Part shown: positions 1-64,000 of the stretch, in pieces | How positions within the stretch are numbered: position 1 is the first letter of the stretch | Layout: every line of letters begins with the position of its first letter | NCBI GenBank assembly: GCA_913055565.1 | Contig: CAJXKP010000011.1 | Span: 1-64,000, forward strand | DNA from: an uncultured Ectothiorhodospiraceae bacterium | GTDB taxonomy: Bacteria; Pseudomonadota; Gammaproteobacteria; Nitrococcales; Nitrococcaceae | Length of the DNA stretch: 64,000 bases | Direction of reading: 5' to 3' | Program-made: the position numbers and the translations under genes | The notes under the pieces: model-generated | Database searches by the model: none | Told to the model about the DNA's origin: nothing | The model's input: the letters and a program-made list of their open reading frames with translations, nothing else

Positions 1-70
1 ATCCCTCACGCTATTTCACAGCGGCCTTCCCTATCCGCCGATTCCAAACGACCAGGCTTTTCCTGGCGCA

Positions 71-95
71 CTAGGAGCCCAGTCCCCCTGGGCGA
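71..95 (+). repeat. REP-like palindromic element (single copy)
   Basis: A TAGGAGC head is followed by a CCCAG / CTGGG stem with a TCCCC loop and then a CGA tail. This is the same architecture as the cluster at 37535-37759 (TAGGAGC, short GC stem, GCGA). It lies just downstream of glmM, which is a usual extragenic place for REP sequences. It is short, so chance cannot be excluded. Confidence 0.5.
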
Positions 96-116
96 GCCTG
101 CCAGAGCGCCCGAATC

Positions 117-161
117 GCCGAGAGGGCTCGGCTACTACGAGTGGAGCGCGTCACACTCCAC
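117..161. terminator. Two small hairpins just downstream of glmM
   Basis: Two perfect 6-bp stems lie in tandem after the glmM stop codon: GTGGAG/CTCCAC (141-146 with 156-161) and GCCGAG/CTCGGC (117-122 with 127-132, AGGG loop). Neither is followed by a T-run on the glmM strand, so this is at best a weak or Rho-assisted 3' end. Confidence 0.35.
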
Positions 162-162
162 G

Positions 163-1515
163 TTAAACGACCGCCTCGCTCGCCAACACATGGCGCACAC
201 GGTCAGCCAGCTGATTGACCAAACGCTCGACGACCGAGATATCGCGGCCCTCCACCATGACACGCACTTTCGCCTCGGTGCCCGACGGCCGCAGCAAGAC
301 CCGACCCTGGCTACCCAGCTCGGCCTCGACCTGCGCAACCGCTTCCTGAATCGCCGGACTGTCGACCCGCGCGCCGGACTCGGCAACCGGCACATTGATC
401 ATCTGCTGGGGCAGCTTTTCCATGCCGCCGACGAGCTCGCTCAGACGCGCCCCTTGGGCTGCCAGGCGCGCCAGGATCTGGAGTGCCGTAATGGTGCCGT
501 CGCCGGTGGTCGTACGATCCAAGCAGACGATATGCCCTGATGACTCGCCGCCAATGGTGCCGCCGGTCGCCAGCAGGCGCTCGATGACATAGCGATCCCC
601 GACCTTGCTGCGCTCCAGCGGCACATCCAGCTCCGACAGGGCGAGCTCCAGGCCGAGATTGGTCATCTGGGTCCCGACCACCGGGCCCCGGAGCTGGCCG
701 AGCTCGTAGCGGTGCCGCGCAATGATCCACAGGAGCTGATCGCCATCCATGACCTCGCCGCGTTCATCCACCATAATCGCCCGGTCACCATCCCCATCCA
801 GCGCAATGCCGGCATCCGCACCCTCTTCGAGCACCCGCCGCTGGAGCGCCTCGGTGTGGAGCGAACCGCATTCGACGTTGATGTTCACGCCATCGGGCTG
901 GTTGCCCATGCGGATCACATCGGCGCCCAGCTCATGGAAGACCTCGGGCGCGGTCTGATAGGCGGCGCCATTGGCGCAATCGACGACGATCCGGAGGCCG
1001 TGGAGCTCGCTGTCGGGGACACTGTGCTTGCAGAACTCGATGTAGCGCCCGCGCGCATCCTCCATGCGATAGGCCTTACCCAGGAGCTCACTGGCAACGG
1101 TATCGAGCGGCTGATCGAGTAGCGCCTCGATGGCCAGCTCGGTGTCGTCGTCGAGCTTGTGGCCCTGGGGCGAGAAGAACTTAATGCCGTTGTCGTAGTG
1201 CGGGTTGTGGGAGGCGCTGATTACGATGCCCGCATTGGCTCGCAGTGTCGCCGTGAGATAGGCGATCCCGGGTGTGGGTAACGGCCCTAGCAGCTGGATA
1301 TTAACGCCGGCAGCGGACAGGCCTGCCTCCAGCGCCGACTCGAACATGTAGTTCGACAGCCGCGTATCCTTGCCGATAAGGACCTGATTATTCGCGCCAC
1401 GCCCCGCCAGCACGTGCCCAGCGGCCCAGCCCAGCTTGAGCATGAAATCGGGCGTGATCGGGTAGCGACCAACCCGCCCACGGATGCCATCCGTGCCGAA
1501 ATAACGTCTCTCCAT
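163..1515 (-). CDS. glmM: Phosphoglucosamine mutase GlmM
   Basis: Interconverts glucosamine-6-phosphate and glucosamine-1-phosphate, the step that feeds UDP-GlcNAc synthesis for peptidoglycan and LPS. The protein is 450 residues, the normal family length. It opens with the conserved YFGTDGIRG block, and the phosphoserine loop SASHNP places the catalytic serine at about residue 102. The metal loop (DGDGDR) and the C-terminal phosphate-binding RPSGTE motif are present. The ATG at 1515 is chosen because it has an AGGAGGGG ribosome site and gives the family N-terminus; an in-frame start nine codons upstream would run into folP. It lies 13 bases after folP, the common folP-glmM pair behind ftsH, and is very probably co-transcribed. 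Confidence 0.97.
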
Positions 1516-1528
1516 TGCCCCTCCTGGT

Positions 1529-2380
1529 TCAAGCGCCGCCACGACTATCCGTCATTACATAGCGCGTCAGCGCCAAGGCATCAACCGTGGCCGCGACATC
1601 GTGGGCCCGAACGATGCTAGCGCCGTGATGGACCGCCAGCGTGGCCGCGGCGACGCTACCGGCCAGGCGTTGATCTTTGTCACGACCGGTCGCGTAACCA
1701 ATCAGGCCCTTGCGCGAGAGGCCCACAAGGATGGGCAGCTGGAAGGACTGAAAGCGCGCGAGCTCACGGAGCAAGCGGGCATTGTGGGCCTGGGTCTTGC
1801 CGAAACCGAAGCCGGGATCGATGATCAGGCGATCGCGACTGATGCCGATCGCCTCACAGGCGGCGACGCGCTCGGCGAGAAACTCGTGGATGTCCGTGAC
1901 GACATCGTGGTAGCGCGGATCATCCTGCATGGTCGCCGGGGTGCCCTGCATATGCATGATGCACAGCGGCAGATCCGTGGCCGCCGCCGCCTCAAGGCTG
2001 CCCGAGCCGCTAAAACCGGTGACGTCGTTAATCAGGCCCGCACCAGCGCGAGCCGCTTGCCGCATGACCTCGGGCTTACTGGTATCCACGGACAGCGGCA
2101 CGGCCAGCCGCGGGGCCAACGCCTCGATTACCGGGAGCACGCGGGCGAGCTCGGTATCGACATCAACCCCTTGAGACCCGGGCCGAGTGGACTCACCGCC
2201 GATATCGATGATGGCGGCACCGGCATCGGCCATGGCCTGCGCCTGAGCCACGGCCGCATCCTGATCCATAAAAGCACCCCCGTCCGAGAAGGAATCGGGG
2301 GTGATGTTGAGTACACCCATGACGGCCGGTGCGGAGAGATCCACCAACCGGCCGCCACAGTTCACACCGGCCTCGGCCAC
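1529..2380 (-). CDS. folP: Dihydropteroate synthase FolP
   Basis: Condenses p-aminobenzoate with dihydropterin pyrophosphate in folate synthesis and is the sulfonamide target. The 283-residue TIM-barrel protein shows the family blocks [11 protein letters not shown] (about 25-35), GGESTRPG (61-68), [10 protein letters not shown] (186-195), SRKG (222-225) and the end motif VRAHDV (257-262). The start is GTG, three bases after the ftsH stop, so translation is probably coupled to ftsH. An ATG further in would delete part of the first strand. Nothing is missing compared with the family. Confidence 0.96.
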
Positions 2381-2383
2381 CGC

Positions 2384-4285
2384 CTAGTGCTCGTTGGCCG
2401 GCTCGCCGACGCTGCCCTCGGGCTCCGCGCTGCTGTCCGAGCCACCGGTGGAACCGGGCCGGGGATCGTCCCAGTCCGCCGGCGGCCCCGGCGGCCGGCC
2501 GTTCATGATGTCATCGATCTGATCGCGGTCGATGGTCTCGTACTTAACCAGGGCCTCGGCCATGGCGTGCAGTTTGTCGATGTTCTCCATCAGCAGCCGC
2601 TTGGCCTCACGGTAGTTGTCATCGATGATCCGGCGAATCTCCTCATCGATCGCCTTAGCGGTCTCATCGGAGAGATTCTGCTGGTTGGGGAACATGCTGT
2701 TCTGGTCTTCCTCGCGATAGGCCAACGGCCCCATGCGGTCGGAAAGGCCCCACTTAGTCACCATGTTGGTGGCGATATCCGTGGCCCGCTGGATGTCGTT
2801 CTGCGCCCCGGTCGTGACCTTATCGTTGCCGTAGATCGTTTCCTCAGCCAACCGGCCGCCGAACAGGCTCGCGATATTGCTATTCAACGTCTCCTTGGTG
2901 TAGCTGTAGCGATCCTCCTCGGGGAGGAACATGGTCACGCCCAAGGCACCACCGCGCGGGATGATACTGACCTTGTGCACCGGATCGTGCCCAGGACAGA
3001 GGAGGCCGACGATGGTGTGACCAGCCTCATGATAGGCGGTCATGCGCTTGTCTTCCTCGCTCATGACCATGGACTTACGCTCGGCGCCCATCATGATCTT
3101 GTCCTTGGCGTCCTCGAAGTCCTGCTGATCCACGACCCGCTTATTCCGCCGCGCGGCGAACAAGGCCGCCTCATTGACCAGATTCGCCAGGTCCGCGCCC
3201 GAGAAGCCCGGCGTACCACGCGCCAGGACCTTGGTATCAACCTCATCGGCCAGCGGCACCTTGGCCACGTGGACGCCCAGGATCTGGTCGCGACCGCGGA
3301 CATCGGGCAGGGGCACCACGACCTGGCGGTCGAACCGCCCCGGCCGCAGCAGTGCCGGGTCGAGGACATCGGGGCGGTTGGTGGCCGCAATGACGATGAC
3401 GCCCTCATTGCCCTCGAAGCCGTCCATCTCGACGAGCATCTGATTCAGCGTCTGCTCGCGCTCGTCATGACCGCCACCCATGCCACCACCGCGCTGGCGA
3501 CCGACGGCGTCGAGCTCATCGATGAAGATGATGCACGGCGCCTGCTTCTTGGCCTGGGCGAACATATCGCGCACCCGCGAGGCACCCACGCCCACGAACA
3601 TCTCGACGAAGTCCGAGCCCGAGATGGAGAAGAACGGCACCTTCGCCTCGCCGGCAATCGACTTGGCGAGCAGGGTCTTGCCCGTGCCCGGCGGCCCCAC
3701 CATGAGCACACCACGCGGAATCTGGCCGCCGAGGCGTTGGAATTTGGCAGGATCACGCAGGAACTCCACCAGCTCGACGACGTCCTGCTTGGCCTCCTCG
3801 CAACCGGCGACATCGCCAAACGTGACCTTGACCTGATCCTCGGAGGCCATCTTCGCCTTGCTCTTGCCGAAGGACATGGCACCACGGCCACCGCCCCCGC
3901 CCTGCATCTGGCGCATGAAGTAGATCCAGACGCCGATCAGCAGCAGGAAGGGGAACCACGAGATGAGGATCTGGAGCAGGACACTCTGTCCGTCAGGCGC
4001 CTCGCCGTTAACGGTGACGTTGTTGTCCAGCAGCGTGCCGACGAGCTTGTCGTTATTCGTCTCGGGGCTGTAGGTGCGGAACTGCTGACCGTCGGTACGC
4101 TCGCCCTTAACCACGTGCCCCTTGATCGTGACGCTCTGGACATCGCCCGATTGCACGTCCGAGAGGAATTGCGAGTAGCTGAGCTCGCGTGTGCTGACCG
4201 CCGAATCCTGGAAATTGCTGAATACCGACATCAGCACGATAGCGATGACGACCCAGAGGATCAGGTTCTTTGCCATATCGTTCAA
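2384..4285 (-). CDS. ftsH: ATP-dependent zinc metalloprotease FtsH
   Basis: Inner-membrane AAA+ protease that degrades misfolded membrane proteins and, in enterics, LpxC and sigma-32. It is 633 residues. TM1 lies near 7-25 and TM2 near 105-124. The AAA module has Walker A GPPGTGKT (197-204), Walker B FIDELDA (254-260) and the second region of homology with RPGRFDR (about 314-320); the zinc-protease motif HEAGH is at 419-423. Translation probably starts at TTG 4285: a GAGGT site lies eight bases upstream and the encoded N-terminus MNDMAKN matches the enteric MSDMAKN. An ATG nine bases further in has no well-spaced ribosome site. The tail is acidic and Gly/Ser-rich. It follows rlmE by about 95 bases, the classical ftsJ-ftsH arrangement. 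Confidence 0.98.
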
Positions 4286-4381
4286 GGCGCTATACCTCGA
4301 TGCGTGACGACCGGTCCGTGACCGGCGATACGTTTAATAGCCCCGGACGGCGCCCAACACGCCTACCGGAACCGAACACTA

Positions 4382-5002
4382 CTACGACTGCAATTGCCGG
4401 GCCAATAAATACATCTCACGGCTGCGCTCGCGCGATGCCTCCGGCTTGCGGGTTTGAACCCGGGCGAAGCGCTGCTGGAGCCCCTGACGATAGGCATCGA
4501 AGCCCTCCCCCTGGAAGGCCTTGACCAGGAAATCACCCCCCGGCTTGAGCGCCCGGTCGACGAAATCCAGCGCCAGCTCCATCAGATGCATGGCACGCGG
4601 CTGATCCACCGCCTTGTGTCCACTAATATTGGGGGCCATATCCGATAGCACAAGGTCGACAGTCTCGCCGGCGAGCTCCGCCTCCAATCCGGCCAAGGCC
4701 GCATCTTCGGTAAAGTCCGCCTGAATCAACGTGGCATCGGCCAGCGCATCCATGGCAAGAGCGTCCAGGGCTATCACCCGGCCGCGGCCATCGAGCTGCT
4801 CAGCGCAATACTGTGTCCAACCGCCGGGCGCCGCCCCTAGATCGACGACAACCATACCGGGTCGGAGCAGACGATCGCGGCCATCGATCTCGCGCAGCTT
4901 GAACAACGAGCGGGATCGATAGCCCTGACGCTGCGCCCGCTGGACGTAGCTATCGGCGAAGTGCTCGCGCAGCCAGCGGTCGCTACTCTTGGTTCGTGCC
5001 AT
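4382..5002 (-). CDS. rlmE: 23S rRNA (uridine-2'-O) methyltransferase RlmE (FtsJ/RrmJ)
   Basis: Methylates the 2'-OH of U2552 (E. coli numbering) in the 23S A-loop during late 50S assembly. The SAM-binding motif DLGAAPGGW is at about 54-62. The K-D-K-E catalytic tetrad is recognisable in [21 protein letters not shown] and the C-terminal SRERSREMY. From ATG 5002 the protein is 206 residues and begins [10 protein letters not shown], like homologues. A second ATG at 5020 has a better ribosome site (AAGGGTGG) and would add six residues, so the exact start is open. It sits upstream of ftsH on the same strand. Confidence 0.96.
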
Positions 5003-5264
5003 CGCCGAGCTCGCTGTCATTGGCACCACCCTTGGGGCTGGCTTTGCGGCGCATCGCCAGCCAACCCCCGCACCCCAATCCGACCACCGCGACGCCCCCG
5101 AGTTCCAGCCAGGCGGGCCAGTCCATGCGGACCACCACCATCAGGGCCCCGACGGCCACGATCGCCACCACAACGAGCTCGACGGCGACGCTATTCAACG
5201 CGGCCGCCGCCTCGGGCTGGGAGGCCCGTGATACACTGCGCTGTTGTCGCGGTTCCTCCGCCAT
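4983..5264 (-). CDS. Possible small inner-membrane protein, unrecognised
   Basis: An ORF of about 93 residues with two convincing hydrophobic segments (about residues 26-47 and 55-71) and a basic then acidic C-terminal tail. ATG 5264 has a GAGG ribosome site nine bases upstream. It lies between the divergent yhbY start and rlmE, and its 3' end overlaps the rlmE start by about 20 bases, as in coupled genes. I do not recognise a family. In GC-rich DNA an ORF of this size can arise by chance; the position, ribosome site and hydrophobic pattern favour a real gene, but only moderately. Confidence 0.45.
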
Positions 5265-5277
5265 ACTGGAAGGCCTC

Positions 5278-5580
5278 ATGTCAGGATTGAACGAACGTCA
5301 GAAACGCCATCTGCGGCGCCTCGGACACGATCGCAAGCCCGTGGTAAGAACGGGCAATGCGGGGCTGACCGACGCGGTGATCGCCGAGCTGGACGTGGCG
5401 CTGCGCGACCACGAGCTGGTCAAGCTCAAACTGGTCGCCAATGACCGCCAGCAACGCCGTCGCTATACCGAGGAGCTGTTGGCATCCACAGGCGCGCAGC
5501 TGGTGCAGTCGATCGGCCATACGATCTTGGTGTATCGCCCGAACCCGGACAAGCGCAACCCCATCGCCCTGCCCGCCTGA
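5278..5580 (+). CDS. yhbY: YhbY family CRM-domain RNA-binding protein
   Basis: A single CRM domain of 100 residues, the normal YhbY size. Family proteins bind pre-50S ribosomal particles. The N-terminal signature LRRLGHDRKPVVRTGNAGLT and the downstream KLKLVANDRQQRR-type region are typical. ATG 5278 follows a GGAAGG ribosome site, so the longer in-frame upstream extension is rejected. It is divergent from rlmE-ftsH, a very common gammaproteobacterial layout, and converges with greA. Confidence 0.93.
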   Translation: MSGLNERQKRHLRRLGHDRKPVVRTGNAGLTDAVIAELDVALRDHELVKLKLVANDRQQRRRYTEELLASTGAQLVQSIGHTILVYRPNPDKRNPIALPA

Positions 5581-5588
5581 TCCACCGT

Positions 5589-5625
5589 GCCTGAGCGGCG
5601 CCCTGCCGATTGTCGCCGCTCAGGC
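5589..5625. terminator. Bidirectional hairpin between yhbY and greA
   Basis: A perfect 12-bp stem (5589-5600 with 5614-5625; GCCTGAGCGGCG and its complement) with a 13-base loop fills most of the 52-base gap between two convergent genes. No T-run follows on either strand. It is the only candidate 3' end for both yhbY and greA. Confidence 0.6.
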
Positions 5626-5632
5626 GCTCGGT

Positions 5633-6105
5633 CTACTCGTAGCGCACCTCGAGGATCTCGTAGGCATGATTGCCGCCGGGGGTTTGGACCTCGACAACCT
5701 CACCCTCTTCCTTGCCGATAAGCGCTCGCGCGATGGGCGACTGGACCGAGATCAGGCTCTGCTTGATATCGGCCTCGTCCTCACCGACGATCTGGTAGCT
5801 TTTCTCCTCGCCGGTGTCCTCATCCGCCAGCATCACCGTCACGCCGAACACCACGCGCCCCTCCTGCGGCAGTGTCGAGACATCGATGACCTGGGCATTG
5901 GAGAGCTTGGCCTCGAGCTCCTGGATGCGCCCCTCGATGAAGCTCTGCTGCTCGCGTGCGGCATGGTACTCGGCGTTCTCCTTGAGATCGCCGTGCTCGC
6001 GCGCCTCCGCGATGGCCTGGATAATGCGCGGGCGTTCTTGGGTCTTGAGCCGCTCAAGCTCCCCGCGCAGTTGCTCGGCACCGCGCACGGTTAGTGGCGT
6101 TTTGC

Positions 6106-6109
<4 letters not shown>
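5633..6109 (-). CDS. greA: Transcription elongation factor GreA
   Basis: Rescues backtracked RNA polymerase by stimulating transcript cleavage through its secondary channel. It is 158 residues, the family length. The N-terminal antiparallel coiled coil carries the acidic tip region [16 protein letters not shown] (about 36-52), and the C-terminal FKBP-like domain follows, with VEVQTPGG near the end. Its ATG overlaps the carB stop by four bases (ATGA), so it is translationally coupled as the third gene of carA-carB-greA. Confidence 0.97.
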
Positions 6110-9327
<3,218 letters not shown>

Positions 9328-9352
9328 CTTGGTCTCGTGTCCGAAGGGCGCG

Positions 9353-10507
9353 TCAGGCGGCGTTGCCGCGGGCTTGCGCCATGAGCTCGGTAAACTGTTG
9401 GAAAAGCTGTGCCATATCGTGAGGCCCCGGGCTAGCCTCGGGGTGCCCCTGGAAGCTGAATGCGGGCCGGTCGGTGTACGCCATGCCCTGGAGGGTGTTG
9501 TCGAACAGCGAGCGATGCGTCACCCGCACATTGGCCGGCAGGCTGTCCTCGTCGATCGCGAAGCCATGATTCTGGCTGGAGATGAGGACCTGCCCGGTCG
9601 TCGTCTCGACCACGGGATGGTTGGCGCCGTGATGGCCGAACTTCATCTTGGCGGAATGGGCGCCCGCGGCCAGGCCCAGCAGCTGATGGCCGAGGCAGAT
9701 CCCGAAAAGCGGCACGCCGGACTCCAGGATCTCGCGGGTAGCGGTTATGGCGTAATCACAGGGCTCCGGATCGCCCGGGCCGTTGGACAGGAACACCCCA
9801 TCCGGCTCGCGCGCGAGTACCTCGGCAGCGGGCGTCGTCGCCGGCACCACGGTGACTCGGCAGCCCTCGTCCACCAGGCGCCGTAGGATGTTTTGCTTAA
9901 TGCCGTAATCCCAGGCCACGACGTGCCAGCGGAGCTCGCTGTCCGGCCTCGGGGCGGGCTCGCGCTCGTCATGATCCAGCGACCAGCTGCCGCGACGCCA
10001 CTCGTAGGGCTCGGCCGTTGTCACGACGCGTGCGAGATCCATGTCTTTAAGTCCGGGGAAGGCGGCCGCCTCCGCAACGGCGCTATCGGCGTCCAGCGAT
10101 TGGCCGGCCATGATGCAGCCATTGAGCGCGCCCTGCTCCCGGAGACGGCGCGTCAGAGCGCGCGTATCCACCTCGGCGATGGCGACCACGCCATGGCGCG
10201 CGAGGTAGCCACTCAAGGTCTCGCTCAGCCGCCAATTACTGGCCTCGACCGGGAGGTCGCGGATGACCAGACCGGCCGCCATGGGCCGAACGGACTCCTG
10301 ATCCAGCGGATTGGTACCCGTATTGCCGACATGGGGATAGGTCAGCGTCACCAGCTGGCGATGATACGAGGGATCCGTGCAGATCTCCTGATAGCCGGTC
10401 ATCGCCGTGTTGAAGCAGACCTCACCGACCGTACGCCCCGTGGCACCGATGGCCTGGCCCTGGAATACCGTCCCGTCCTCGAGGGCGAGAATTGCGGGTG
10501 TCGTCAA
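9353..10507 (-). CDS. carA: Carbamoyl-phosphate synthase small (glutaminase) subunit CarA
   Basis: Hydrolyses glutamine and passes ammonia to CarB. It is 384 residues: an N-terminal CPSase small-chain domain and a class I glutamine amidotransferase domain with nucleophile Cys271 in FGICLGHQL and the His355/Glu357 pair in QGHPEASPG. Translation starts at TTG 10507, preceded by GGGAGG at five to six bases; no ATG or GTG fits. That ribosome site is part of a segment complementary to the leader hairpin (see 10513-10560), so expression is probably controlled in the leader. Confidence 0.97.
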
Positions 10508-10596
10508 AACAGCCTCCCGTCGCTCGCAAAAACGGGAGGGATCGGGCGATCACCTCCCGTGGCAGGAACCCGTTGAGCGCTCCAACCCGCTTCCAT
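10504..10596 (-). CDS. Possible 30-codon leader ORF overlapping the carA start
   Basis: Within the predicted carA leader an ATG at 10596 opens a 30-codon frame that reads through the whole attenuator hairpin and ends at a TGA overlapping the carA TTG (TTGA). This would allow leader-peptide-dependent attenuation and coupled translation. The upstream ribosome site is poor and the peptide shows no strong run of one amino acid (three Arg, four Pro). Random frames of this length are frequent in GC-rich DNA, so this is only a candidate. Confidence 0.3.
10513..10560 (-). promoter_or_regulatory. Transcription attenuator in the carAB leader
   Basis: On the carA strand three segments follow each other: ACGGGAGG (10560-10553), its complement CCTCCCGT (10539-10532) and ACGGGAGG again (10520-10513). 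Segments 1 and 2 form an 8-bp stem extended by an inner GATC:GATC pairing after one bulged base and closed by a GCCC loop, directly followed by a run of five T (10532-10528). That is the form of an intrinsic terminator. Segment 3 contains the carA ribosome site and can pair with segment 2 instead. Because only the carA promoter transcribes this strand here, the terminator must act in the carA leader. The controlling ligand or protein is not visible. Confidence 0.75.
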
Positions 10597-10663
10597 CCGG
10601 GCCTAACCCCAGCCGCGCGGGCCGCAAGCCGGTGGAATCCGGGGCACCTGGATTCGGCGCGAT

Positions 10664-10692
10664 ATTCTAGGACGCGGCAGCCACCCTGTCCA
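10664..10692 (-). promoter_or_regulatory. Sigma-70 promoter for carA-carB-greA
   Basis: TGGACA (10692-10687), a 17-base spacer and TAGAAT (10669-10664): five of six matches in each hexamer with ideal spacing. The predicted transcription start near 10657 gives a leader of about 150 nt that contains the attenuator. Confidence 0.7.
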
Positions 10693-10713
10693 TTACACCC
10701 ACCGCGCGGTGCC

Positions 10714-10742
10714 TTGTGACCACGGCAGACAGGCACTATGAT
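10714..10742 (+). promoter_or_regulatory. Sigma-70 promoter for the ABC exporter operon
   Basis: TTGTGA (10714-10719), a 17-base spacer and TATGAT (10737-10742). The expected start near 10749 lies about 30 bases before the ATPase ATG. It stands back to back with the carA promoter, with the two -35 boxes about 20 bases apart. Confidence 0.65.
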
Positions 10743-10777
10743 CCGGCTTCTGCTGGCGATGTCCTGCGAGTCCCATC

Positions 10778-11713
10778 ATGAGTGCGCTACGCTTGCGCAA
10801 TCTGCAAAAGACCTACCCCGGCGGCATCCGCGCGCTGGACGGCATCGACCTCGATGTCGAACCGGGTGAGTTCTTTGCCCTCCTCGGGCCGAACGGGGCG
10901 GGCAAGTCCACCATCATCGGCATCATCAGCACGCTGGTGCGCAAGACCGCCGGCGAGGTCCAGATCTTCGGCCACGATCTGGACCGCGAGCGCTGGCTCG
11001 CGAAAAGCCAGATCGGCCTCGTGCCGCAGGAGTTCAATTTCAACGGCTTCGAGACGGTCGGGCAGATCGTGCTCAATCAGGCCGGTTATTACGGCCTGAG
11101 CCGACGCCAGGCACGCGATCGCGCCGAGCGCTACCTGCGCGAACTGGGCCTGTGGAGCCGGCGTCACACCGTGGCACGCACCCTCTCGGGGGGAATGAAG
11201 CGGCGGCTCATGATCGCCCGGGCGCTGATACACGAGCCGCGCCTGCTCATCCTGGACGAGCCCACAGCGGGCGTGGACATCGAGCTTCGCCGCTCCATGT
11301 GGGAGTTCCTCCGCCGGATCAACGACGAGGGCACCACCATCATCCTCACGACCCACTACCTTGAGGAGGCGGAATCGCTGTGCCGCAATATAGCGATCAT
11401 CGATCAGGGCCGCATCATCGAGAACACCGACGTGCGCAGCCTGCTTCGGTCCCTTAGCACGGAGACCTTCATCCTCGATGTACGCGGCCATGTCGCCGAC
11501 ATGCCCACCATCGAAGGCTTCCCTATCGTGCCCGTCGATGAATCCAGCCTTGAGGTCTCGATCAGCGCGGAACAAACACTAAGCGACCTCTTTCGGGCAC
11601 TCGATCGAGCGGGTGTCGAGGTTACCAGCATGAAGAACAAGGCCAACCGGCTCGAGGAACTGTTCGTTCGGCTCGTCGAGAACAACACCGACAGTCAACG
11701 CGAGCCGGCCTAG
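10778..11713 (+). CDS. ABC-2 type transporter ATP-binding protein (YadG-like)
   Basis: Nucleotide-binding subunit of an export ABC transporter. The 311-residue protein has Walker A GPNGAGKST (37-45), a Q-loop near 84, signature LSGGM (136-140), Walker B LLILDEPTAGVD (157-167) and the switch His193 (TTHYLEE). An extra C-terminal domain of about 90 residues (220-311) is typical of the YadG/CcmA group. It is followed after 11 bases by the membrane subunit. The substrate cannot be deduced from sequence. The same two-gene layout is found for yadGH in E. coli. Confidence 0.92.
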   Translation: MSALRLRNLQKTYPGGIRALDGIDLDVEPGEFFALLGPNGAGKSTIIGIISTLVRKTAGEVQIFGHDLDRERWLAKSQIGLVPQEFNFNGFETVGQIVLNQAGYYGLSRRQARDRAERYLRELGLWSRRHTVARTLSGGMKRRLMIARALIHEPRLLILDEPTAGVDIELRRSMWEFLRRINDEGTTIILTTHYLEEAESLCRNIAIIDQGRIIENTDVRSLLRSLSTETFILDVRGHVADMPTIEGFPIVPVDESSLEVSISAEQTLSDLFRALDRAGVEVTSMKNKANRLEELFVRLVENNTDSQREPA

Positions 11714-11724
11714 GGAGACCAAGC

Positions 11725-12507
11725 TTGCTCAACGGCTACATTACGCGGACCTTCGTTGCTCTGCGCACCATCGCCTTCAAGGAGACGCACCGCTATCTGC
11801 GGATCTGGGCGCAAACCCTGCTGCCCCCCGTCATTACCATGACCTTGTACTTCGTTATCTTCGGTAACCTTATCGGTTCCCGCATCGGTCCCATGGAAGG
11901 CTATGGCTACATGGAATTCATCGCCCCCGGGCTGATCATGATGTCGGTGATCACCAACGCCTATGCCAACGTCGTGTCGTCATTCTTCGGCGCCAAGTTC
12001 CAGGGCCACATCGAGGAGATACTGGTCTCGCCAACCCCGAACTACACCATCCTTTTGGGGTATCTGGCCGGGGGCGTCGGCCGCGGCCTGCTCACGGGGC
12101 TACTGGTCACGGGCGTCGCGACCTTCTTCGCGGATCTCAACATCCACAGCCCGCTGATCACCCTGTCCGTGGTTTTCCTGACCGCCCTTTTGTTCTCCAT
12201 CGGCGGTTTCATTAACGGCGTCTTCGCGCGCAAGTTCGACGATGTCGCCATCGTGCCGACGTTCGTGCTCACCCCCTTAACCTACCTAGGGGGCGTGTTC
12301 TATACGATTAGCCTATTACCCGCATTGTGGCAGAACGTGTCGCTGGCCAACCCAATCCTCTACATGGTGAACGCCTTTCGTTACGGCATCCTAGGGGCCT
12401 CGGACATACCGATCGGCACCGCGTACCTCATCGTGGGCGCCTTCATCATCGCGGGCGGCAGTGTCAGTATGATGCTGCTCAATCGCGGCGTTGGGCTGCG
12501 ACATTGA
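11725..12507 (+). CDS. ABC-2 type transporter permease (YadH-like)
   Basis: A 260-residue membrane subunit with about six transmembrane helices: near 26-48, 63-86, 104-128, 140-162, 172-192 and 230-252. The ABC-2 permease features include an extended SPTPNY-containing coupling region and the FNPLTY-like motif LTPLTYLGG. The start is TTG 11725, eight bases after a GGAGA site; the next ATG would remove the first helix. It pairs with the upstream ATPase. Confidence 0.9.
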   Translation: MLNGYITRTFVALRTIAFKETHRYLRIWAQTLLPPVITMTLYFVIFGNLIGSRIGPMEGYGYMEFIAPGLIMMSVITNAYANVVSSFFGAKFQGHIEEILVSPTPNYTILLGYLAGGVGRGLLTGLLVTGVATFFADLNIHSPLITLSVVFLTALLFSIGGFINGVFARKFDDVAIVPTFVLTPLTYLGGVFYTISLLPALWQNVSLANPILYMVNAFRYGILGASDIPIGTAYLIVGAFIIAGGSVSMMLLNRGVGLRH

Positions 12508-12622
12508 GGCGACGCCGCCTTATTGGGCTATTGCATCCATACCAGACTAGCGCGAGCCGCCAGGCCGGAATCGCGCGAGGACACCTTTGAGGCGTCCGCT
12601 CAATCGAAGACAGGCTTTTCGC

Positions 12623-13939
12623 ATGGATATTGAGACCACGCCGCTGCTGACCGATCTCTACGAACTCACCATGCTCTCGGCCTACCGAGATCAGGGCATG
12701 AACGAGACGGCCGTTTTCGAGTTCTTCGTCCGCGATGCCGGCGAACGACGGCCCTGTTTCGTGACCGCCGGCGTCGACACGGCCGTTGATTGGCTGGAGC
12801 AGGCCCAGTTCAGCGACGAGGAATGCGCCTGGTTACGCGCCTGCGGCCATTTCGATGACGACTTCGTCGAGGCCATGGCCGAGTGGCGATTCACCGGCAC
12901 GGTCCGCGCGATGCCGGAAGGGACCATCGCCTTCCCCGAGGAGCCGATCCTACAAGTCATCGCCCCGCTGCCGGAGGCCCAGCTCGTCGAGTCGCGGCTG
13001 ATGAACATCCTCCACGGCCAGACATTACTGGCCTCCAAGGCCATCCGTGCCAAGCTCGCCGCCGGCCCACGGATGCTCGTGGATTTTGGTCTGCGACGCG
13101 CCCATGGCGGCGAGGCTGGCCTTTGGGCCGCCCGCAGCTGCTATCTCGCGGGCTTCGATGCCACCGCTACCTGTCTCGCCGGGGCGCGCTACGGTATCCC
13201 TGTCAGTGGCACCATGGCCCATTCATTCATCCTGGCCCATAACGATGAGTCCCAGGCCTTTTTAAACTTCGCGCGCAGCCATCCCGACAATGTGGTCCTG
13301 TTGATCGACACCTATGACGTCGAGACGGGAGCGCAGCGAGTCACCGAAGTGGCGCCTCAATTGGCCAGTGAGGGCATTGCCATTAAGGGCGTGCGTATCG
13401 ATAGCGGCGATCTCGCGGCCCATGCGCGTGAGGTCCGCCGGATCCTGGACGCGGCCAACCTGTCCCAAACGCGCATACTGGTCAGCGGCGGACTTGACGA
13501 GGACCGCATCGCCGATCTGGTTGCCGATGGCGCCCCCATCGACGGCTTCGGCGTGGGCTCTCGCGTCGACAGCTCGGCGGATGTGCCCTACCTGGACTGC
13601 GCGTACAAGCTCCATGAATATGGCGGCCAGCCCGTTCACAAGCGTTCCGAGAAGAAGAACGACCTACCGGGACGCAAACAGATCGTGCGTCAGTACGACA
13701 GCGATGGGGTTATGAGCGGCGACACCATCGGTTTCGATGGCGAACCCATCGAGGGCGAATCGCTACTGGTCACTAAAATGCAGGGTGGCGAACGAACGAC
13801 CGACGCCGACAGCATCGAGGTTGCGCGCCAGCGCTGCACCGATCAGAGTCAGCGGCTCCCGGCGTCATTTCGGCACCTGGACACCTCACCGACCTATTCG
13901 GTTTATCACTCGCCGCAATTGAAAAAACTAACTAGCTAA
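12623..13939 (+). CDS. pncB: Nicotinate phosphoribosyltransferase
   Basis: Salvages nicotinate to nicotinate mononucleotide in the Preiss-Handler NAD pathway. From ATG 12623 the protein has 438 residues and begins with the conserved LLTDLYELTM block. The phosphoribosyl-binding part includes DFGLRRAHGGEAG, the SGTMAHSFI motif and the RIDSGDL segment typical of the bacterial class-1/2 nicotinate enzymes. A TTG at 12587 with a GAGG site would add 12 residues, so the start is uncertain. It follows the ABC operon by 115 bases, so it may share its transcript or have its own promoter. It converges with the H-NS gene. Confidence 0.93.
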   Translation: MDIETTPLLTDLYELTMLSAYRDQGMNETAVFEFFVRDAGERRPCFVTAGVDTAVDWLEQAQFSDEECAWLRACGHFDDDFVEAMAEWRFTGTVRAMPEGTIAFPEEPILQVIAPLPEAQLVESRLMNILHGQTLLASKAIRAKLAAGPRMLVDFGLRRAHGGEAGLWAARSCYLAGFDATATCLAGARYGIPVSGTMAHSFILAHNDESQAFLNFARSHPDNVVLLIDTYDVETGAQRVTEVAPQLASEGIAIKGVRIDSGDLAAHAREVRRILDAANLSQTRILVSGGLDEDRIADLVADGAPIDGFGVGSRVDSSADVPYLDCAYKLHEYGGQPVHKRSEKKNDLPGRKQIVRQYDSDGVMSGDTIGFDGEPIEGESLLVTKMQGGERTTDADSIEVARQRCTDQSQRLPASFRHLDTSPTYSVYHSPQLKKLTS

Positions 13940-14034
13940 AGAAACGCCAGCCGCCTGCCGCCGGCAACCGGGACCGAGAGGCCGTGGCAACGGCGCGGGA
14001 ATTCTAGCCCACCACCGATAATCGCTTTCGCGCC

Positions 14035-14068
14035 GGCCGTCCCGGAGTGCAACGTACCCGGGACGGCC
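14035..14068. terminator. Bidirectional hairpin between pncB and hns-like gene
   Basis: A perfect 11-bp stem (14035-14045 GGCCGTCCCGG with 14058-14068) and a 12-base loop lie between two convergent genes. No U-tract follows on either strand, so it may act with Rho or as an mRNA-stabilising 3' end. Confidence 0.55.
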
Positions 14069-14079
14069 AAACCAATCGC

Positions 14080-14403
14080 CTAGGAACTCGCCTTCGCTTC
14101 CTCGAGCGAGCGCCCGGCAGCCTCCCATTCCTTAACCCAGACCGGCTTGCGACCGCGGCCGCTCCAGGTCTTACTCGGATCCTCAGGATGCCGAAAGCGC
14201 ACCGTGCCCTTGCTGGTACTGCGCGTTCCCTTGGCGGCACTCGACGGCACAAGCTCACTCAGGCTGAAGCCGTATTTCTCCGCAACCTCTCTGAGCTCCT
14301 GCTGAGCCTGCTTGGCCTCATGCTTACGCCGCTGATCGAGCTCCTTATCAATGTCTTTCTTGAGCTGCTGCAACTCACTGGAATTATAGCGCGAAAGATC
14401 CAT
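14080..14403 (-). CDS. H-NS family nucleoid-associated protein
   Basis: A 107-residue xenogeneic-silencer type DNA-binding protein. An N-terminal charged coiled coil (about 5-50) serves for oligomerisation. A Ser/Thr/Lys linker follows, and the C-terminal H-NS domain contains the diagnostic TWSGRGRKPVW (about 79-89), which inserts into the minor groove of AT-rich DNA. The ATG is preceded by AGAGGAG at five bases. The upstream DNA is richer in A+T than the rest of the window, which would suit autoregulation. A possible promoter is TTGCGA (14545-14540), 17 bases, TAGATT (14522-14517), giving a leader of about 105 nt. Confidence 0.9.
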   Translation of the reverse strand: MDLSRYNSSELQQLKKDIDKELDQRRKHEAKQAQQELREVAEKYGFSLSELVPSSAAKGTRSTSKGTVRFRHPEDPSKTWSGRGRKPVWVKEWEAAGRSLEEAKASS

Positions 14404-15026
14404 TGCTACTCCTCTGACCTATGGTGTTAAAAATGACCGTGCCACCATTGATAGTGGGCAACACTCAGCGCGGTGATGTTCTGCTGTCCTTGCCTTCCCT
14501 CACCCCGTTACGGCGAAATCTAATAGCAAACCCAGAAAATCGCAATAGTGGATTAATTCAGCCGTCGCCCTAACGCATTTCAGGATCGCTTTCACCCGCC
14601 CCGGGGGCGTGGAACAATCGTCCTCGAACCCCCGGGAAAGGCCGAATAATTCAGGTAGACCTGTGCCCGCCACGGCGACGGTCACAAGGCAAGGCTTCGC
14701 CGTGAAGGGCCGTTGCCCATTACAAGAACGCGCAGCGACCCACAGCGCCCCGGGGGCGCGCCCGCCGGGACCTACCGCACACATCAGGCGTGGCAACACG
14801 GGACTATACCGGCAATACCATTGTGACGCGCTGCGCCTTGCCTGCGCCCAATCAGCGGGTAGAAATCGACGCGAATTGATCAGCATTACCCGATGGCGCT
14901 AGGCCGCCCCAGAAATGCCGAACGACATAGCCATGGCTGACAACGACTGGGACAATACCTCGGGGTGGCGCCGACTCTTGCATGAGCCGGCTACCCGAAT
15001 GTCGAACGCAATGAGCCGAGAACCCC
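14404..15026. other. 623-base intergenic region with palindromes, no convincing gene
   Basis: Between the divergent H-NS and 408-residue genes. The H-NS-proximal 170 bases are AT-rich (probable promoter and H-NS target). The central part has two copies of a CGCCCCGGGGGCG-type palindrome: one near 14596-14610, and one at 14745-14759 that forms a perfect 7-bp stem. A structured GGCAA/TTGCC stem enclosing GGCTTCGCC lies near 14690-14720. A weak plus-strand promoter, TTGCCT (14838-14843), 16 bases, TAGAAA (14860-14865), could serve the downstream gene. ORFs here lack ribosome sites and look composition-driven. A small RNA cannot be excluded. Confidence 0.4.
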
Positions 15027-16253
15027 ATGCAATCCGCCCTATCCGCTACACCGGCTGTGTTAACGGTCGAGCTCGAACCCGAGGCAATCGTTGACCAGTT
15101 ACCGCCCCCCGCGCTAACACGCGACGCTGCCGAGGTCATAGCGAACGCCGTGGCCAACGATCTCCAGCGCATCCTAGGCGAGGGGGTGCAGTCGAGCGGT
15201 CTGATCCTGCTGGGCGCGCTATACGATCTCACTGAGTTACTGCGCCCGGGCCTGCCCATGGCCGAAGGGCTGCTCGACTATTATCGCGGCGGGCTGCGAG
15301 GCGGCGCTTTCGAGCCTCAGCTTTTGGCCTTGGGCAGTGCCGGGGGCCAATTCCCGGTCCCGGAGCTGGCGCCGCGACGGGCCCGCGGCTCGGGCCCCCT
15401 GCTGGCCATTCCCTTTGCCCTAGTCGCCCCCGGACCGACGCTTGAACCGCTACGCGAGCAGCTCGAGAACGAGCTGCTGGGTAAGGGGCGCGCCTCGCTA
15501 GAGACGGACCGCACGGTCCAGCAGCTGTTTAGCGTCGCCCCGGTGAATCTGAGCTACGCCACCCTGCATGATGTCGGTGCCCTTCTCCGCGTGCAATTGG
15601 AGCATGCCGGCTTCGCCCCCCTATGGCAGCTCCTCGAGGCCGCCCTCTATCGTCCCGAGGAGCCCGTAGCCGTGGACACAGCAGCCGGGAATCGGTTCAT
15701 GACCCATCAAGGCCAGGCGTGGACACCCATCCTGGACTTCGACAGCTGGGCGGCTTGCCGCACCGAGGCCACGGTGGACGGCTACCTGGCGTGGCAAAAG
15801 ATACAGCGTCAGTACTTGGCTGGCCTGTCGGCCCATGGTATCGAGGTGATACCGACAGCGGCACGATCGGGGGTTTATAGCCAGGATGCAGAGGTGGCGC
15901 TAAGCGTGGCCCAGGCCAGCGCCCTGGATCCAGCGGACCGATTGAGCGTCGCCGTCACTGGCGACCCCGAGCCCACGGCAGCCGCGCTCGTCGCCCTCAC
16001 CGAGCAGGGCAGTCCCGAACTCGGACCCATCGCCTATACCGTTATGATCCAGGGCGCGGATGGCGCGGTGCAGTATCTCGGTCATGACTACCCGCTGGCA
16101 CCGGAGGCCATCGTCGCCATACGCGATGACTGGCAACGCCGGGCCAGCCGGATCGGAGCACGTTTCCATATGGAACAGCCCGGGCGTCTATTGACGACGG
16201 GCGATCCGCCGGCGCTCATGCCGTGGTTCGAAACTTATGGCACCGCCCACTGA
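15027..16253 (+). CDS. Unrecognised 408-residue protein
   Basis: I do not recognise a family. The protein is soluble-looking, with no signal peptide or transmembrane helix. It is rich in Ala, Leu and Pro, with an N-terminal half predicted to be largely helical (segments around LLGALYDLTELLRPGLP and AEGLLDYY). The middle contains three Trp-rich patches (around 200, 235-245 and 385), and the C-terminal third has alternating strand/helix character. Base and codon use match the neighbours, so recent transfer is unlikely. The ribosome site before ATG 15027 is weak. It is alone on the plus strand, convergent with pdxH 20 bases away, so neighbours give no clue. Confidence 0.75.
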   Translation: MQSALSATPAVLTVELEPEAIVDQLPPPALTRDAAEVIANAVANDLQRILGEGVQSSGLILLGALYDLTELLRPGLPMAEGLLDYYRGGLRGGAFEPQLLALGSAGGQFPVPELAPRRARGSGPLLAIPFALVAPGPTLEPLREQLENELLGKGRASLETDRTVQQLFSVAPVNLSYATLHDVGALLRVQLEHAGFAPLWQLLEAALYRPEEPVAVDTAAGNRFMTHQGQAWTPILDFDSWAACRTEATVDGYLAWQKIQRQYLAGLSAHGIEVIPTAARSGVYSQDAEVALSVAQASALDPADRLSVAVTGDPEPTAAALVALTEQGSPELGPIAYTVMIQGADGAVQYLGHDYPLAPEAIVAIRDDWQRRASRIGARFHMEQPGRLLTTGDPPALMPWFETYGTAH

Positions 16254-16273
16254 TAGCCTGGCGATCAGCCGCC

Positions 16274-16882
16274 TCAGGGATTGAGCAGGCTATGCCGCCA
16301 CTGGCCGCCCTCAAGCCAATAGCGGTCGCGCTCATGGAGTCGGCCCTCACCCGCGGCCCAGAACTCGATGAGATCGGGCTCGACACGATAGCCCGTCCAA
16401 TGCGGCGGTCGCGGGATCTGGCAACCTGTGTACTGCGCCTCGATATCAGCGACGCGTTGCTCGAGTGCCTCCTTACCCGCCAGTGCCTCCGATTGGCGGG
16501 ACGCCCAGGCACCGGCCTGACTCAGCCGCGGCCGGGATGCGAAATAGGCGTCCGCCTCGGCATCGCTCACGAAGCTTGCCTGCCCCTCGATCAGCACCTG
16601 TCGGCCGAGCGGCGACCACAGGAAGGTCAACGCGGCGCGCGGGTTCTCGGCGAGGTGACGCCCCTTGCGGGACAGGGTATTGGTATAGAACACGAAACCC
16701 CGCTCGTCGAAACCCTTGAGCAGCACCGTGCGCGCGCTCACCTGCCCCGAAGCCCCACACGTCGCGAGCGTCATGGCCGTTGGTTCAGTCACCTCGTTGC
16801 TGGCCTTGGCCGCCTCGAAGAGCTCCCGGAAACGCTCGATTGCCTCTTGGAACTGTGCCATATGCCCCGAAACCGCAGTCAT
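16274..16882 (-). CDS. pdxH: Pyridoxamine 5'-phosphate oxidase
   Basis: FMN enzyme that oxidises pyridoxamine- or pyridoxine-5'-phosphate to pyridoxal phosphate. It is 202 residues, close to the family's ~210. The family motifs are present: the FMN/PLP-contacting SARTVLLKGFDERGFVFYTN region (about 48-67), SRKGRHL (about 70-76), the RQVLIEGQ strand, FASRPRLSQAGAWAS and the C-terminal WxGYRVxPxxIEFW and RLHERDRY signatures. It lies 45 bases after the NfeD-type gene on the same strand. Confidence 0.96.
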   Translation of the reverse strand: MTAVSGHMAQFQEAIERFRELFEAAKASNEVTEPTAMTLATCGASGQVSARTVLLKGFDERGFVFYTNTLSRKGRHLAENPRAALTFLWSPLGRQVLIEGQASFVSDAEADAYFASRPRLSQAGAWASRQSEALAGKEALEQRVADIEAQYTGCQIPRPPHWTGYRVEPDLIEFWAAGEGRLHERDRYWLEGGQWRHSLLNP

Positions 16883-16927
16883 TCGTCGATCGAAATAGAA
16901 ATAGAGCCTAGGAGGCTATCACAGCCG

Positions 16928-18253
16928 CTATGACACCTGATCATCGGGCACGACGCGGAGTTCGAAGCCATCAGCCCGCACCACTGTCACCCGCTGTCCC
17001 GCTGATACGGGCTCATCCGCCCGGACACGCCAAAGCTCACCCGCGACGCGCACGTAACCGATGTCGTCGAAATCGTCGATCGCCGTGCCGTGGACGCCCT
17101 CGAGATGGGCCTGCCCCGAGACCACGGGTTGGCGGAAGGAGCGCGCGGCCATGGTCGCCGTACCCAGCACCACCAGCAGAGTCACCAGACTGGCGCCGCC
17201 GACGACACCCCAGGACAGGCGGTAGGCGCCGGTGGAGCCGTCGAATAGCAGGACCGAGCCCACGGCGAAGGCAACGACGCCACCGAGGCCCAGGACACCA
17301 AAGGATGGCGCGAAGGCCTCCGCAATCATGAGCGCCATGCCGAAGACCAACAGCGCTAGACCGGCGTAATTCACTGGCAGCGCCTGCAACGCGAAAAGCG
17401 CCATGAGCAAGGCGATACCACCGACCACCCCGGGCACGATCGCGCCTGGATTGGCGAGCTCGAAGATCAGCCCGTAGATCCCGATCAACATCAGGATATA
17501 GGCGACATTCGGATTGCTGATAACGGCCAGCAGGCGCTGTCGCCAGTCCGGCGCCCGCTCGCGCACGCTTGCCTCGGCGGTGTTGAGACGATGCTGGCCG
17601 CTCGTGAGCGACACCGACCGCCCATCGACGGCGGCGAGCAGGGCCTGGGTATCGGCGGCCACAAGATCGATGACGTCTTTGTTGACCGCCGCGCTCGCAC
17701 TCAAGCTGACGCCCTCGCGCACCGCGCGTTCCGCCCACTCGGCGTTACGTCCGCGCAACTCGGCCAGGCCACGGATATAGGCGACGGCATCGTTGATGCG
17801 CTTGCGCTCCTTGGCGGATCGCTCATCTTTACCGCCGTCGCCCGCGTTCCCGTCACCGCCCCCAGGCGTTCCACCACCGCCGAGGGACACCGGCGTCGCC
17901 GCGCCAAGATTCGTGGCCGGCGCCATGGCAGCGATATGACTGGCGTACAGGATATAGGTGCCGGCACTGGCGGCACGCGCGCCCGAAGGCGTGACATAGG
18001 CGATCACGGGGACATCGGTATTGGTGATCGCCTGAACGATATCGCGCATGGCTCGGTCCAGACCGCCCGGCGTATCGATGCGCAGTAGCACGGCCTCGGC
18101 CCCAGCTGACTCCGCGGCTTGGACACCGTCCGTGACGTAGCTAGCCGTCGCGGGTCCGATAGGGCCATCGATGCTTAGGCCATGGACATCCACCTCGTTG
18201 GCTGACGCTGAGCCCAGCATCAGAACCGCCAAGAACAACGCCATTCGGACCAT
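16928..18253 (-). CDS. Membrane-bound NfeD/ClpP-class serine protease
   Basis: A 441-residue full-length NfeD-type protein. An N-terminal signal peptide (cleavage after about Ala18, SASA) leads into a ClpP-like periplasmic protease domain with the probable nucleophile Ser96 (ARAASAGTY). The general-base lysine lies before NDAVAYIRGLAELRGRN, by analogy with archaeal PH1510. About five transmembrane helices (roughly 235-365) follow, and a soluble OB-fold NfeD domain ends the protein. A Gly-rich charged insert (about 125-150) separates the catalytic serine and lysine regions. ATG 18253 has a perfect GGGAGGTGA site; a longer upstream frame only overlaps adk. Such proteases usually sit beside a slipin (stomatin) gene, but none is seen here. 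Confidence 0.9.
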   Translation of the reverse strand: MVRMALFLAVLMLGSASANEVDVHGLSIDGPIGPATASYVTDGVQAAESAGAEAVLLRIDTPGGLDRAMRDIVQAITNTDVPVIAYVTPSGARAASAGTYILYASHIAAMAPATNLGAATPVSLGGGGTPGGGDGNAGDGGKDERSAKERKRINDAVAYIRGLAELRGRNAEWAERAVREGVSLSASAAVNKDVIDLVAADTQALLAAVDGRSVSLTSGQHRLNTAEASVRERAPDWRQRLLAVISNPNVAYILMLIGIYGLIFELANPGAIVPGVVGGIALLMALFALQALPVNYAGLALLVFGMALMIAEAFAPSFGVLGLGGVVAFAVGSVLLFDGSTGAYRLSWGVVGGASLVTLLVVLGTATMAARSFRQPVVSGQAHLEGVHGTAIDDFDDIGYVRVAGELWRVRADEPVSAGQRVTVVRADGFELRVVPDDQVS

Positions 18254-18317
18254 GCTCACCTCCCGCCGCCAGCGCCGCGCGGCCGTATCGGACCGCGCCC
18301 AGCACCGCGCCGAGGCC

Positions 18318-18986
<669 letters not shown>

Positions 18987-19086
18987 CTATGCTGTCTCGA
19001 GACGGGCCACACAACGTGCCGCCTCCGCGTGGCGCGCTGACGGTAGCATCCCCCCCGGGAGGCTGCAACGCGGCATCGCGCGCCGA

Positions 19087-19869
19087 TCACACGTCGGCGG
19101 TGGCGTCCGGCGTAGGCACCAGCTCGAAACGCTCCTCGTGCGCCGTCATGGCTTGCCCTTCCGGGTTGTACCAGCGCTCGCTAACGATGGCCGTGCCCGA
19201 GGCACTAACCATTAACGCGGTTGTGCTACGAGTCCCATACTCGGGTGACACAATAAAGGGCGAACTCAGCAGCCGCTCGCGCACGATACCAATACCGGTG
19301 TCGGGCAGCAGCTCATCGGCGGGTTGGTGTCGATCATAGACCGCATCCAGTAGGGTCTCCGGCGTGGGCGCGGCCGGCGATTGCACCACCGAACCGAGCA
19401 TTGCCCGGGCCCGCTGGATCTTCGGCCAGGGGGCATTGAGGCAGCCATTGCTCAAGCCGTGGATGCCTCGCGGAAGCTCGGCGCAGGGGGCGCAGCGATT
19501 ACTCACATAGCTGACGTGACCAACCTCACCGGCGAGGAGATTAAAGGCGGCGTAGCGGTCATCACTGGCGGCCAATGCCTCGAGACCAAAGGTCGACGCC
19601 CCGGCCAGTGCTCGTAGTGGCAACTCGCCACGCGAGCGCGCCCCAGCCACCTCCTGGCCGTTGCGGAAGTTCGTTACCGCCGCGAACCGGCCACGGCCAT
19701 CGACTACGAACCAGGCCCCGCCGGCGCGCAGGTCACGGCCGCCGAAGACACGCCGGTCCGACCACCAATGGGCCGCTTGCGCCGGTCGCTCATGGAATTC
19801 ATCGCGGTTGGCGACGACAATCAGCGGGTAGTCGCTGCGACAACCGTGAGCGAGAACCAACAGGCACAT
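19087..19869 (-). CDS. NRDE/TANGO2 family protein
   Basis: A 260-residue member of the NRDE (Ser/Thr-rich, TANGO2) family, with the defining ANRDEFHERP at 20-29 and the conserved Cys2 after the initiator methionine. That Cys suggests an N-terminal nucleophile hydrolase fold. The GGRDLRAGGAW block and the C-terminal strand region YGTRSTTAL are conserved features. The molecular function is not established; heme handling has been proposed for eukaryotic homologues. It stands between bamB and adk, with separate gaps of about 30 and 110 bases. Confidence 0.88.
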   Translation of the reverse strand: MCLLVLAHGCRSDYPLIVVANRDEFHERPAQAAHWWSDRRVFGGRDLRAGGAWFVVDGRGRFAAVTNFRNGQEVAGARSRGELPLRALAGASTFGLEALAASDDRYAAFNLLAGEVGHVSYVSNRCAPCAELPRGIHGLSNGCLNAPWPKIQRARAMLGSVVQSPAAPTPETLLDAVYDRHQPADELLPDTGIGIVRERLLSSPFIVSPEYGTRSTTALMVSASGTAIVSERWYNPEGQAMTAHEERFELVPTPDATADV

Positions 19870-19902
19870 ACAACGCCGCCTCGCAGAGCGCTTATGAGAC
19901 CG

Positions 19903-21042
19903 CTACTCGTTGCGCTTAAGCGCGACCAGCCGGCCCCCAACGGTTTGGACGTAGAGCCCGGATCCCGAGACCACGGGCGGCACCGTAATCCGGCTGCCGC
20001 CGATCTCCAAGCGCGCCGCCAGCTCACCATCATCGGGCGACAGCCAATAGAGATAGCCATCCGAGGCGCCGACGACGAGGTACTCACCGAATCGCCGCGG
20101 CGCCGTGAGCTGGAGCTCGCTCAAGGCGTCCTGGCGCCAAACGGTGGCACCATTACCGCGGTCCAATGCCCAGAGGCGGCCGTCGGTGTCAGTAATGTAG
20201 ACCTTGTCGCTGCCCAGTCCGGGACCATTGGCGCTGGAGATGTCGCGGGTCCAGGCGACACTGCCATCGCTCAACGCCAGACCAGCCGCGCGGCCCTGAT
20301 AACTGGTGGCGAACACCTGCGAGCCCTCAACTCGCGGATCGCCGTCGACATCCGCCATGCGATCAAGATCAGTGCTACCACTAGCGACGGCCACCGTGGC
20401 CTCCCAGGCGACACTGCCATCGGCGAGCTTGAGCGCGACGAGCCGACCATTGTCGAGACCAACGAGCGCGCCGCCCTGAACCAACACCGGCGCGCTGTGG
20501 CCACGCAGCGTCAACGACGGCATGCTGCGATCATACAGCCAGCGGCGCTCCCCGTCGGCGGTATCCAGGGCGAACACGCGCCCGTCGTTACTACGAACGA
20601 CCACGGTGCCCTGGCCAATGGCTGCCGGTGCCAAGACCTCGCTGGTCACACCGGAATCCCAGCGCGCCTCGCCACTGGCGGCGTCGAAGCCCAGCACGCG
20701 GCCCTCCCGCGTACCGATCACGAGGAGACCATCAGCCACGGCCGGTCCACCCGACAGCTGCCGCTCGCTGAGTTCTTGGCGCCACATCGCGTCGCCGGTC
20801 GCGGCCTCAAACGCGGCTAGCCGACCGGCGGCACCAGCGGCATAGACCCGCCCGTCCGCGACGGCGGGCTCCAGGCGATGGCGCAGACCCACGGCGTCAC
20901 CGACACTTGCGCTCCAGACCCGTTCGACTGGAACGCCACTAGCATCAACATCCACGGCTGCTGGCTCGGTGGCATCCAGCACATCGGTACCACCACAACC
21001 GGCGAGGCCCAGGAGCACGATCAGTAGGGTTAGCCAGCGCAT
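19903..21042 (-). CDS. bamB: Outer membrane assembly lipoprotein BamB
   Basis: Lipoprotein subunit of the BAM complex that inserts beta-barrel proteins into the outer membrane. The signal peptide ends in a lipobox LAGC, giving a lipidated Cys16. The mature part contains about eight repeats of the PQQ-like beta-propeller type (VAWTRD, ATVWRQD, GDAMWRQ and similar Trp motifs). It is about 379 residues, the usual length. ATG 21042 overlaps the yfgM stop (TGATG); a GTG one codon earlier is an alternative. The yfgM-bamB pair behind hisS is conserved in gammaproteobacteria, but here der does not follow. Confidence 0.96.
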   Translation of the reverse strand: MRWLTLLIVLLGLAGCGGTDVLDATEPAAVDVDASGVPVERVWSASVGDAVGLRHRLEPAVADGRVYAAGAAGRLAAFEAATGDAMWRQELSERQLSGGPAVADGLLVIGTREGRVLGFDAASGEARWDSGVTSEVLAPAAIGQGTVVVRSNDGRVFALDTADGERRWLYDRSMPSLTLRGHSAPVLVQGGALVGLDNGRLVALKLADGSVAWEATVAVASGSTDLDRMADVDGDPRVEGSQVFATSYQGRAAGLALSDGSVAWTRDISSANGPGLGSDKVYITDTDGRLWALDRGNGATVWRQDALSELQLTAPRRFGEYLVVGASDGYLYWLSPDDGELAARLEIGGSRITVPPVVSGSGLYVQTVGGRLVALKRNE

Positions 21043-21725
21043 CACGAACTCGTCCCCACCTCGGCACCCAGGTCGGCGAGCTTGAGCTGGATACGGCCGC
21101 GATGGCGAGCGCGCTCGCGAGCGCCGCCGCCACCGGCCCCGTAGCGAGCCTCAATGGCCGAGATCGCCGCTTGATACGCGGATACGGCCGATTCGCGCTC
21201 GCCTAGGCTGGCCTTAATATCGCCGCGCAGCTCCTGATAACGGGCCGTATAGGGCCCCTCCGAGACCGGTTCCAGGAGATCCAGGGCGGCTTGGCGGTCG
21301 CCGCGCTGGTCAACCACCTTGGCGAGCCGCAGCGTCGCCAGCGGTCGTAAGCCGCTGTTACCGGCCGCATCGCGGGCCTGTCGCAGCGCGGCCTCCGCGA
21401 CCTCATAGTCACCGGCCTCTACGTAGGCCGAGGCAACCCACAGATTGGCCAGCACGGCCTGCACGCTATCGCCATGGTCGGAGGCCAGTTGATTCGCGCG
21501 CTCTTGGGCGCTCTGGCGGTCACCCTCATTCAGGGCCTGCAGGACACCCTGGTAGGTTTGCGCCGCCGCTAACGACTGACTGCGCTGATAACTCTGCCAC
21601 TGCTGCCAGCCAAAGAAGCCGATGACGGCCAGGATGAGCCCGGCCACAACGGCGCGCCCGTTCTCCTGCCACCACCGCTTGATCGCTTCGATTTGTTCTT
21701 CTTCGGTCTCGTAGCCGTTCGCCAT
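21042..21725 (-). CDS. yfgM: YfgM family ancillary SecYEG translocon protein
   Basis: A 227-residue inner-membrane protein with one N-terminal transmembrane helix (about 24-41, AVVAGLILAVIGFFGW) preceded by the conserved acidic YETEEEQIEAIKRWWQENG segment. A periplasmic TPR-like helical domain follows. In E. coli YfgM associates with PpiD and the translocon; a PpiD homologue is present in this window at 47989-49929. The C-terminus is basic and glycine-containing (RYGAGGGGAR), slightly longer than in E. coli. It overlaps bamB. Confidence 0.93.
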   Translation of the reverse strand: MANGYETEEEQIEAIKRWWQENGRAVVAGLILAVIGFFGWQQWQSYQRSQSLAAAQTYQGVLQALNEGDRQSAQERANQLASDHGDSVQAVLANLWVASAYVEAGDYEVAEAALRQARDAAGNSGLRPLATLRLAKVVDQRGDRQAALDLLEPVSEGPYTARYQELRGDIKASLGERESAVSAYQAAISAIEARYGAGGGGARERARHRGRIQLKLADLGAEVGTSS

Positions 21726-21737
21726 GACTTCCTTACC

Positions 21738-23018
21738 CTAATGCTGACCGGCCGACAGGAACTCGATCAGTTCGTTTTCGTCCAGGCTGCGTTGCGGCTC
21801 GTCGCCACGCAGATCCTTGACCGTGTATTGTCCGCTCGCCCGCTCACTCTCCCCGAGCACGACCGCGTAGCGCGCGCCACAGCGATCCGCCCGCTTGAAC
21901 TGACTCTTAAACGATCCGCCGCCGCTGTGGACCCGGATCCGGGCGCCCGGTGACTGATCGCGAACCCTCTCCGACAGCCGGTGGGCCACACCCATCGCTG
22001 CCTCGTCGCCCACCACCAGGTAGGCGTCTGGTCCGGCGACCTCGGGCACACCGAAACGCTCGGTGACCAGGCTTACCAGCCGCTCGATACCGGTGGCGAA
22101 GCCGATCGCCGGGGTGTCGTTACCGCCGATCTGCTCGACCAGGCGGTCGTAGCGCCCGCCAGCGCAAACGGTACCCTGCGCGCCAAGGGCGTCACTGACC
22201 CACTCGAAGACCGTGCGACCGTAGTAGTCCAGACCCCTAACCAGGCGCGGATTAACGGTGTAGGGCTGCCCGGCCGCATCGAGGATACGGGTCAAGCCCT
22301 CGAAATGGGCCCGCGAGGCCTCATCCAAGCGATCCATAAGGCTCGGTGCCGACTCGATGACCGCCTGGAGCTGCGGATTCTTGCTATCGAGGACCCGCAT
22401 GGGATTAGTCTCCAGCCGCCGCTGGGCATCCGCATCGAGGGCCTCCCAGTGCGCCCGGAAATGCGATACCAATTCCTCGCGATAGGCGCGGCGGGCCTCG
22501 GCACTACCCAGCGAGTTGATCTCCAGGCGCACATCGCCCAATCCGAGGGCCCGGAGCATACGGCCCGTCATCAGGATCATCTCGGCATCGATGTCCGGCC
22601 CTTGCAACCCGAACACCTCCGCGCCGATTTGGTGGAACTGCCGATAGCGCCCCTTTTGGGGGCGTTCATGCCGAAACATCGGCCCCGCGTACCAGAGCCG
22701 CTGCTCCTTGCTATGCAGCAACCCATGCTGAATACCCGCCCGCACGCAGCCGGCGGTGCCCTCCGGTCGGAGGCTGAGGCTATCACCGTTGCGATCCTCG
22801 AAGGAATACATCTCCTTCTCGACGATATCGGTCACCTCGCCGATGGAGCGCGCAAAGAGTTCGGTATGCTCCAACGCGGGCAGCCGAATCTCGTCGTAGC
22901 CGTAGGCCGCCAGCGTCGCCTGCAGGGTCGTCTCGACCTGACGCCAGACCGGCGTTGCGGACGGCAGGATATCCGCGAAGCCGCGAATGCTTTGAATGCG
23001 ATTGCTGTCGCTAGTCAT
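21738..23018 (-). CDS. hisS: Histidyl-tRNA synthetase
   Basis: Class II aminoacyl-tRNA synthetase of 426 residues. It starts with the [12 protein letters not shown] block. Motif 2 ([17 protein letters not shown], about 109-125), the histidine-specific loop [15 protein letters not shown] (about 260-274) and motif 3 (GIGRE-like [11 protein letters not shown]) are present, followed by the anticodon-binding HGTP domain. ATG 23018 has little ribosome-site signal but gives the family N-terminus; the longer upstream frame only overlaps rodZ. In most gammaproteobacteria ispG lies between rodZ and hisS; here it is absent. Confidence 0.97.
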
Positions 23019-23064
23019 TGGTTCATCAGGCAAGCCAAAGGAATGGGGCCGCGCCGCACCGCCG

Positions 23065-24450
23065 TTACGGGCCGCCGAGCTCGAAGCGCGCCATACCCTG
23101 CCGTGAATATTGCTTGAGGTCCACCGCCTGCCCCCGGTAGCTAACATCGACGTTGTCGACATCGCCTACCACCAGCTCAAACGGGGGCTCGCCCGTAATC
23201 CGTCGCTCCCCGAACTCCGTGACCAGCTCGAACAGTAGGCGCCGCCCGCGGGCGTCACGAATCTCCATCCAGGATTGGCCGGCAAAGCTCAGTTCGATGG
23301 TCGCCTTATTCGCTGACTCATCGGCTGAAGGCATCGGCGATGTCCGCACATCAGCCTCCCCGTCGGACTGGCCGACACGGCTCCCTGCGGACGCGACGCC
23401 CGGCTCCGAAGCGCCATTCGCCGCTGCTGGATCGTCGCTACCAGAAGACGCCTCTTGCGTAGCCGACTCGGAATCTGGGCGTGCAGTGCCGTCCGTCATG
23501 CCTGGGGACGTGCCCGTATTCGTCTCGACATCGCCGCGCCCAGGTTCCGGCGCGGCCTCGCCAAGCGGGCCACCGAACTCGTCGCTCGCCTCGTCGTCGG
23601 CGATGTCAGCGGGATCGTCACCGGGCAGCAGCGACTCATCCCCAGCGAGCGGGTCACCCTCAAGGAGGCTATCGAGCTCGGCTCCCACCTCCCCGGTTCG
23701 CCGGGGCGGGGACGTCCGTGTCGGATCGCCACTGGGGCGGGCGTTGCCGTCAGCTGCGCCGTCCGTTGGCGTCGCCGATAGCCCCATCTCAGCCCCACCA
23801 CTGCTAGCCGTGTCCGTCGCCACGTCGGCGCTTTCCTGGGCGGCCGTACCGCCACCACCGCCGCCCCCCTCAGGCGCCATGCCAGGCGTCTTCGAGGTAC
23901 CGTCTTGCTCCGCTTGGCCGGCACCGCCACCCTCACCACTGGCGTCCTCGGATCCATCCACGGTTTCGGCATCCTGACCCGCTGCGTAATCGGCGACGCT
24001 ATCAACACCACGCTGGGTCGCTTCGCCCACCCACGCCGGAAGGGACATATCGGTCAGCGTAACAAGGGCCACGCCGCCACCGACTGCGGCCAGAAGCAAC
24101 AACGACAGAACCCAGCGAACGCCCGGCCGCTTAATACCGCTCGCACGGCCGACCGCGGGCTTGAGCGGGCGCTGCTGTTCACGCCCTCCCACCCGTTCGT
24201 AGGAGGCGAGCAGTACACCCTCATTGAGTTCGAGATAGCGGGCATAGGCCCGCAGATAGCCCTTGGTGAAGGTCGATGGCGGCAGATTAGTGTAATCATC
24301 CGCCTCGATTGCCTCGATCATTTCCCGATCGAGATGCAGGGCATCAGCCACCTCGGACACGCTCAGACCGCGATTCTCGCGCCCGAGTCTCAGCCGCTGG
24401 CCCGGGCCCTCAGCGGGCGCTGGGGGTTCCTGTTCCTCAGAGACGTCCAT
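23065..24450 (-). CDS. rodZ: Cytoskeleton protein RodZ
   Basis: Bitopic protein that links MreB to the cell-wall elongation machinery. From ATG 24450 (GGGAG site) it is 461 residues. The cytoplasmic Xre-type helix-turn-helix spans about 18-85, a basic juxtamembrane patch about 95-112 and one transmembrane helix about 113-135. A very long low-complexity acidic Gly/Ser/Asp/Glu-rich linker (about 150-370) follows, and the C-terminal beta-rich DUF4115 domain includes [18 protein letters not shown]. The linker is longer and more acidic than in E. coli RodZ (337 residues), which is consistent with a halophile. Its start overlaps the pilF stop by 14 bases. Confidence 0.94.
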
Positions 24451-25201
24451 CGGACTCCCACTCAAGGAGCTCGGCGGTCTGCTCCGAGTCCGGGAACTTA
24501 TTGCGGAGGAGCTGCTTATAGCTTGCGACCGCGTCCTTATTACCTAGCTGGGTCTCGATGCGCACCCCGATCCAGGCGCTCTTGGGCGACTGACGCGCCA
24601 CATCGAGGTAGCGCTGGAGATACCCGCGCGCCGACATGTACTGCTCGCGCTGAAGCTGGATATCAGCCATGTACAACAGCGCCTGCGGTTGTTCTTTGTT
24701 CTCCCTAAGCGCGCGCCGCAGATAGTCCTCGGCCTGGTCGGGCTCCTCATTACGCAGCGCGCAGATACCGGCATTCGTTAGCGGTACCTCGGGCGTCGCA
24801 TACGTTGAGATATCAGCGGCCCGGTCGAAGTACTCCCGAGCCGCGTCGGGCTCACCGCGGCCACAAAGGAAACGACCGTAATTGTTCAATACCCGCGCAT
24901 TCTTGCTATCGAGCGACACGGATTCCTCGTAAGCGGCCTCGGCCTTATCCGGCTTATCCAGCCGCTCAAAGGCCAAAGCCCGCACCATGTAGGCATCCGA
25001 GCTATCAGGGTTCTGACGGATCGCCTTATTGAGCTTTTGAAGCGCCCGCTGCGGCTCACCCTGCTGGAGCAACTCGATACCGAGCTTGGTATTGGCCTCG
25101 GCGGCCTTCCTATCCTTATCGCCCACCGACGCGGTCCCGGCGCAGCCGGTGAACGCCACGGCAGCGGCAACCAGCAGGCCCGCGGCCAGGATGCGCCTCA
25201 T
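24437..25201 (-). CDS. pilF: Type IV pilus biogenesis/stability lipoprotein PilF (PilW)
   Basis: TPR outer-membrane pilotin for the PilQ secretin. It is 254 residues with a signal peptide and lipobox FTGC (lipidated Cys20) and about six TPR motifs (for example [39 protein letters not shown]). The ATG overlaps the rlmN stop by four bases (ATGA). It is conserved between rlmN and rodZ even in organisms without pili, so its presence alone does not prove piliation. Confidence 0.93.
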
Positions 25202-26307
25202 ACGGCAACCTCTTGGCTGGCCGACTGTCGCTCGCGGCGCTTGGTGCGGTCGTCGACCCGCCCCACGAGCTGCCCGCAGGCACCATCGATATCGTCACCC
25301 CGGGTCTTACGGGTCGTCGTAATGTAGCCCGCTCGCTGCAGGATCTGCGAGAAACGTTCGATCCGCTCGCGCGACGAGCACTCGTACGGCGCGCCGGGGA
25401 AGGGATTGAAGGGGATTAGGTTGATTTTCGACGGGATGTCATCCAGCAGGGCCGCCAGCTCCCGCGCGTGAGCGTCGCTGTCATTGACGCCATCCAGCAT
25501 GACGTATTCCCAAGTGATCTTGTGGTGCGGCGTCTGCGAGACGTAGTGACGGCACGCGGCCAGTAACTCGGCGAGCGGATGCCGTTGATTCAGCGGCACG
25601 ATCTCATCGCGCAGGGCGTCATTCGGGGCATGCAACGACACCGCCAGGCTGATATCGCTGACCTCGGCCATGCGGTACATATTGGGCACGAGCCCAGAGG
25701 TAGAGAGCGTGACCCGGCGCCGTGACAGCCCATAGGCATAACGATCCACCATCAAACGCGTCGCCGGCATCACCGCCTTGAAGTTGGCTAAGGGCTCCCC
25801 CATGCCCATCATGACCACGTTAGTCACGCGACGGCCCCGGCCTTCATCCGCCAGGGCCTGGGCGGCGAAGCGTACCTGGCCGATGATCTCCGCGGTCGTA
25901 AGATTGCGATTAAAGCCCTGCTGCGCCGTGGAGCAGAACTTGCAGTCCAGCGCGCAGCCGACCTGCGAGGACACGCACAGGGTCCCGCGACTCGCCTCGG
26001 GGATAAACACCAGCTCGATGGCGTTACCGCCATCGACCGCGAGTAGCCATTTGCGTGTGCCGTCGACCGATTCCTGATCGAAAACGGCCTGGGGCATGCG
26101 GATCTCCGCGGCATCGCCGAGCTTCTGGCGAAGCGGCTTGCTGAGATCGGTCATGGCCTCGAAATCCGAGACGCAGCGCTGGTGGATCCACTGCATGACC
26201 TGCTTGGCGCGGAACGGCTTCTCACCAATATCGGCGAAAAAGCCCTGCATGGCCTCGAAGTCCAGATCCAGCAGATTGACCGGCGCTGTGTGCTCGTTAC
26301 TCGTCAT
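25198..26307 (-). CDS. rlmN: Dual-specificity 23S rRNA/tRNA adenine-C2 methyltransferase RlmN
   Basis: Radical SAM enzyme that methylates C2 of A2503 in 23S rRNA and A37 in a subset of tRNAs. It is 369 residues. The [4Fe-4S] cluster cysteines are in CALDCKFC (Cys118, Cys122, Cys125). The two mechanistic cysteines correspond to Cys111 and Cys344 (GACGQL). The MGMGEPL motif for SAM binding and the VSLHAPND block are present. Its ATG overlaps the ndk stop by one base (TAATG). Confidence 0.97.
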
Positions 26308-26738
26308 TATGCCTCGCGGGCGAAGATCTCGTCGTCACCGAAGAAGAAGTCGATCTCGTTGCAGGCCGTCTCCGTAGAGTCCGAGCCGTGGACGGCATTG
26401 GCATCGATGGTCTCGGCGAGATCGTGGCGGATGGTACCGGCCGCAGCCTCCTGCGGATTGGTCTCGCCCATGATCTCGCGATTCTTGGCGATGGCGTTCT
26501 CGCCCTCGAGCACCTGAACCAGGATGGGCCCGGAGGTCATGAACCCGACGAGATTATCGAAAAAGGAACGCTCGCGATGGACGGCGTAGAACTTCTCCGC
26601 CTGAGCGCGCGAGAGATGGACCATCTTGGCCGCGATGATCCGCAGCCCCGCTTTCTCGAAACGGCTGTAGATCTCGCCGATGGCATTGCGAGCGACGGCA
26701 TCGGGCTTAACGATCGACAGCGTGCGTTCGATGGCCAT
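26307..26738 (-). CDS. ndk: Nucleoside diphosphate kinase
   Basis: Transfers the gamma-phosphate from ATP to NDPs through a phospho-histidine. It is 143 residues, the standard length, with [10 protein letters not shown] near the N-terminus (6-15) and the active-site NAVHGSDS with His117. It is the first gene of the ndk-rlmN-pilF-rodZ-hisS-yfgM-bamB run. Its ATG has an AGGAG ribosome site. The long upstream non-coding region (26739-27194) is described separately. Confidence 0.98.
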
Positions 26739-27194
26739 GGACTTCTCCTAAGTTGACGTTTTGAGCCGTTACGGCGGCCGCCCCCGCGAGGCGACCGCAA
26801 CCAGGCAGAATAGTCTAACTCCGCGACAGAGGACCTACAATCAAGGGCAGCGCCTAGCAGCAATTCTAATTAAGTGATCGCCAGAAGAGCGAGTGGTCGC
26901 TTTACCCCCTGCCGAGGGACGCCACAAGCCTTCCCCGGAGGCTCGACTGCGGCCTTCCCCGGCCGCAGACGCCCTCGGCAGGGGGTAAAGCGACCGCCTC
27001 GAAGGTGGACATGAGAATTGCTGGGCGCTTAGGCAAACAGTGACCAGCCCCCGCGGACCCCGCCGGGGCCGCCTTGCGCGTGGCCAGGCGGCGTCCCAAA
27101 GCTTGACCCCATCGCAAGTACAGCACGACGCGCCGCGCCTTGCGCGCGCTAGCGCTCAACGGCCAGAGGCTCGCGCGGATGGTCCAGCGTTCCC
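26739..27194. other. 456-base intergenic region between iscA and ndk, rich in secondary structure
   Basis: It contains a large inverted-repeat element (26895-26995) and a 7-bp hairpin GCCGCCT/AGGCGGC (27068-27074 with 27086-27092). An AT-richer stretch (about 26850-26885) could hold the ndk promoter on the minus strand. Open frames here have no ribosome site and overlap the palindrome, so I call no gene. Confidence 0.5.
26895..26995. repeat. 101-bp element: perfect 24-bp inverted arms enclosing two matching hairpins
   Basis: Positions 26895-26918 are exactly complementary to 26972-26995 (24 of 24; begins GGTCGCTTTACC). The 53-base interior folds into two further hairpins: a 7-bp one around 26928-26944 (AGCCTTC/GGAGGCT, one G-T) and a perfect 8-bp one at 26947-26968 (CTGCGGCC/GGCCGCAG). 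Both inner hairpins carry the same CCTTCCCCGG apex. The whole would form a three-way junction as RNA or single-stranded DNA. No target duplication is visible at the ends and no T-run follows, so it is neither an obvious MITE nor a standard terminator. Confidence 0.85.
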
Positions 27195-27521
27195 CTAACC
27201 GACGGAGAAGCTCTCGCCGCAACCGCAGTCGCCCGTGGCGTTGGGATTGCGAAACTTGAATTCGTCGTTGATCCCCTCCCGAACGAAATCCACCTCCAGG
27301 CCGTCCAGGAACGGCATGCTCTTGCGGTCGATGACGACCTTCGCACCGTGCGCCTCAAACACGGAGTCGTCCTCGCTGACCTCGTCGGCGTAATCCACCG
27401 TGTACATAAACCCGGAGCACCCCGACGTCCGCACCCCGAGGCGCAAACCCTCACTACCCTCGCGACCGGTTATCGACCGGCGGATGTGCTCCGCGGCACG
27501 TTCTGTCAATTCAATGCTCAT
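27195..27521 (-). CDS. iscA: A-type iron-sulfur carrier protein IscA
   Basis: Carries Fe-S clusters or iron from the scaffold to target proteins. It is 108 residues with the three conserved cysteines Cys35 (TSGCSGF), Cys99 and Cys101 (GDCGCGESF). Sequence around LRLGVRTSGCSG and the FNEGFKFTNPN-like INDEFKFRNPN block is closer to IscA than to ErpA or SufA. ATG 27521 has a CGGAGGT site lying inside the end of the upstream IscU-like gene; the two overlap by 11 bases. Confidence 0.93.
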   Translation of the reverse strand: MSIELTERAAEHIRRSITGREGSEGLRLGVRTSGCSGFMYTVDYADEVSEDDSVFEAHGAKVVIDRKSMPFLDGLEVDFVREGINDEFKFRNPNATGDCGCGESFSVG

Positions 27522-27888
27522 AGCTACCTCCGATTGCGTCGCATGAAAGCGCCAGCCGCAGCGCGTCCTCGATACGGAGGGCATCACCACCGGCCTCTGC
27601 CGGCAGCCCCAAGGCATCGAGGGCGTCCCGGGCGTTGATACGGCAGGCCGCCTGGCGCGCGTGGCCGATAATACGGGCGGCCAACCAGTCCGCGATTGCC
27701 AGCGCCTCTAAGGCCCCATAGACCTCGAAGCGCGCGTCCGCGATGACCTCATCGTTTATCTGGACCCAGGCTACCACCCAAAGCCCATCACTGAGACCAC
27801 CAATCTCGGCGACACGATAACCGCTGGCATCGACCGGCCCCCCAACATGGCTGAGACGCGACCACCAACCGCCCTCACGATCGGCCAT
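27511..27888 (-). CDS. IscU/NifU-N-like protein lacking all three cluster cysteines
   Basis: A 125-residue protein that aligns with IscU through DARFEVYG, AAR(I)IGHARQAACRINARDALDALGLP and RIEDALRLAL, in the same order and spacing. The IscU ligands Cys37, Cys63 and Cys106 (E. coli) correspond to Asp34, Ala59 and Asp102, so it cannot hold a cluster in the usual way. The N-terminal helix of IscU (YSEKVIDHY) is also not recognisable. Start ATG 27888 is one base after the desulfurase stop (TGAGATG), so translation is coupled. It lies between a cysteine desulfurase and IscA. It may be a regulatory or structural partner of the desulfurase, a paralogue that lost its function, or a scaffold with other ligands. 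Confidence 0.8.
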   Translation of the reverse strand: MADREGGWWSRLSHVGGPVDASGYRVAEIGGLSDGLWVVAWVQINDEVIADARFEVYGALEALAIADWLAARIIGHARQAACRINARDALDALGLPAEAGGDALRIEDALRLALSCDAIGGSYEH

Positions 27889-27889
27889 C

Positions 27890-29137
27890 TCAGGCAACCA
27901 GCACCGGTTCGTCGGCCATGCCGTAGAGCTCGGCGACACTAGCCCCTGCCTGCATATGGCGCCAGGCCGGGGACGGACCACGCAGCTGCGCAATAACGCG
28001 AACCATAGCAGCCACCGCCGCGTCGATCTGAACCTCGCTGAGCTCGCGCCCCAGGCTAATGCGCAGCGCCGCGGCCGCTAGCGCCTCAGGGCGCCCCATG
28101 GCCTGCAGCACATGAGAGGGCACGCCCTCGCGCGAGCTGCAGGCGGAGCCGGCCGAGACGGTAAGCTCACCGCCGAGCGCGGTACGCAGCGCGTCGCCGT
28201 GCACCCCAGCGACGCTGACATTAAGGATCCGCGCACTACCATCGCGGCGGCCATTGCGCACCAGGCCACCAATCCCGGCGAGGCCCTGTTCCAAGCGCTC
28301 GCGCAATCGCGCGATATGGGCCTGATCCACGGCGCGGCGTTGCGAGCCGAGCCGAAAGGCTTCCGCCATGCCCACGATCTGGTGGAGTGCAGGGGTCCCG
28401 GCGCGAAGTCCAGTCTCCTGGCCGCCACCGATGATGACAGGTTCCAATCGAGCACGCGGCTCCAGGCGTCGCCATAGGGCCCCAACGCCCGGCGGGCCGT
28501 ACCACTTGTGGGCCGACAGGGAGACGAGGTCCACGGGCCTATCCGCCAGCCGCTCCGGCCACTCGGCCATGCCCTGGGCCGCATCCACGTGCATCAGGGC
28601 CCCGGAGGCATGGGCCAACTCCCCCAGCGCCGGGCCATCCTGGATAACGCCCGTCTCATTATTGATCGACATCACCGAGACCAGCGCCACATCATCGCCG
28701 AGAACCTCGGCAAGGGCATCGGGTGCCAGGTAGCCGTCGCTATCCGGCAGCAGCCGCGTGACCGCGAAGCCCTCGCGCGCCAAGCGCTCACAGGCGGCCA
28801 GCACCGCATCATGCTCGGTGGCCACGGTGACGACGCGATGACCACGCCCCCGGGCACGCTGCATGCGCGCACCGCCCAAAACGGCGAGGTTATCCGCCTC
28901 CGTCGCCCCCGAGGTCCAGATGATCTCGCGGGCGTCGGCACCGATAGCCGTCGCCAGCGTTTCGCGGGCCGCCTCGATGCGCGCTGCCGCCGCGCGGCCG
29001 GCGGGATGGGCGCTCGCCGGGTTGGCAACACCCTCCTCGGAGACCAGCGCGTCGTTGACGCACTGCGCCACCGCGGGATCAACGGGCGTACTCGCCGCGT
29101 AGTCGAGGTACAAGGCCCTCGAGCGTGCAGCGGTCAC
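27890..29137 (-). CDS. Cysteine desulfurase (IscS/NifS family)
   Basis: PLP enzyme that releases sulfur from cysteine as a persulfide for Fe-S clusters and thio-modifications. It is 415 residues with the PLP-stacking His109 (ATEHDAVL), Asp/Gln pocket (MHVDAAQG), Schiff-base Lys211 ([10 protein letters not shown]) and catalytic Cys333 in [11 protein letters not shown]. The start is GTG 29137, overlapping the cysE stop by four bases. It is the only desulfurase in the window; no iscR, true iscU, hscBA or fdx gene accompanies it, unlike the standard isc operon. Confidence 0.93.
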
Positions 29138-29952
29138 TCCCCTGTGCCCTCTCGTGGCTCGGCCTCGACCGCCGCATCAGGGTCCGACTCGGGCGCGCCA
29201 TCCTCGATGCCACAGCCCTCCAGATCCGGGATACCCTCCGTGGACACGTGGCCACCGACCTCGCGCAGCGCCTGGCACATCTCCTCAAGGCGCTGATCCG
29301 TGTACTCGACGTGATCGAGGATCGCGTTAATGGCACCGGCCACGGGATCAGGCATGTCGCGGGTGGCGCCATAGGCCTCGAAGCCGATCTTGCGCGCCGT
29401 CGCCTCGCGCCGCCGATCACTCTCGCTGTCGGTATCACACGCGCGCCGCGCCACCCGCGCCGGGATGCCGATCATGGTCGCGCCCTCCGGGACATCCTTA
29501 ACGACCACGGCATTGGAACCGACACGCGCGCCCGTGCCTACCATCAGGGGACCCAGGATCTTGGCCCCGGCGCCAACCACCACGTCATCGCCGATCGTGG
29601 GATGGCGTTTACCGGGCGCCCAGGACGTACCTCCCAGGGTTACCCCCTGATAGAGGGTCACGTCGTTGCCGATGACGGCCGTCTCACCGATCACGACACC
29701 GAGGCCGTGGTCGATGAAGAAGCGGCGGCCGATAACCGCTCCGGGATGGATCTCGATGCCGGTGACCCAGCGGGCGATCACCGAGATGAAACGGCTCAGC
29801 CAGCGCAGCCTCCGCAGCCAGAGCCAGTGGGTCAGCCGGTGGAACAGCAGGGCATGAACCCCGGGATAGGTGGTTACCACCTCAAAGCTGTGGCGAGCCG
29901 CCGGATCACGGTCGAAGACACAGCGGACATCCTCTCTTACTCGCTCGAACAT
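29134..29952 (-). CDS. cysE: Serine O-acetyltransferase
   Basis: Acetylates serine, the first step of cysteine synthesis. The protein has 272 residues. A short helical N-terminal domain is followed by a left-handed beta-helix of hexapeptide repeats ([43 protein letters not shown], and so on). The catalytic His-Asp pair lies in the IDHG region. The C-terminal ~60 residues are strongly acidic ([18 protein letters not shown]), as in halophiles. In many bacteria it precedes iscR-iscS; here it precedes the desulfurase directly. Confidence 0.95.
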
Positions 29953-30083
29953 GGGCCTATTGTCCCGGAAGCGGGGGAAGACCGCCGGCCACGGCCGAGC
30001 CTAGCAACCCAGCTGGACCGCGACGACGGGCGCTACAGTGTACTAGTGCGTGCTCGCGAGTGGCCAAGATGCGACGCCCGCGG

Positions 30084-30099
30084 GCGGCTTGTCAGCCGC
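30084..30099 (-). terminator. Small hairpin across the trmJ stop codon
   Basis: GCGGCT (30084-30089) pairs with AGCCGC (30094-30099) around a four-base loop that includes the trmJ TGA. There is no U-tract. It is a weak candidate for an mRNA 3' structure ahead of cysE. Confidence 0.25.
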
Positions 30100-30814
30100 G
30101 GCTTCGGCTCTTCTCCGCCGCCCGCAATAGGCCACGGACCAGATTCACCTCCGCGGCGACGGGGCCCGCGCGCTGGAAAAGCCGGCGCAGGCGCAGGCTC
30201 ATCGAGCCCAGGCCTGCCCGATCAACGTAGCCCGACTCCAGAGCCAGCCGCTCGAAGTGCTCGAACAATCCCTCCAGATGGGCCCCGGTCGCGGCGGGTT
30301 CGCCATCGCCCCCCTCGGCTACCCAATCGCCCTCGGTGGCCACCCGCAGCTCGTAGGCGAGCAGCTGCACCGCCGCGGCGAGATTCAGGGAGGCATGCGC
30401 CGGATCGGCCGGGATATGCACCAGCCGCTGGCATAGGACCGTCTCATCATTGGTCAGCCCGGAGTGCTCGCGCCCGAAGACCACGGCCACGGGCTGCGAA
30501 CTGGCGGCGGTAGCAAGCTCGCTGGCGACACCGCGGGGACTACGGGCGGGCACGCCGATGCGGCGCTCCCGGGCGGTGACCGCCGCCACAAGCCCACAAT
30601 CGGCCACGGCCGACGCCAAATCCGGAAAGACGGCGGCCTCATCGATGACGGCCGCGGCATGCGAGGCGTTGGCGCGAGCCCCATCGTCCAGGGCACACTC
30701 CGGCGCTGCCAGCCGCAGGCTCGAAAAGCCCATGGTGCGTTGGGCCCGGGCGGCCGCCCCCACATTACCGGGGTGGGTCGTACCGACGAGCACGAAATGG
30801 ATGGGACCAGTCAT
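30092..30814 (-). CDS. trmJ: tRNA (cytidine/uridine-2'-O-)-methyltransferase TrmJ
   Basis: SPOUT methyltransferase that modifies position 32 of several tRNAs. From ATG 30814 it is 240 residues and opens with IHFVLVGTTHPGNVGAAARAQRTMG, the TrmJ signature. The knot motifs include VVFGREHSGLTNDE and IPADPAHASLNLAAAV. An in-frame ATG at 30853 would add 13 residues but has no ribosome site. It is divergent from suhB, a conserved pair, and precedes cysE by 139 bases. Confidence 0.94.
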   Translation of the reverse strand: MTGPIHFVLVGTTHPGNVGAAARAQRTMGFSSLRLAAPECALDDGARANASHAAAVIDEAAVFPDLASAVADCGLVAAVTARERRIGVPARSPRGVASELATAASSQPVAVVFGREHSGLTNDETVLCQRLVHIPADPAHASLNLAAAVQLLAYELRVATEGDWVAEGGDGEPAATGAHLEGLFEHFERLALESGYVDRAGLGSMSLRLRRLFQRAGPVAAEVNLVRGLLRAAEKSRSRG

Positions 30815-30940
30815 AACGTCGATCTCGCTGGCATCGGGTCGTGTATCGGCCATGGCGACGCGCGTCACGGCTACGCCAGCAGCGCGGTTTCTATTATACT
30901 AGTCGCTTAATCCTAGACACGGCTTCAGGCGGCGACACCC

Positions 30941-31738
30941 ATGCACCCAATGGTGAACATCGCCGTGCGCGCGGCGCGCGGCGCCGGCACGATCATCGCC
31001 CGGAATGCCAATCGCCTTGATCGCGTCCAGATCGAGCGCAAGGGCGACAATGATTTCGTCACGGACGTGGACCGGCAATCCGAGCAGGAGGTTATCCAGA
31101 CCCTCAAGCGTGCCTATCCCGACCACGCCATCATCGGCGAAGAATCGGGCGGCGAGGCCGACAGTGATTATGTCTGGGTCATCGACCCCCTCGACGGCAC
31201 CACTAACTTCATCCACGGCTTTCCGCACTTCGCGGTCTCCATCGCCCTGCTCTATCGCGGCAGCGTCGAGGTGGGCGTGGTTTACGACCCGACACGCGAC
31301 GAGCTGTTTACCGCCAAGCGCGGCGGCGGCGCGACGCTGGACGGGCGCCGTTTGCGCATGACCCAACGGCGCGGGCTGGAGGAGGCCATTATGGGGACCG
31401 GTTTCCCCTTCAAGTGGCCCGAGCATCTGCCCGCGTATATGGGGATGTTCGAAGACGTCCTGCGGCACAGCGGCGATATCCGGCGAACGGGCTCGGCGGC
31501 GCTGGATCTCGCCTGGCTAGCGAGTAACCGCCTGGATGGCTTCTGGGAGATTGGGCTCAACCCCTGGGATATCGCAGCGGGCACGCTATTCATTCGCGAG
31601 GCCGGTGGCATCGTCAGTGATCTCGAGGGCGGCGAGCGCCATCTCGAGCGCGGCGACGTCGCGGCCGGCAGCCCCAAGCTCATCAAGGAGCTGCTGCGCA
31701 CCATCCGGCCCCATCTCACACCGGCGCTGACGGGCTAG
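30941..31738 (+). CDS. suhB: Inositol-1-monophosphatase family protein SuhB
   Basis: Mg-dependent phosphatase fold of 265 residues. Metal ligands are visible in GEESGG (Glu67/68), the DPLDGTTNF motif (Asp82, Asp85) and the C-terminal WDIAAGTLFIREAGG block. In E. coli SuhB also binds RNA polymerase and supports rRNA antitermination. The short divergent region to trmJ holds TATAAT on the minus strand (30898-30893) and an overlapping TATACT on the plus strand (30895-30900), without clear -35 boxes. Confidence 0.95.
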   Translation: MHPMVNIAVRAARGAGTIIARNANRLDRVQIERKGDNDFVTDVDRQSEQEVIQTLKRAYPDHAIIGEESGGEADSDYVWVIDPLDGTTNFIHGFPHFAVSIALLYRGSVEVGVVYDPTRDELFTAKRGGGATLDGRRLRMTQRRGLEEAIMGTGFPFKWPEHLPAYMGMFEDVLRHSGDIRRTGSAALDLAWLASNRLDGFWEIGLNPWDIAAGTLFIREAGGIVSDLEGGERHLERGDVAAGSPKLIKELLRTIRPHLTPALTG

Positions 31739-31740
31739 GC

Positions 31741-31756
31741 CGCGGCCGGGGCCGCG
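31741..31756. terminator. GC hairpin between suhB and secF
   Basis: CGCGGC (31741-31746) and GCCGCG (31751-31756) with a CGGG loop occupy almost the whole 19-base gap between convergent genes. There is no T-run on either strand. Confidence 0.4.
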
Positions 31757-31757
31757 C

Positions 31758-32696
31758 TCAGGGCCGCTCATCTTCCTCGGCCCCCTCGCCCTCCTTCTCC
31801 GGCGGGATGAGGTCCTCCTTGGTCACGCCCATCGCCAGGACCGTGCTACCGGCGACGAAGATCGAGGAGTAGGTACCAATCAACACACCCACAAGCAGGG
31901 CCGTAGCGAAGCCGTAGATCAGTTCCCCGCCGAGGATCAGCAGCGCCAGCACGACGATGAGCGTGGTGCCCGAGGTAACGATCGTCCGACCCAGCATCTG
32001 GTTAATGGACAGGTTCATGGTCTCCTGCGGCGTGCCCTTGCGCACGACGACGAAGTTCTCGCGCACGCGATCGAAGACCACAATCGTATCGTTGAGTGAG
32101 TAACCGATGACGGCCAGCAACGCCGCCAGCACCGTGAGGTCGAAGGTTAGCTGGGTTAGGGCGAAGGCGCCCAGGGTGATAATCACGTCATGGACGATGG
32201 CCGCCACCGATGCCAGCGCAAACCGATACTCGAAGCGGAAGGCGACGTAGACCAGGATCCCGGCTAGCGCCCAGATCATGGCCATACCGCCCTTCTCCTT
32301 GAGCTCATCGCCCACCTGAGGCCCCACGAACTCGACCCGGCGCATCTCAACGCCGGGGGTCTGACCCCGCAGGATCTCCAAGACCCGATTACTCAGCTTG
32401 GCACTCTCCTGCTCGGCGGGCGGCAGGCGGATAAGCACATCCCGCGAACTACCGAAGTACTGCACCACAGCGTCGGGAAACCCTTTGCTTGCCAGGGTCG
32501 AACGAATGGTCTCCAGCTGGGCGTCCTCAGGGTAACCCACCTCGATGATGGTCCCGCCGGTAAAGTCGAGGCCGTAGTTGAGCCCCCGCAGGCCGAGGGC
32601 CGTCAGGCTAATGACCAGCAGTATCGCCGATACCACGAAGGCGATGCGCCGGCGCCCCAGGAAATCGATGCGCGTTTCCTGCTTAAAGATCTGCAT
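31758..32696 (-). CDS. secF: Protein translocase subunit SecF
   Basis: With SecD and YajC it forms the proton-driven accessory of SecYEG that completes export at the periplasmic side. It is 312 residues with an N-terminal TM helix (about 19-38), the conserved GLDFTGGT block (43-50), a periplasmic domain (about 50-135) and five more TM helices. The C-terminus is acidic (EKEGEGAEEDERP). It follows secD by 60 bases in the queA-tgt-yajC-secD-secF run and converges with suhB. Confidence 0.97.
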   Translation of the reverse strand: MQIFKQETRIDFLGRRRIAFVVSAILLVISLTALGLRGLNYGLDFTGGTIIEVGYPEDAQLETIRSTLASKGFPDAVVQYFGSSRDVLIRLPPAEQESAKLSNRVLEILRGQTPGVEMRRVEFVGPQVGDELKEKGGMAMIWALAGILVYVAFRFEYRFALASVAAIVHDVIITLGAFALTQLTFDLTVLAALLAVIGYSLNDTIVVFDRVRENFVVVRKGTPQETMNLSINQMLGRTIVTSGTTLIVVLALLILGGELIYGFATALLVGVLIGTYSSIFVAGSTVLAMGVTKEDLIPPEKEGEGAEEDERP

Positions 32697-32756
32697 CTGA
32701 GTCTATACCTCGTTGTCCGAGCCGCCCACGGCGTCCGGTCTAATAGCTAGCGGCAT

Positions 32757-34619
32757 TCAAATGGCCAGCCGGACGCGACTGCGCCCGCCATAGACCAGGG
32801 CTACCAGGGCGCGCGTGCCCATTATCGCGGTAAACATTGAGCTCACGATCCCAATGGACAGCGTTACCGCGAAGCCCTTCACGGGTCCGGTACCGAAGAC
32901 GAACAGCACCACCGCTGCGATCAGGGTGGTGATATTGGCATCGGCGATGGTGGACAGCGCCTTGCCGTAGCCGCTGGTGATCGCCGCTTGTGAGCTCGAA
33001 CCAGCCTTGAGCTCCTCACGGATGCGCTCGAAGATCAGCACATTAGCGTCCACGGCCATGCCCACGGTAAGCACGATACCGGCAATTCCCGGCAGCGTGA
33101 GCGTCGCCTGCAGTAGCGACAGTATCGACACGATCAGGATCAGATTCATGAACAGCGCCGCATTGGCGAACAGGCCGAAGACGCGATAATAGAGCACCAT
33201 GAAGGCAACTACCGCCAGGAAGCCGGCCACCACCGCGGCGAAGCCCTGATTGATATTGTCCTGCCCCAGCGTCGGTCCGATGGTGCGCTCCTCGACGATC
33301 TGCATGGGCGCGGCCAGAGAACCCGCGCGCAACAGCAGGGCCAGATCACGCGCCTCGCTCGAGCTGGCCAGGCCCGTTATACGGAACTGGCTACCGAGCA
33401 CCGCCTGGATCGTGGCGACGTTAATCACCTCCTCGACGTCGACGGACTCACGCACGACCTCGCCGCCCTGTTCGCGCACCTCGATCTCCTGATCGATGAA
33501 CACCGTGGCCATGCCGTCGCCAACGTGATCCTTGGTGAAACGCTGCATGAGATCACCACCCGCGCTATTAAGGGTGATGCTCACCTCGGGCTGGTTCGTA
33601 TCCTGCGACAAACCGGCCTGGGCGTCGGTGATGTACTCGCCGGTTAGGATCGTCTCGCGGTAGAGCGCCACATGGCCGCCATCGCGCATCGGGTAGAGGC
33701 GCGTATCCGCAGGCACCTCGGTATTGGCGCCCAGCCCCGTACCGCCCGCCGAGCGGTTTACCTCATGGAATTCCAGGGTCGCGGTGGCACCGATGATCTC
33801 CTTAGCCTGGGTGGTGTCCTGGATCCCGGGCAACTGAACCACGATACGGCCGCGGCCCTGACGCTGGATCACCGGCTCCGAGACGCCGAGCTGATTAACC
33901 CGGTTACGCAGCGTCGTAATGTTCTGCTCGACGGCATTACGCTCGATCTCGCGCTTTTGCTGATCCGATAGCGTGGCGACCAGCCAGAACGTCCCGTCAG
34001 AGGCCTCGCCTTTGAACTCCAGCTCACGGTAATCGCTACCGATTAGCGTCTCGCTGCCCGCCTCGCGCTCAGGGGCGCGATTAAACGCGACCCGCACGCC
34101 AGCGTCGGTAATCTCGACCTTCTGATAGCGGACATCGGCCTCGCGCAGGCGATTACGAAACTCCCGCTGGTAGCGCTCCAGTTGCTGGGCCACTGCGGCC
34201 TCCAGGTCCACGTCCATGAGGAAGTGGACACCACCGCGCAGGTCCAGACCCAGATACATCGGCCGCGCGTTTATGCCGCGCAGCCACGCCGGCGTCCGAT
34301 TGGCGAGGCTCATGGCGACGTTGTAGCCGCGATCCAGCGCCACGGCCACCTGATCAACGCCCTTGAGCTGGGCCTCATTGTCAGTGAGCCGCACGATGAG
34401 GCGCTCATCACGGGTTTCCGTGCCCTTGATCTCGATGTCTGCCTTTTCCAGGACATCGACGACCCGCTGGCGGGTGGCCTGGGACGGCGGCCCGGGCTCC
34501 TCGCTGGTTATCTGGAGCGCGGGGTCCGAACCGAACACATTGGGCAGGGCGTAGAGCACCCCAGCGCCCAGCGCGACCACGAGGATCAAATACTTCCACA
34601 GCGGATAGCGATTGCTCAT
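32757..34619 (-). CDS. secD: Protein translocase subunit SecD
   Basis: A 620-residue RND-like membrane protein. TM1 (about 9-27) is followed by the large periplasmic P1 domain with the GLDLRGG motif (about 124-130) and the long head region. Five C-terminal TM helices follow, with the conserved GMAVDANVLIFERIREEL segment. That segment includes the proton-relay Asp (GMAVDANV). It overlaps nothing; the gap to yajC is 23 bases. Confidence 0.97.
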   Translation of the reverse strand: MSNRYPLWKYLILVVALGAGVLYALPNVFGSDPALQITSEEPGPPSQATRQRVVDVLEKADIEIKGTETRDERLIVRLTDNEAQLKGVDQVAVALDRGYNVAMSLANRTPAWLRGINARPMYLGLDLRGGVHFLMDVDLEAAVAQQLERYQREFRNRLREADVRYQKVEITDAGVRVAFNRAPEREAGSETLIGSDYRELEFKGEASDGTFWLVATLSDQQKREIERNAVEQNITTLRNRVNQLGVSEPVIQRQGRGRIVVQLPGIQDTTQAKEIIGATATLEFHEVNRSAGGTGLGANTEVPADTRLYPMRDGGHVALYRETILTGEYITDAQAGLSQDTNQPEVSITLNSAGGDLMQRFTKDHVGDGMATVFIDQEIEVREQGGEVVRESVDVEEVINVATIQAVLGSQFRITGLASSSEARDLALLLRAGSLAAPMQIVEERTIGPTLGQDNINQGFAAVVAGFLAVVAFMVLYYRVFGLFANAALFMNLILIVSILSLLQATLTLPGIAGIVLTVGMAVDANVLIFERIREELKAGSSSQAAITSGYGKALSTIADANITTLIAAVVLFVFGTGPVKGFAVTLSIGIVSSMFTAIMGTRALVALVYGGRSRVRLAI

Positions 34620-34642
34620 GCCAGCTCCCGTAGCCGGGCCCG

Positions 34643-35020
34643 TTAGCCCTTATTGCCGCTCTTATCCTCGTCCGTACCGGGCTTATCGAGCTTCTGCTTC
34701 CACGTCCCCTTGGGCAGCACCTGATGCACCGAGCTCTTCTGGAGCCGGATCTCGACGCTATCCGCGATCTCGACGGTGACGAAATCCGTACCGATCTCAT
34801 TGATGCGCCCGAGCATGCCGCCGCTGGTTAGGACCTCGTCGCCGCGATTGAGGGCCGCGATCATCTCGCGATGCTGTTTGGCGCGCTTCTGCTGCGGTCG
34901 GATGAGCAGGAAATAGAAGATGACGCCGATCGCGATCAGGGGAAGGAATTGGAGCAGGCCACCCGCTGGGGCACCCCCGCCACCTGACTGCGCCATGGCA
35001 TCGGAAATCAGTAGGTCCAT
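34643..35020 (-). CDS. yajC: Sec translocon accessory protein YajC
   Basis: A small single-span protein of 125 residues, with a TM helix about 22-41 (LLQFLPLIAIGVIFYFLLIRPQQ) and the YajC signature RPQQKRAKQH with GDEVLTSGG. It is partner of SecDF. ATG 35020 has a GAGGAG site seven bases upstream. The charged C-terminal tail is rich in Lys/Asp. Confidence 0.96.
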   Translation of the reverse strand: MDLLISDAMAQSGGGGAPAGGLLQFLPLIAIGVIFYFLLIRPQQKRAKQHREMIAALNRGDEVLTSGGMLGRINEIGTDFVTVEIADSVEIRLQKSSVHQVLPKGTWKQKLDKPGTDEDKSGNKG

Positions 35021-35068
35021 CGAATACTCCTCGTTATCGACCGTAACGGGTCAAAGCGCGGCATTATG

Positions 35069-37215
<2,147 letters not shown>

Positions 37216-37368
37216 GGCGCTCCGTTGACTGGCCTGGGCCCACTTCTACGCGCGGGTAAGCGCCGGATGCTAGCAGCCAAGCGCCCTCCGCGCGAACGGC
37301 CGAGCGCGCTTGCGCCCCACCTATCTGGTCGAGCCCATTTCACTCGCGTATACTGCACGCCGCAGGAA

Positions 37369-37455
37369 GCCGGGATGGCGGAACTGGTAGACGCGCCGGA
37401 CTCAAAATTCGGTTCCCCTCGGGGAGTGCGGGTTCGAATCCCGCTCCCGGCACCA
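37369..37455 (+). tRNA. tRNA-Leu (anticodon CAA)
   Basis: An 87-nt class II tRNA with a long variable arm (TTCCCCTCGGGGA region). The acceptor stem GCCGGGA/TCCCGGC is complete and CCA is encoded (37453-37455). The anticodon loop C-T-CAA-A-A sits on a CCGGA/TTCGG stem. It reads UUG codons. A -10 box TATACT (37349-37354) suggests its own promoter. Confidence 0.97.
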
Positions 37456-37800
37456 TGATTATTGAACGCAGGCCGCTTCGCTCGCCCACGGGTAGCGTTC
37501 ACCCATATAACCCCTCTAGGCTGGCATATTGGCGCGTAGGAGCCGAGCCATCTCGGCGATTGCGGGCGCTCTGGGAAGGTCGCTCAGGGGCTGAGCTCCT
37601 ACTCCTACGGGCCGTGATGCCATACCGCCAGGATAATTCCGTGTTCCCCAGGGACCGCATTGCAATTGCTCTGGAATGGTCACCCAGGGTCGGCCGCTAC
37701 CGGGCGCTCATATCATACCGTAGCGGCGACGCCGTAGGAGCCGAGCCATCTCGGCGATTCGATTGCTGTCGGGACCAAGCGACTAGATGGTGACACCGCT
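37456..37800. other. 345-base intergenic region occupied by a REP-like cluster
   Basis: There is no gene between tRNA-Leu and the SNF2 helicase. The region is filled by palindromic GTAGGAGC-type elements (37535-37759) with an AT-richer spacer (about 37610-37680). The tRNA 3' end is not repeated downstream, so I see no integration site. Confidence 0.6.
37535..37759. repeat. REP/BIME-like cluster with GTAGGAGC heads
   Basis: Two direct copies of a 27-base unit lie at 37535-37561 and 37733-37759 (head CGTAGGAGC, stem CGAG/CTCG, tail GCGATT) and are identical over their full length. An inverted relative is at 37578-37602 (GTAGGAGC, TCAG/TGAG stem with a CCCC loop, CGACC tail, read on the minus strand). 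A more degenerate inverted relative is near 37690-37711 (GTAGCGGCC...GGGTGACC). Head, stem and GCGA tail match the well-known Pseudomonas-type REP format, and opposite orientation of units is BIME-like. No RAYT transposase gene is in the window. Confidence 0.8.
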
Positions 37801-40800
37801 GTGAAAGAGCTCATCCAACGCTGGCGTAGCACCCACGGTGACGACGCGATTTGGGCTCGGTTCGACGCCGCAACGCTCAGCCGCGGGCTCGATTACGCCG
37901 AGCGCGGCCTTGTGCTTGATATCATGACCGCTGGCGACAGCGTCTACGCCCGCGTCAGGGGCTCGGGGCGTCAGGTCTACTACACCCAGCTCCAGGCCCA
38001 GAGCCTGAACGCCCGACTACCCGTCCGCATCGCCTGCACCTGCCCCGTGGGGATGGGCTGCAAGCATGGCGTTGCCGCCCTTGCCGCCTATTTCGACGAG
38101 CTCGACAGCGAGGCGGGGGCGGCGCTCGCACCCGAATTGCAGCTGTGGCTCACGCATCTCGAGGGCGCCGCGGGTCAGGCCGGCGAATCACGCGCAAGCG
38201 CGGACCGGATAACCTATATCGTCAGCCGCGATGACCGGGGCCAACTGTGTGTGGACGTGTACAAAACGCGCCAACGCAAGGACGGCAGCTACGGCAAGTC
38301 CAGCCACTACCCCGGCACCGGCGACACCGGAGCGCGGTTCCTGGAACCTTCGGACCAGCGGATACTGCCCCTGGTGAACACGCCCAATAGGGAGCTGGAT
38401 CCCGCCCGCGTGCCGCTGGTCCTACGCGAGCTCACCGAGACGGGGCGCGCCCACGTCGGCAGCGTGGCCGGGCCAGCGTTGTGCCTCGGCCCGGAACGCT
38501 CGGGGCAGTTCCAGTGGCAACTCGCCGACGACGGCGATCAGCGGCTCGTTTGCCGGGTTGACGATGCCCCCTCAGCGCAAGCGGTGGCGTGCCTGCCGCC
38601 ATGGTATATCGACGCCGACACCGGTGAGGTCGGGCCGATTGCGACCGGCCTCGAGGCACGCCTGGCCCTGACCTGCCTGACGGCACCACCCGTCGCCCCG
38701 GAGGCCGTCGCCGAGGTACGCGAGCCACTGGCGCAGCTCGGGGCCGATCTACCGCTACCCGATGTCCCCGCCGAGGAGCATGTCAGCGGGGTCGCGCCGA
38801 CGCCCCAGCTGTGGCTCGGCTGGCACGCCCTGAATGATCCAACCGCCTGGCAAGCCCCCGGCGAGAGCATCGACTCGCCGGTAGCCATGCTTGCCTTCGA
38901 CTATCAAGGCCTCCAGGTTCCAGCCAGCGACAACCGGGCCCAGCCCTGCTACCAGCGCGACGGCACCCTATGGCGCATCGACCGCGATGGCGACGCCGAG
39001 AGCACGGCCTGGAAGCAGCTCGCCGCCGCCGGCCTGGACCGCTGGTATGCCAATACCGAGCCGGTGTTCATACCGCCGGAGCCCGAGCAGTGGCTGCGTA
39101 TCGTCATTAATGAGCTCCCCCGCCTGGAGGCCCAGGGCTGGCAGATCACGATGACGACCGATTTCCCCTATCGGCTGGTAACGCCGGATGACTGGCACGC
39201 CGAGATCAGCTCGGGCGAGGGCTGGTTCGATATCGCCCTCGACATCGAGATCGATGGCGAGCGCCACCCCCTGGTGCCGCTGCTGGTACAACTCATCCAA
39301 TCCCAGCCGGAGGCCATGTCCCAGGACTATCTGGACCAGATCGATCCGCAGGCGAGCCTCCTGCTGCAGCTCGATGACGGCCGGATCGTGCCAGTTCCCG
39401 CCGACCGGGTGGTACCGCTACTGCGGACCCTGGTCGAGCTCTACGACCCCAAACGCGACCCCAACGCCGCGAGCGTTCGCCTGCCCACCGCACGCGCCGC
39501 CGACCTGGCGGCTCTGGAAGAGGCCAGCGACATGACCTGGCAGGGCGATACCAGCGTCCTGGACTTCGGCCAGCGGGTCGCTCAGTTAGAGCGCATCACC
39601 CCCGCTCCGTCGCCAAGCGGCTTGCAGGCGACGCTGCGCGACTATCAGCACACCGGGGTGGGCTGGCTCCAGGCGCTGGGCGAGCAGGGGCTCGGCGGCG
39701 TGCTCGCCGATGACATGGGCCTGGGCAAGACCCTGCAGGTACTCGCCCATCTGATGCTCGAACGGGAACAGGGCCGCCTGGCCGGGCCGTGCCTGGTGGT
39801 CGCGCCGCTGTCACTGCTATTCAACTGGGAGCGTGAGGCCGAGCAGTTCGCGCCCGGGCTGCGCGTGCGCCGCCTCCACGGTCCGGGCCGCCACGCCGAT
39901 CACGAGCGCCTCGGCGACTGGGATCTGGTACTGACCACCTATAACCTCGTCGCCCGCGACATCGACGCCCTCGCCGGCACCGATTTCCATGTGGTCGTCC
40001 TCGATGAGGCCCAGGCGGTCAAGAACCCGCAGGCCAAGACGGCCCAGGCCGTTCGGCGACTAACCGCCCACCAGCGGCTATGCCTGACCGGCACACCCCT
40101 GGAGAACCACCTGGGTGATCTCTGGGCCCAGTTCGACTTCCTACTGCCCGGCCTGCTAGGTGACCGCCAGACGTTTAACCGCGTCTTCCGCCGCCCCATC
40201 GAGCGCGACGCCGACACAGCCCGCCAGGATACGCTCAAGCGCCGCATCCAGCCGTTCCTGCTGCGGCGTAGTAAGCAGGCGATCGCCCAGGAGCTGCCAC
40301 CCAAGACCGAGATGCGCCGCGAGGCCGAGCTAACCGGCGACCAACGGGATCTCTACGAGACGGTGCGCGCCTCCATGGAAACCAAAGTCCGCCAAGCCAT
40401 CGATCAGCGCGGACTGGCGCAGAGCCAGGTCGTTGTCCTGGACGCGCTGCTCAAGCTACGCCAGGTCTGTTGCGACCCGCGCCTGCTCAGCATGGAGGCC
40501 GCCAAGGGCATCCAGCACTCGGCCAAGCTCGATCTGCTGACCGGCCTCATCGATGAACTACGCCGCGAGGACCGCCGCATCCTGTTGTTCTCTCAGTTCA
40601 CCTCGATGCTGGGCCTTATCGAGCAGGCCCTGAGCGGCAGCGGCATCGATTACGTCAAGCTCACCGGCCAGACCAAAAAGCGCGAGGAGCGCGTGGCGCG
40701 CTTCCAGAACGGCGAGGTGCCGCTGTTTCTGGTCAGCCTGCGGGCCGGGGGCACGGGGCTCAACCTCACGGCCGCCGACACCGTCATCCACTACGACCCC

Positions 40801-41031
40801 TGGTGGAATCCGGCCGTCATGGATCAGGCCACGGACCGCGCCCACCGCATCGGACAAGACCAGCCCGTGTTCGCCTACCACCTCCTCACACGAGGGACCG
40901 TCGAGGAGCGGATCATGGACTTGCAGCGCCGCAAGGCGGAGCTCGGCAACTGGCTACTCGGCGGCGAGGGCGGCAACACAGCCGCCCTGGAGATGGCCGA
41001 TGTCGAGGCATTGTTCCAGCCACTGGCCTAG
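37801..41031 (+). CDS. SWIM zinc-finger SNF2/RapA-like DNA helicase-ATPase
   Basis: A 1076-residue superfamily 2 translocase. The N-terminal SWIM zinc finger has Cys79, Cys81, Cys87 and His89 (CTCPVGMGCKH). A large helicase-associated region (about 120-590) follows. The SNF2 core begins near 610: motif I DDMGLGKT (about 635-642), motif II DEAQ (about 735) and LTGTPLENHL. The C-terminal helicase lobe has SLRAGGTGLNLTAAD and motif VI DRAHRIGQ (about residue 1013-1020). Start GTG 37801 has a weak ribosome site. It probably remodels protein-DNA or polymerase-DNA complexes, but no partner gene is adjacent. It is separated by a REP cluster from tRNA-Leu. Composition is like the neighbours. Confidence 0.93.
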   Translation: MKELIQRWRSTHGDDAIWARFDAATLSRGLDYAERGLVLDIMTAGDSVYARVRGSGRQVYYTQLQAQSLNARLPVRIACTCPVGMGCKHGVAALAAYFDELDSEAGAALAPELQLWLTHLEGAAGQAGESRASADRITYIVSRDDRGQLCVDVYKTRQRKDGSYGKSSHYPGTGDTGARFLEPSDQRILPLVNTPNRELDPARVPLVLRELTETGRAHVGSVAGPALCLGPERSGQFQWQLADDGDQRLVCRVDDAPSAQAVACLPPWYIDADTGEVGPIATGLEARLALTCLTAPPVAPEAVAEVREPLAQLGADLPLPDVPAEEHVSGVAPTPQLWLGWHALNDPTAWQAPGESIDSPVAMLAFDYQGLQVPASDNRAQPCYQRDGTLWRIDRDGDAESTAWKQLAAAGLDRWYANTEPVFIPPEPEQWLRIVINELPRLEAQGWQITMTTDFPYRLVTPDDWHAEISSGEGWFDIALDIEIDGERHPLVPLLVQLIQSQPEAMSQDYLDQIDPQASLLLQLDDGRIVPVPADRVVPLLRTLVELYDPKRDPNAASVRLPTARAADLAALEEASDMTWQGDTSVLDFGQRVAQLERITPAPSPSGLQATLRDYQHTGVGWLQALGEQGLGGVLADDMGLGKTLQVLAHLMLEREQGRLAGPCLVVAPLSLLFNWEREAEQFAPGLRVRRLHGPGRHADHERLGDWDLVLTTYNLVARDIDALAGTDFHVVVLDEAQAVKNPQAKTAQAVRRLTAHQRLCLTGTPLENHLGDLWAQFDFLLPGLLGDRQTFNRVFRRPIERDADTARQDTLKRRIQPFLLRRSKQAIAQELPPKTEMRREAELTGDQRDLYETVRASMETKVRQAIDQRGLAQSQVVVLDALLKLRQVCCDPRLLSMEAAKGIQHSAKLDLLTGLIDELRREDRRILLFSQFTSMLGLIEQALSGSGIDYVKLTGQTKKREERVARFQNGEVPLFLVSLRAGGTGLNLTAADTVIHYDPWWNPAVMDQATDRAHRIGQDQPVFAYHLLTRGTVEERIMDLQRRKAELGNWLLGGEGGNTAALEMADVEALFQPLA

Positions 41032-41287
41032 TCCAACCAGTCATCCCCGGGGCGACGATCGGAGCACGCCGGACTTAACCCCAAGGTCACCGGGATGCAC
41101 GGCAATCGCGCTACTAGCCCAATCGCCTGCCGCCCATAGCACCCGCCAACCACGGCCCCCTTAATCAATCGCTAGCGGCGTTGTCACCCCAGAGATCAGC
41201 ACGCTTGCCGGATTTCGCCTTCGGTTGATCGCCACACCGTTAGCGGCTCACTGGCCGCGATGGCGGGCCCGCACCGCGGCGCCCGGA

Positions 41288-42556
41288 TCAGCGCACGTGG
41301 GCGATCTCCTGGCCGAGCATCTCGGCGGTGACCAGCACTACACCCCCTGTCGAGACGAAGAAGCGATCCCGGTCGCGTTCGCTGTCCTCACCGATAACGG
41401 TACCGGGTGGGATGCGGCAGCCCTCGTCGATGACGCAGCGCCGGATGCGGCAATCCTCGGCGATCTCGACATCGGGCAGGATCACGGCCTCCTCGACCCG
41501 TGTACCGGGCTTGAGCACCACCTGGGAGAACAGTAGCGACGAGCGCACCTCGGCCCCCTCGATAATATTGCCGCCCGAGACCATGGCGTTAATCGCCCAG
41601 CCGGGGCCACGCTGGGTGTCGATGAACTTCGCCGGCGGCAGCTGGGCCTGGTAGGTCCAGATAGGCCAGTCCTCGTCGTGGATGTTGAGCTCCGGACCGC
41701 GGCCGATGAGCTCGAGATTGGCCTGAAAGAAGGCATCGACGGTACCGACGTCGCGCCAGTAGGGCTGCTGGCCGGTCTCGGGGTCGGCGAAGGGAAACGC
41801 CATGACGCGGTCGCGCGCGATGGCGTCGGGGATAATATCCTTACCGAAATCGCGCGAGGAGTCGATGTTCTCGGCGTCGTCGCGCAGGCGCTCGAATAGA
41901 TAATCCCGATCGAAGACGTAAATGCCCATGGAGACCAGCGCCGAGTTCGGCTTGCCCGGCACGGCCTCGGGCTCATCGGGCTTCTCGGTGAAACGCAGCA
42001 CCTGGCCATCCTCGTTGACGGTCATGATGCCGAACGACCGCGCGCGCTCTCGCGGCATCTCGACGCAGCCCACCGTCATCTGGGCCCCCGACTCGACATG
42101 CCGGGCGATCATCGCGCCATAGTCCATTTTGTAGACGTGATCACCGGCCAGCACCAGTACGTAGCTAGGATCGTGCGCCTTAATGATATCGATGTTCTGG
42201 TGGACCGCGTCCGCGGTGCCGGCGAACCACAGCGGCTTGTCGAAGCGCTGCTGGGCCGGCACCACCTCGATGAACTCCCCGAACTCACCACGCAGGAATC
42301 CCCAGCCGCGCTGGATGTGTTGCAGCAGCGAGTGCGCCTTGTACTGGGTGACGACCTCGATGCGGCGAATACCGGAATTAATGCAGTTCGACAGCGGGAA
42401 ATCGATGAGCCGGAACTTGCCGCCGAAGGGCACCGCCGGCTTGGTGCGCCAGTCCGTGAGGTTGGCGAGGCGCCCGCCACGACCCCCGGCCAGGATGACG
42501 GCCAGGGTATCGCGGGTCAGGCGGCTCACAAAGCGGGGGCTATGCTCGAGAAACAT
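41288..42556 (-). CDS. glgC: Glucose-1-phosphate adenylyltransferase
   Basis: Makes ADP-glucose for glycogen. It is 422 residues. The nucleotide-binding AVILAGGRGGRL (19-30), the KPAVPFGGKFRLIDFPLSNCINSGI block with the fructose-1,6-bisphosphate-sensitive N-terminal region, the glucose-1-P site FAGTADAVHQN and the C-terminal left-handed beta-helix are present. No other glycogen gene (glgA, glgB, glgP) is in the window. It converges with the helicase across 256 bases in which I see no gene. Confidence 0.96.
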   Translation of the reverse strand: MFLEHSPRFVSRLTRDTLAVILAGGRGGRLANLTDWRTKPAVPFGGKFRLIDFPLSNCINSGIRRIEVVTQYKAHSLLQHIQRGWGFLRGEFGEFIEVVPAQQRFDKPLWFAGTADAVHQNIDIIKAHDPSYVLVLAGDHVYKMDYGAMIARHVESGAQMTVGCVEMPRERARSFGIMTVNEDGQVLRFTEKPDEPEAVPGKPNSALVSMGIYVFDRDYLFERLRDDAENIDSSRDFGKDIIPDAIARDRVMAFPFADPETGQQPYWRDVGTVDAFFQANLELIGRGPELNIHDEDWPIWTYQAQLPPAKFIDTQRGPGWAINAMVSGGNIIEGAEVRSSLLFSQVVLKPGTRVEEAVILPDVEIAEDCRIRRCVIDEGCRIPPGTVIGEDSERDRDRFFVSTGGVVLVTAEMLGQEIAHVR

Positions 42557-42645
42557 CCGGCGTCCTGGTGATGCGTGATCCTAGGGCATTGGCTACGTGC
42601 GTCTATGCGCTCAACGATACGGGCCGCAACTGGCAGTGCCAAACC

Positions 42646-43260
42646 CTAATGACTGCGGCGCCAACGACGCCAATCGCTGTAATCATCCACGTCCCAGCTG
42701 GGCTCGAGCTCGCGCAGCGCGCTCCCCGTCCGCGCCAGCCGACGCCGCGTCTCGGCCATGACGCGCGCACTGCCCCAAGGCATCTGCCGAAACATCACGC
42801 CCGGTGGGCGACACGCCCCGACCAGTGTATAGCCGCCATCCTCGGCCGGGGAAACGACGACCTCGGCGCCGGCACACAACGCCTGGAGCGCCTCAGCCAC
42901 CGCGGACGTCGGCAGGCCGGCGCAGTCGCCGCCAACGACCACGCACGGCCCATCGCCGGCCAGGGCCGAGGCCATGCGTCGGCCCAGCTCGCCCTGGGGC
43001 TGCACGCGCCGGGCAGCCCCCGAGCGCCGTGCCAGGGCATTCAGGAACGGATGCCGATGAGGCGCCGCCCACAGCTCCAGCGGCGCCAATCCGGCATCGG
43101 CGAGGCTCAGCAAGCGCTCGCGCAACATCGCGCGATAGGCCCTCGCCGCCGCCTCGGCCCCCAACCGCCGGGCCAGGCGCGTCTTAACCCGCCCCGCAAC
43201 AGGGGCCTTGGCGAAGACAGCCACCCGGGCACCGGGAAATCGCCAGCCGTTAGTCGCCAT
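42646..43260 (-). CDS. DUF2064 / TIGR04282-type glycosyltransferase-fold protein
   Basis: A 204-residue GT-A-fold protein with the family's VAVFAKAPVAGRVKTRL start (about 13-29), the DXD-like GGDCAGL (about 109-115) and the EDGGYTLVG motif (about 138-146), which is diagnostic. Members are often named rSAM/selenodomain-associated transferase 1 because of one gene neighbourhood; the true substrate is unknown. Its ATG overlaps the end of the companion transferase gene by 11 bases, so the two are coupled. Confidence 0.88.
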   Translation of the reverse strand: MATNGWRFPGARVAVFAKAPVAGRVKTRLARRLGAEAAARAYRAMLRERLLSLADAGLAPLELWAAPHRHPFLNALARRSGAARRVQPQGELGRRMASALAGDGPCVVVGGDCAGLPTSAVAEALQALCAGAEVVVSPAEDGGYTLVGACRPPGVMFRQMPWGSARVMAETRRRLARTGSALRELEPSWDVDDYSDWRRWRRSH

Positions 43261-43978
43261 CCTCGACCTCCATCGCGGACGGGCGAGCGTAGTAACGCCG
43301 ATGCAGTGCCTCCGGCGAAGCCCCCAGCGCGTAGGCCAGGCGCAAGCGCCACATGAGTAACACCGTTTGAACGATACCGTTTTGCTCCCATCGCCGGGAG
43401 GATGTCACCAGCGGGCCCGGCACGCAGGCCGGTCGCCCTAACCGCCTTTTGGCACGCCGGGAGAAGGCCACATCCTCCATCAGAGGCTGCTCGGGGAAGC
43501 CACCGAGCGCGTCGAAGCCGGCCCGCGTCACGAACAGCCCCTGGTCCCCCGTGGCGATCCCGGTCCAGCAGGAACGCCGATTCATGGCCATCGCCACGAC
43601 ACCCAGGCCAAGACCCCCACCGCTGAAGCGAACATCGAATCGACCCCACTGGCGCCGCGCCAGGCCCCAGGCAATGAGCGCCGGCGCTTGGGCGGGTGGT
43701 TGCGAGTCGGCGTGAAGGAACCACAGGCGCTGCCCGCTAGCGACGGCCGCCCCGGCGTTCATCTGATAAGCCCGGCCCGGCTTGGCCGCTACCACCTGAT
43801 CCGCTAGCGCCGTGACCCGCTCTGGCGAGCCGTCGCTGCTACCGCCATCGGCTACAACCACCTCAGCGCCCGCGCGCCGGAGCGGGGCCAGCGTTTGCAT
43901 CAGTACGTCCAGCCCTAGGCCCTCATTGAGGGTAGGGATAACGATGCTCAAACCGGATGCCGGCAGCGCTCCGCCCAT
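43250..43978 (-). CDS. TIGR04283-type family 2 glycosyltransferase
   Basis: A 242-residue GT2 protein from ATG 43978 (AGAGG at five bases). It starts LSIVIPTLNEG, with VVADGGSSDGS (about 39-49), the acceptor-region FLHADSQPP (DXD-like HAD) and the GDQGLFVTRAGFDALGGFPEQPLMEDV block (catalytic ED). The family is called rSAM/selenodomain-associated transferase 2 and usually occurs next to TIGR04282, as here. A lipid-linked substrate is likely by family, but unproved. It overlaps the promoter of tRNA-Ala on the other strand. Confidence 0.88.
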   Translation of the reverse strand: MGGALPASGLSIVIPTLNEGLGLDVLMQTLAPLRRAGAEVVVADGGSSDGSPERVTALADQVVAAKPGRAYQMNAGAAVASGQRLWFLHADSQPPAQAPALIAWGLARRQWGRFDVRFSGGGLGLGVVAMAMNRRSCWTGIATGDQGLFVTRAGFDALGGFPEQPLMEDVAFSRRAKRRLGRPACVPGPLVTSSRRWEQNGIVQTVLLMWRLRLAYALGASPEALHRRYYARPSAMEVEDGD

Positions 43979-43987
43979 TGCGGCCTC

Positions 43988-44015
43988 TTTACACATACTC
44001 ACGCCATGGTACCCT
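43988..44015 (+). promoter_or_regulatory. Promoter of tRNA-Ala
   Basis: TTTACA (43988-43993), a 16-base spacer and TACCCT (44010-44015), placing the start a few bases before the mature tRNA at 44031. The -10 box is modest. Confidence 0.5.
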
Positions 44016-44030
44016 TTAGAGCTGTTAATA

Positions 44031-44106
44031 GGGGCCGTAGCTCAGTTGGGAGAGCGCCAGAATCGCACTCTGGAGGTCAGGGGTTCGACTCCCCTCGGCT
44101 CCACCA
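44031..44106 (+). tRNA. tRNA-Ala (anticodon CGC)
   Basis: A 76-nt cloverleaf with CCA encoded (44104-44106). The anticodon loop A-T-CGC-A-C lies on CCAGA/TCTGG. The acceptor stem contains the G3-U70 wobble pair that defines tRNA-Ala, which confirms the identity. It reads GCG. Confidence 0.96.
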
Positions 44107-44113
44107 AGCATCC

Positions 44114-44142
44114 AAAAGGCCGGCCGAGCGCCGGCCTTTTTT
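44114..44142 (+). terminator. Rho-independent terminator after tRNA-Ala
   Basis: An 11-bp stem AAAAGGCCGGC/GCCGGCCTTTT (44114-44124 with 44130-44140) has a five-base loop, and the T-run extends to 44142. Confidence 0.9.
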
Positions 44143-44187
44143 AGTGGCTGGCCACATCGCGCCACCTCGGCCTATACTCATCGTCAC

Positions 44188-44264
<77 letters not shown>

Positions 44265-44403
44265 GATTCCACTGCCGCCCCTATACGGTCGCCGCTCAAT
44301 CCTATCGAGGCGGACCAGTCGGCATAGCGTTCGCCGAATCGGCCCTTGGCTAGCCCGCCCATCGCCCGTACATTGCGAGCACCGAAGCAATAGGGGTGCC
44401 GCC

Positions 44404-45132
44404 ATGGCCGTCGAAGGGGTGAGTCATATCGGGCATAGTCGGCCCGATAATCAGGATGACCTAGGGTGGGATACCGCAGCGGGTGTCGCGGTTGTCGCGG
44501 ACGGGCTCGGCGGTCATCCGGCCGGTGAGAAGGCCAGTCAACTCGCGGTCGAGACCGTGTTGGAGACGATCGCGGCCGAGACCTATGCGGGGAGCTGGCT
44601 GACAGAGGGCGGCGACCCCAGTGGGCTGCTGCTACGCGCGCATCAACGCCTGCTCGATCACGGCCATCAGACCCCGGAAGACGCGGGCCTGGCCACCACA
44701 GCCGTGGTCGTGGCCTGGGACCAGACCAGCCTCGCCGTTGCCCATTGTGGTGACTCGCGCGCCTACCGCTTTAGCGGCGGCTACCTCGAATGCCTAACGG
44801 CCGATCACAACGCGGCACGCGAAGCCATCGAGGCCGGCCGCCTAACCCCTGAACAGGCCCAGACCAGCCCCGAGCGCCACCAGCTCACACGAGCCCTCGG
44901 CATCGGCCCGTCCGGCGCACCGGGCGGCCAGCTCCGCTACATGATGCCGGCCCCTGGCGATCTCTTCCTGCTCTGCACCGACGGCCTGCACGGCGAGCTC
45001 GATGACGCCGCGATCAGCCGCATCCTGCACGACAGCGGACGCGATCTCGGTGCGGCGTCGCGAGCACTCGTCGATGCCGCCCTGGAAGCGGGCGGCCACG
45101 ACAACGTCACCGCGCTGTTGGTTGAGGTCTAA
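44404..45132 (+). CDS. PP2C-type serine/threonine protein phosphatase
   Basis: A metal-dependent phosphatase of the PppA/Stp class with 242 residues. All metal motifs are present: RPDNQDD near 13-19, VADGLGGHPAGE (about 31-42), HCGDSRAYR (about 117-125), TDGLHGEL (about 197-204) and GGHDNVTALLVEV at the C-terminus. An AGGGGTG site precedes the ATG. In other bacteria such phosphatases pair with a Hanks-type kinase or a type VI secretion cluster; neither is adjacent, so its target is unknown. Confidence 0.93.
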   Translation: MAVEGVSHIGHSRPDNQDDLGWDTAAGVAVVADGLGGHPAGEKASQLAVETVLETIAAETYAGSWLTEGGDPSGLLLRAHQRLLDHGHQTPEDAGLATTAVVVAWDQTSLAVAHCGDSRAYRFSGGYLECLTADHNAAREAIEAGRLTPEQAQTSPERHQLTRALGIGPSGAPGGQLRYMMPAPGDLFLLCTDGLHGELDDAAISRILHDSGRDLGAASRALVDAALEAGGHDNVTALLVEV

Positions 45133-45165
45133 GCGGCCCCCTTGGTAAGGCCCTCGGACAAGCGC

Positions 45166-46611
45166 CTAACGGCGCTGGCGCCGAGCGCGGTTCTTGCGGG
45201 CCTGCTTAATTAGGCGTTGGCGACGCTCCTGCTGGCGCTTGTTGAGCCTTTGCGGACGATCCGCGTAAGGGTTGTCCGTTGTCTTCAGCTCAAGCCGAAC
45301 GGGGGTTCCCCAGAGGTCAAGCTCGCGGCGAAAGGTGTTGATGAGGTAGCGCTGATAGGTCTGGGGCAGGCGCTCCGCCTGGTTGCCGTGGACCACGATC
45401 AGCGGCGGATTGCGCCCCCCTTGATGGGCGTATCGCAGCTTGACGCGACGGCCGCGGACCAGCGGCGGCTGGTTGGCCTCGACGGCATCGGTTAGCAGGC
45501 GAGTCAGTTCGCCGGTACCGAGATCCGCCATGGCCGCCCGATAGTCGCGCTGCACCGACGCAAAGAGCTTGCCCACGCCGGTGCCGTGCAGGGCCGAGAT
45601 GTGGTGGGTGCGGGCGAAGTCGAGGAAGCCCAGCCGGACGTCGAGCTCGCGGCGCAGCGTCGTTTTGCGCTCATGGCTGAGGCCATCCCATTTATTCACC
45701 GCCAATACCAGCGCGCGCCCCGCATCGAGGACGTGCCCGATGAGATGCGCATCCTGCTCCGAGATACTGTCCTGCGCATCCACGACCATCACCACCACAT
45801 GGGCGGCCTGGATAGCCTGCATGGTCTTGACCACGCTGAACTTCTCGACAGTCTCGGTAACGCGGCTACGCCGCCGGACGCCGGCGGTATCGATCAGCGT
45901 ATAGGCCTGGCCATCCCGCTCGAAGGGCACGAAGACGCTATCGCGCGTCGTCCCCGGCTCATCGTAGACCAGCACACGCTCGTCACCGAGGAGTCGGTTG
46001 ACCAGTGTCGACTTACCGACGTTAGGGCGACCGATGACCGCCACCCGAATAGCGTTATCGCCCTCGGCGATCGGCGGCACGCCGCCCTGACGCTGGGGAA
46101 GCTGGGTCAAAACCCCCTGCATGAGCGCGCCCACCCCCGCGCCATGGGCCGCCGCAACGGCCACCGGCTCGCCCAGCCCCAGGGCATGGAACTCGCTGGC
46201 GGCAACTCGATCATCAATGCCGTCGGTCTTGTTCACGACCACCGTCAGGGGCATGCCCTGACGGCGCAGCTCGTCAGCCAGGGCCTCATCGGCCGCCGTC
46301 ATCCCACTGCGACCGTCGACGAGGAGCAACACCGCGTCGGCCTCATCCAATGCCTGACGAGCCTGCTCCGCCATGCCATCGGTTAGGGGGTCACCGCCCT
46401 CGCCCATACCCCCTGTATCAATAACGATATAGGGGATCTCCCCCACGACACCACGCCCGTATTGCCGGTCCCGTGTCAGTCCGGCGTGGTCGGCCACCAG
46501 GGCGTCGCGGCTCCGGGTCAGCTCGTTGAACAGCGTGGACTTACCGACATTGGGCCGCCCGATGAGTGCGACCACGGGCTCGAGCCCCGGCTCGGAGGGC
46601 GACTGAGTCAT
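45166..46611 (-). CDS. der: Ribosome-assembly GTPase Der (EngA)
   Basis: Two tandem GTPase domains act in 50S maturation. From ATG 46611 it has 481 residues. G1 motifs GRPNVGKST appear twice (about 19-27 and 200-208), each followed by DTGG/DTAG G3 motifs and NKTD/NKWD G4 motifs. A C-terminal KH-like domain (about 370-460) precedes a basic tail ([19 protein letters not shown]). The GTG two codons upstream is less likely. Der normally follows bamB in gammaproteobacteria; here it has moved some 24 kb away next to a small unrecognised gene. Confidence 0.97.
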
Positions 46612-46668
46612 AGCCACCTCAACGCCCGCAGCGAGCCGTTGGTTAGGAAGCCGCTGTCGGACGGCCCG

Positions 46669-46980
46669 TCAGCCACTGCCACCTCGGGGCGTGGTGTTCG
46701 GGGTAGCGCTAGCCTGGAGGTCGTTAATCAGGCGATCGATGACCGTTCGCAGCGCGGTCGGCAGTCCATCGGCATCGGCCGCCTCGCTGAGTTGCTTACG
46801 GGTAAAGCTCGCCCGACCGCCGCCCTGAGTCGACCCCACGAGCAGCGTCTGCAGCGACTGGCGCGTCTTTAAGCCCTCGTCACCGTTCCAGCTCAATCGC
46901 GTAATCGCCACGTCACGCCCTTCGGCGTGCTCCCGTACAGCCTGCTCGAGCAGGCGCGCGCCCTGTTCCATCGCGCTCAT
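46669..46980 (-). CDS. Unrecognised 103-residue protein upstream of der
   Basis: A small soluble protein without signal peptide. The N-terminal half is mixed alpha/beta (EGRDVAITRLSWNGDEG), and the C-terminal half is helical and ends in a Thr/Pro/Gly tail. ATG 46980 has a good GAGGTGA ribosome site, so I regard it as real. It lies 57 bases before der on the same strand and is probably co-transcribed. A -10 box TACAAT lies upstream (47051-47046, minus strand). I cannot assign a family. Confidence 0.75.
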   Translation of the reverse strand: MSAMEQGARLLEQAVREHAEGRDVAITRLSWNGDEGLKTRQSLQTLLVGSTQGGGRASFTRKQLSEAADADGLPTALRTVIDRLINDLQASATPNTTPRGGSG

Positions 46981-47154
46981 CCGTATTCACCTCGGCAGCG
47001 TGGCCACATGGCTACAGCAGCGACCCCGGTCGCTGCTCAATTCGTATTGTAACCCGTCAGGTAACGCTTGGCTTGCGCCTCGATGGCCCAGCGCTTGGCC
47101 TCAATGGCCCTTTTGCGTAGGGTTAGCGCTGACATCCACAGCCGCGGAGACACG

Positions 47155-47946
47155 ATGGGAATCCTGGACGGCAAGAAAGCCCTCGTCACGGGCGTAGCGA
47201 GCAACCGATCAATCGCCTGGGGGATCGCGCAGGCGCTGTACAGCCAAGGCGCCGAGGTCGCGCTAACCTATCAGAACGACAAGCTTAAGTCGCGCGTCCA
47301 GCAGTGCGCCGAGGCCTGCGGCAACGGTCCGACCATGCCCCTCGACGTAACTAGCGGCGAGGACATAGCGAACGCCTTCGCCGAGCTCGGCAAGCACTGG
47401 GACGGGCTCGACATCCTGGTTCACGCCGTTGGCTTCGCCCCCCGCGAGGAACTTGAGGGGTCCTTTGTCGACAATACGACGCGCGACGGTTGGAGCCTCT
47501 CCCAGGATATCAGTGCTTACAGCTTCGCCGCCCTGGCGAAAGCGGCACGCCCCATGATGCAAGGGCGTAATGCGAGCCTGTTAACACTTACCTATCTCGG
47601 CGGCGAGCGGGCCGTACCCAACTACAACGTCATGGGCCCGGCCAAGGCGGCCCTTGAGGCGAGCGTACGCTACATGGCCCAGGATCTAGGCGCGGAAGGC
47701 ATACGCGTGAACGGCATCTCCGCGGGTCCGGTACGCACGCTGGCGGCCTCGGGCATCGGCGACTTTCGACGCATGCTCGACTACAACGCCGCCGCGGCAC
47801 CGCTCAAGCGCAACATCGGCATCGACGAGATCGGTAATGCGGGCGCCTTCTTGGCCTCCGATCTCGCGTCCGGGATTACCGGCGAGATACTGCACGTAGA
47901 CTGCGGCTTCCACGCCATCGCCCTCGGCGGCAACGAGGCCGGTTAG
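47155..47946 (+). CDS. fabI: Enoyl-[acyl-carrier-protein] reductase (NADH) FabI
   Basis: Final reduction step of each fatty-acid elongation cycle and the triclosan target. It is a short-chain dehydrogenase fold of 263 residues from ATG 47155 (GGAGA site). [25 protein letters not shown] is the FabI-specific coenzyme loop. The catalytic Tyr-x6-Lys is in YNVMGPAK (about 156-163), after [13 protein letters not shown]. Longer upstream in-frame starts lack conservation. It is convergent with ppiD. Confidence 0.97.
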
Positions 47947-47962
47947 CCCCGGCCTCCTGTTG

Positions 47963-47979
47963 GGCCGCTATTGGCGGCC
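47963..47979. terminator. Hairpin between fabI and ppiD
   Basis: GGCCGC (47963-47968) and GCGGCC (47974-47979) form a 6-bp stem with a TATTG loop in the 42-base gap between convergent genes. No T-run follows. Confidence 0.4.
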
Positions 47980-47988
47980 ACAGCGCGT

Positions 47989-49929
47989 CTACAGGCGACC
48001 GTCGTGGATGGTCACGTCGGCCGCCTCCCTCAGGGCGGCGGTGACCTCATCTAGGCCGCTTTGTTGGCTCGTCCGTTGCAGCTGCTGACGCAGGCTCTGA
48101 CGCTGCTGATCCGAAAGGCCCTCAAGCGAGCCGTCCTGAACGCCGCGTAACGCGATAACCGCGTAATCGGCCGCTTCACCACGCTCCTGCGGCCGCAGAA
48201 GCGTTCCCTTAAGGGACGTATCGCCGTCCCCTGGCGCCGGCATACGGAAGGCCGTGGCCAGGATCGAGCGCGGCACCTCGCCACGGCTCTGACGACTGAT
48301 CCAGCCGTATTCATTGATGCTGATGCCATCGCCTTGGGCCAGGGAGCCAAAGCGCTCGCCGTCTTCCTCGACACGCTTGATGAGTTCCTCACCGCGCTCA
48401 CGCGTGAGCTCTGCCAATTGATCGGACCGCACCCGCTCGGCCACTTCATCGCGCACTTCTGTCAGCGGCGGCACCTGCGCGGGCTTGTGCTCGCGCACCC
48501 GGACGACAACGCGCCGATTATCCGAGAGCTCGATGAGTTTGCTATTCCGTCGCTGTTGGAGCACCCGCTGGGAAAAGGCCGCACTGACGATCGCCTCATT
48601 GGCGGCAATACCGCTGTCAGCGCCGCCCTCGTCGAACCAGTCGGTCTCGCGAACCTCAAGGCCAAGCGCGTTCGCGGCCGGGGTCAGCGACTCCTGATTC
48701 CGGAAGGCCTCATTCTTTAGCTCAGTCGTCCGGTCGGCGATGCGTTTGGCAACGCGTTCGTCGATAATGGCCTCCCGCAGCTCGCCCTTAATGGCATCAA
48801 AGCTCGGCCGTTGCGCGGGCTTGATCTCGGTAACCCGGATCAGGTGAACACCCGAGCTGGTTCGAACCGGCTCGCTAATCCGCCCCTTATCGAGCTCGAA
48901 GGCGGTGTCGTCAAACGCGCCACCCAGATCCCCGGGTGAGATCAATCCAATCTCGCCGCCTTGCTTGGCGGAGAGATTGTCCTCGGAGTACTCCCGGGCC
49001 GCCTCGCCAAAGCTCAGCTCACCGCCTAGAATCCGGTCGCGGATGCCACTCAAGCGCTCTTCGGCCTCGCGCAGCTGCTGATCGCTCGCGTCTTCCGGCA
49101 CATCGAGCTGGATCTGCTCGACACGGCGGCGCTCGGGCTGGCCCCGCTGGTCTTTAACCTGCTCGTAGCGCTGACGCAGCTGCTGGTCGCTGACCTCGCT
49201 ACCATCGGCGAGGGTCTCGCGCGAGAGCTCCACGTAGGCAAGGCGCACCTTCTGCGGGCGCTCGAAGGCCTGCTTGTTGTCCTCGTAATAACTGGCAACC
49301 CGCTCGTCGCTTACCTCGACGCGGTCACGCAGGGCCTTGGCGTCAACGCGCAACCATGCCAGATGCCGGCGCTGGTATTGGACAGCGGCCATACGCTCGA
49401 GCTCGCTGTCCGTAACAAACGCGGATGAGCCGACGGCATCACGCAGCAGCACCACGGTGGCATTGCGGCGGAGCCGGTTCTCGTACTCACTGACCGAGAT
49501 ATTGCTGCGGCTCAGCACGTCACGATAGCGCTGTCGGGAGAACTCGCCGTTCTCCTGGAAGCGGGAATCGCTGCGAATTCGCCGCGCTACCACACCATCC
49601 GGCGCTACCATGCCATGGTCCTCGGCGAACGTCCGCAGGACCAGCTCATCGACCAACTGCTCAAGGGCACGGCGGCGCAGCCGCTCATCGCTGATCTGAT
49701 CGGGGTCGAAATCCTCGCCGAGTTGACGCCGGAGTTGCTCCCGCTGTCGGCTGACGGTCTGATCGAGCTCGTTGCGCTTGATCTGTTCGCCATTGACGTC
49801 GGCGACCGCCGGATTGGAGCTGGGCTGGAAATAGCTGTACACGCCGAAGAAGGCGAAGGGCACCGCGAGCATGGCAATAATCACATAAGCCACCCAACCG
49901 CGTGTTCTGTCTTTTATTGCTTGCAGCAT
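47989..49929 (-). CDS. ppiD: Periplasmic folding chaperone PpiD (SurA-N / parvulin)
   Basis: Inner-membrane anchored chaperone at the SecYEG exit. It is 646 residues with one N-terminal TM helix (about 12-33, WVAYVIIAMLAVPFAFFGVY), a SurA-N-like chaperone region (about 40-200), a parvulin-type rotamase domain (about 265-365; GGELSFGEAAREYSED, GGEIGLISPGDL, SEPVRTSSGVHLIRV) and a long C-terminal chaperone region. The rotamase domain may be catalytically weak, as in E. coli PpiD. It lies downstream of hupB and two tRNAs, the usual lon-hupB-ppiD order. Confidence 0.94.
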   Translation of the reverse strand: MLQAIKDRTRGWVAYVIIAMLAVPFAFFGVYSYFQPSSNPAVADVNGEQIKRNELDQTVSRQREQLRRQLGEDFDPDQISDERLRRRALEQLVDELVLRTFAEDHGMVAPDGVVARRIRSDSRFQENGEFSRQRYRDVLSRSNISVSEYENRLRRNATVVLLRDAVGSSAFVTDSELERMAAVQYQRRHLAWLRVDAKALRDRVEVSDERVASYYEDNKQAFERPQKVRLAYVELSRETLADGSEVSDQQLRQRYEQVKDQRGQPERRRVEQIQLDVPEDASDQQLREAEERLSGIRDRILGGELSFGEAAREYSEDNLSAKQGGEIGLISPGDLGGAFDDTAFELDKGRISEPVRTSSGVHLIRVTEIKPAQRPSFDAIKGELREAIIDERVAKRIADRTTELKNEAFRNQESLTPAANALGLEVRETDWFDEGGADSGIAANEAIVSAAFSQRVLQQRRNSKLIELSDNRRVVVRVREHKPAQVPPLTEVRDEVAERVRSDQLAELTRERGEELIKRVEEDGERFGSLAQGDGISINEYGWISRQSRGEVPRSILATAFRMPAPGDGDTSLKGTLLRPQERGEAADYAVIALRGVQDGSLEGLSDQQRQSLRQQLQRTSQQSGLDEVTAALREAADVTIHDGRL

Positions 49930-49990
49930 GGCGTTAACCGATTCTTGACCGTCAAAGAGCCCGACCGGTTGCGTGGGTCAGGGCACAAAC

Positions 49991-50014
49991 AAAAAAGGCG
50001 CCGAGAGGCGCCTT
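49991..50014 (-). terminator. Rho-independent terminator after tRNA-Asp
   Basis: On the minus strand AAGGCGCC (50014-50007), a four-base TCTC loop, GGCGCCTT (50002-49995) and then TTTT (49994-49991). It ends the hupB/tRNA-Val/tRNA-Asp unit ahead of ppiD. Confidence 0.92.
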
Positions 50015-50030
50015 CTGTGCTGGGATTGTA

Positions 50031-50106
50031 TGGCGGAGCGGACGGGATTTGAACCCGCGACCTCCGGCGTGACAGGCCGGCATTCTAACCACTGAACTAC
50101 CGCTCC
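50031..50106 (-). tRNA. tRNA-Asp (anticodon GTC)
   Basis: A 76-nt cloverleaf on the minus strand with GGAGCGG/CCGCTCC acceptor, a C-T-GTC-A-C anticodon loop and CCA encoded. It lies six bases after tRNA-Val. Confidence 0.98.
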
Positions 50107-50112
50107 GTTGTC

Positions 50113-50188
50113 TGGTGGGTGGTGAGGGGCTCGAACCCCCGACATTCGCCTTGTAAGGGCGACGCTCTCCCAGCTGAGCTAACCACCC
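50113..50188 (-). tRNA. tRNA-Val (anticodon TAC)
   Basis: A 76-nt cloverleaf on the minus strand with GGGTGGT/ACCACCC acceptor, a C-T-TAC-A-A anticodon loop on TCGCC/GGCGA and CCA encoded. It starts only ten bases after the hupB stop codon. Confidence 0.98.
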
Positions 50189-50198
50189 TAACAATCTG

Positions 50199-50471
50199 TT
50201 AGTTTATCGAATCTTTAAGCGCTTTACCAGCCTTAAATCCGGGCATCTTCGATGCCGGAATATCGATCGACTCCCCCGTGCGCGGATTTCGGCCGGTGCG
50301 CGCGGCGCGGTCTCGCACCGTGAATGTGCCAAAACCGACTAGCGTCACCTCCTCACCTTGCCTGAGGGCACCACTGACAGACTCCGTGAAGGCATCCACC
50401 GCTTTGCCGGCATCAGCCTTGGACAGATTCGCGGACGCCGCCACGGCCTCAATGAGCTCCGACTTGTTCAT
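50199..50471 (-). CDS. hupB: DNA-binding protein HU (HupB type)
   Basis: A nucleoid protein of 90 residues, [11 protein letters not shown] through [14 protein letters not shown], with the DNA-bending arm [10 protein letters not shown] and the conserved VTLVGFGTF. It is the standard gene after lon. Its mRNA appears to continue into tRNA-Val and tRNA-Asp, since no terminator separates them. The ATG has a GGAG-type site. The promoter is listed separately. Confidence 0.97.
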
Positions 50472-50552
50472 AAGTCCCTTCTCCTTGTTGTTCTCGGGAC
50501 CCTATCGGCGACCCGCGTCGGTGCGGGTAGCGCCTCACTAGCTGTGTACGGG

Positions 50553-50581
50553 ATTGTAACGCGCACATCCTGGCCCCACAA
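50553..50581 (-). promoter_or_regulatory. Sigma-70 promoter of hupB
   Basis: TTGTGG (50581-50576), a 17-base spacer and TACAAT (50558-50553), with a leader of about 75 nt that holds a small ACCCGC/GCGGGT hairpin (50511-50516 with 50523-50528). Confidence 0.6.
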
Positions 50582-50618
50582 CCGCCTGAGCTACCCGCGC
50601 CGGATCATCGGGCGGCAC

Positions 50619-53075
50619 TCAATGAGGCCGTACCGGCTGGCCCTTCCCGGAACTCGGAGCGGCCTCGTCACCCTGCCCCGGGACCTCGCTGTCCGACAGC
50701 GGCGTGGGCTCACGGGTTAGGGCCACGGACAAGATCTCGTCGATCCATCGCACGGGGCGGATGTCCAGCTTACCCTTGACATCCTTCGACACCTCCGTGA
50801 GGTCCTTACGATTCTCTTCCGGGATCAGGACCGTGTTGATGCCACCGCGCTGGGCCGCGAGCAACTTCTCCTTGAGGCCACCGATGGGCAGCACCTCGCC
50901 GCGCAGCGTGATCTCGCCGGTCATCGCCACATCGGCGCAGACTGGGATCTGCGTCAGTGCGGAGATCAACGCGGTACACATGCCCGTACCCGCGCTCGGA
51001 CCATCCTTAGGGGTGGCTCCTTCGGGCACATGGATATGGATGTCCCGGTTCTGGTAGAACTCAGGCTCGATACCCAGGGCCTGCACGCGAGACCGCACGA
51101 TGGTGGTGGCGGCCTCAATCGACTCCCGCATGACCTCGCCAAGTTGACCGGTTCGCTGCGTCTTGCCCGTGCCAGACACGACCGCAGCTTCGATAGTGAG
51201 TAGCTCACCCCCTACCTCGGTCCAGGCGAGACCAGTCACTCGGCCGATCTGGTCCTCTTCCCCGGCGAGGCCATAACGGAATTGGCGAACACCGAGATAC
51301 TTATCGAGGTTTTGCGTCGTGACATAGGCCCGCTTGGGCTTGCCAGTGGTTTTGCCTTTGTCCGCAACATTCGAGCGTACGACCTTACGCGCCACGCGAG
51401 AGACCTCGCGCTCGAGGTTACGTACGCCGGCCTCGCGGGTGTAGTGGCGCACCATATCGCGCATCGCGTTCTCGCTGACCTCGAGCTCGTTCTTCTTGAG
51501 CCCGTTGGCCTTGATCTGCTTCGGCAGCAGATACCGCTCGGCGATCGCGACCTTCTCCTCCTCGGTATATCCGGGCAGGCGAATGATCTCCATGCGATCC
51601 AGCAGCGGTGCCGGGATATCCATGGTGTTCGCCGTACACACGAACATAATGTCCGAGAGATCGAATTCCACCTCGAGGTAATGATCGGTGAACTTGGCGT
51701 TCTGTTCCGGGTCCAGCACCTCTAGCAACGCCGAGGCCGGATCACCGCGGAAATCCATCGCCATCTTGTCCACCTCATCGAGGAGGAAGAGCGGATTGCG
51801 GACACCGGTCTTGGTCAGATTTTGGATGATCTTACCCGGCAGCGACCCGATGTAGGTCCGCCGGTGACCGCGGATCTCCGCCTCATCACGCACACCGCCA
51901 AGCGACATACGGGTGAAGCGGCGATTGATCGAGCGGGCGATGGACTGCCCCAGCGACGTCTTACCCACGCCCGGCGGGCCGACGAGGCAGAGGATGGGAC
52001 CTTTGAGCTTGCGCTTACGCTTTTGCACCGCGAGGTGCTCAAGGATGCGCTCCTTGACCTTCTCGAGCCCGTAGTGGTCCGCATCGAGGACCTTCTGCGC
52101 GCGCGTCAGATCGTGGCGCACGCGCGTCTTGGCCTGCCACGGGATATCCACCATCCATTCGAGGTAGTTGCGCACGACTGTCGCCTCTGCGGACATCGGC
52201 GACATCATCTTGAACTTACTCAGCTCCTGCTCGGCCTTCTCGCGGGCCTCCTCGGACATGCCCGAGTCCTTGATCTTCTGCTCGAGATCCTCGATCTCGT
52301 TGGGCACATCCTCGAGTTCGCCCAGCTCCTTCTGAATGGCCTTCATCTGCTCATTCAGATAGTACTCGCGCTGGGACTTCTCCATCTGCTGCTTGACGCG
52401 ACTGCGAATCCGCTTCTCGACCTGGAGGATGTCGAGCTCACCCTCAATGAGCCCCATCAGGTGCTCCAGACGCTGCCGCGTGTCGGCGACCTCAAGGATG
52501 CCCTGCTTTTGCTCGATCTTGAGGGACATGTGCGCCGCCACGGTATCGGCGAGCCGGCCGGGCTCCTCGATGCCCTGTAGCGACGACAGGATCTCCTGGG
52601 GCACCTTCTTATTGAGCTTGACGTACTGATCAAACAGCGACATCAACGAGCGCGTCATTACCTCGACTTCGCGATCATCGCTGTAATCCGGCTCCGGCAC
52701 GGCCGCGGTCGTCGCCACGAAATAGTCACCCTCAACGGTGATCGCCTCCACCTCAGCGCGCTGCGCGCCCTCCACAAGGACCTTTACGGTGCCATCGGGC
52801 AGCTTGAGCATCTGTAGAATATTGGCGACCGTTCCCGTGGTGTAGAGGTCATCGCGCTCGGGCTCGTCCACATCAGCGCTCTTCTGCGCCAGCAGGAGAA
52901 CGCGCTTATCCTCCTCCATGGCGGAATCGAGCGCGCGTATGGATTTCTCCCGCCCCACAAACAGCGGAATAACCATGTGGGGATAAACCACGACATCGCG
53001 CAGCGGCAGAACTGCCAACTGAGCGTCGTTCATACCCTGCTCGGGCCGTACCACGTCCGTCGACTCGCTCGTCAT
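50619..53075 (-). CDS. lon: ATP-dependent protease Lon
   Basis: Cytosolic AAA+ serine protease for damaged and regulatory proteins. It is 818 residues: an N-terminal LAN domain (about 18-215, LPLRDVVVYPHMVIPLFVGR), a coiled-coil region (about 240-315), an AAA+ domain with Walker A GPPGVGKT (about 367-374) and FLLDEVDK, and a C-terminal protease domain. The catalytic dyad is the Ser of PKDGPSAG and the Lys of GGLKEKL. The C-terminus has an extra acidic/Pro-rich tail. It stands between clpX and hupB; a sigma-32 promoter precedes it. Confidence 0.98.
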   Translation of the reverse strand: MTSESTDVVRPEQGMNDAQLAVLPLRDVVVYPHMVIPLFVGREKSIRALDSAMEEDKRVLLLAQKSADVDEPERDDLYTTGTVANILQMLKLPDGTVKVLVEGAQRAEVEAITVEGDYFVATTAAVPEPDYSDDREVEVMTRSLMSLFDQYVKLNKKVPQEILSSLQGIEEPGRLADTVAAHMSLKIEQKQGILEVADTRQRLEHLMGLIEGELDILQVEKRIRSRVKQQMEKSQREYYLNEQMKAIQKELGELEDVPNEIEDLEQKIKDSGMSEEAREKAEQELSKFKMMSPMSAEATVVRNYLEWMVDIPWQAKTRVRHDLTRAQKVLDADHYGLEKVKERILEHLAVQKRKRKLKGPILCLVGPPGVGKTSLGQSIARSINRRFTRMSLGGVRDEAEIRGHRRTYIGSLPGKIIQNLTKTGVRNPLFLLDEVDKMAMDFRGDPASALLEVLDPEQNAKFTDHYLEVEFDLSDIMFVCTANTMDIPAPLLDRMEIIRLPGYTEEEKVAIAERYLLPKQIKANGLKKNELEVSENAMRDMVRHYTREAGVRNLEREVSRVARKVVRSNVADKGKTTGKPKRAYVTTQNLDKYLGVRQFRYGLAGEEDQIGRVTGLAWTEVGGELLTIEAAVVSGTGKTQRTGQLGEVMRESIEAATTIVRSRVQALGIEPEFYQNRDIHIHVPEGATPKDGPSAGTGMCTALISALTQIPVCADVAMTGEITLRGEVLPIGGLKEKLLAAQRGGINTVLIPEENRKDLTEVSKDVKGKLDIRPVRWIDEILSVALTREPTPLSDSEVPGQGDEAAPSSGKGQPVRPH

Positions 53076-53135
53076 AGGATTCCTCGTCGCCGAAAGAGAC
53101 CGCTACTAGCGGCCTAGGCTGTGCTATTACTCAGA

Positions 53136-53164
53136 AGGTGGGGGCGCGCCGAGCGGGTTTCAAT
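53136..53164 (-). promoter_or_regulatory. Heat-shock (sigma-32) promoter of lon
   Basis: On the minus strand ATTGAAA (53164-53158), a 14-base spacer and CCCCACCT (53143-53136). These match the sigma-32 consensus CTTGAAA / CCCCATNT at six of seven and at all but one defined position, with spacing in the usual 13-17 range. The predicted leader is about 50 nt. GC hairpins (GGGGCGC/GCGCCCC around 53141-53174, and GTGGCG/CGCCAC 53175-53210) overlap or precede it and may form the 3' end of clpX. Confidence 0.65.
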
Positions 53165-53241
53165 CCGGCGCCCCGTGGCGAGTCGGTGGCTGACGCCGCT
53201 AGGCCGCCACGCGATTCACCGTTCACTCAGGGCGGGAGGGC

Positions 53242-54531
53242 TTAGTCCGAGGCAGCTGCGGACTGCTCGGGGGACTGCTCGTTGCTGCCGTAGATGACGT
53301 AGGGCTTGGACTCACCACGAATCACCGCATCGTCGATGACGACCTTACTAACATTCTCCATGGAGGGGAGATCGTACATCGTGTCGAGCAGTGTATGCTC
53401 AACCAGCGTCCGCAGCCCGCGGGCGCCCGTACCCCGCTCGATAGCCTTCTGTGCGATCGCCGCCAGCGCCTCGTCGCGGAACTCCAGCTCCACGCCCTCC
53501 ATCTCGAAGAGCTTGTAGAACTGCTTCACAAGGGCATTCTTCGGCTCGCGCAGGATCCGCATGAGCGCCCCCTGATCGAGCTCGTCAAGCGTCGCGATAA
53601 CGGGCATACGGCCCACGAACTCGGGTATCAGGCCGTATTTAATAAGATCTTCGGGCTCGATGTCGCGCAGCGTTTCGCCCACACTCTTCTGTTCCTGCGA
53701 GGTCTTAATATCAGCCGAGAAGCCGATACCGCCAACCTCCGAGCGCTCTTGGATGATCTTGTCCAGCCCCGCGAAGGCACCACCGCAGATAAACAGCATG
53801 TTGCCGGTATGAACCTGCAGGAACTCCTGCTGCGGGTGCTTGCGACCACCTTGCGGCGGCACGGAAGCGGTCGTTCCCTCGATCAGCTTCAACAGCGCCT
53901 GCTGCACGCCCTCGCCAGAGACGTCCCGCGTGATCGATGGGTTGTCGGACTTACGCGAGATCTTGTCGATCTCGTCGATATAGACGATCCCCTGTTGTGC
54001 CTTCTCGACATCGTAGTCGCACTTCTGCATCAGCTTCTGGATGATGTTCTCAACATCCTCGCCGACGTAGCCCGCCTCCGTTAGCGTGGTGGCGTCCGCG
54101 ATGGTGAACGGCACATCAAGCAGGCGAGCCAGCGTCTCGGCGAGCAGCGTCTTGCCGGAGCCCGTTGGGCCAATCAGCAAGATATTGCTCTTGGCGAGTT
54201 CGACGTCGGATTTGCTTTGCGACGCCCCGATGCGCTTGTAGTGGTTGTAGACGGCCACCGATAGCGTCTTCTTGGCATCATCCTGGCCAATCACGTACTC
54301 CCCTAGAACATCCTTGATCTCTTGGGGCGTGGGCAGTTCGCTACGACCCTCGGATGAGCTCTCCTCCATCTCCTCGCGGATGATGTCATTACACAGCTCA
54401 ACGCACTCGTCGCAGACGAAAACGGACGGACCCGCGATTAGCTTGCGCACCTCGTGCTGGCTCTTACCGCAGAAGGAGCAGTAAAGCAGCTTGCCACCGT
54501 CGTCGCCCCGACCGTTCTCTTTGTCTGTCAT
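53242..54531 (-). CDS. clpX: ClpXP protease ATP-binding subunit ClpX
   Basis: AAA+ unfoldase that feeds ClpP. It is 429 residues. The N-terminal zinc-binding domain has Cys18, Cys21, Cys40 and Cys43 (YCSFCGKS ... FVCDEC). The AAA module shows Walker A GPTGSGKT (about 118-125), pore loop GYVGEDV (about 152-158), IDEIDKI and the LF/IGF-like ClpP-contact loop GGIGFSADI. It follows clpP by 150 bases in the tig-clpP-clpX-lon order. Confidence 0.98.
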
Positions 54532-54585
54532 TAGCTAACCTCGAACGCAGGCGTATAGCCTGTCTCTGACGATGCCTTGTTTGCA

Positions 54586-54614
54586 GTCGCCACGCAAGAA
54601 GCGGGCGCTCCTAT
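54586..54614 (-). repeat. Possible degenerate REP element between clpP and clpX
   Basis: Read on the minus strand: ATAGGAGC head, imperfect stem GCCCGC/GCGTGGC around TTCTT, then GAC. It has the same format as the elements at 37535-37759, but with mismatches in the stem. It is extragenic, which supports the call. Confidence 0.35.
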
Positions 54615-54681
54615 CGGCTGGGACTCCAACTACTGATTAGGGGTTCCTGACGCTCGCACCGGACGCCGGCGACAGGGGGCC

Positions 54682-55317
54682 TCACTCGCTGGTCAACGCC
54701 GCGCGGTCATTCAGGACCCGATCGATGAGCCCGTATTCCCTACCCGCCTCGGCGGACATAAAGTTATCGCGCTCGGTGTCCTGCTGCACCTGCTCGACAT
54801 CCCGCCCGGTATGGTGGGCCATAATCCCGTTGAGCCGCTCCCGCATGGACAGGATCTCACGGGCATGGATATCCACATCGGTCGCCTGACCCTGGAAGCC
54901 GCCGAGCGGCTGATGGATCATGAGACGCGAGTTGGGCAGCGCGTAGCGCTTGCCGGCGGCGCCGCCGGTCAGCAGCAGTGCGCCCATGCTAGCGGCCTGC
55001 CCGATACAGAGCGTGCTCACGTCGGGCTTGACGAACTGCATGGTATCGTAGATCGCCAGCCCGGCGCTCACGACGCCACCGGGGGAGTTGATATAGAAGT
55101 GGATATCCTTGTCCGGATTCTCAGACTCAAGGAACAGCAATTGCGCGATCAGCAGGTTGGCCTGATGATCCTCGACCGGGCCGACCATGAAGATGACCCG
55201 CTCCTTGAGCAGTCGTGAGAAGATGTCATAGGCGCGCTCGCCGCGCGAGGTCTGCTCGACGACCATGGGCACGAGGCCCTGGGCCATGGGATCGGTACTA
55301 CGCTCGTCGTCGGCCAT
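54682..55317 (-). CDS. clpP: ATP-dependent Clp protease proteolytic subunit ClpP
   Basis: Serine protease barrel of the ClpXP machine. From ATG 55317 (AGGAGG at six bases, inside the end of tig) it has 211 residues. The catalytic triad is visible as Ser110 (GQAASMGA), His135 ([10 protein letters not shown]) and an Asp in the C-terminal [10 protein letters not shown] segment. The acidic N-terminus may be removed in maturation. It is one base downstream of the tig stop. Confidence 0.98.
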
Positions 55318-55318
55318 G

Positions 55319-56638
55319 CTAGTCCTCCTGGTTCGCCGTCTCGGCGCGGCCCATGAGCTCGTCGAAGCCCATGGGCTTATCGGTGATTTGTGCCCGCTCA
55401 AGGATCCAGTCGACAACCTGATCCTCCATGACCTGGACCTCAAGGCCCTGCATCTTCTGGCGATCCTGCTGATACGACTGTAGGACCTGCTGTGGATCCT
55501 GTGAGTTCGCGGCAACCTGTTGCAGTGCCTGCTGGAGGCGCTGCTGGTCGAGCTCTAGCTCTTCGCTGCGGACGACCTCGTTGACCAACAGGCCGAGTGA
55601 AACACGCCGCCGCGCCTCCTCCTGGAAGTGCTCGTCCGGCCACTCCATCTGCTCGGGATCTTGGCCGTACTGGCGCATGCGCTGCTTGGTCTGCTCGCGC
55701 AGCTGCTCCACTTCGCCGTCGATAAGGACCTGAGGCAGATCGATGGGATTGAGCCGCACGAGCTCATCCATGACCTGGCGCTTGCACTGCGAGTGCACGG
55801 CCTGGTCGCGCTCGCTCTCCAGCGATTGCTGGACCCGATTACGCAGCTCCTCGACGCCGCCCTCCAGCCCAAGGCGCTCAGCGAAGGCGTCGTCGAGCTC
55901 CGGCAACTGCGCCGTCTCGACATTCTTAACGGTGACGTTGAAGACCGCCGTCTTACCGGCGATCGCCTCGTCTGGGAACTCGTCTGGGAAGGTAAACTCG
56001 ACGACCGGGGTGTCGTTGATGCTGACCCCGATGAGCTGGTTCTCGAAGTCCACCGGCATCTGCCCGGAACCGAGCTCAGTCACCACATCCTCGGCCGAAT
56101 TGCCCTCAAAGCCCTCGCCATCGATGGCACCCTCGAAATCGAAGGTGGCTCGATCACCCTCCTTGGCCGGGGTGTCGACAGGGACATAATCGGCATGTTG
56201 GCGACGCAACCGGTCGATCACGTTATCAACATCGGTGGCCGTGACCTCGACGCTGGGCCGCTCGGCCTCAATGGCCTCGACGTTGCCAACCTCGATACTC
56301 GGGATCACCTCGAAGGTCGCCTCATACTGGAGGTCACTGCCCTCCGCCATACTGACCGGCTCGATATGCGGCTGCCCAGCCGGCTTGAGCCCTTCCTGCT
56401 CCAAGGCCTCACCGTAGCTGCGCTCAAGGACCTCACTGACGACCTCGTTACGCACCTGGGGACCATAGCGCTTTTGAACGACCTTAAGCGGTACCTTACC
56501 CGGCCGAAACCCATCCAGCCGGACCTGGCCCCGCAAGCGCTTGAGGCGATTCTCAACCTCGTCCTCAACCCGCTGGGCCGGGACTTGGACCGTCATCTTT
56601 CGCTCAAGACCCTGAGTGGTCTCCACCGATACTTCCAT
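55319..56638 (-). CDS. tig: Trigger factor
   Basis: Ribosome-bound chaperone with peptidyl-prolyl isomerase activity. It is 439 residues. The ribosome-binding tail loop [17 protein letters not shown] (about 44-60) carries the family FRxGKxP motif. A FKBP-type PPIase domain (about 160-245, [21 protein letters not shown]) follows, then the helical C-terminal chaperone domain. It is the first gene of tig-clpP-clpX. A TACAAT -10 (56713-56708, minus strand) lies upstream with a poor -35. Confidence 0.97.
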
Positions 56639-56756
56639 TCAACACCTCGCTCGATCAGGTGCCGCGCCATGCCCGGCGACACAGGCTGCACCGCCGAAAG
56701 CTCCCAATTGTACAAAGGCGTTTCGCGCGCGATAAGTAGCGGCGCGAACACCAACG

Positions 56757-56787
56757 AAAAAGGCCCGTGGGCATCGCCACGGGCCTT
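56757..56787 (-). terminator. Rho-independent terminator after the tRNA cluster
   Basis: On the minus strand an 11-bp stem AAGGCCCGTGG/CCACGGGCCTT (56787-56777 with 56770-56760) has a six-base loop, and the T-run continues to 56757. It separates tRNA-Lys from tig. Confidence 0.92.
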
Positions 56788-56791
56788 GAGC

Positions 56792-56867
<76 letters not shown>

Positions 56868-56874
56868 GATTGAT

Positions 56875-56951
56875 TGGGGTGAGCGATGGGACTTGAACCC
56901 ACGACCACCGGAGCCACAATCCGGAGCTCTACCAGCTGAGCTACGCCCACC
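56875..56951 (-). tRNA. tRNA-His (anticodon GTG)
   Basis: A 77-nt cloverleaf including the extra G-1 opposite C73 that marks tRNA-His. The anticodon loop is T-T-GTG-G-C on CCGGA/TCCGG. CCA is encoded. Confidence 0.97.
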
Positions 56952-56980
56952 ATTGTTACCCATGCCCGACGCATCGGAAC

Positions 56981-57057
56981 TGGTGCGCCCGGCAGGATTC
57001 GAACCTGCAACCTTCGGCTTAGAAGGCCGATGCTCTATCCGTTTGAGCTACGAGCGC
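56981..57057 (-). tRNA. tRNA-Arg (anticodon TCT)
   Basis: A 77-nt cloverleaf, acceptor GCGCTCG with the 3' strand CGGGCGC (one G-U pair), anticodon loop C-T-TCT-A-A on TCGGC/GCCGA, CCA encoded. It reads AGA and AGG. Confidence 0.97.
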
Positions 57058-57090
57058 TCGTCTTTTGCCGAGACCCGTCGACCTCGGTGT

Positions 57091-57167
<77 letters not shown>

Positions 57168-57212
57168 GGGCGCGGACGGCTTGCCGCCCAGTCCCGATAA
57201 TAGGAGTGGAGG

Positions 57213-57241
57213 ATATTACGCACGGCATCCAGAGACGTCAA
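57213..57241 (-). promoter_or_regulatory. Sigma-70 promoter of the Pro-Arg-His-Lys tRNA operon
   Basis: TTGACG (57241-57236), a 17-base spacer and TAATAT (57218-57213), about 40 bases before the first tRNA. A second -10-like TATTAT follows at about 57202-57197. Confidence 0.7.
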
Positions 57242-57337
57242 ACCCTGGCTTGTGGCGGTTCAGGCGGCGTGCGAGAATCCAAGAGCCTTGTCAACGGTGT
57301 AATGGTCCGGCTGGCAATCTAACCGAGGAGACAGCCG

Positions 57338-58189
57338 ATGGCGGCGGAAATCATCGACGGTAAGGCCATCGCGGCTGACCTAAGGCGCGAGGCCCGCGAA
57401 GCGGTGGAGCAGCGTCTCAGCCAGGGCCGACGCCGACCAGGCTTGGCCGTTGTGTTGGTCGGCGAGGACGGTCCCTCGCAGATCTACGTTAAGCACAAGC
57501 GGCGGGATTGCTCCGAGGTAGGATTCGTCTCAGAGCAGCACGACCTGCCAGCCAACACCAGCGAACAGGAGCTGCTCGCCTGCGTCGACGCCCTCAACAG
57601 TGCGGACCACATCGACGGCGTCCTGGTGCAGACACCCCTGCCCGAACATATTGATCCGCACTCGGTCATCAACCGGATCGACCCGGCGAAGGACGTCGAT
57701 GGCTTCCATCCCGAGAACGTCGGCCGGCTCGCGCTCGGACTGCCGGGCCTACGCTCGTGCACACCGCAGGGCATTATGACGATGCTGGCCCGCACCGGAC
57801 GCGAGCTGACGGGGCTGGACGCGGTCATCCTCGGCCGCTCGAGTATTGTTGGCCGCCCGATGAGCCTGGAGCTACTCAACGCGGGCTGCACGATTACGGT
57901 ATGCCATAGCCGTACCCAGGGATTGGCCGGTAAGGTTAGTCAAGCCGATCTGGTCGTGGCGGCCGTCGGCCGCGAGGGCCTCGTCAAAGGGGATTGGATC
58001 AAACCGGGCGCCGCGGTTATCGATGTCGGCATGAACCGCAATGCTGACGGCAAGGTGGTCGGCGATGTGGATTTCCAAGCGGCCGCCGAGCGCGCGGACT
58101 GGATCTCCCCCGTACCAGGGGGCGTTGGGCCGATGACCCGGGCGTCGCTATTACGCAACACCCTCAGTGCGGCACAGGCGGCGGACTGA
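57338..58189 (+). CDS. folD: Bifunctional methylenetetrahydrofolate dehydrogenase / cyclohydrolase
   Basis: Interconverts 5,10-methylene- and 10-formyl-THF with NADP. It is 283 residues. The catalytic [13 protein letters not shown] (Tyr-x3-Lys, about 50-62), VQTPLPEHI (about 97-105), DVDGFHPEN and the Rossmann [10 protein letters not shown] (about 166-175) are intact. The end is [14 protein letters not shown] 57338 follows GAGGAG. It is alone on the plus strand beside the divergent tRNA operon. Confidence 0.98.
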
Positions 58190-58390
58190 GCAAGCGTTGG
58201 GAAGCGCTCACTGGCGGGCTGAGGAGGTCCTTGGCAACGGCAACGGCCACCATCCCTTTAATGCTCTGCCGCGACCCTTGGCCGCATGACGACAATTTCG
58301 AGGACGGTGCGATAGGTTAGGCGACAGTCCGTCGCCAAGCGCTAGCGCGTGCGGCGGGGTGACAGGCGGCTCGATCACGGGATGCAACGC

Positions 58391-58822
58391 ATGGCGAAGA
58401 AGACAGAACAACGACGATTCGTGCGACTTCCCTTTCGCCGCGAGGCGACCCTGGAAGGCCCCGAGGGAAGCGTTGATGCGACACTTGAGGACATTAGTCT
58501 CAACGGCGTTCGTCTCAAGCTCAACGGGGCACGTCCCGGCCCGGAGGAGGCTCGCTACCGGCTAATCGTCGCGTTGTCGCCCGGGTTAACGGTCCGCATG
58601 GAGTTAAGCGTGGTCCACGGCCAGGATGCAAGCGCCGGTTTCCAATGCCACCGCATGGATAGCGAGAGTCTGGCGAGCCTCAAGCGGATGCTGGCGCTGT
58701 ACTACGGTGAGGGCAGCGAGGCCATGACGGCGGAGCTCAATCGGCTGCAGTCGCTTATTCGGGTTAAAGGTAACCCCTCGGAGCAAGACTCGACCACGGG
58801 TGCTAATCACTTGCCTGGCTGA
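58391..58822 (+). CDS. PilZ domain protein (predicted c-di-GMP binding)
   Basis: A 143-residue protein starting MAKKTEQRRFVRLPFRREATL. The RxxxR-type motif (RRFVR, about 8-12) and the DxSxxG motif (EDISLNG, about 35-41) that together clasp cyclic di-GMP are both present, so ligand binding is likely. A C-terminal helix and polar tail follow the beta-barrel. Upstream in-frame starts (58349, 58382) lack ribosome sites. A GGCGAC/GTCGCC hairpin (58320-58336) lies in the 200-base upstream gap. The partner pathway is unknown. It converges with radA. Confidence 0.85.
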   Translation: MAKKTEQRRFVRLPFRREATLEGPEGSVDATLEDISLNGVRLKLNGARPGPEEARYRLIVALSPGLTVRMELSVVHGQDASAGFQCHRMDSESLASLKRMLALYYGEGSEAMTAELNRLQSLIRVKGNPSEQDSTTGANHLPG

Positions 58823-58828
58823 GATTAC

Positions 58829-60187
58829 TCAGCGCAGCGCGTCGATAGCCTCCGCGAGACGATCAGCCGTAATGAGGGTCAGCGACGACGGGCACTGACT
58901 CGCGGGCGGCTGATTCTTGGCCGGGATCAGGGCATAACGAAAGCCATGCTTAGCCGCCTCGGCCAGGCGCTCCGACCCGTTCGGGACGGGCCGAATCTCG
59001 CCGGCCAGGCCCACCTCACCGAACATCACCCAATCGTGAGGGATCGGCTGGTCCCTGAGGCTCGAGAGCACACTGAGCAGAATCGGCAGATCGCTCGCCG
59101 TCTCGCTTATCTGCACGCCGCCGACGGCGTTGATAAATACGTCGTCGCCGCCCGTGGCGACCCCCCCGTGGCGATGCAATACCGCCAGGAGCATGGCCAG
59201 GCGATTACCATCAACCCCCACCGCCACCCGGCGCGGCTGCGACGCGGGGCTCTCGGCAACGAGCGCCTGGATCTCCACCAACAACGGGCGCGTGCCTTCG
59301 CGGGTGACCATGACCCCGCTGCCTGGCACCGGGGTCTCATGGCGCGTGAGGAAGATGGCCGAGGGGTTTTTGACCTCCTTGAGGCCATGATCAAGCATGG
59401 CGAAGACACCCAGCTCATTGGCGGCGCCGAAGCGATTCTTCACCGCCCGGAGTAGCCGATGACGGCTGCCGGAATCACTCTCGAAGTAGAGCACGGTATC
59501 AACCATGTGCTCCAGGACCCGCGGCCCCGCGATCTGCCCGTCCTTGGTCACGTGACCAACCAGGAACAACACGGTCCCGGTCTGCTTGGCGAAACGAACC
59601 AGCCGCGCCGACGACTCGCGGACCTGGACGACCGAGCCGGGCGCCGAGCCGACGGCCTCGCAATGCAACGTTTGTATGGAGTCCACCACCAATACCGACG
59701 GTTGGATGCGCTCGGCGGCCGCGAGAACGGGCTCGACGGCGGTCTCCGCGAGCAGTTGGAGCCCGGCCTCAGCCACACCAATGCGCTCGGCGCGCAGCCG
59801 AACCTGCTCTAACGATTCCTCACCACTGACATAGAGCGCACCGCCATCGCGTGCCAGCCCGGCCACGGTCTCGAGCAACAGTGTGGACTTACCGATACCC
59901 GGATCGCCGCCAAGCAACACGACCCCGCCGCGGACCAGGCCACCACCGAGCACCCGGTCGAGCTCGCCGGTGCCCGTACCAATCCGCGTCTCGCTCTCCG
60001 CCTGAATCTCCGGAAGCCGTTTCACGGTTGGCTCGCCGCCATACTGACCGCGCCCCGAAGCCGGGGCGGCAACAGCCTCCTCCAGGCTATTCCAGGCACC
60101 ACAACCCGGGCACTGGCCTGCCCACTTAGGGGTAGTACCGCCACACTCGCGACAGACGAACGAACTCCTAGGGCGCGCCGGTGCCAT
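58829..60187 (-). CDS. radA: DNA repair protein RadA (Sms)
   Basis: RecA-like branch-migration helicase. It is 452 residues with an N-terminal C4 zinc finger (Cys12, Cys15, Cys26, Cys29), Walker A GGDPGIGKST (about 92-101), the RadA-specific KNRFG motif (about 255-259) and a C-terminal Lon-protease-like domain in which the catalytic serine and lysine are not conserved. ATG 60187 overlaps the end of alr by 20 bases. Confidence 0.97.
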   Translation of the reverse strand: MAPARPRSSFVCRECGGTTPKWAGQCPGCGAWNSLEEAVAAPASGRGQYGGEPTVKRLPEIQAESETRIGTGTGELDRVLGGGLVRGGVVLLGGDPGIGKSTLLLETVAGLARDGGALYVSGEESLEQVRLRAERIGVAEAGLQLLAETAVEPVLAAAERIQPSVLVVDSIQTLHCEAVGSAPGSVVQVRESSARLVRFAKQTGTVLFLVGHVTKDGQIAGPRVLEHMVDTVLYFESDSGSRHRLLRAVKNRFGAANELGVFAMLDHGLKEVKNPSAIFLTRHETPVPGSGVMVTREGTRPLLVEIQALVAESPASQPRRVAVGVDGNRLAMLLAVLHRHGGVATGGDDVFINAVGGVQISETASDLPILLSVLSSLRDQPIPHDWVMFGEVGLAGEIRPVPNGSERLAEAAKHGFRYALIPAKNQPPASQCPSSLTLITADRLAEAIDALR

Positions 60188-61268
60188 GGCCGTCTCCGTC
60201 GTACTGGAACGTTACCCGGGCCGTGATCTGGCAGAGCAGCTCGTAGCTAATGGTCTGACAGTGCGCGGCGACCTCCTCCGCGCGCAGCCCGCCCTCACCC
60301 CACAGGACCACCCGATCACCCGGGCGCGCATCCGGGGCGTTGCGCAGGTCCACATGGATCATGTCCATGGACACCCGCCCCGCGACGGCAACGCGCCGGC
60401 CATTAACGAGGACCGGCGTGCCGTTCGGCGCCCGCCGCGGGTAACCATCGCCGTAGCCAATGGAGACGACGCCCATGGGCATACGCTCGGGGCAGACAAA
60501 GGTCCCGCCGTAGCCAATACGAGCCCCCGCGGCCTGTTCCTGGACCGCGATGAGGCGAGCCTCCAGTGTTAAGGCGGGAGTCAGAGCGGGCGCCTCGCCG
60601 TGGTCTACAAAGGGTGAGCAGCCGTAGAGCATGATACCGGGGCGCACCCAATCGCCGTGGGCCGCGGGCCAGGCAAGCGTCGCGGCGGAGTTAGCGATCG
60701 ATCGCTCCCCCTCGAGGCCCGCCATGGCCGCCTCGAAGCACTGGAGCTGCTCGCGCGTCGTGGGATCATCGCGAACATCGGCACAGGCTAGGTGGGTTAT
60801 ATAGCGAATCCCGCGCACACCCGGCAGATCGCTGAGGCGTTGGCGCACGTCGGCGAGCTCACGGGGAGGAAAGCCGAGCCGATGCATGCCGGTATCCACC
60901 TTCACCCAGACATCCAAGGGCTCGCTAGGCGGATGCTGGGCCAAAAGTTCGAGTTGCCACGGGGCATGAACGACCGGATCCAGGCGATCAGCGGCGAAGG
61001 CCTCAATCTCATCGGCGTCGAAGAACCCCTCAAGGAGGATGATGCGATGGCCATAGCCGGCACGCCGCAATGGCTGGGCCTCACCGAGACAGCTGACCGC
61101 AAAGCCGTCGGCCTCGGCTAAGGCCCCCGCGGCCCTGAGCAACCCGTGGCCGTAGGCATCGGCCTTGAGTACCGCCATGACGTGGCTCGCCGGCGCAGCG
61201 GCCCGAGCGGCGGCGAGATTGGCGCGCAGCGCGTCCAGATGGATCGTTGCCCGCGTGATGCGAGTCAC
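60168..61268 (-). CDS. alr: Alanine racemase
   Basis: Supplies D-alanine for peptidoglycan. It is a PLP-dependent fold-type III enzyme of 366 residues. The PLP lysine is Lys35 (AVLKADAYGHG), and the catalytic tyrosine lies in the GARIGYGGTFVC region (C-terminal half), with GYGDGYPR after it. The start is GTG 61268, overlapping the dnaB stop (GTGA), with GAGG eight bases upstream. Confidence 0.97.
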   Translation of the reverse strand: MTRITRATIHLDALRANLAAARAAAPASHVMAVLKADAYGHGLLRAAGALAEADGFAVSCLGEAQPLRRAGYGHRIILLEGFFDADEIEAFAADRLDPVVHAPWQLELLAQHPPSEPLDVWVKVDTGMHRLGFPPRELADVRQRLSDLPGVRGIRYITHLACADVRDDPTTREQLQCFEAAMAGLEGERSIANSAATLAWPAAHGDWVRPGIMLYGCSPFVDHGEAPALTPALTLEARLIAVQEQAAGARIGYGGTFVCPERMPMGVVSIGYGDGYPRRAPNGTPVLVNGRRVAVAGRVSMDMIHVDLRNAPDARPGDRVVLWGEGGLRAEEVAAHCQTISYELLCQITARVTFQYDGDGHGTGAP

Positions 61269-62650
61269 GTAAAGGCCTCGTCGCCGTAACGATTGTCGAT
61301 ATGGTTCTCGAACCGCGTGTACTGCCCGAGGAAGGTGAGCCGAACCGTTCCCACCGGGCCGTTACGTTGCTTGCCGATGATGATCTCGGCGACACCGTGA
61401 TCCGGGCTGTCCTCGTTATAGACCTCATCACGGTAGATGAAGGTAATAATATCGGCATCCTGCTCGATGGCACCCGATTCGCGGAGATCCGACATAATCG
61501 GTCGCTTATTGGGGCGTTGCTCCAGGCTGCGGTTGAGCTGGGACAACGCCACCACGGGGACACCGAGTTCCTTGGCCATGCCCTTGAGCCCGCGCGAAAT
61601 CTCGGAGATCTCGGTGGCGCGGTTCTCCTTATAGCCCGGTAGCTGCATGAGCTGGATGTAGTCGATGACGATTAGCCCCAGACCGTGCTCGCGCTTGAGC
61701 CGCCGGGCGCGGGCGCGCATATCCGTCGGCGTCAGACCAGCCGTGTCATCGATGAACATATTGGCCTGCGAGAGCAGGTTCATGGTGCTCGTCAGCCGCG
61801 GCCAATCATCATCGCTGAGCCGTCCCGAGCGGATGCGCTGCAGCTCAACCCGTCCCAGCGAGGACAGCATCCGCATAGCCAGGGCATCGCCGGGCATCTC
61901 CATGGAGAAAACGGCAACCGGCTGATCGTTCTGCAGCGCCACCGATTCGGCGATATTCATCGCAAAGGTGGTCTTGCCCATGCTCGGGCGGCCCGCGACG
62001 ACCATAAAGTCCCCCTCCTGGAGACCAGAGGTCATGCGGTCGAAGTCGCTAAATCCGGTCGGCAGGCCCGTGACGTCACCCTCAAGATGATAGAGGGTGT
62101 CGATACGGTCGACGACGTCGGGCAGGATATCGCGCACACTGGCGAAGCCTTGGCGATGACGCCCCGACTGCTCGGCGATCTCAAAGATCAGTCGCTCGGC
62201 ATTATCGAGCAGCTCGCCGCTGCCGCGCCCCTCCGGCACGTAGCCGCTGCGCGCCACCTCCGTGCCCGCCTCGATGAGATGGCGCAGCACGGAGCGCTCG
62301 CGCACGATATCGGCGTAGGCGCGGATGTTGGCCGCACTGGGCGTATCCTTCGCGAGCGCCCCCAGATAGGCCAGGCCACCCGAATCTTCCAGCTCGCCGT
62401 TGGACTTCAGCCACTCCGAGAGGGTAACCACATCCATGGGCTGGCCGCCCTCGGCGAGGCTGCCCACAGCGCGGAAGACCAGGCGATGATCCCGCCGGTA
62501 GAAGTCCGCTTCCGAGACCCGGTCGGCGACCTGATCCCAAGCCTCGTTATCGACCAGTAGCCCACCAAGGACCGCCTGCTCGGCCTCGATGGAGTGGGGC
62601 GGAACCTTTAGCGCCTCGATCTCGTCAAGGCCGCCACCCGCGTCCGCCAT
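61265..62650 (-). CDS. dnaB: Replicative DNA helicase DnaB
   Basis: Hexameric helicase of the replication fork. It is 461 residues: an N-terminal helical collar domain (about 15-120, PHSIEAEQAVLGGLL), linker, and a RecA-like domain with Walker A GRPSMGKT (about 218-225), FSMEMP, the Walker B IVIDYIQLM and the C-terminal KQRNGPVGTV. There is no intein. It sits in the rplI-dnaB-alr-radA block. Confidence 0.98.
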   Translation of the reverse strand: MADAGGGLDEIEALKVPPHSIEAEQAVLGGLLVDNEAWDQVADRVSEADFYRRDHRLVFRAVGSLAEGGQPMDVVTLSEWLKSNGELEDSGGLAYLGALAKDTPSAANIRAYADIVRERSVLRHLIEAGTEVARSGYVPEGRGSGELLDNAERLIFEIAEQSGRHRQGFASVRDILPDVVDRIDTLYHLEGDVTGLPTGFSDFDRMTSGLQEGDFMVVAGRPSMGKTTFAMNIAESVALQNDQPVAVFSMEMPGDALAMRMLSSLGRVELQRIRSGRLSDDDWPRLTSTMNLLSQANMFIDDTAGLTPTDMRARARRLKREHGLGLIVIDYIQLMQLPGYKENRATEISEISRGLKGMAKELGVPVVALSQLNRSLEQRPNKRPIMSDLRESGAIEQDADIITFIYRDEVYNEDSPDHGVAEIIIGKQRNGPVGTVRLTFLGQYTRFENHIDNRYGDEAFT

Positions 62651-62731
62651 CTGCGGCTACCCCATCACCGGGCGGCGGCCCGGGCACTCAGCCGCGCCCG
62701 CGCCGCCGCGATTCGGCTCATTAACGCCGCG

Positions 62732-63181
62732 CTATGACTCGGCAACGACGCTAACCTGGACGGTCGCGTCAACATCGCTATGCAGGTGCAGCTGCACATC
62801 GAAATCACCGGTCTCGCGCAACGGGCCATTCGGTAAGCGGACCTCGTTGCGGGTGATCTCAACGCCCGCCGCCGTCACCGCGTCGGCGATGTCCTGGGCA
62901 TTGACGGAGCCGAACAGGCGGCCCTCGTCCCCGGTCTTGGCGCGGATGGTCACACTCAGACCCGCGAGCTGCTCAGCGCGCCGCCGGGCAGCCTCGAGTT
63001 GCTCCCGGGCCTGACGCTCGAGCTCGGCGCGGCGCTCCTCGAAGTACCGGATGTTCTCCGGCGTCGCGCGGCGCGCTTTGCCCTGTGGCAACAGATAGTT
63101 GCGAGCATGCCCGGGGCGCACCCGTACCCGGTCCCCCAGATCGCCGAGATTAGTGATCTTCTCCAGTAGAATGACTTCCAT
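62732..63181 (-). CDS. rplI: 50S ribosomal protein L9
   Basis: Binds 23S rRNA domain V. It is 149 residues from ATG 63181 (GAGGA site), starting [19 protein letters not shown]. The N-terminal RNA-binding domain, the long connecting helix (about 41-75) and the C-terminal domain with GRLFGSV are complete. Confidence 0.98.
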
Positions 63182-63220
63182 GGCGGAATCCTCGATTGTT
63201 ACCAAACGCTGAACCTGCGG

Positions 63221-64000
63221 TCAGGCGGGCGGGTCCTTGGGACCCGTGAACCGCTGCCGCAGATCCACGAAAACGTCGCCCAAGCCAACGAACGCGAGCG
63301 GTCGCGCCAACAAGGGCAACAATACGTAGACCAGGACGAGCCAGTGGCTCCTCCATCCGCGATGCCATGCCAGCGCATGCATCACGGCCAGGGCCTGCAG
63401 CACGAAGACCGTAATCATTACCGTACCGGCATCGTTAACAACGCCCGGGCCCATAATGTAGCCACCGAGTACGGCGACCAGCGTGGTCGCCGCAAAGCCA
63501 CGATGCAGGCGCAACGCGTGAAACTCGCCTTGAAAGCCCCCCGGGTTAAATAGCAGGGCCTGCCAGTACCGAGCCAGGACCAAACCGAGCAGGGACAGCG
63601 CCAACATGCTAGCGAACATCGCCCCGGTCATATGGGCTGCCGTCAGCTCCAGCGCCTGCCCGAGCTCCTGCTCATCCTCGACCCGCGTTGCCAGCTCGTC
63701 CGTCGCGGGCTCGAGCACACTCAGCCAGTAGGCCGACGCGTCGCCCGCGATGCCGTGAAAGGCCAGCATGCCCACCAAGAACAGCGCCGATAGTGCCTGC
63801 AGCGCATGCGGCCAGGACACCGTCAGCCTCAGGGTCGTGCCGCCCACCAGCGCCGGCAGCCAAACGCTCAGCACGGGCGCCAGCACGAGCGCTAGCGGGG
63901 CTCCCGCGATCAGAGCCGCCGCTGCGAGAGCGACCGTCGCCAGGCCCGCGATGAAGATGCCCTCGCCCGGCCCCCGGCGCAACGTCACTAGCGCCACGGC
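63221..64000 (-). CDS. DUF2232 family membrane protein (5'-truncated by window end)
   Basis: A polytopic membrane protein with about seven predicted helices. It includes the family-like early LVTLRRGPGEG segment and the conserved LFNPGGFQGEFHALRLHR motif (about 150-167). Homologues lie between rpsR and rplI in gammaproteobacteria, as implied here. The reading frame stays open to the last base of the window, and the usual first helix is missing, so the true start is outside. A GTG at 63997 is probably not the start. Function is unknown. Confidence 0.85.
   Translation of the reverse strand, partial: AVALVTLRRGPGEGIFIAGLATVALAAAALIAGAPLALVLAPVLSVWLPALVGGTTLRLTVSWPHALQALSALFLVGMLAFHGIAGDASAYWLSVLEPATDELATRVEDEQELGQALELTAAHMTGAMFASMLALSLLGLVLARYWQALLFNPGGFQGEFHALRLHRGFAATTLVAVLGGYIMGPGVVNDAGTVMITVFVLQALAVMHALAWHRGWRSHWLVLVYVLLPLLARPLAFVGLGDVFVDLRQRFTGPKDPPA

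Follow-up and report, generated by a model that had tools for sequence, protein, structure and literature searches.

The iscA-ndk intergenic region

In the window, that is, the whole 64,000-nucleotide stretch of DNA analysed here, ndk and an iscA-like gene are separated by 456 bp, as measured between the two ORFs (Table 1); the true start of iscA probably lies inside its ORF. In the 12 relatives for which the gap between the two adjacent genes was listed, it spans 22-236 bp and contains no comparable element. The empty site was seen in distant relatives only, which do not reveal the exact pre-insertion sequence. A putative ndk promoter was recognised, and a TTGCC..TAGACT-like pair of boxes is also found upstream of ndk in several relatives. 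The insertion lies ~17 bp upstream of this promoter, on the iscA side, and leaves it intact.

The initial annotation described the element in this gap as 101 bp long, with perfect 24-bp inverted arms, two inner hairpins sharing the same apex, and no U-tract. All three structural claims were confirmed: the arms, with 53 nt between them, are complementary at 24 of 24 positions and form the strongest non-overlapping inverted repeat of the window, both inner hairpins (26929-26938 and 26953-26962) have the apex CCTTCCCCGG, and a U-tract after the stem is absent on both strands, as inspected in both flanks. The extent, on the other hand, had been underestimated, as the complete unit is 166 bp long. 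A 121-nt stretch folds with a predicted energy of -52.1 kcal/mol as DNA (z -9.6) and -89.1 kcal/mol as RNA (z -9.35), and in both cases none of 200 shuffled sequences folded as well. In most sister copies the apex reads CTTCCCTGG, the window copy having a T to C change in both loops. On the window copy, Rfam returned chance-level matches only (mraW, with 26 bits versus the 50 required), and the Ysr224 model scored below its threshold. An intrinsic terminator was rejected, as the stem is not followed by a U-tract.

Table 1. Features of the iscA-ndk region of the window
Feature	Position	Strand	Basis
ndk, flanking gene	26307..26738	-	ORF, 143 aa; matched in 24/24 genomes
iscA-like flanking gene	27195..27617	-	ORF; tblastn match beside ndk in 24/24 loci
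Probable ndk promoter	26812..26840	-	-35 TTGTAG (26835-26840), 17 nt, -10 TAGACT (26812-26817); inferred
Target duplication, left copy AGCGCCTAG	26849..26857		7/9 versus right copy; width 9 over all copies
Whole MITE, terminal repeat to terminal repeat	26858..27023		166 bp; alignment stop and duplications
Left terminal inverted repeat CAGCAATTCTAATTAAG	26858..26874	+	1 mismatch to CAGCAATTCTNATNNTG
Core palindrome, left arm	26895..26918		24/24 versus right arm; arms co-vary over copies
Two-hairpin head, YPAL/RU-2-related	26918..26972	- (ANGGA strand)	Matches in other genera; RU-2 sequence; Ysr224 on homologous Yersinia copy
Core palindrome, right arm	26972..26995		24/24 versus left arm
Right terminal inverted repeat CAGCAATTCTCATGTCC	27007..27023	-	2 mismatches to pattern CAGCAATTCTNATNNTG
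Target duplication, right copy GGCGCTTAG	27024..27032		9-bp duplication analysis

A repeat family with defined ends and a fixed target duplication

The same genome (2.72 Mb; a draft assembly of 84 contigs, 94% complete) contains about 50 copies of the element. A DNA search of this genome gave 59 candidates, and all of the 40 scored ones carry the core. The core pattern was found at 43 places versus none in the reversed control, and the terminal-repeat pattern at 97 places versus three. As the element is multicopy and its core is widely conserved (see below), it is not the single-copy, unconserved sequence that would have spoken against the initial annotation, and it represents a repeat family.

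When these copies were aligned together with their flanks, the similarity ended at CAGCAATTCT on both sides. The terminal inverted repeats take the form CAGCAATTCT(A/C)AT..TG, and CAGCAATTCT...AGAATTGCTG ends are present in 49 scored copies, a set that includes one spurious alternative pairing of ends. Over these copies, the mean identity between the two flanks is 0.80 at a width of 9 bp, whereas the remaining widths between 4 and 13 give 0.22-0.29, which sets the target duplication at exactly 9 bp. Ten of the scored pairs of ends have perfect 9-bp duplications, and that of the window copy is imperfect, with seven of the nine positions identical. The unit is non-coding, with no gene inside, and most copies are 164-168 bp long.

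Terminal inverted repeats combined with a duplication of fixed length are the mark of DDE transposition. Since the element has both, we conclude that it is almost certainly a 166-bp MITE with a YPAL/RU-2-related middle and with outer ends that are recognised in trans by an inferred DDE-type transposase; the suggestion of a MITE-like palindromic mobile unit was thus borne out by the copy number, the terminal repeats and the duplications. The putative transposase would act in trans on the CAGCAATTCT(A/C)AT..TG ends, and its staggered cut of 9 bp would give rise to the target duplication. The palindrome, a long stem topped by two short hairpins that have the same apical loop, appears to have been captured as the middle of the MITE. 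On transcription together with iscA, the element would adopt a stem of very high stability, and this stem could shield or insulate the upstream message, judging from the fold and the YPAL reports.

The ends are not tied to this palindrome. MITEs of 143 bp in genome G162, 141 bp in G238 and 300 bp in G003 share CAGCAATTCT(A/C)ATT(A/T)TG ends and 9-bp duplications around other, unrelated interiors, which makes the ends the hallmark of a transposon family that does not depend on the palindrome. The G162 interior (L391-L394) is a TCATTCCCGC...GCGGGAATCC palindrome that resembles CGTC-tagged REP pairs, while that of G238 is non-palindromic. An autonomous element sharing these ends and encoding a transposase was not found. 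In genome G085 (L139, 1501-1599), the same terminal repeat is followed by an apparent ORF start (MNAAIKSKPEI...) and then by the end of the contig; this may possibly be the 5' end of an autonomous IS.

Among 47 normalised copies, the arms of the core pair with each other at 0.920, compared with a mean of 0.885 and a maximum of 0.897 for shuffled partners, whereas the terminal repeats pair no better than shuffled ones (0.838 versus 0.847). Relative to the ends, the core lies in the normal orientation in 39 copies, is inverted in nine (L018, L022, L029, L036, L039, L040, L102, L103 and L113) and is unclear in one, and the inverted cores are spread through the copy tree as though randomly placed. 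Strand switching from one arm to the other while the DNA is replicated could account for both the pairing of the arms and the inverted cores. One copy of 67 bp (L115) lacks the palindrome. The window copy differs from the consensus by 10%, compared with 7% for the median copy, and is an old, diverging copy.

The two-hairpin head in other Gammaproteobacteria

When the 166-nt consensus was used as the query, other genera matched at its middle only, which we refer to as the head, with the consensus GGACACGCCGTRAATAC-RTCCNT-GTASGCTCGAC-[hairpin 2]-GACGGTCC. Of the 369 genomes of the class that were sampled, 29, belonging to 26 genera, contain a strict head pattern, with no match in the reversed control. 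The hosts include Marinobacter, Rheinheimera, Stenotrophomonas, Halopseudomonas, Microbulbifer, Methylotuvimicrobium, Yersinia similis and Pectobacterium. Methylotuvimicrobium buryatense 5G (G300, L317-L388) has 549 matches to the head pattern with at most one mismatch, and none in the reversed control; the exact matches in this 5-Mb genome show a modest regional strand bias, as examined together with GC skew for a bias towards one replication strand. No head was found in the plasmid and phage records searched, and viral contigs contain almost none (three among 2.9 million).

In other genera the head usually sits on a long stem, and 152 of 240 copies have strong arms, 28 bp long at the median. 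In G037 and Aquisalimonas lutea (G035), the outer arms agree at 97% within a copy versus 45-46% between copies. Heads in G037 (L118, L120, L122, L123) often form close pairs on opposite strands, at most a few hundred bp apart. As judged from simple longest-ORF gene calls, heads flanked by convergent genes outnumber those flanked by divergent genes (47 versus 21, p 0.002), in agreement with the location reported for REPs, at the 3' ends of genes.

The 168-nt RU-2/YPAL element of Yersinia contains the two-hairpin head (PMC2759123), and among the papers searched the core motifs were found in the RU-2 paper only, besides one unrelated chance match. The window unit and YPAL/RU-2 have in common this head (GCGTCCGCGCCAAGGATGGCGCGGCTCGAGCCTACATGGATGTATTTACGGCGTC in RU-2), an internal inverted repeat, a length of about 167-168 bp, an intergenic location and tens of copies. 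According to the summary in PMC2229807, however, YPAL has no terminal inverted repeats, its inverted repeat being internal, and its target duplications vary from 3 to 26 bp; the window unit is bounded by terminal repeats, its duplication is constant at 9 bp, and its arms and ends are different. As it departs from YPAL in these two features, the terminal repeats and the duplication size, only its core can be called YPAL-like. Insertion at dyad symmetries or terminators is a further feature of YPAL/RU-2. Rfam family RF02770, 'Ysr224', corresponds to the TCC-strand left part of RU-2/YPAL, and its model matches Yersinia and Pectobacterium copies; the loci are L225 (7888-7994) and L238 (638-745).

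The GTAG- and CGTC-tagged REPs (PMC3733652) are likewise short intergenic hairpins, some dimers of which were reported inside larger palindromes, and hairpin 2 is also preceded by CGTC on the - strand. Unlike REPs, the head consists of two dissimilar hairpins, its junction and its ANGGA/TCC loops being conserved, and it has neither an AT-starting stem nor GTAG. A RAYT gene is absent from the genome that contains the window.

Alternative readings of the element

Two other readings were weighed against the MITE. The palindromic shape, the intergenic location and the high copy number would also suit a REP/REPIN-like or other single-strand element with hairpins recognised by a HUH (Y1) transposase, as the initial annotation had allowed; the strand-asymmetric stems in other genera (see below) fit recognition of one DNA strand too, and Y1_Tnp occurs in nine head-bearing genomes of the order. 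To our knowledge, however, HUH transposition leaves no target duplication, and 9-bp duplications are found here; furthermore, our genome (G000) has no match to PF01797, and Y1_Tnp is likewise missing from G003, G032 and G048, though all of these genomes carry heads. The 9-bp duplications and the missing Y1_Tnp led us to reject a HUH/REP origin of the window element, which we regard as scarcely credible.

A regulatory RNA, a terminator or an attenuator that the host has retained and that is peculiar to iscA-ndk would account for a very stable fold between two co-directional genes. Against it stand the about 50 copies at unrelated loci, the relatives with no element at iscA-ndk, the missing U-tract, and a divergence of the window copy above the median, and we consider this reading very improbable. 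A more general role is possible for the core as an RNA stability element or structured RNA, as it is related to YPAL, which is reportedly co-transcribed with upstream genes (PMC2229807).

A possible CsrA/RsmA-binding module and its significance

On the ANGGA strand, hairpin 1 of the head reads UAC-ANGGAY-GUA and the tip of hairpin 2 reads C-A(N)GGAN-G, and the reported RsmE/CsrA consensus is A/U-CANGGANG-U/A. The loop of hairpin 2 lay outside the search pattern; nevertheless, A(N)GGA is found in 218 of 240 second-hairpin loops despite 118 versions of the stem, against a background of 3.4% of random 10-mers from the same loci. A distance of 22-24 nt separates the two GGA motifs, and CANGGANG is present in both loops of 173 of the 240 heads of the family. 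Deviations in the stems are more often G.U on the ANGGA strand (77 versus 26, p 5e-7; 57 versus 17 when counted by element), and this excess suggests that the ANGGA strand folds single-stranded, as RNA or DNA.

These loops, their spacing and the G.U excess raise the possibility, which we put forward with considerable reserve, that the head serves in RNA as a two-site CsrA/RsmA-binding module, a reading compatible with that of the MITE. With two ANGGA loops about 23 nt apart, transcripts containing the head would bind a CsrA dimer, and would then act as regulatory sites or sponges. Several observations run counter to it. Heads lying in tandem gene contexts occur about equally on either strand (42 versus 40), an antisense excess in a smaller first sample having failed to hold; Ysr224 models the opposite strand; the copies of our genome show no wobble asymmetry, and CANGGANG persists in both loops of only 26 of 47; in the window copy, both loops have lost their A and read GGGGAA. 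In addition, the module leaves the conserved junction bases unexplained, and recognition of single-stranded DNA would produce the same asymmetry. CsrA-binding RNAs of the CsrB/RsmZ type share the ANGGA loops closed by C-G; unlike them, the head is not a dedicated sRNA gene and occurs in many copies on mobile units.

In kind, the window element is ordinary, although it represents a clear new MITE family; the novelty lies in a superfamily and in a MITE that has apparently acquired the superfamily head. It is conceivable, but on balance doubtful, that YPAL belongs, as one branch, to a superfamily of mobile palindromes found throughout the Gammaproteobacteria, in which the sole constant would be a two-site CsrA/RsmA-binding head on a freely varying, self-matched stem, spreading CsrA sites or sponges, and that a DDE-type MITE captured this head here. 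Less ordinary is where the window element leads: the head, previously known only as a Yersinia repeat, is spread over many Gammaproteobacterial families, reaches hundreds of copies in one genome, and has strictly conserved loops, although its stems vary between copies and still pair almost without mismatch. This turns both stem matching and CsrA binding into testable questions: the matching may reflect selection on the folded strand or correction by template switching, and CsrA, a global regulator, comes into question as the binder of a mobile repeat. The Rfam 'sRNA' family Ysr224 has been reported among the most prevalent bacterial sRNAs (PMC9029176); as it is the left part of the repeated, mobile YPAL element, its prevalence partly counts repeat copies.
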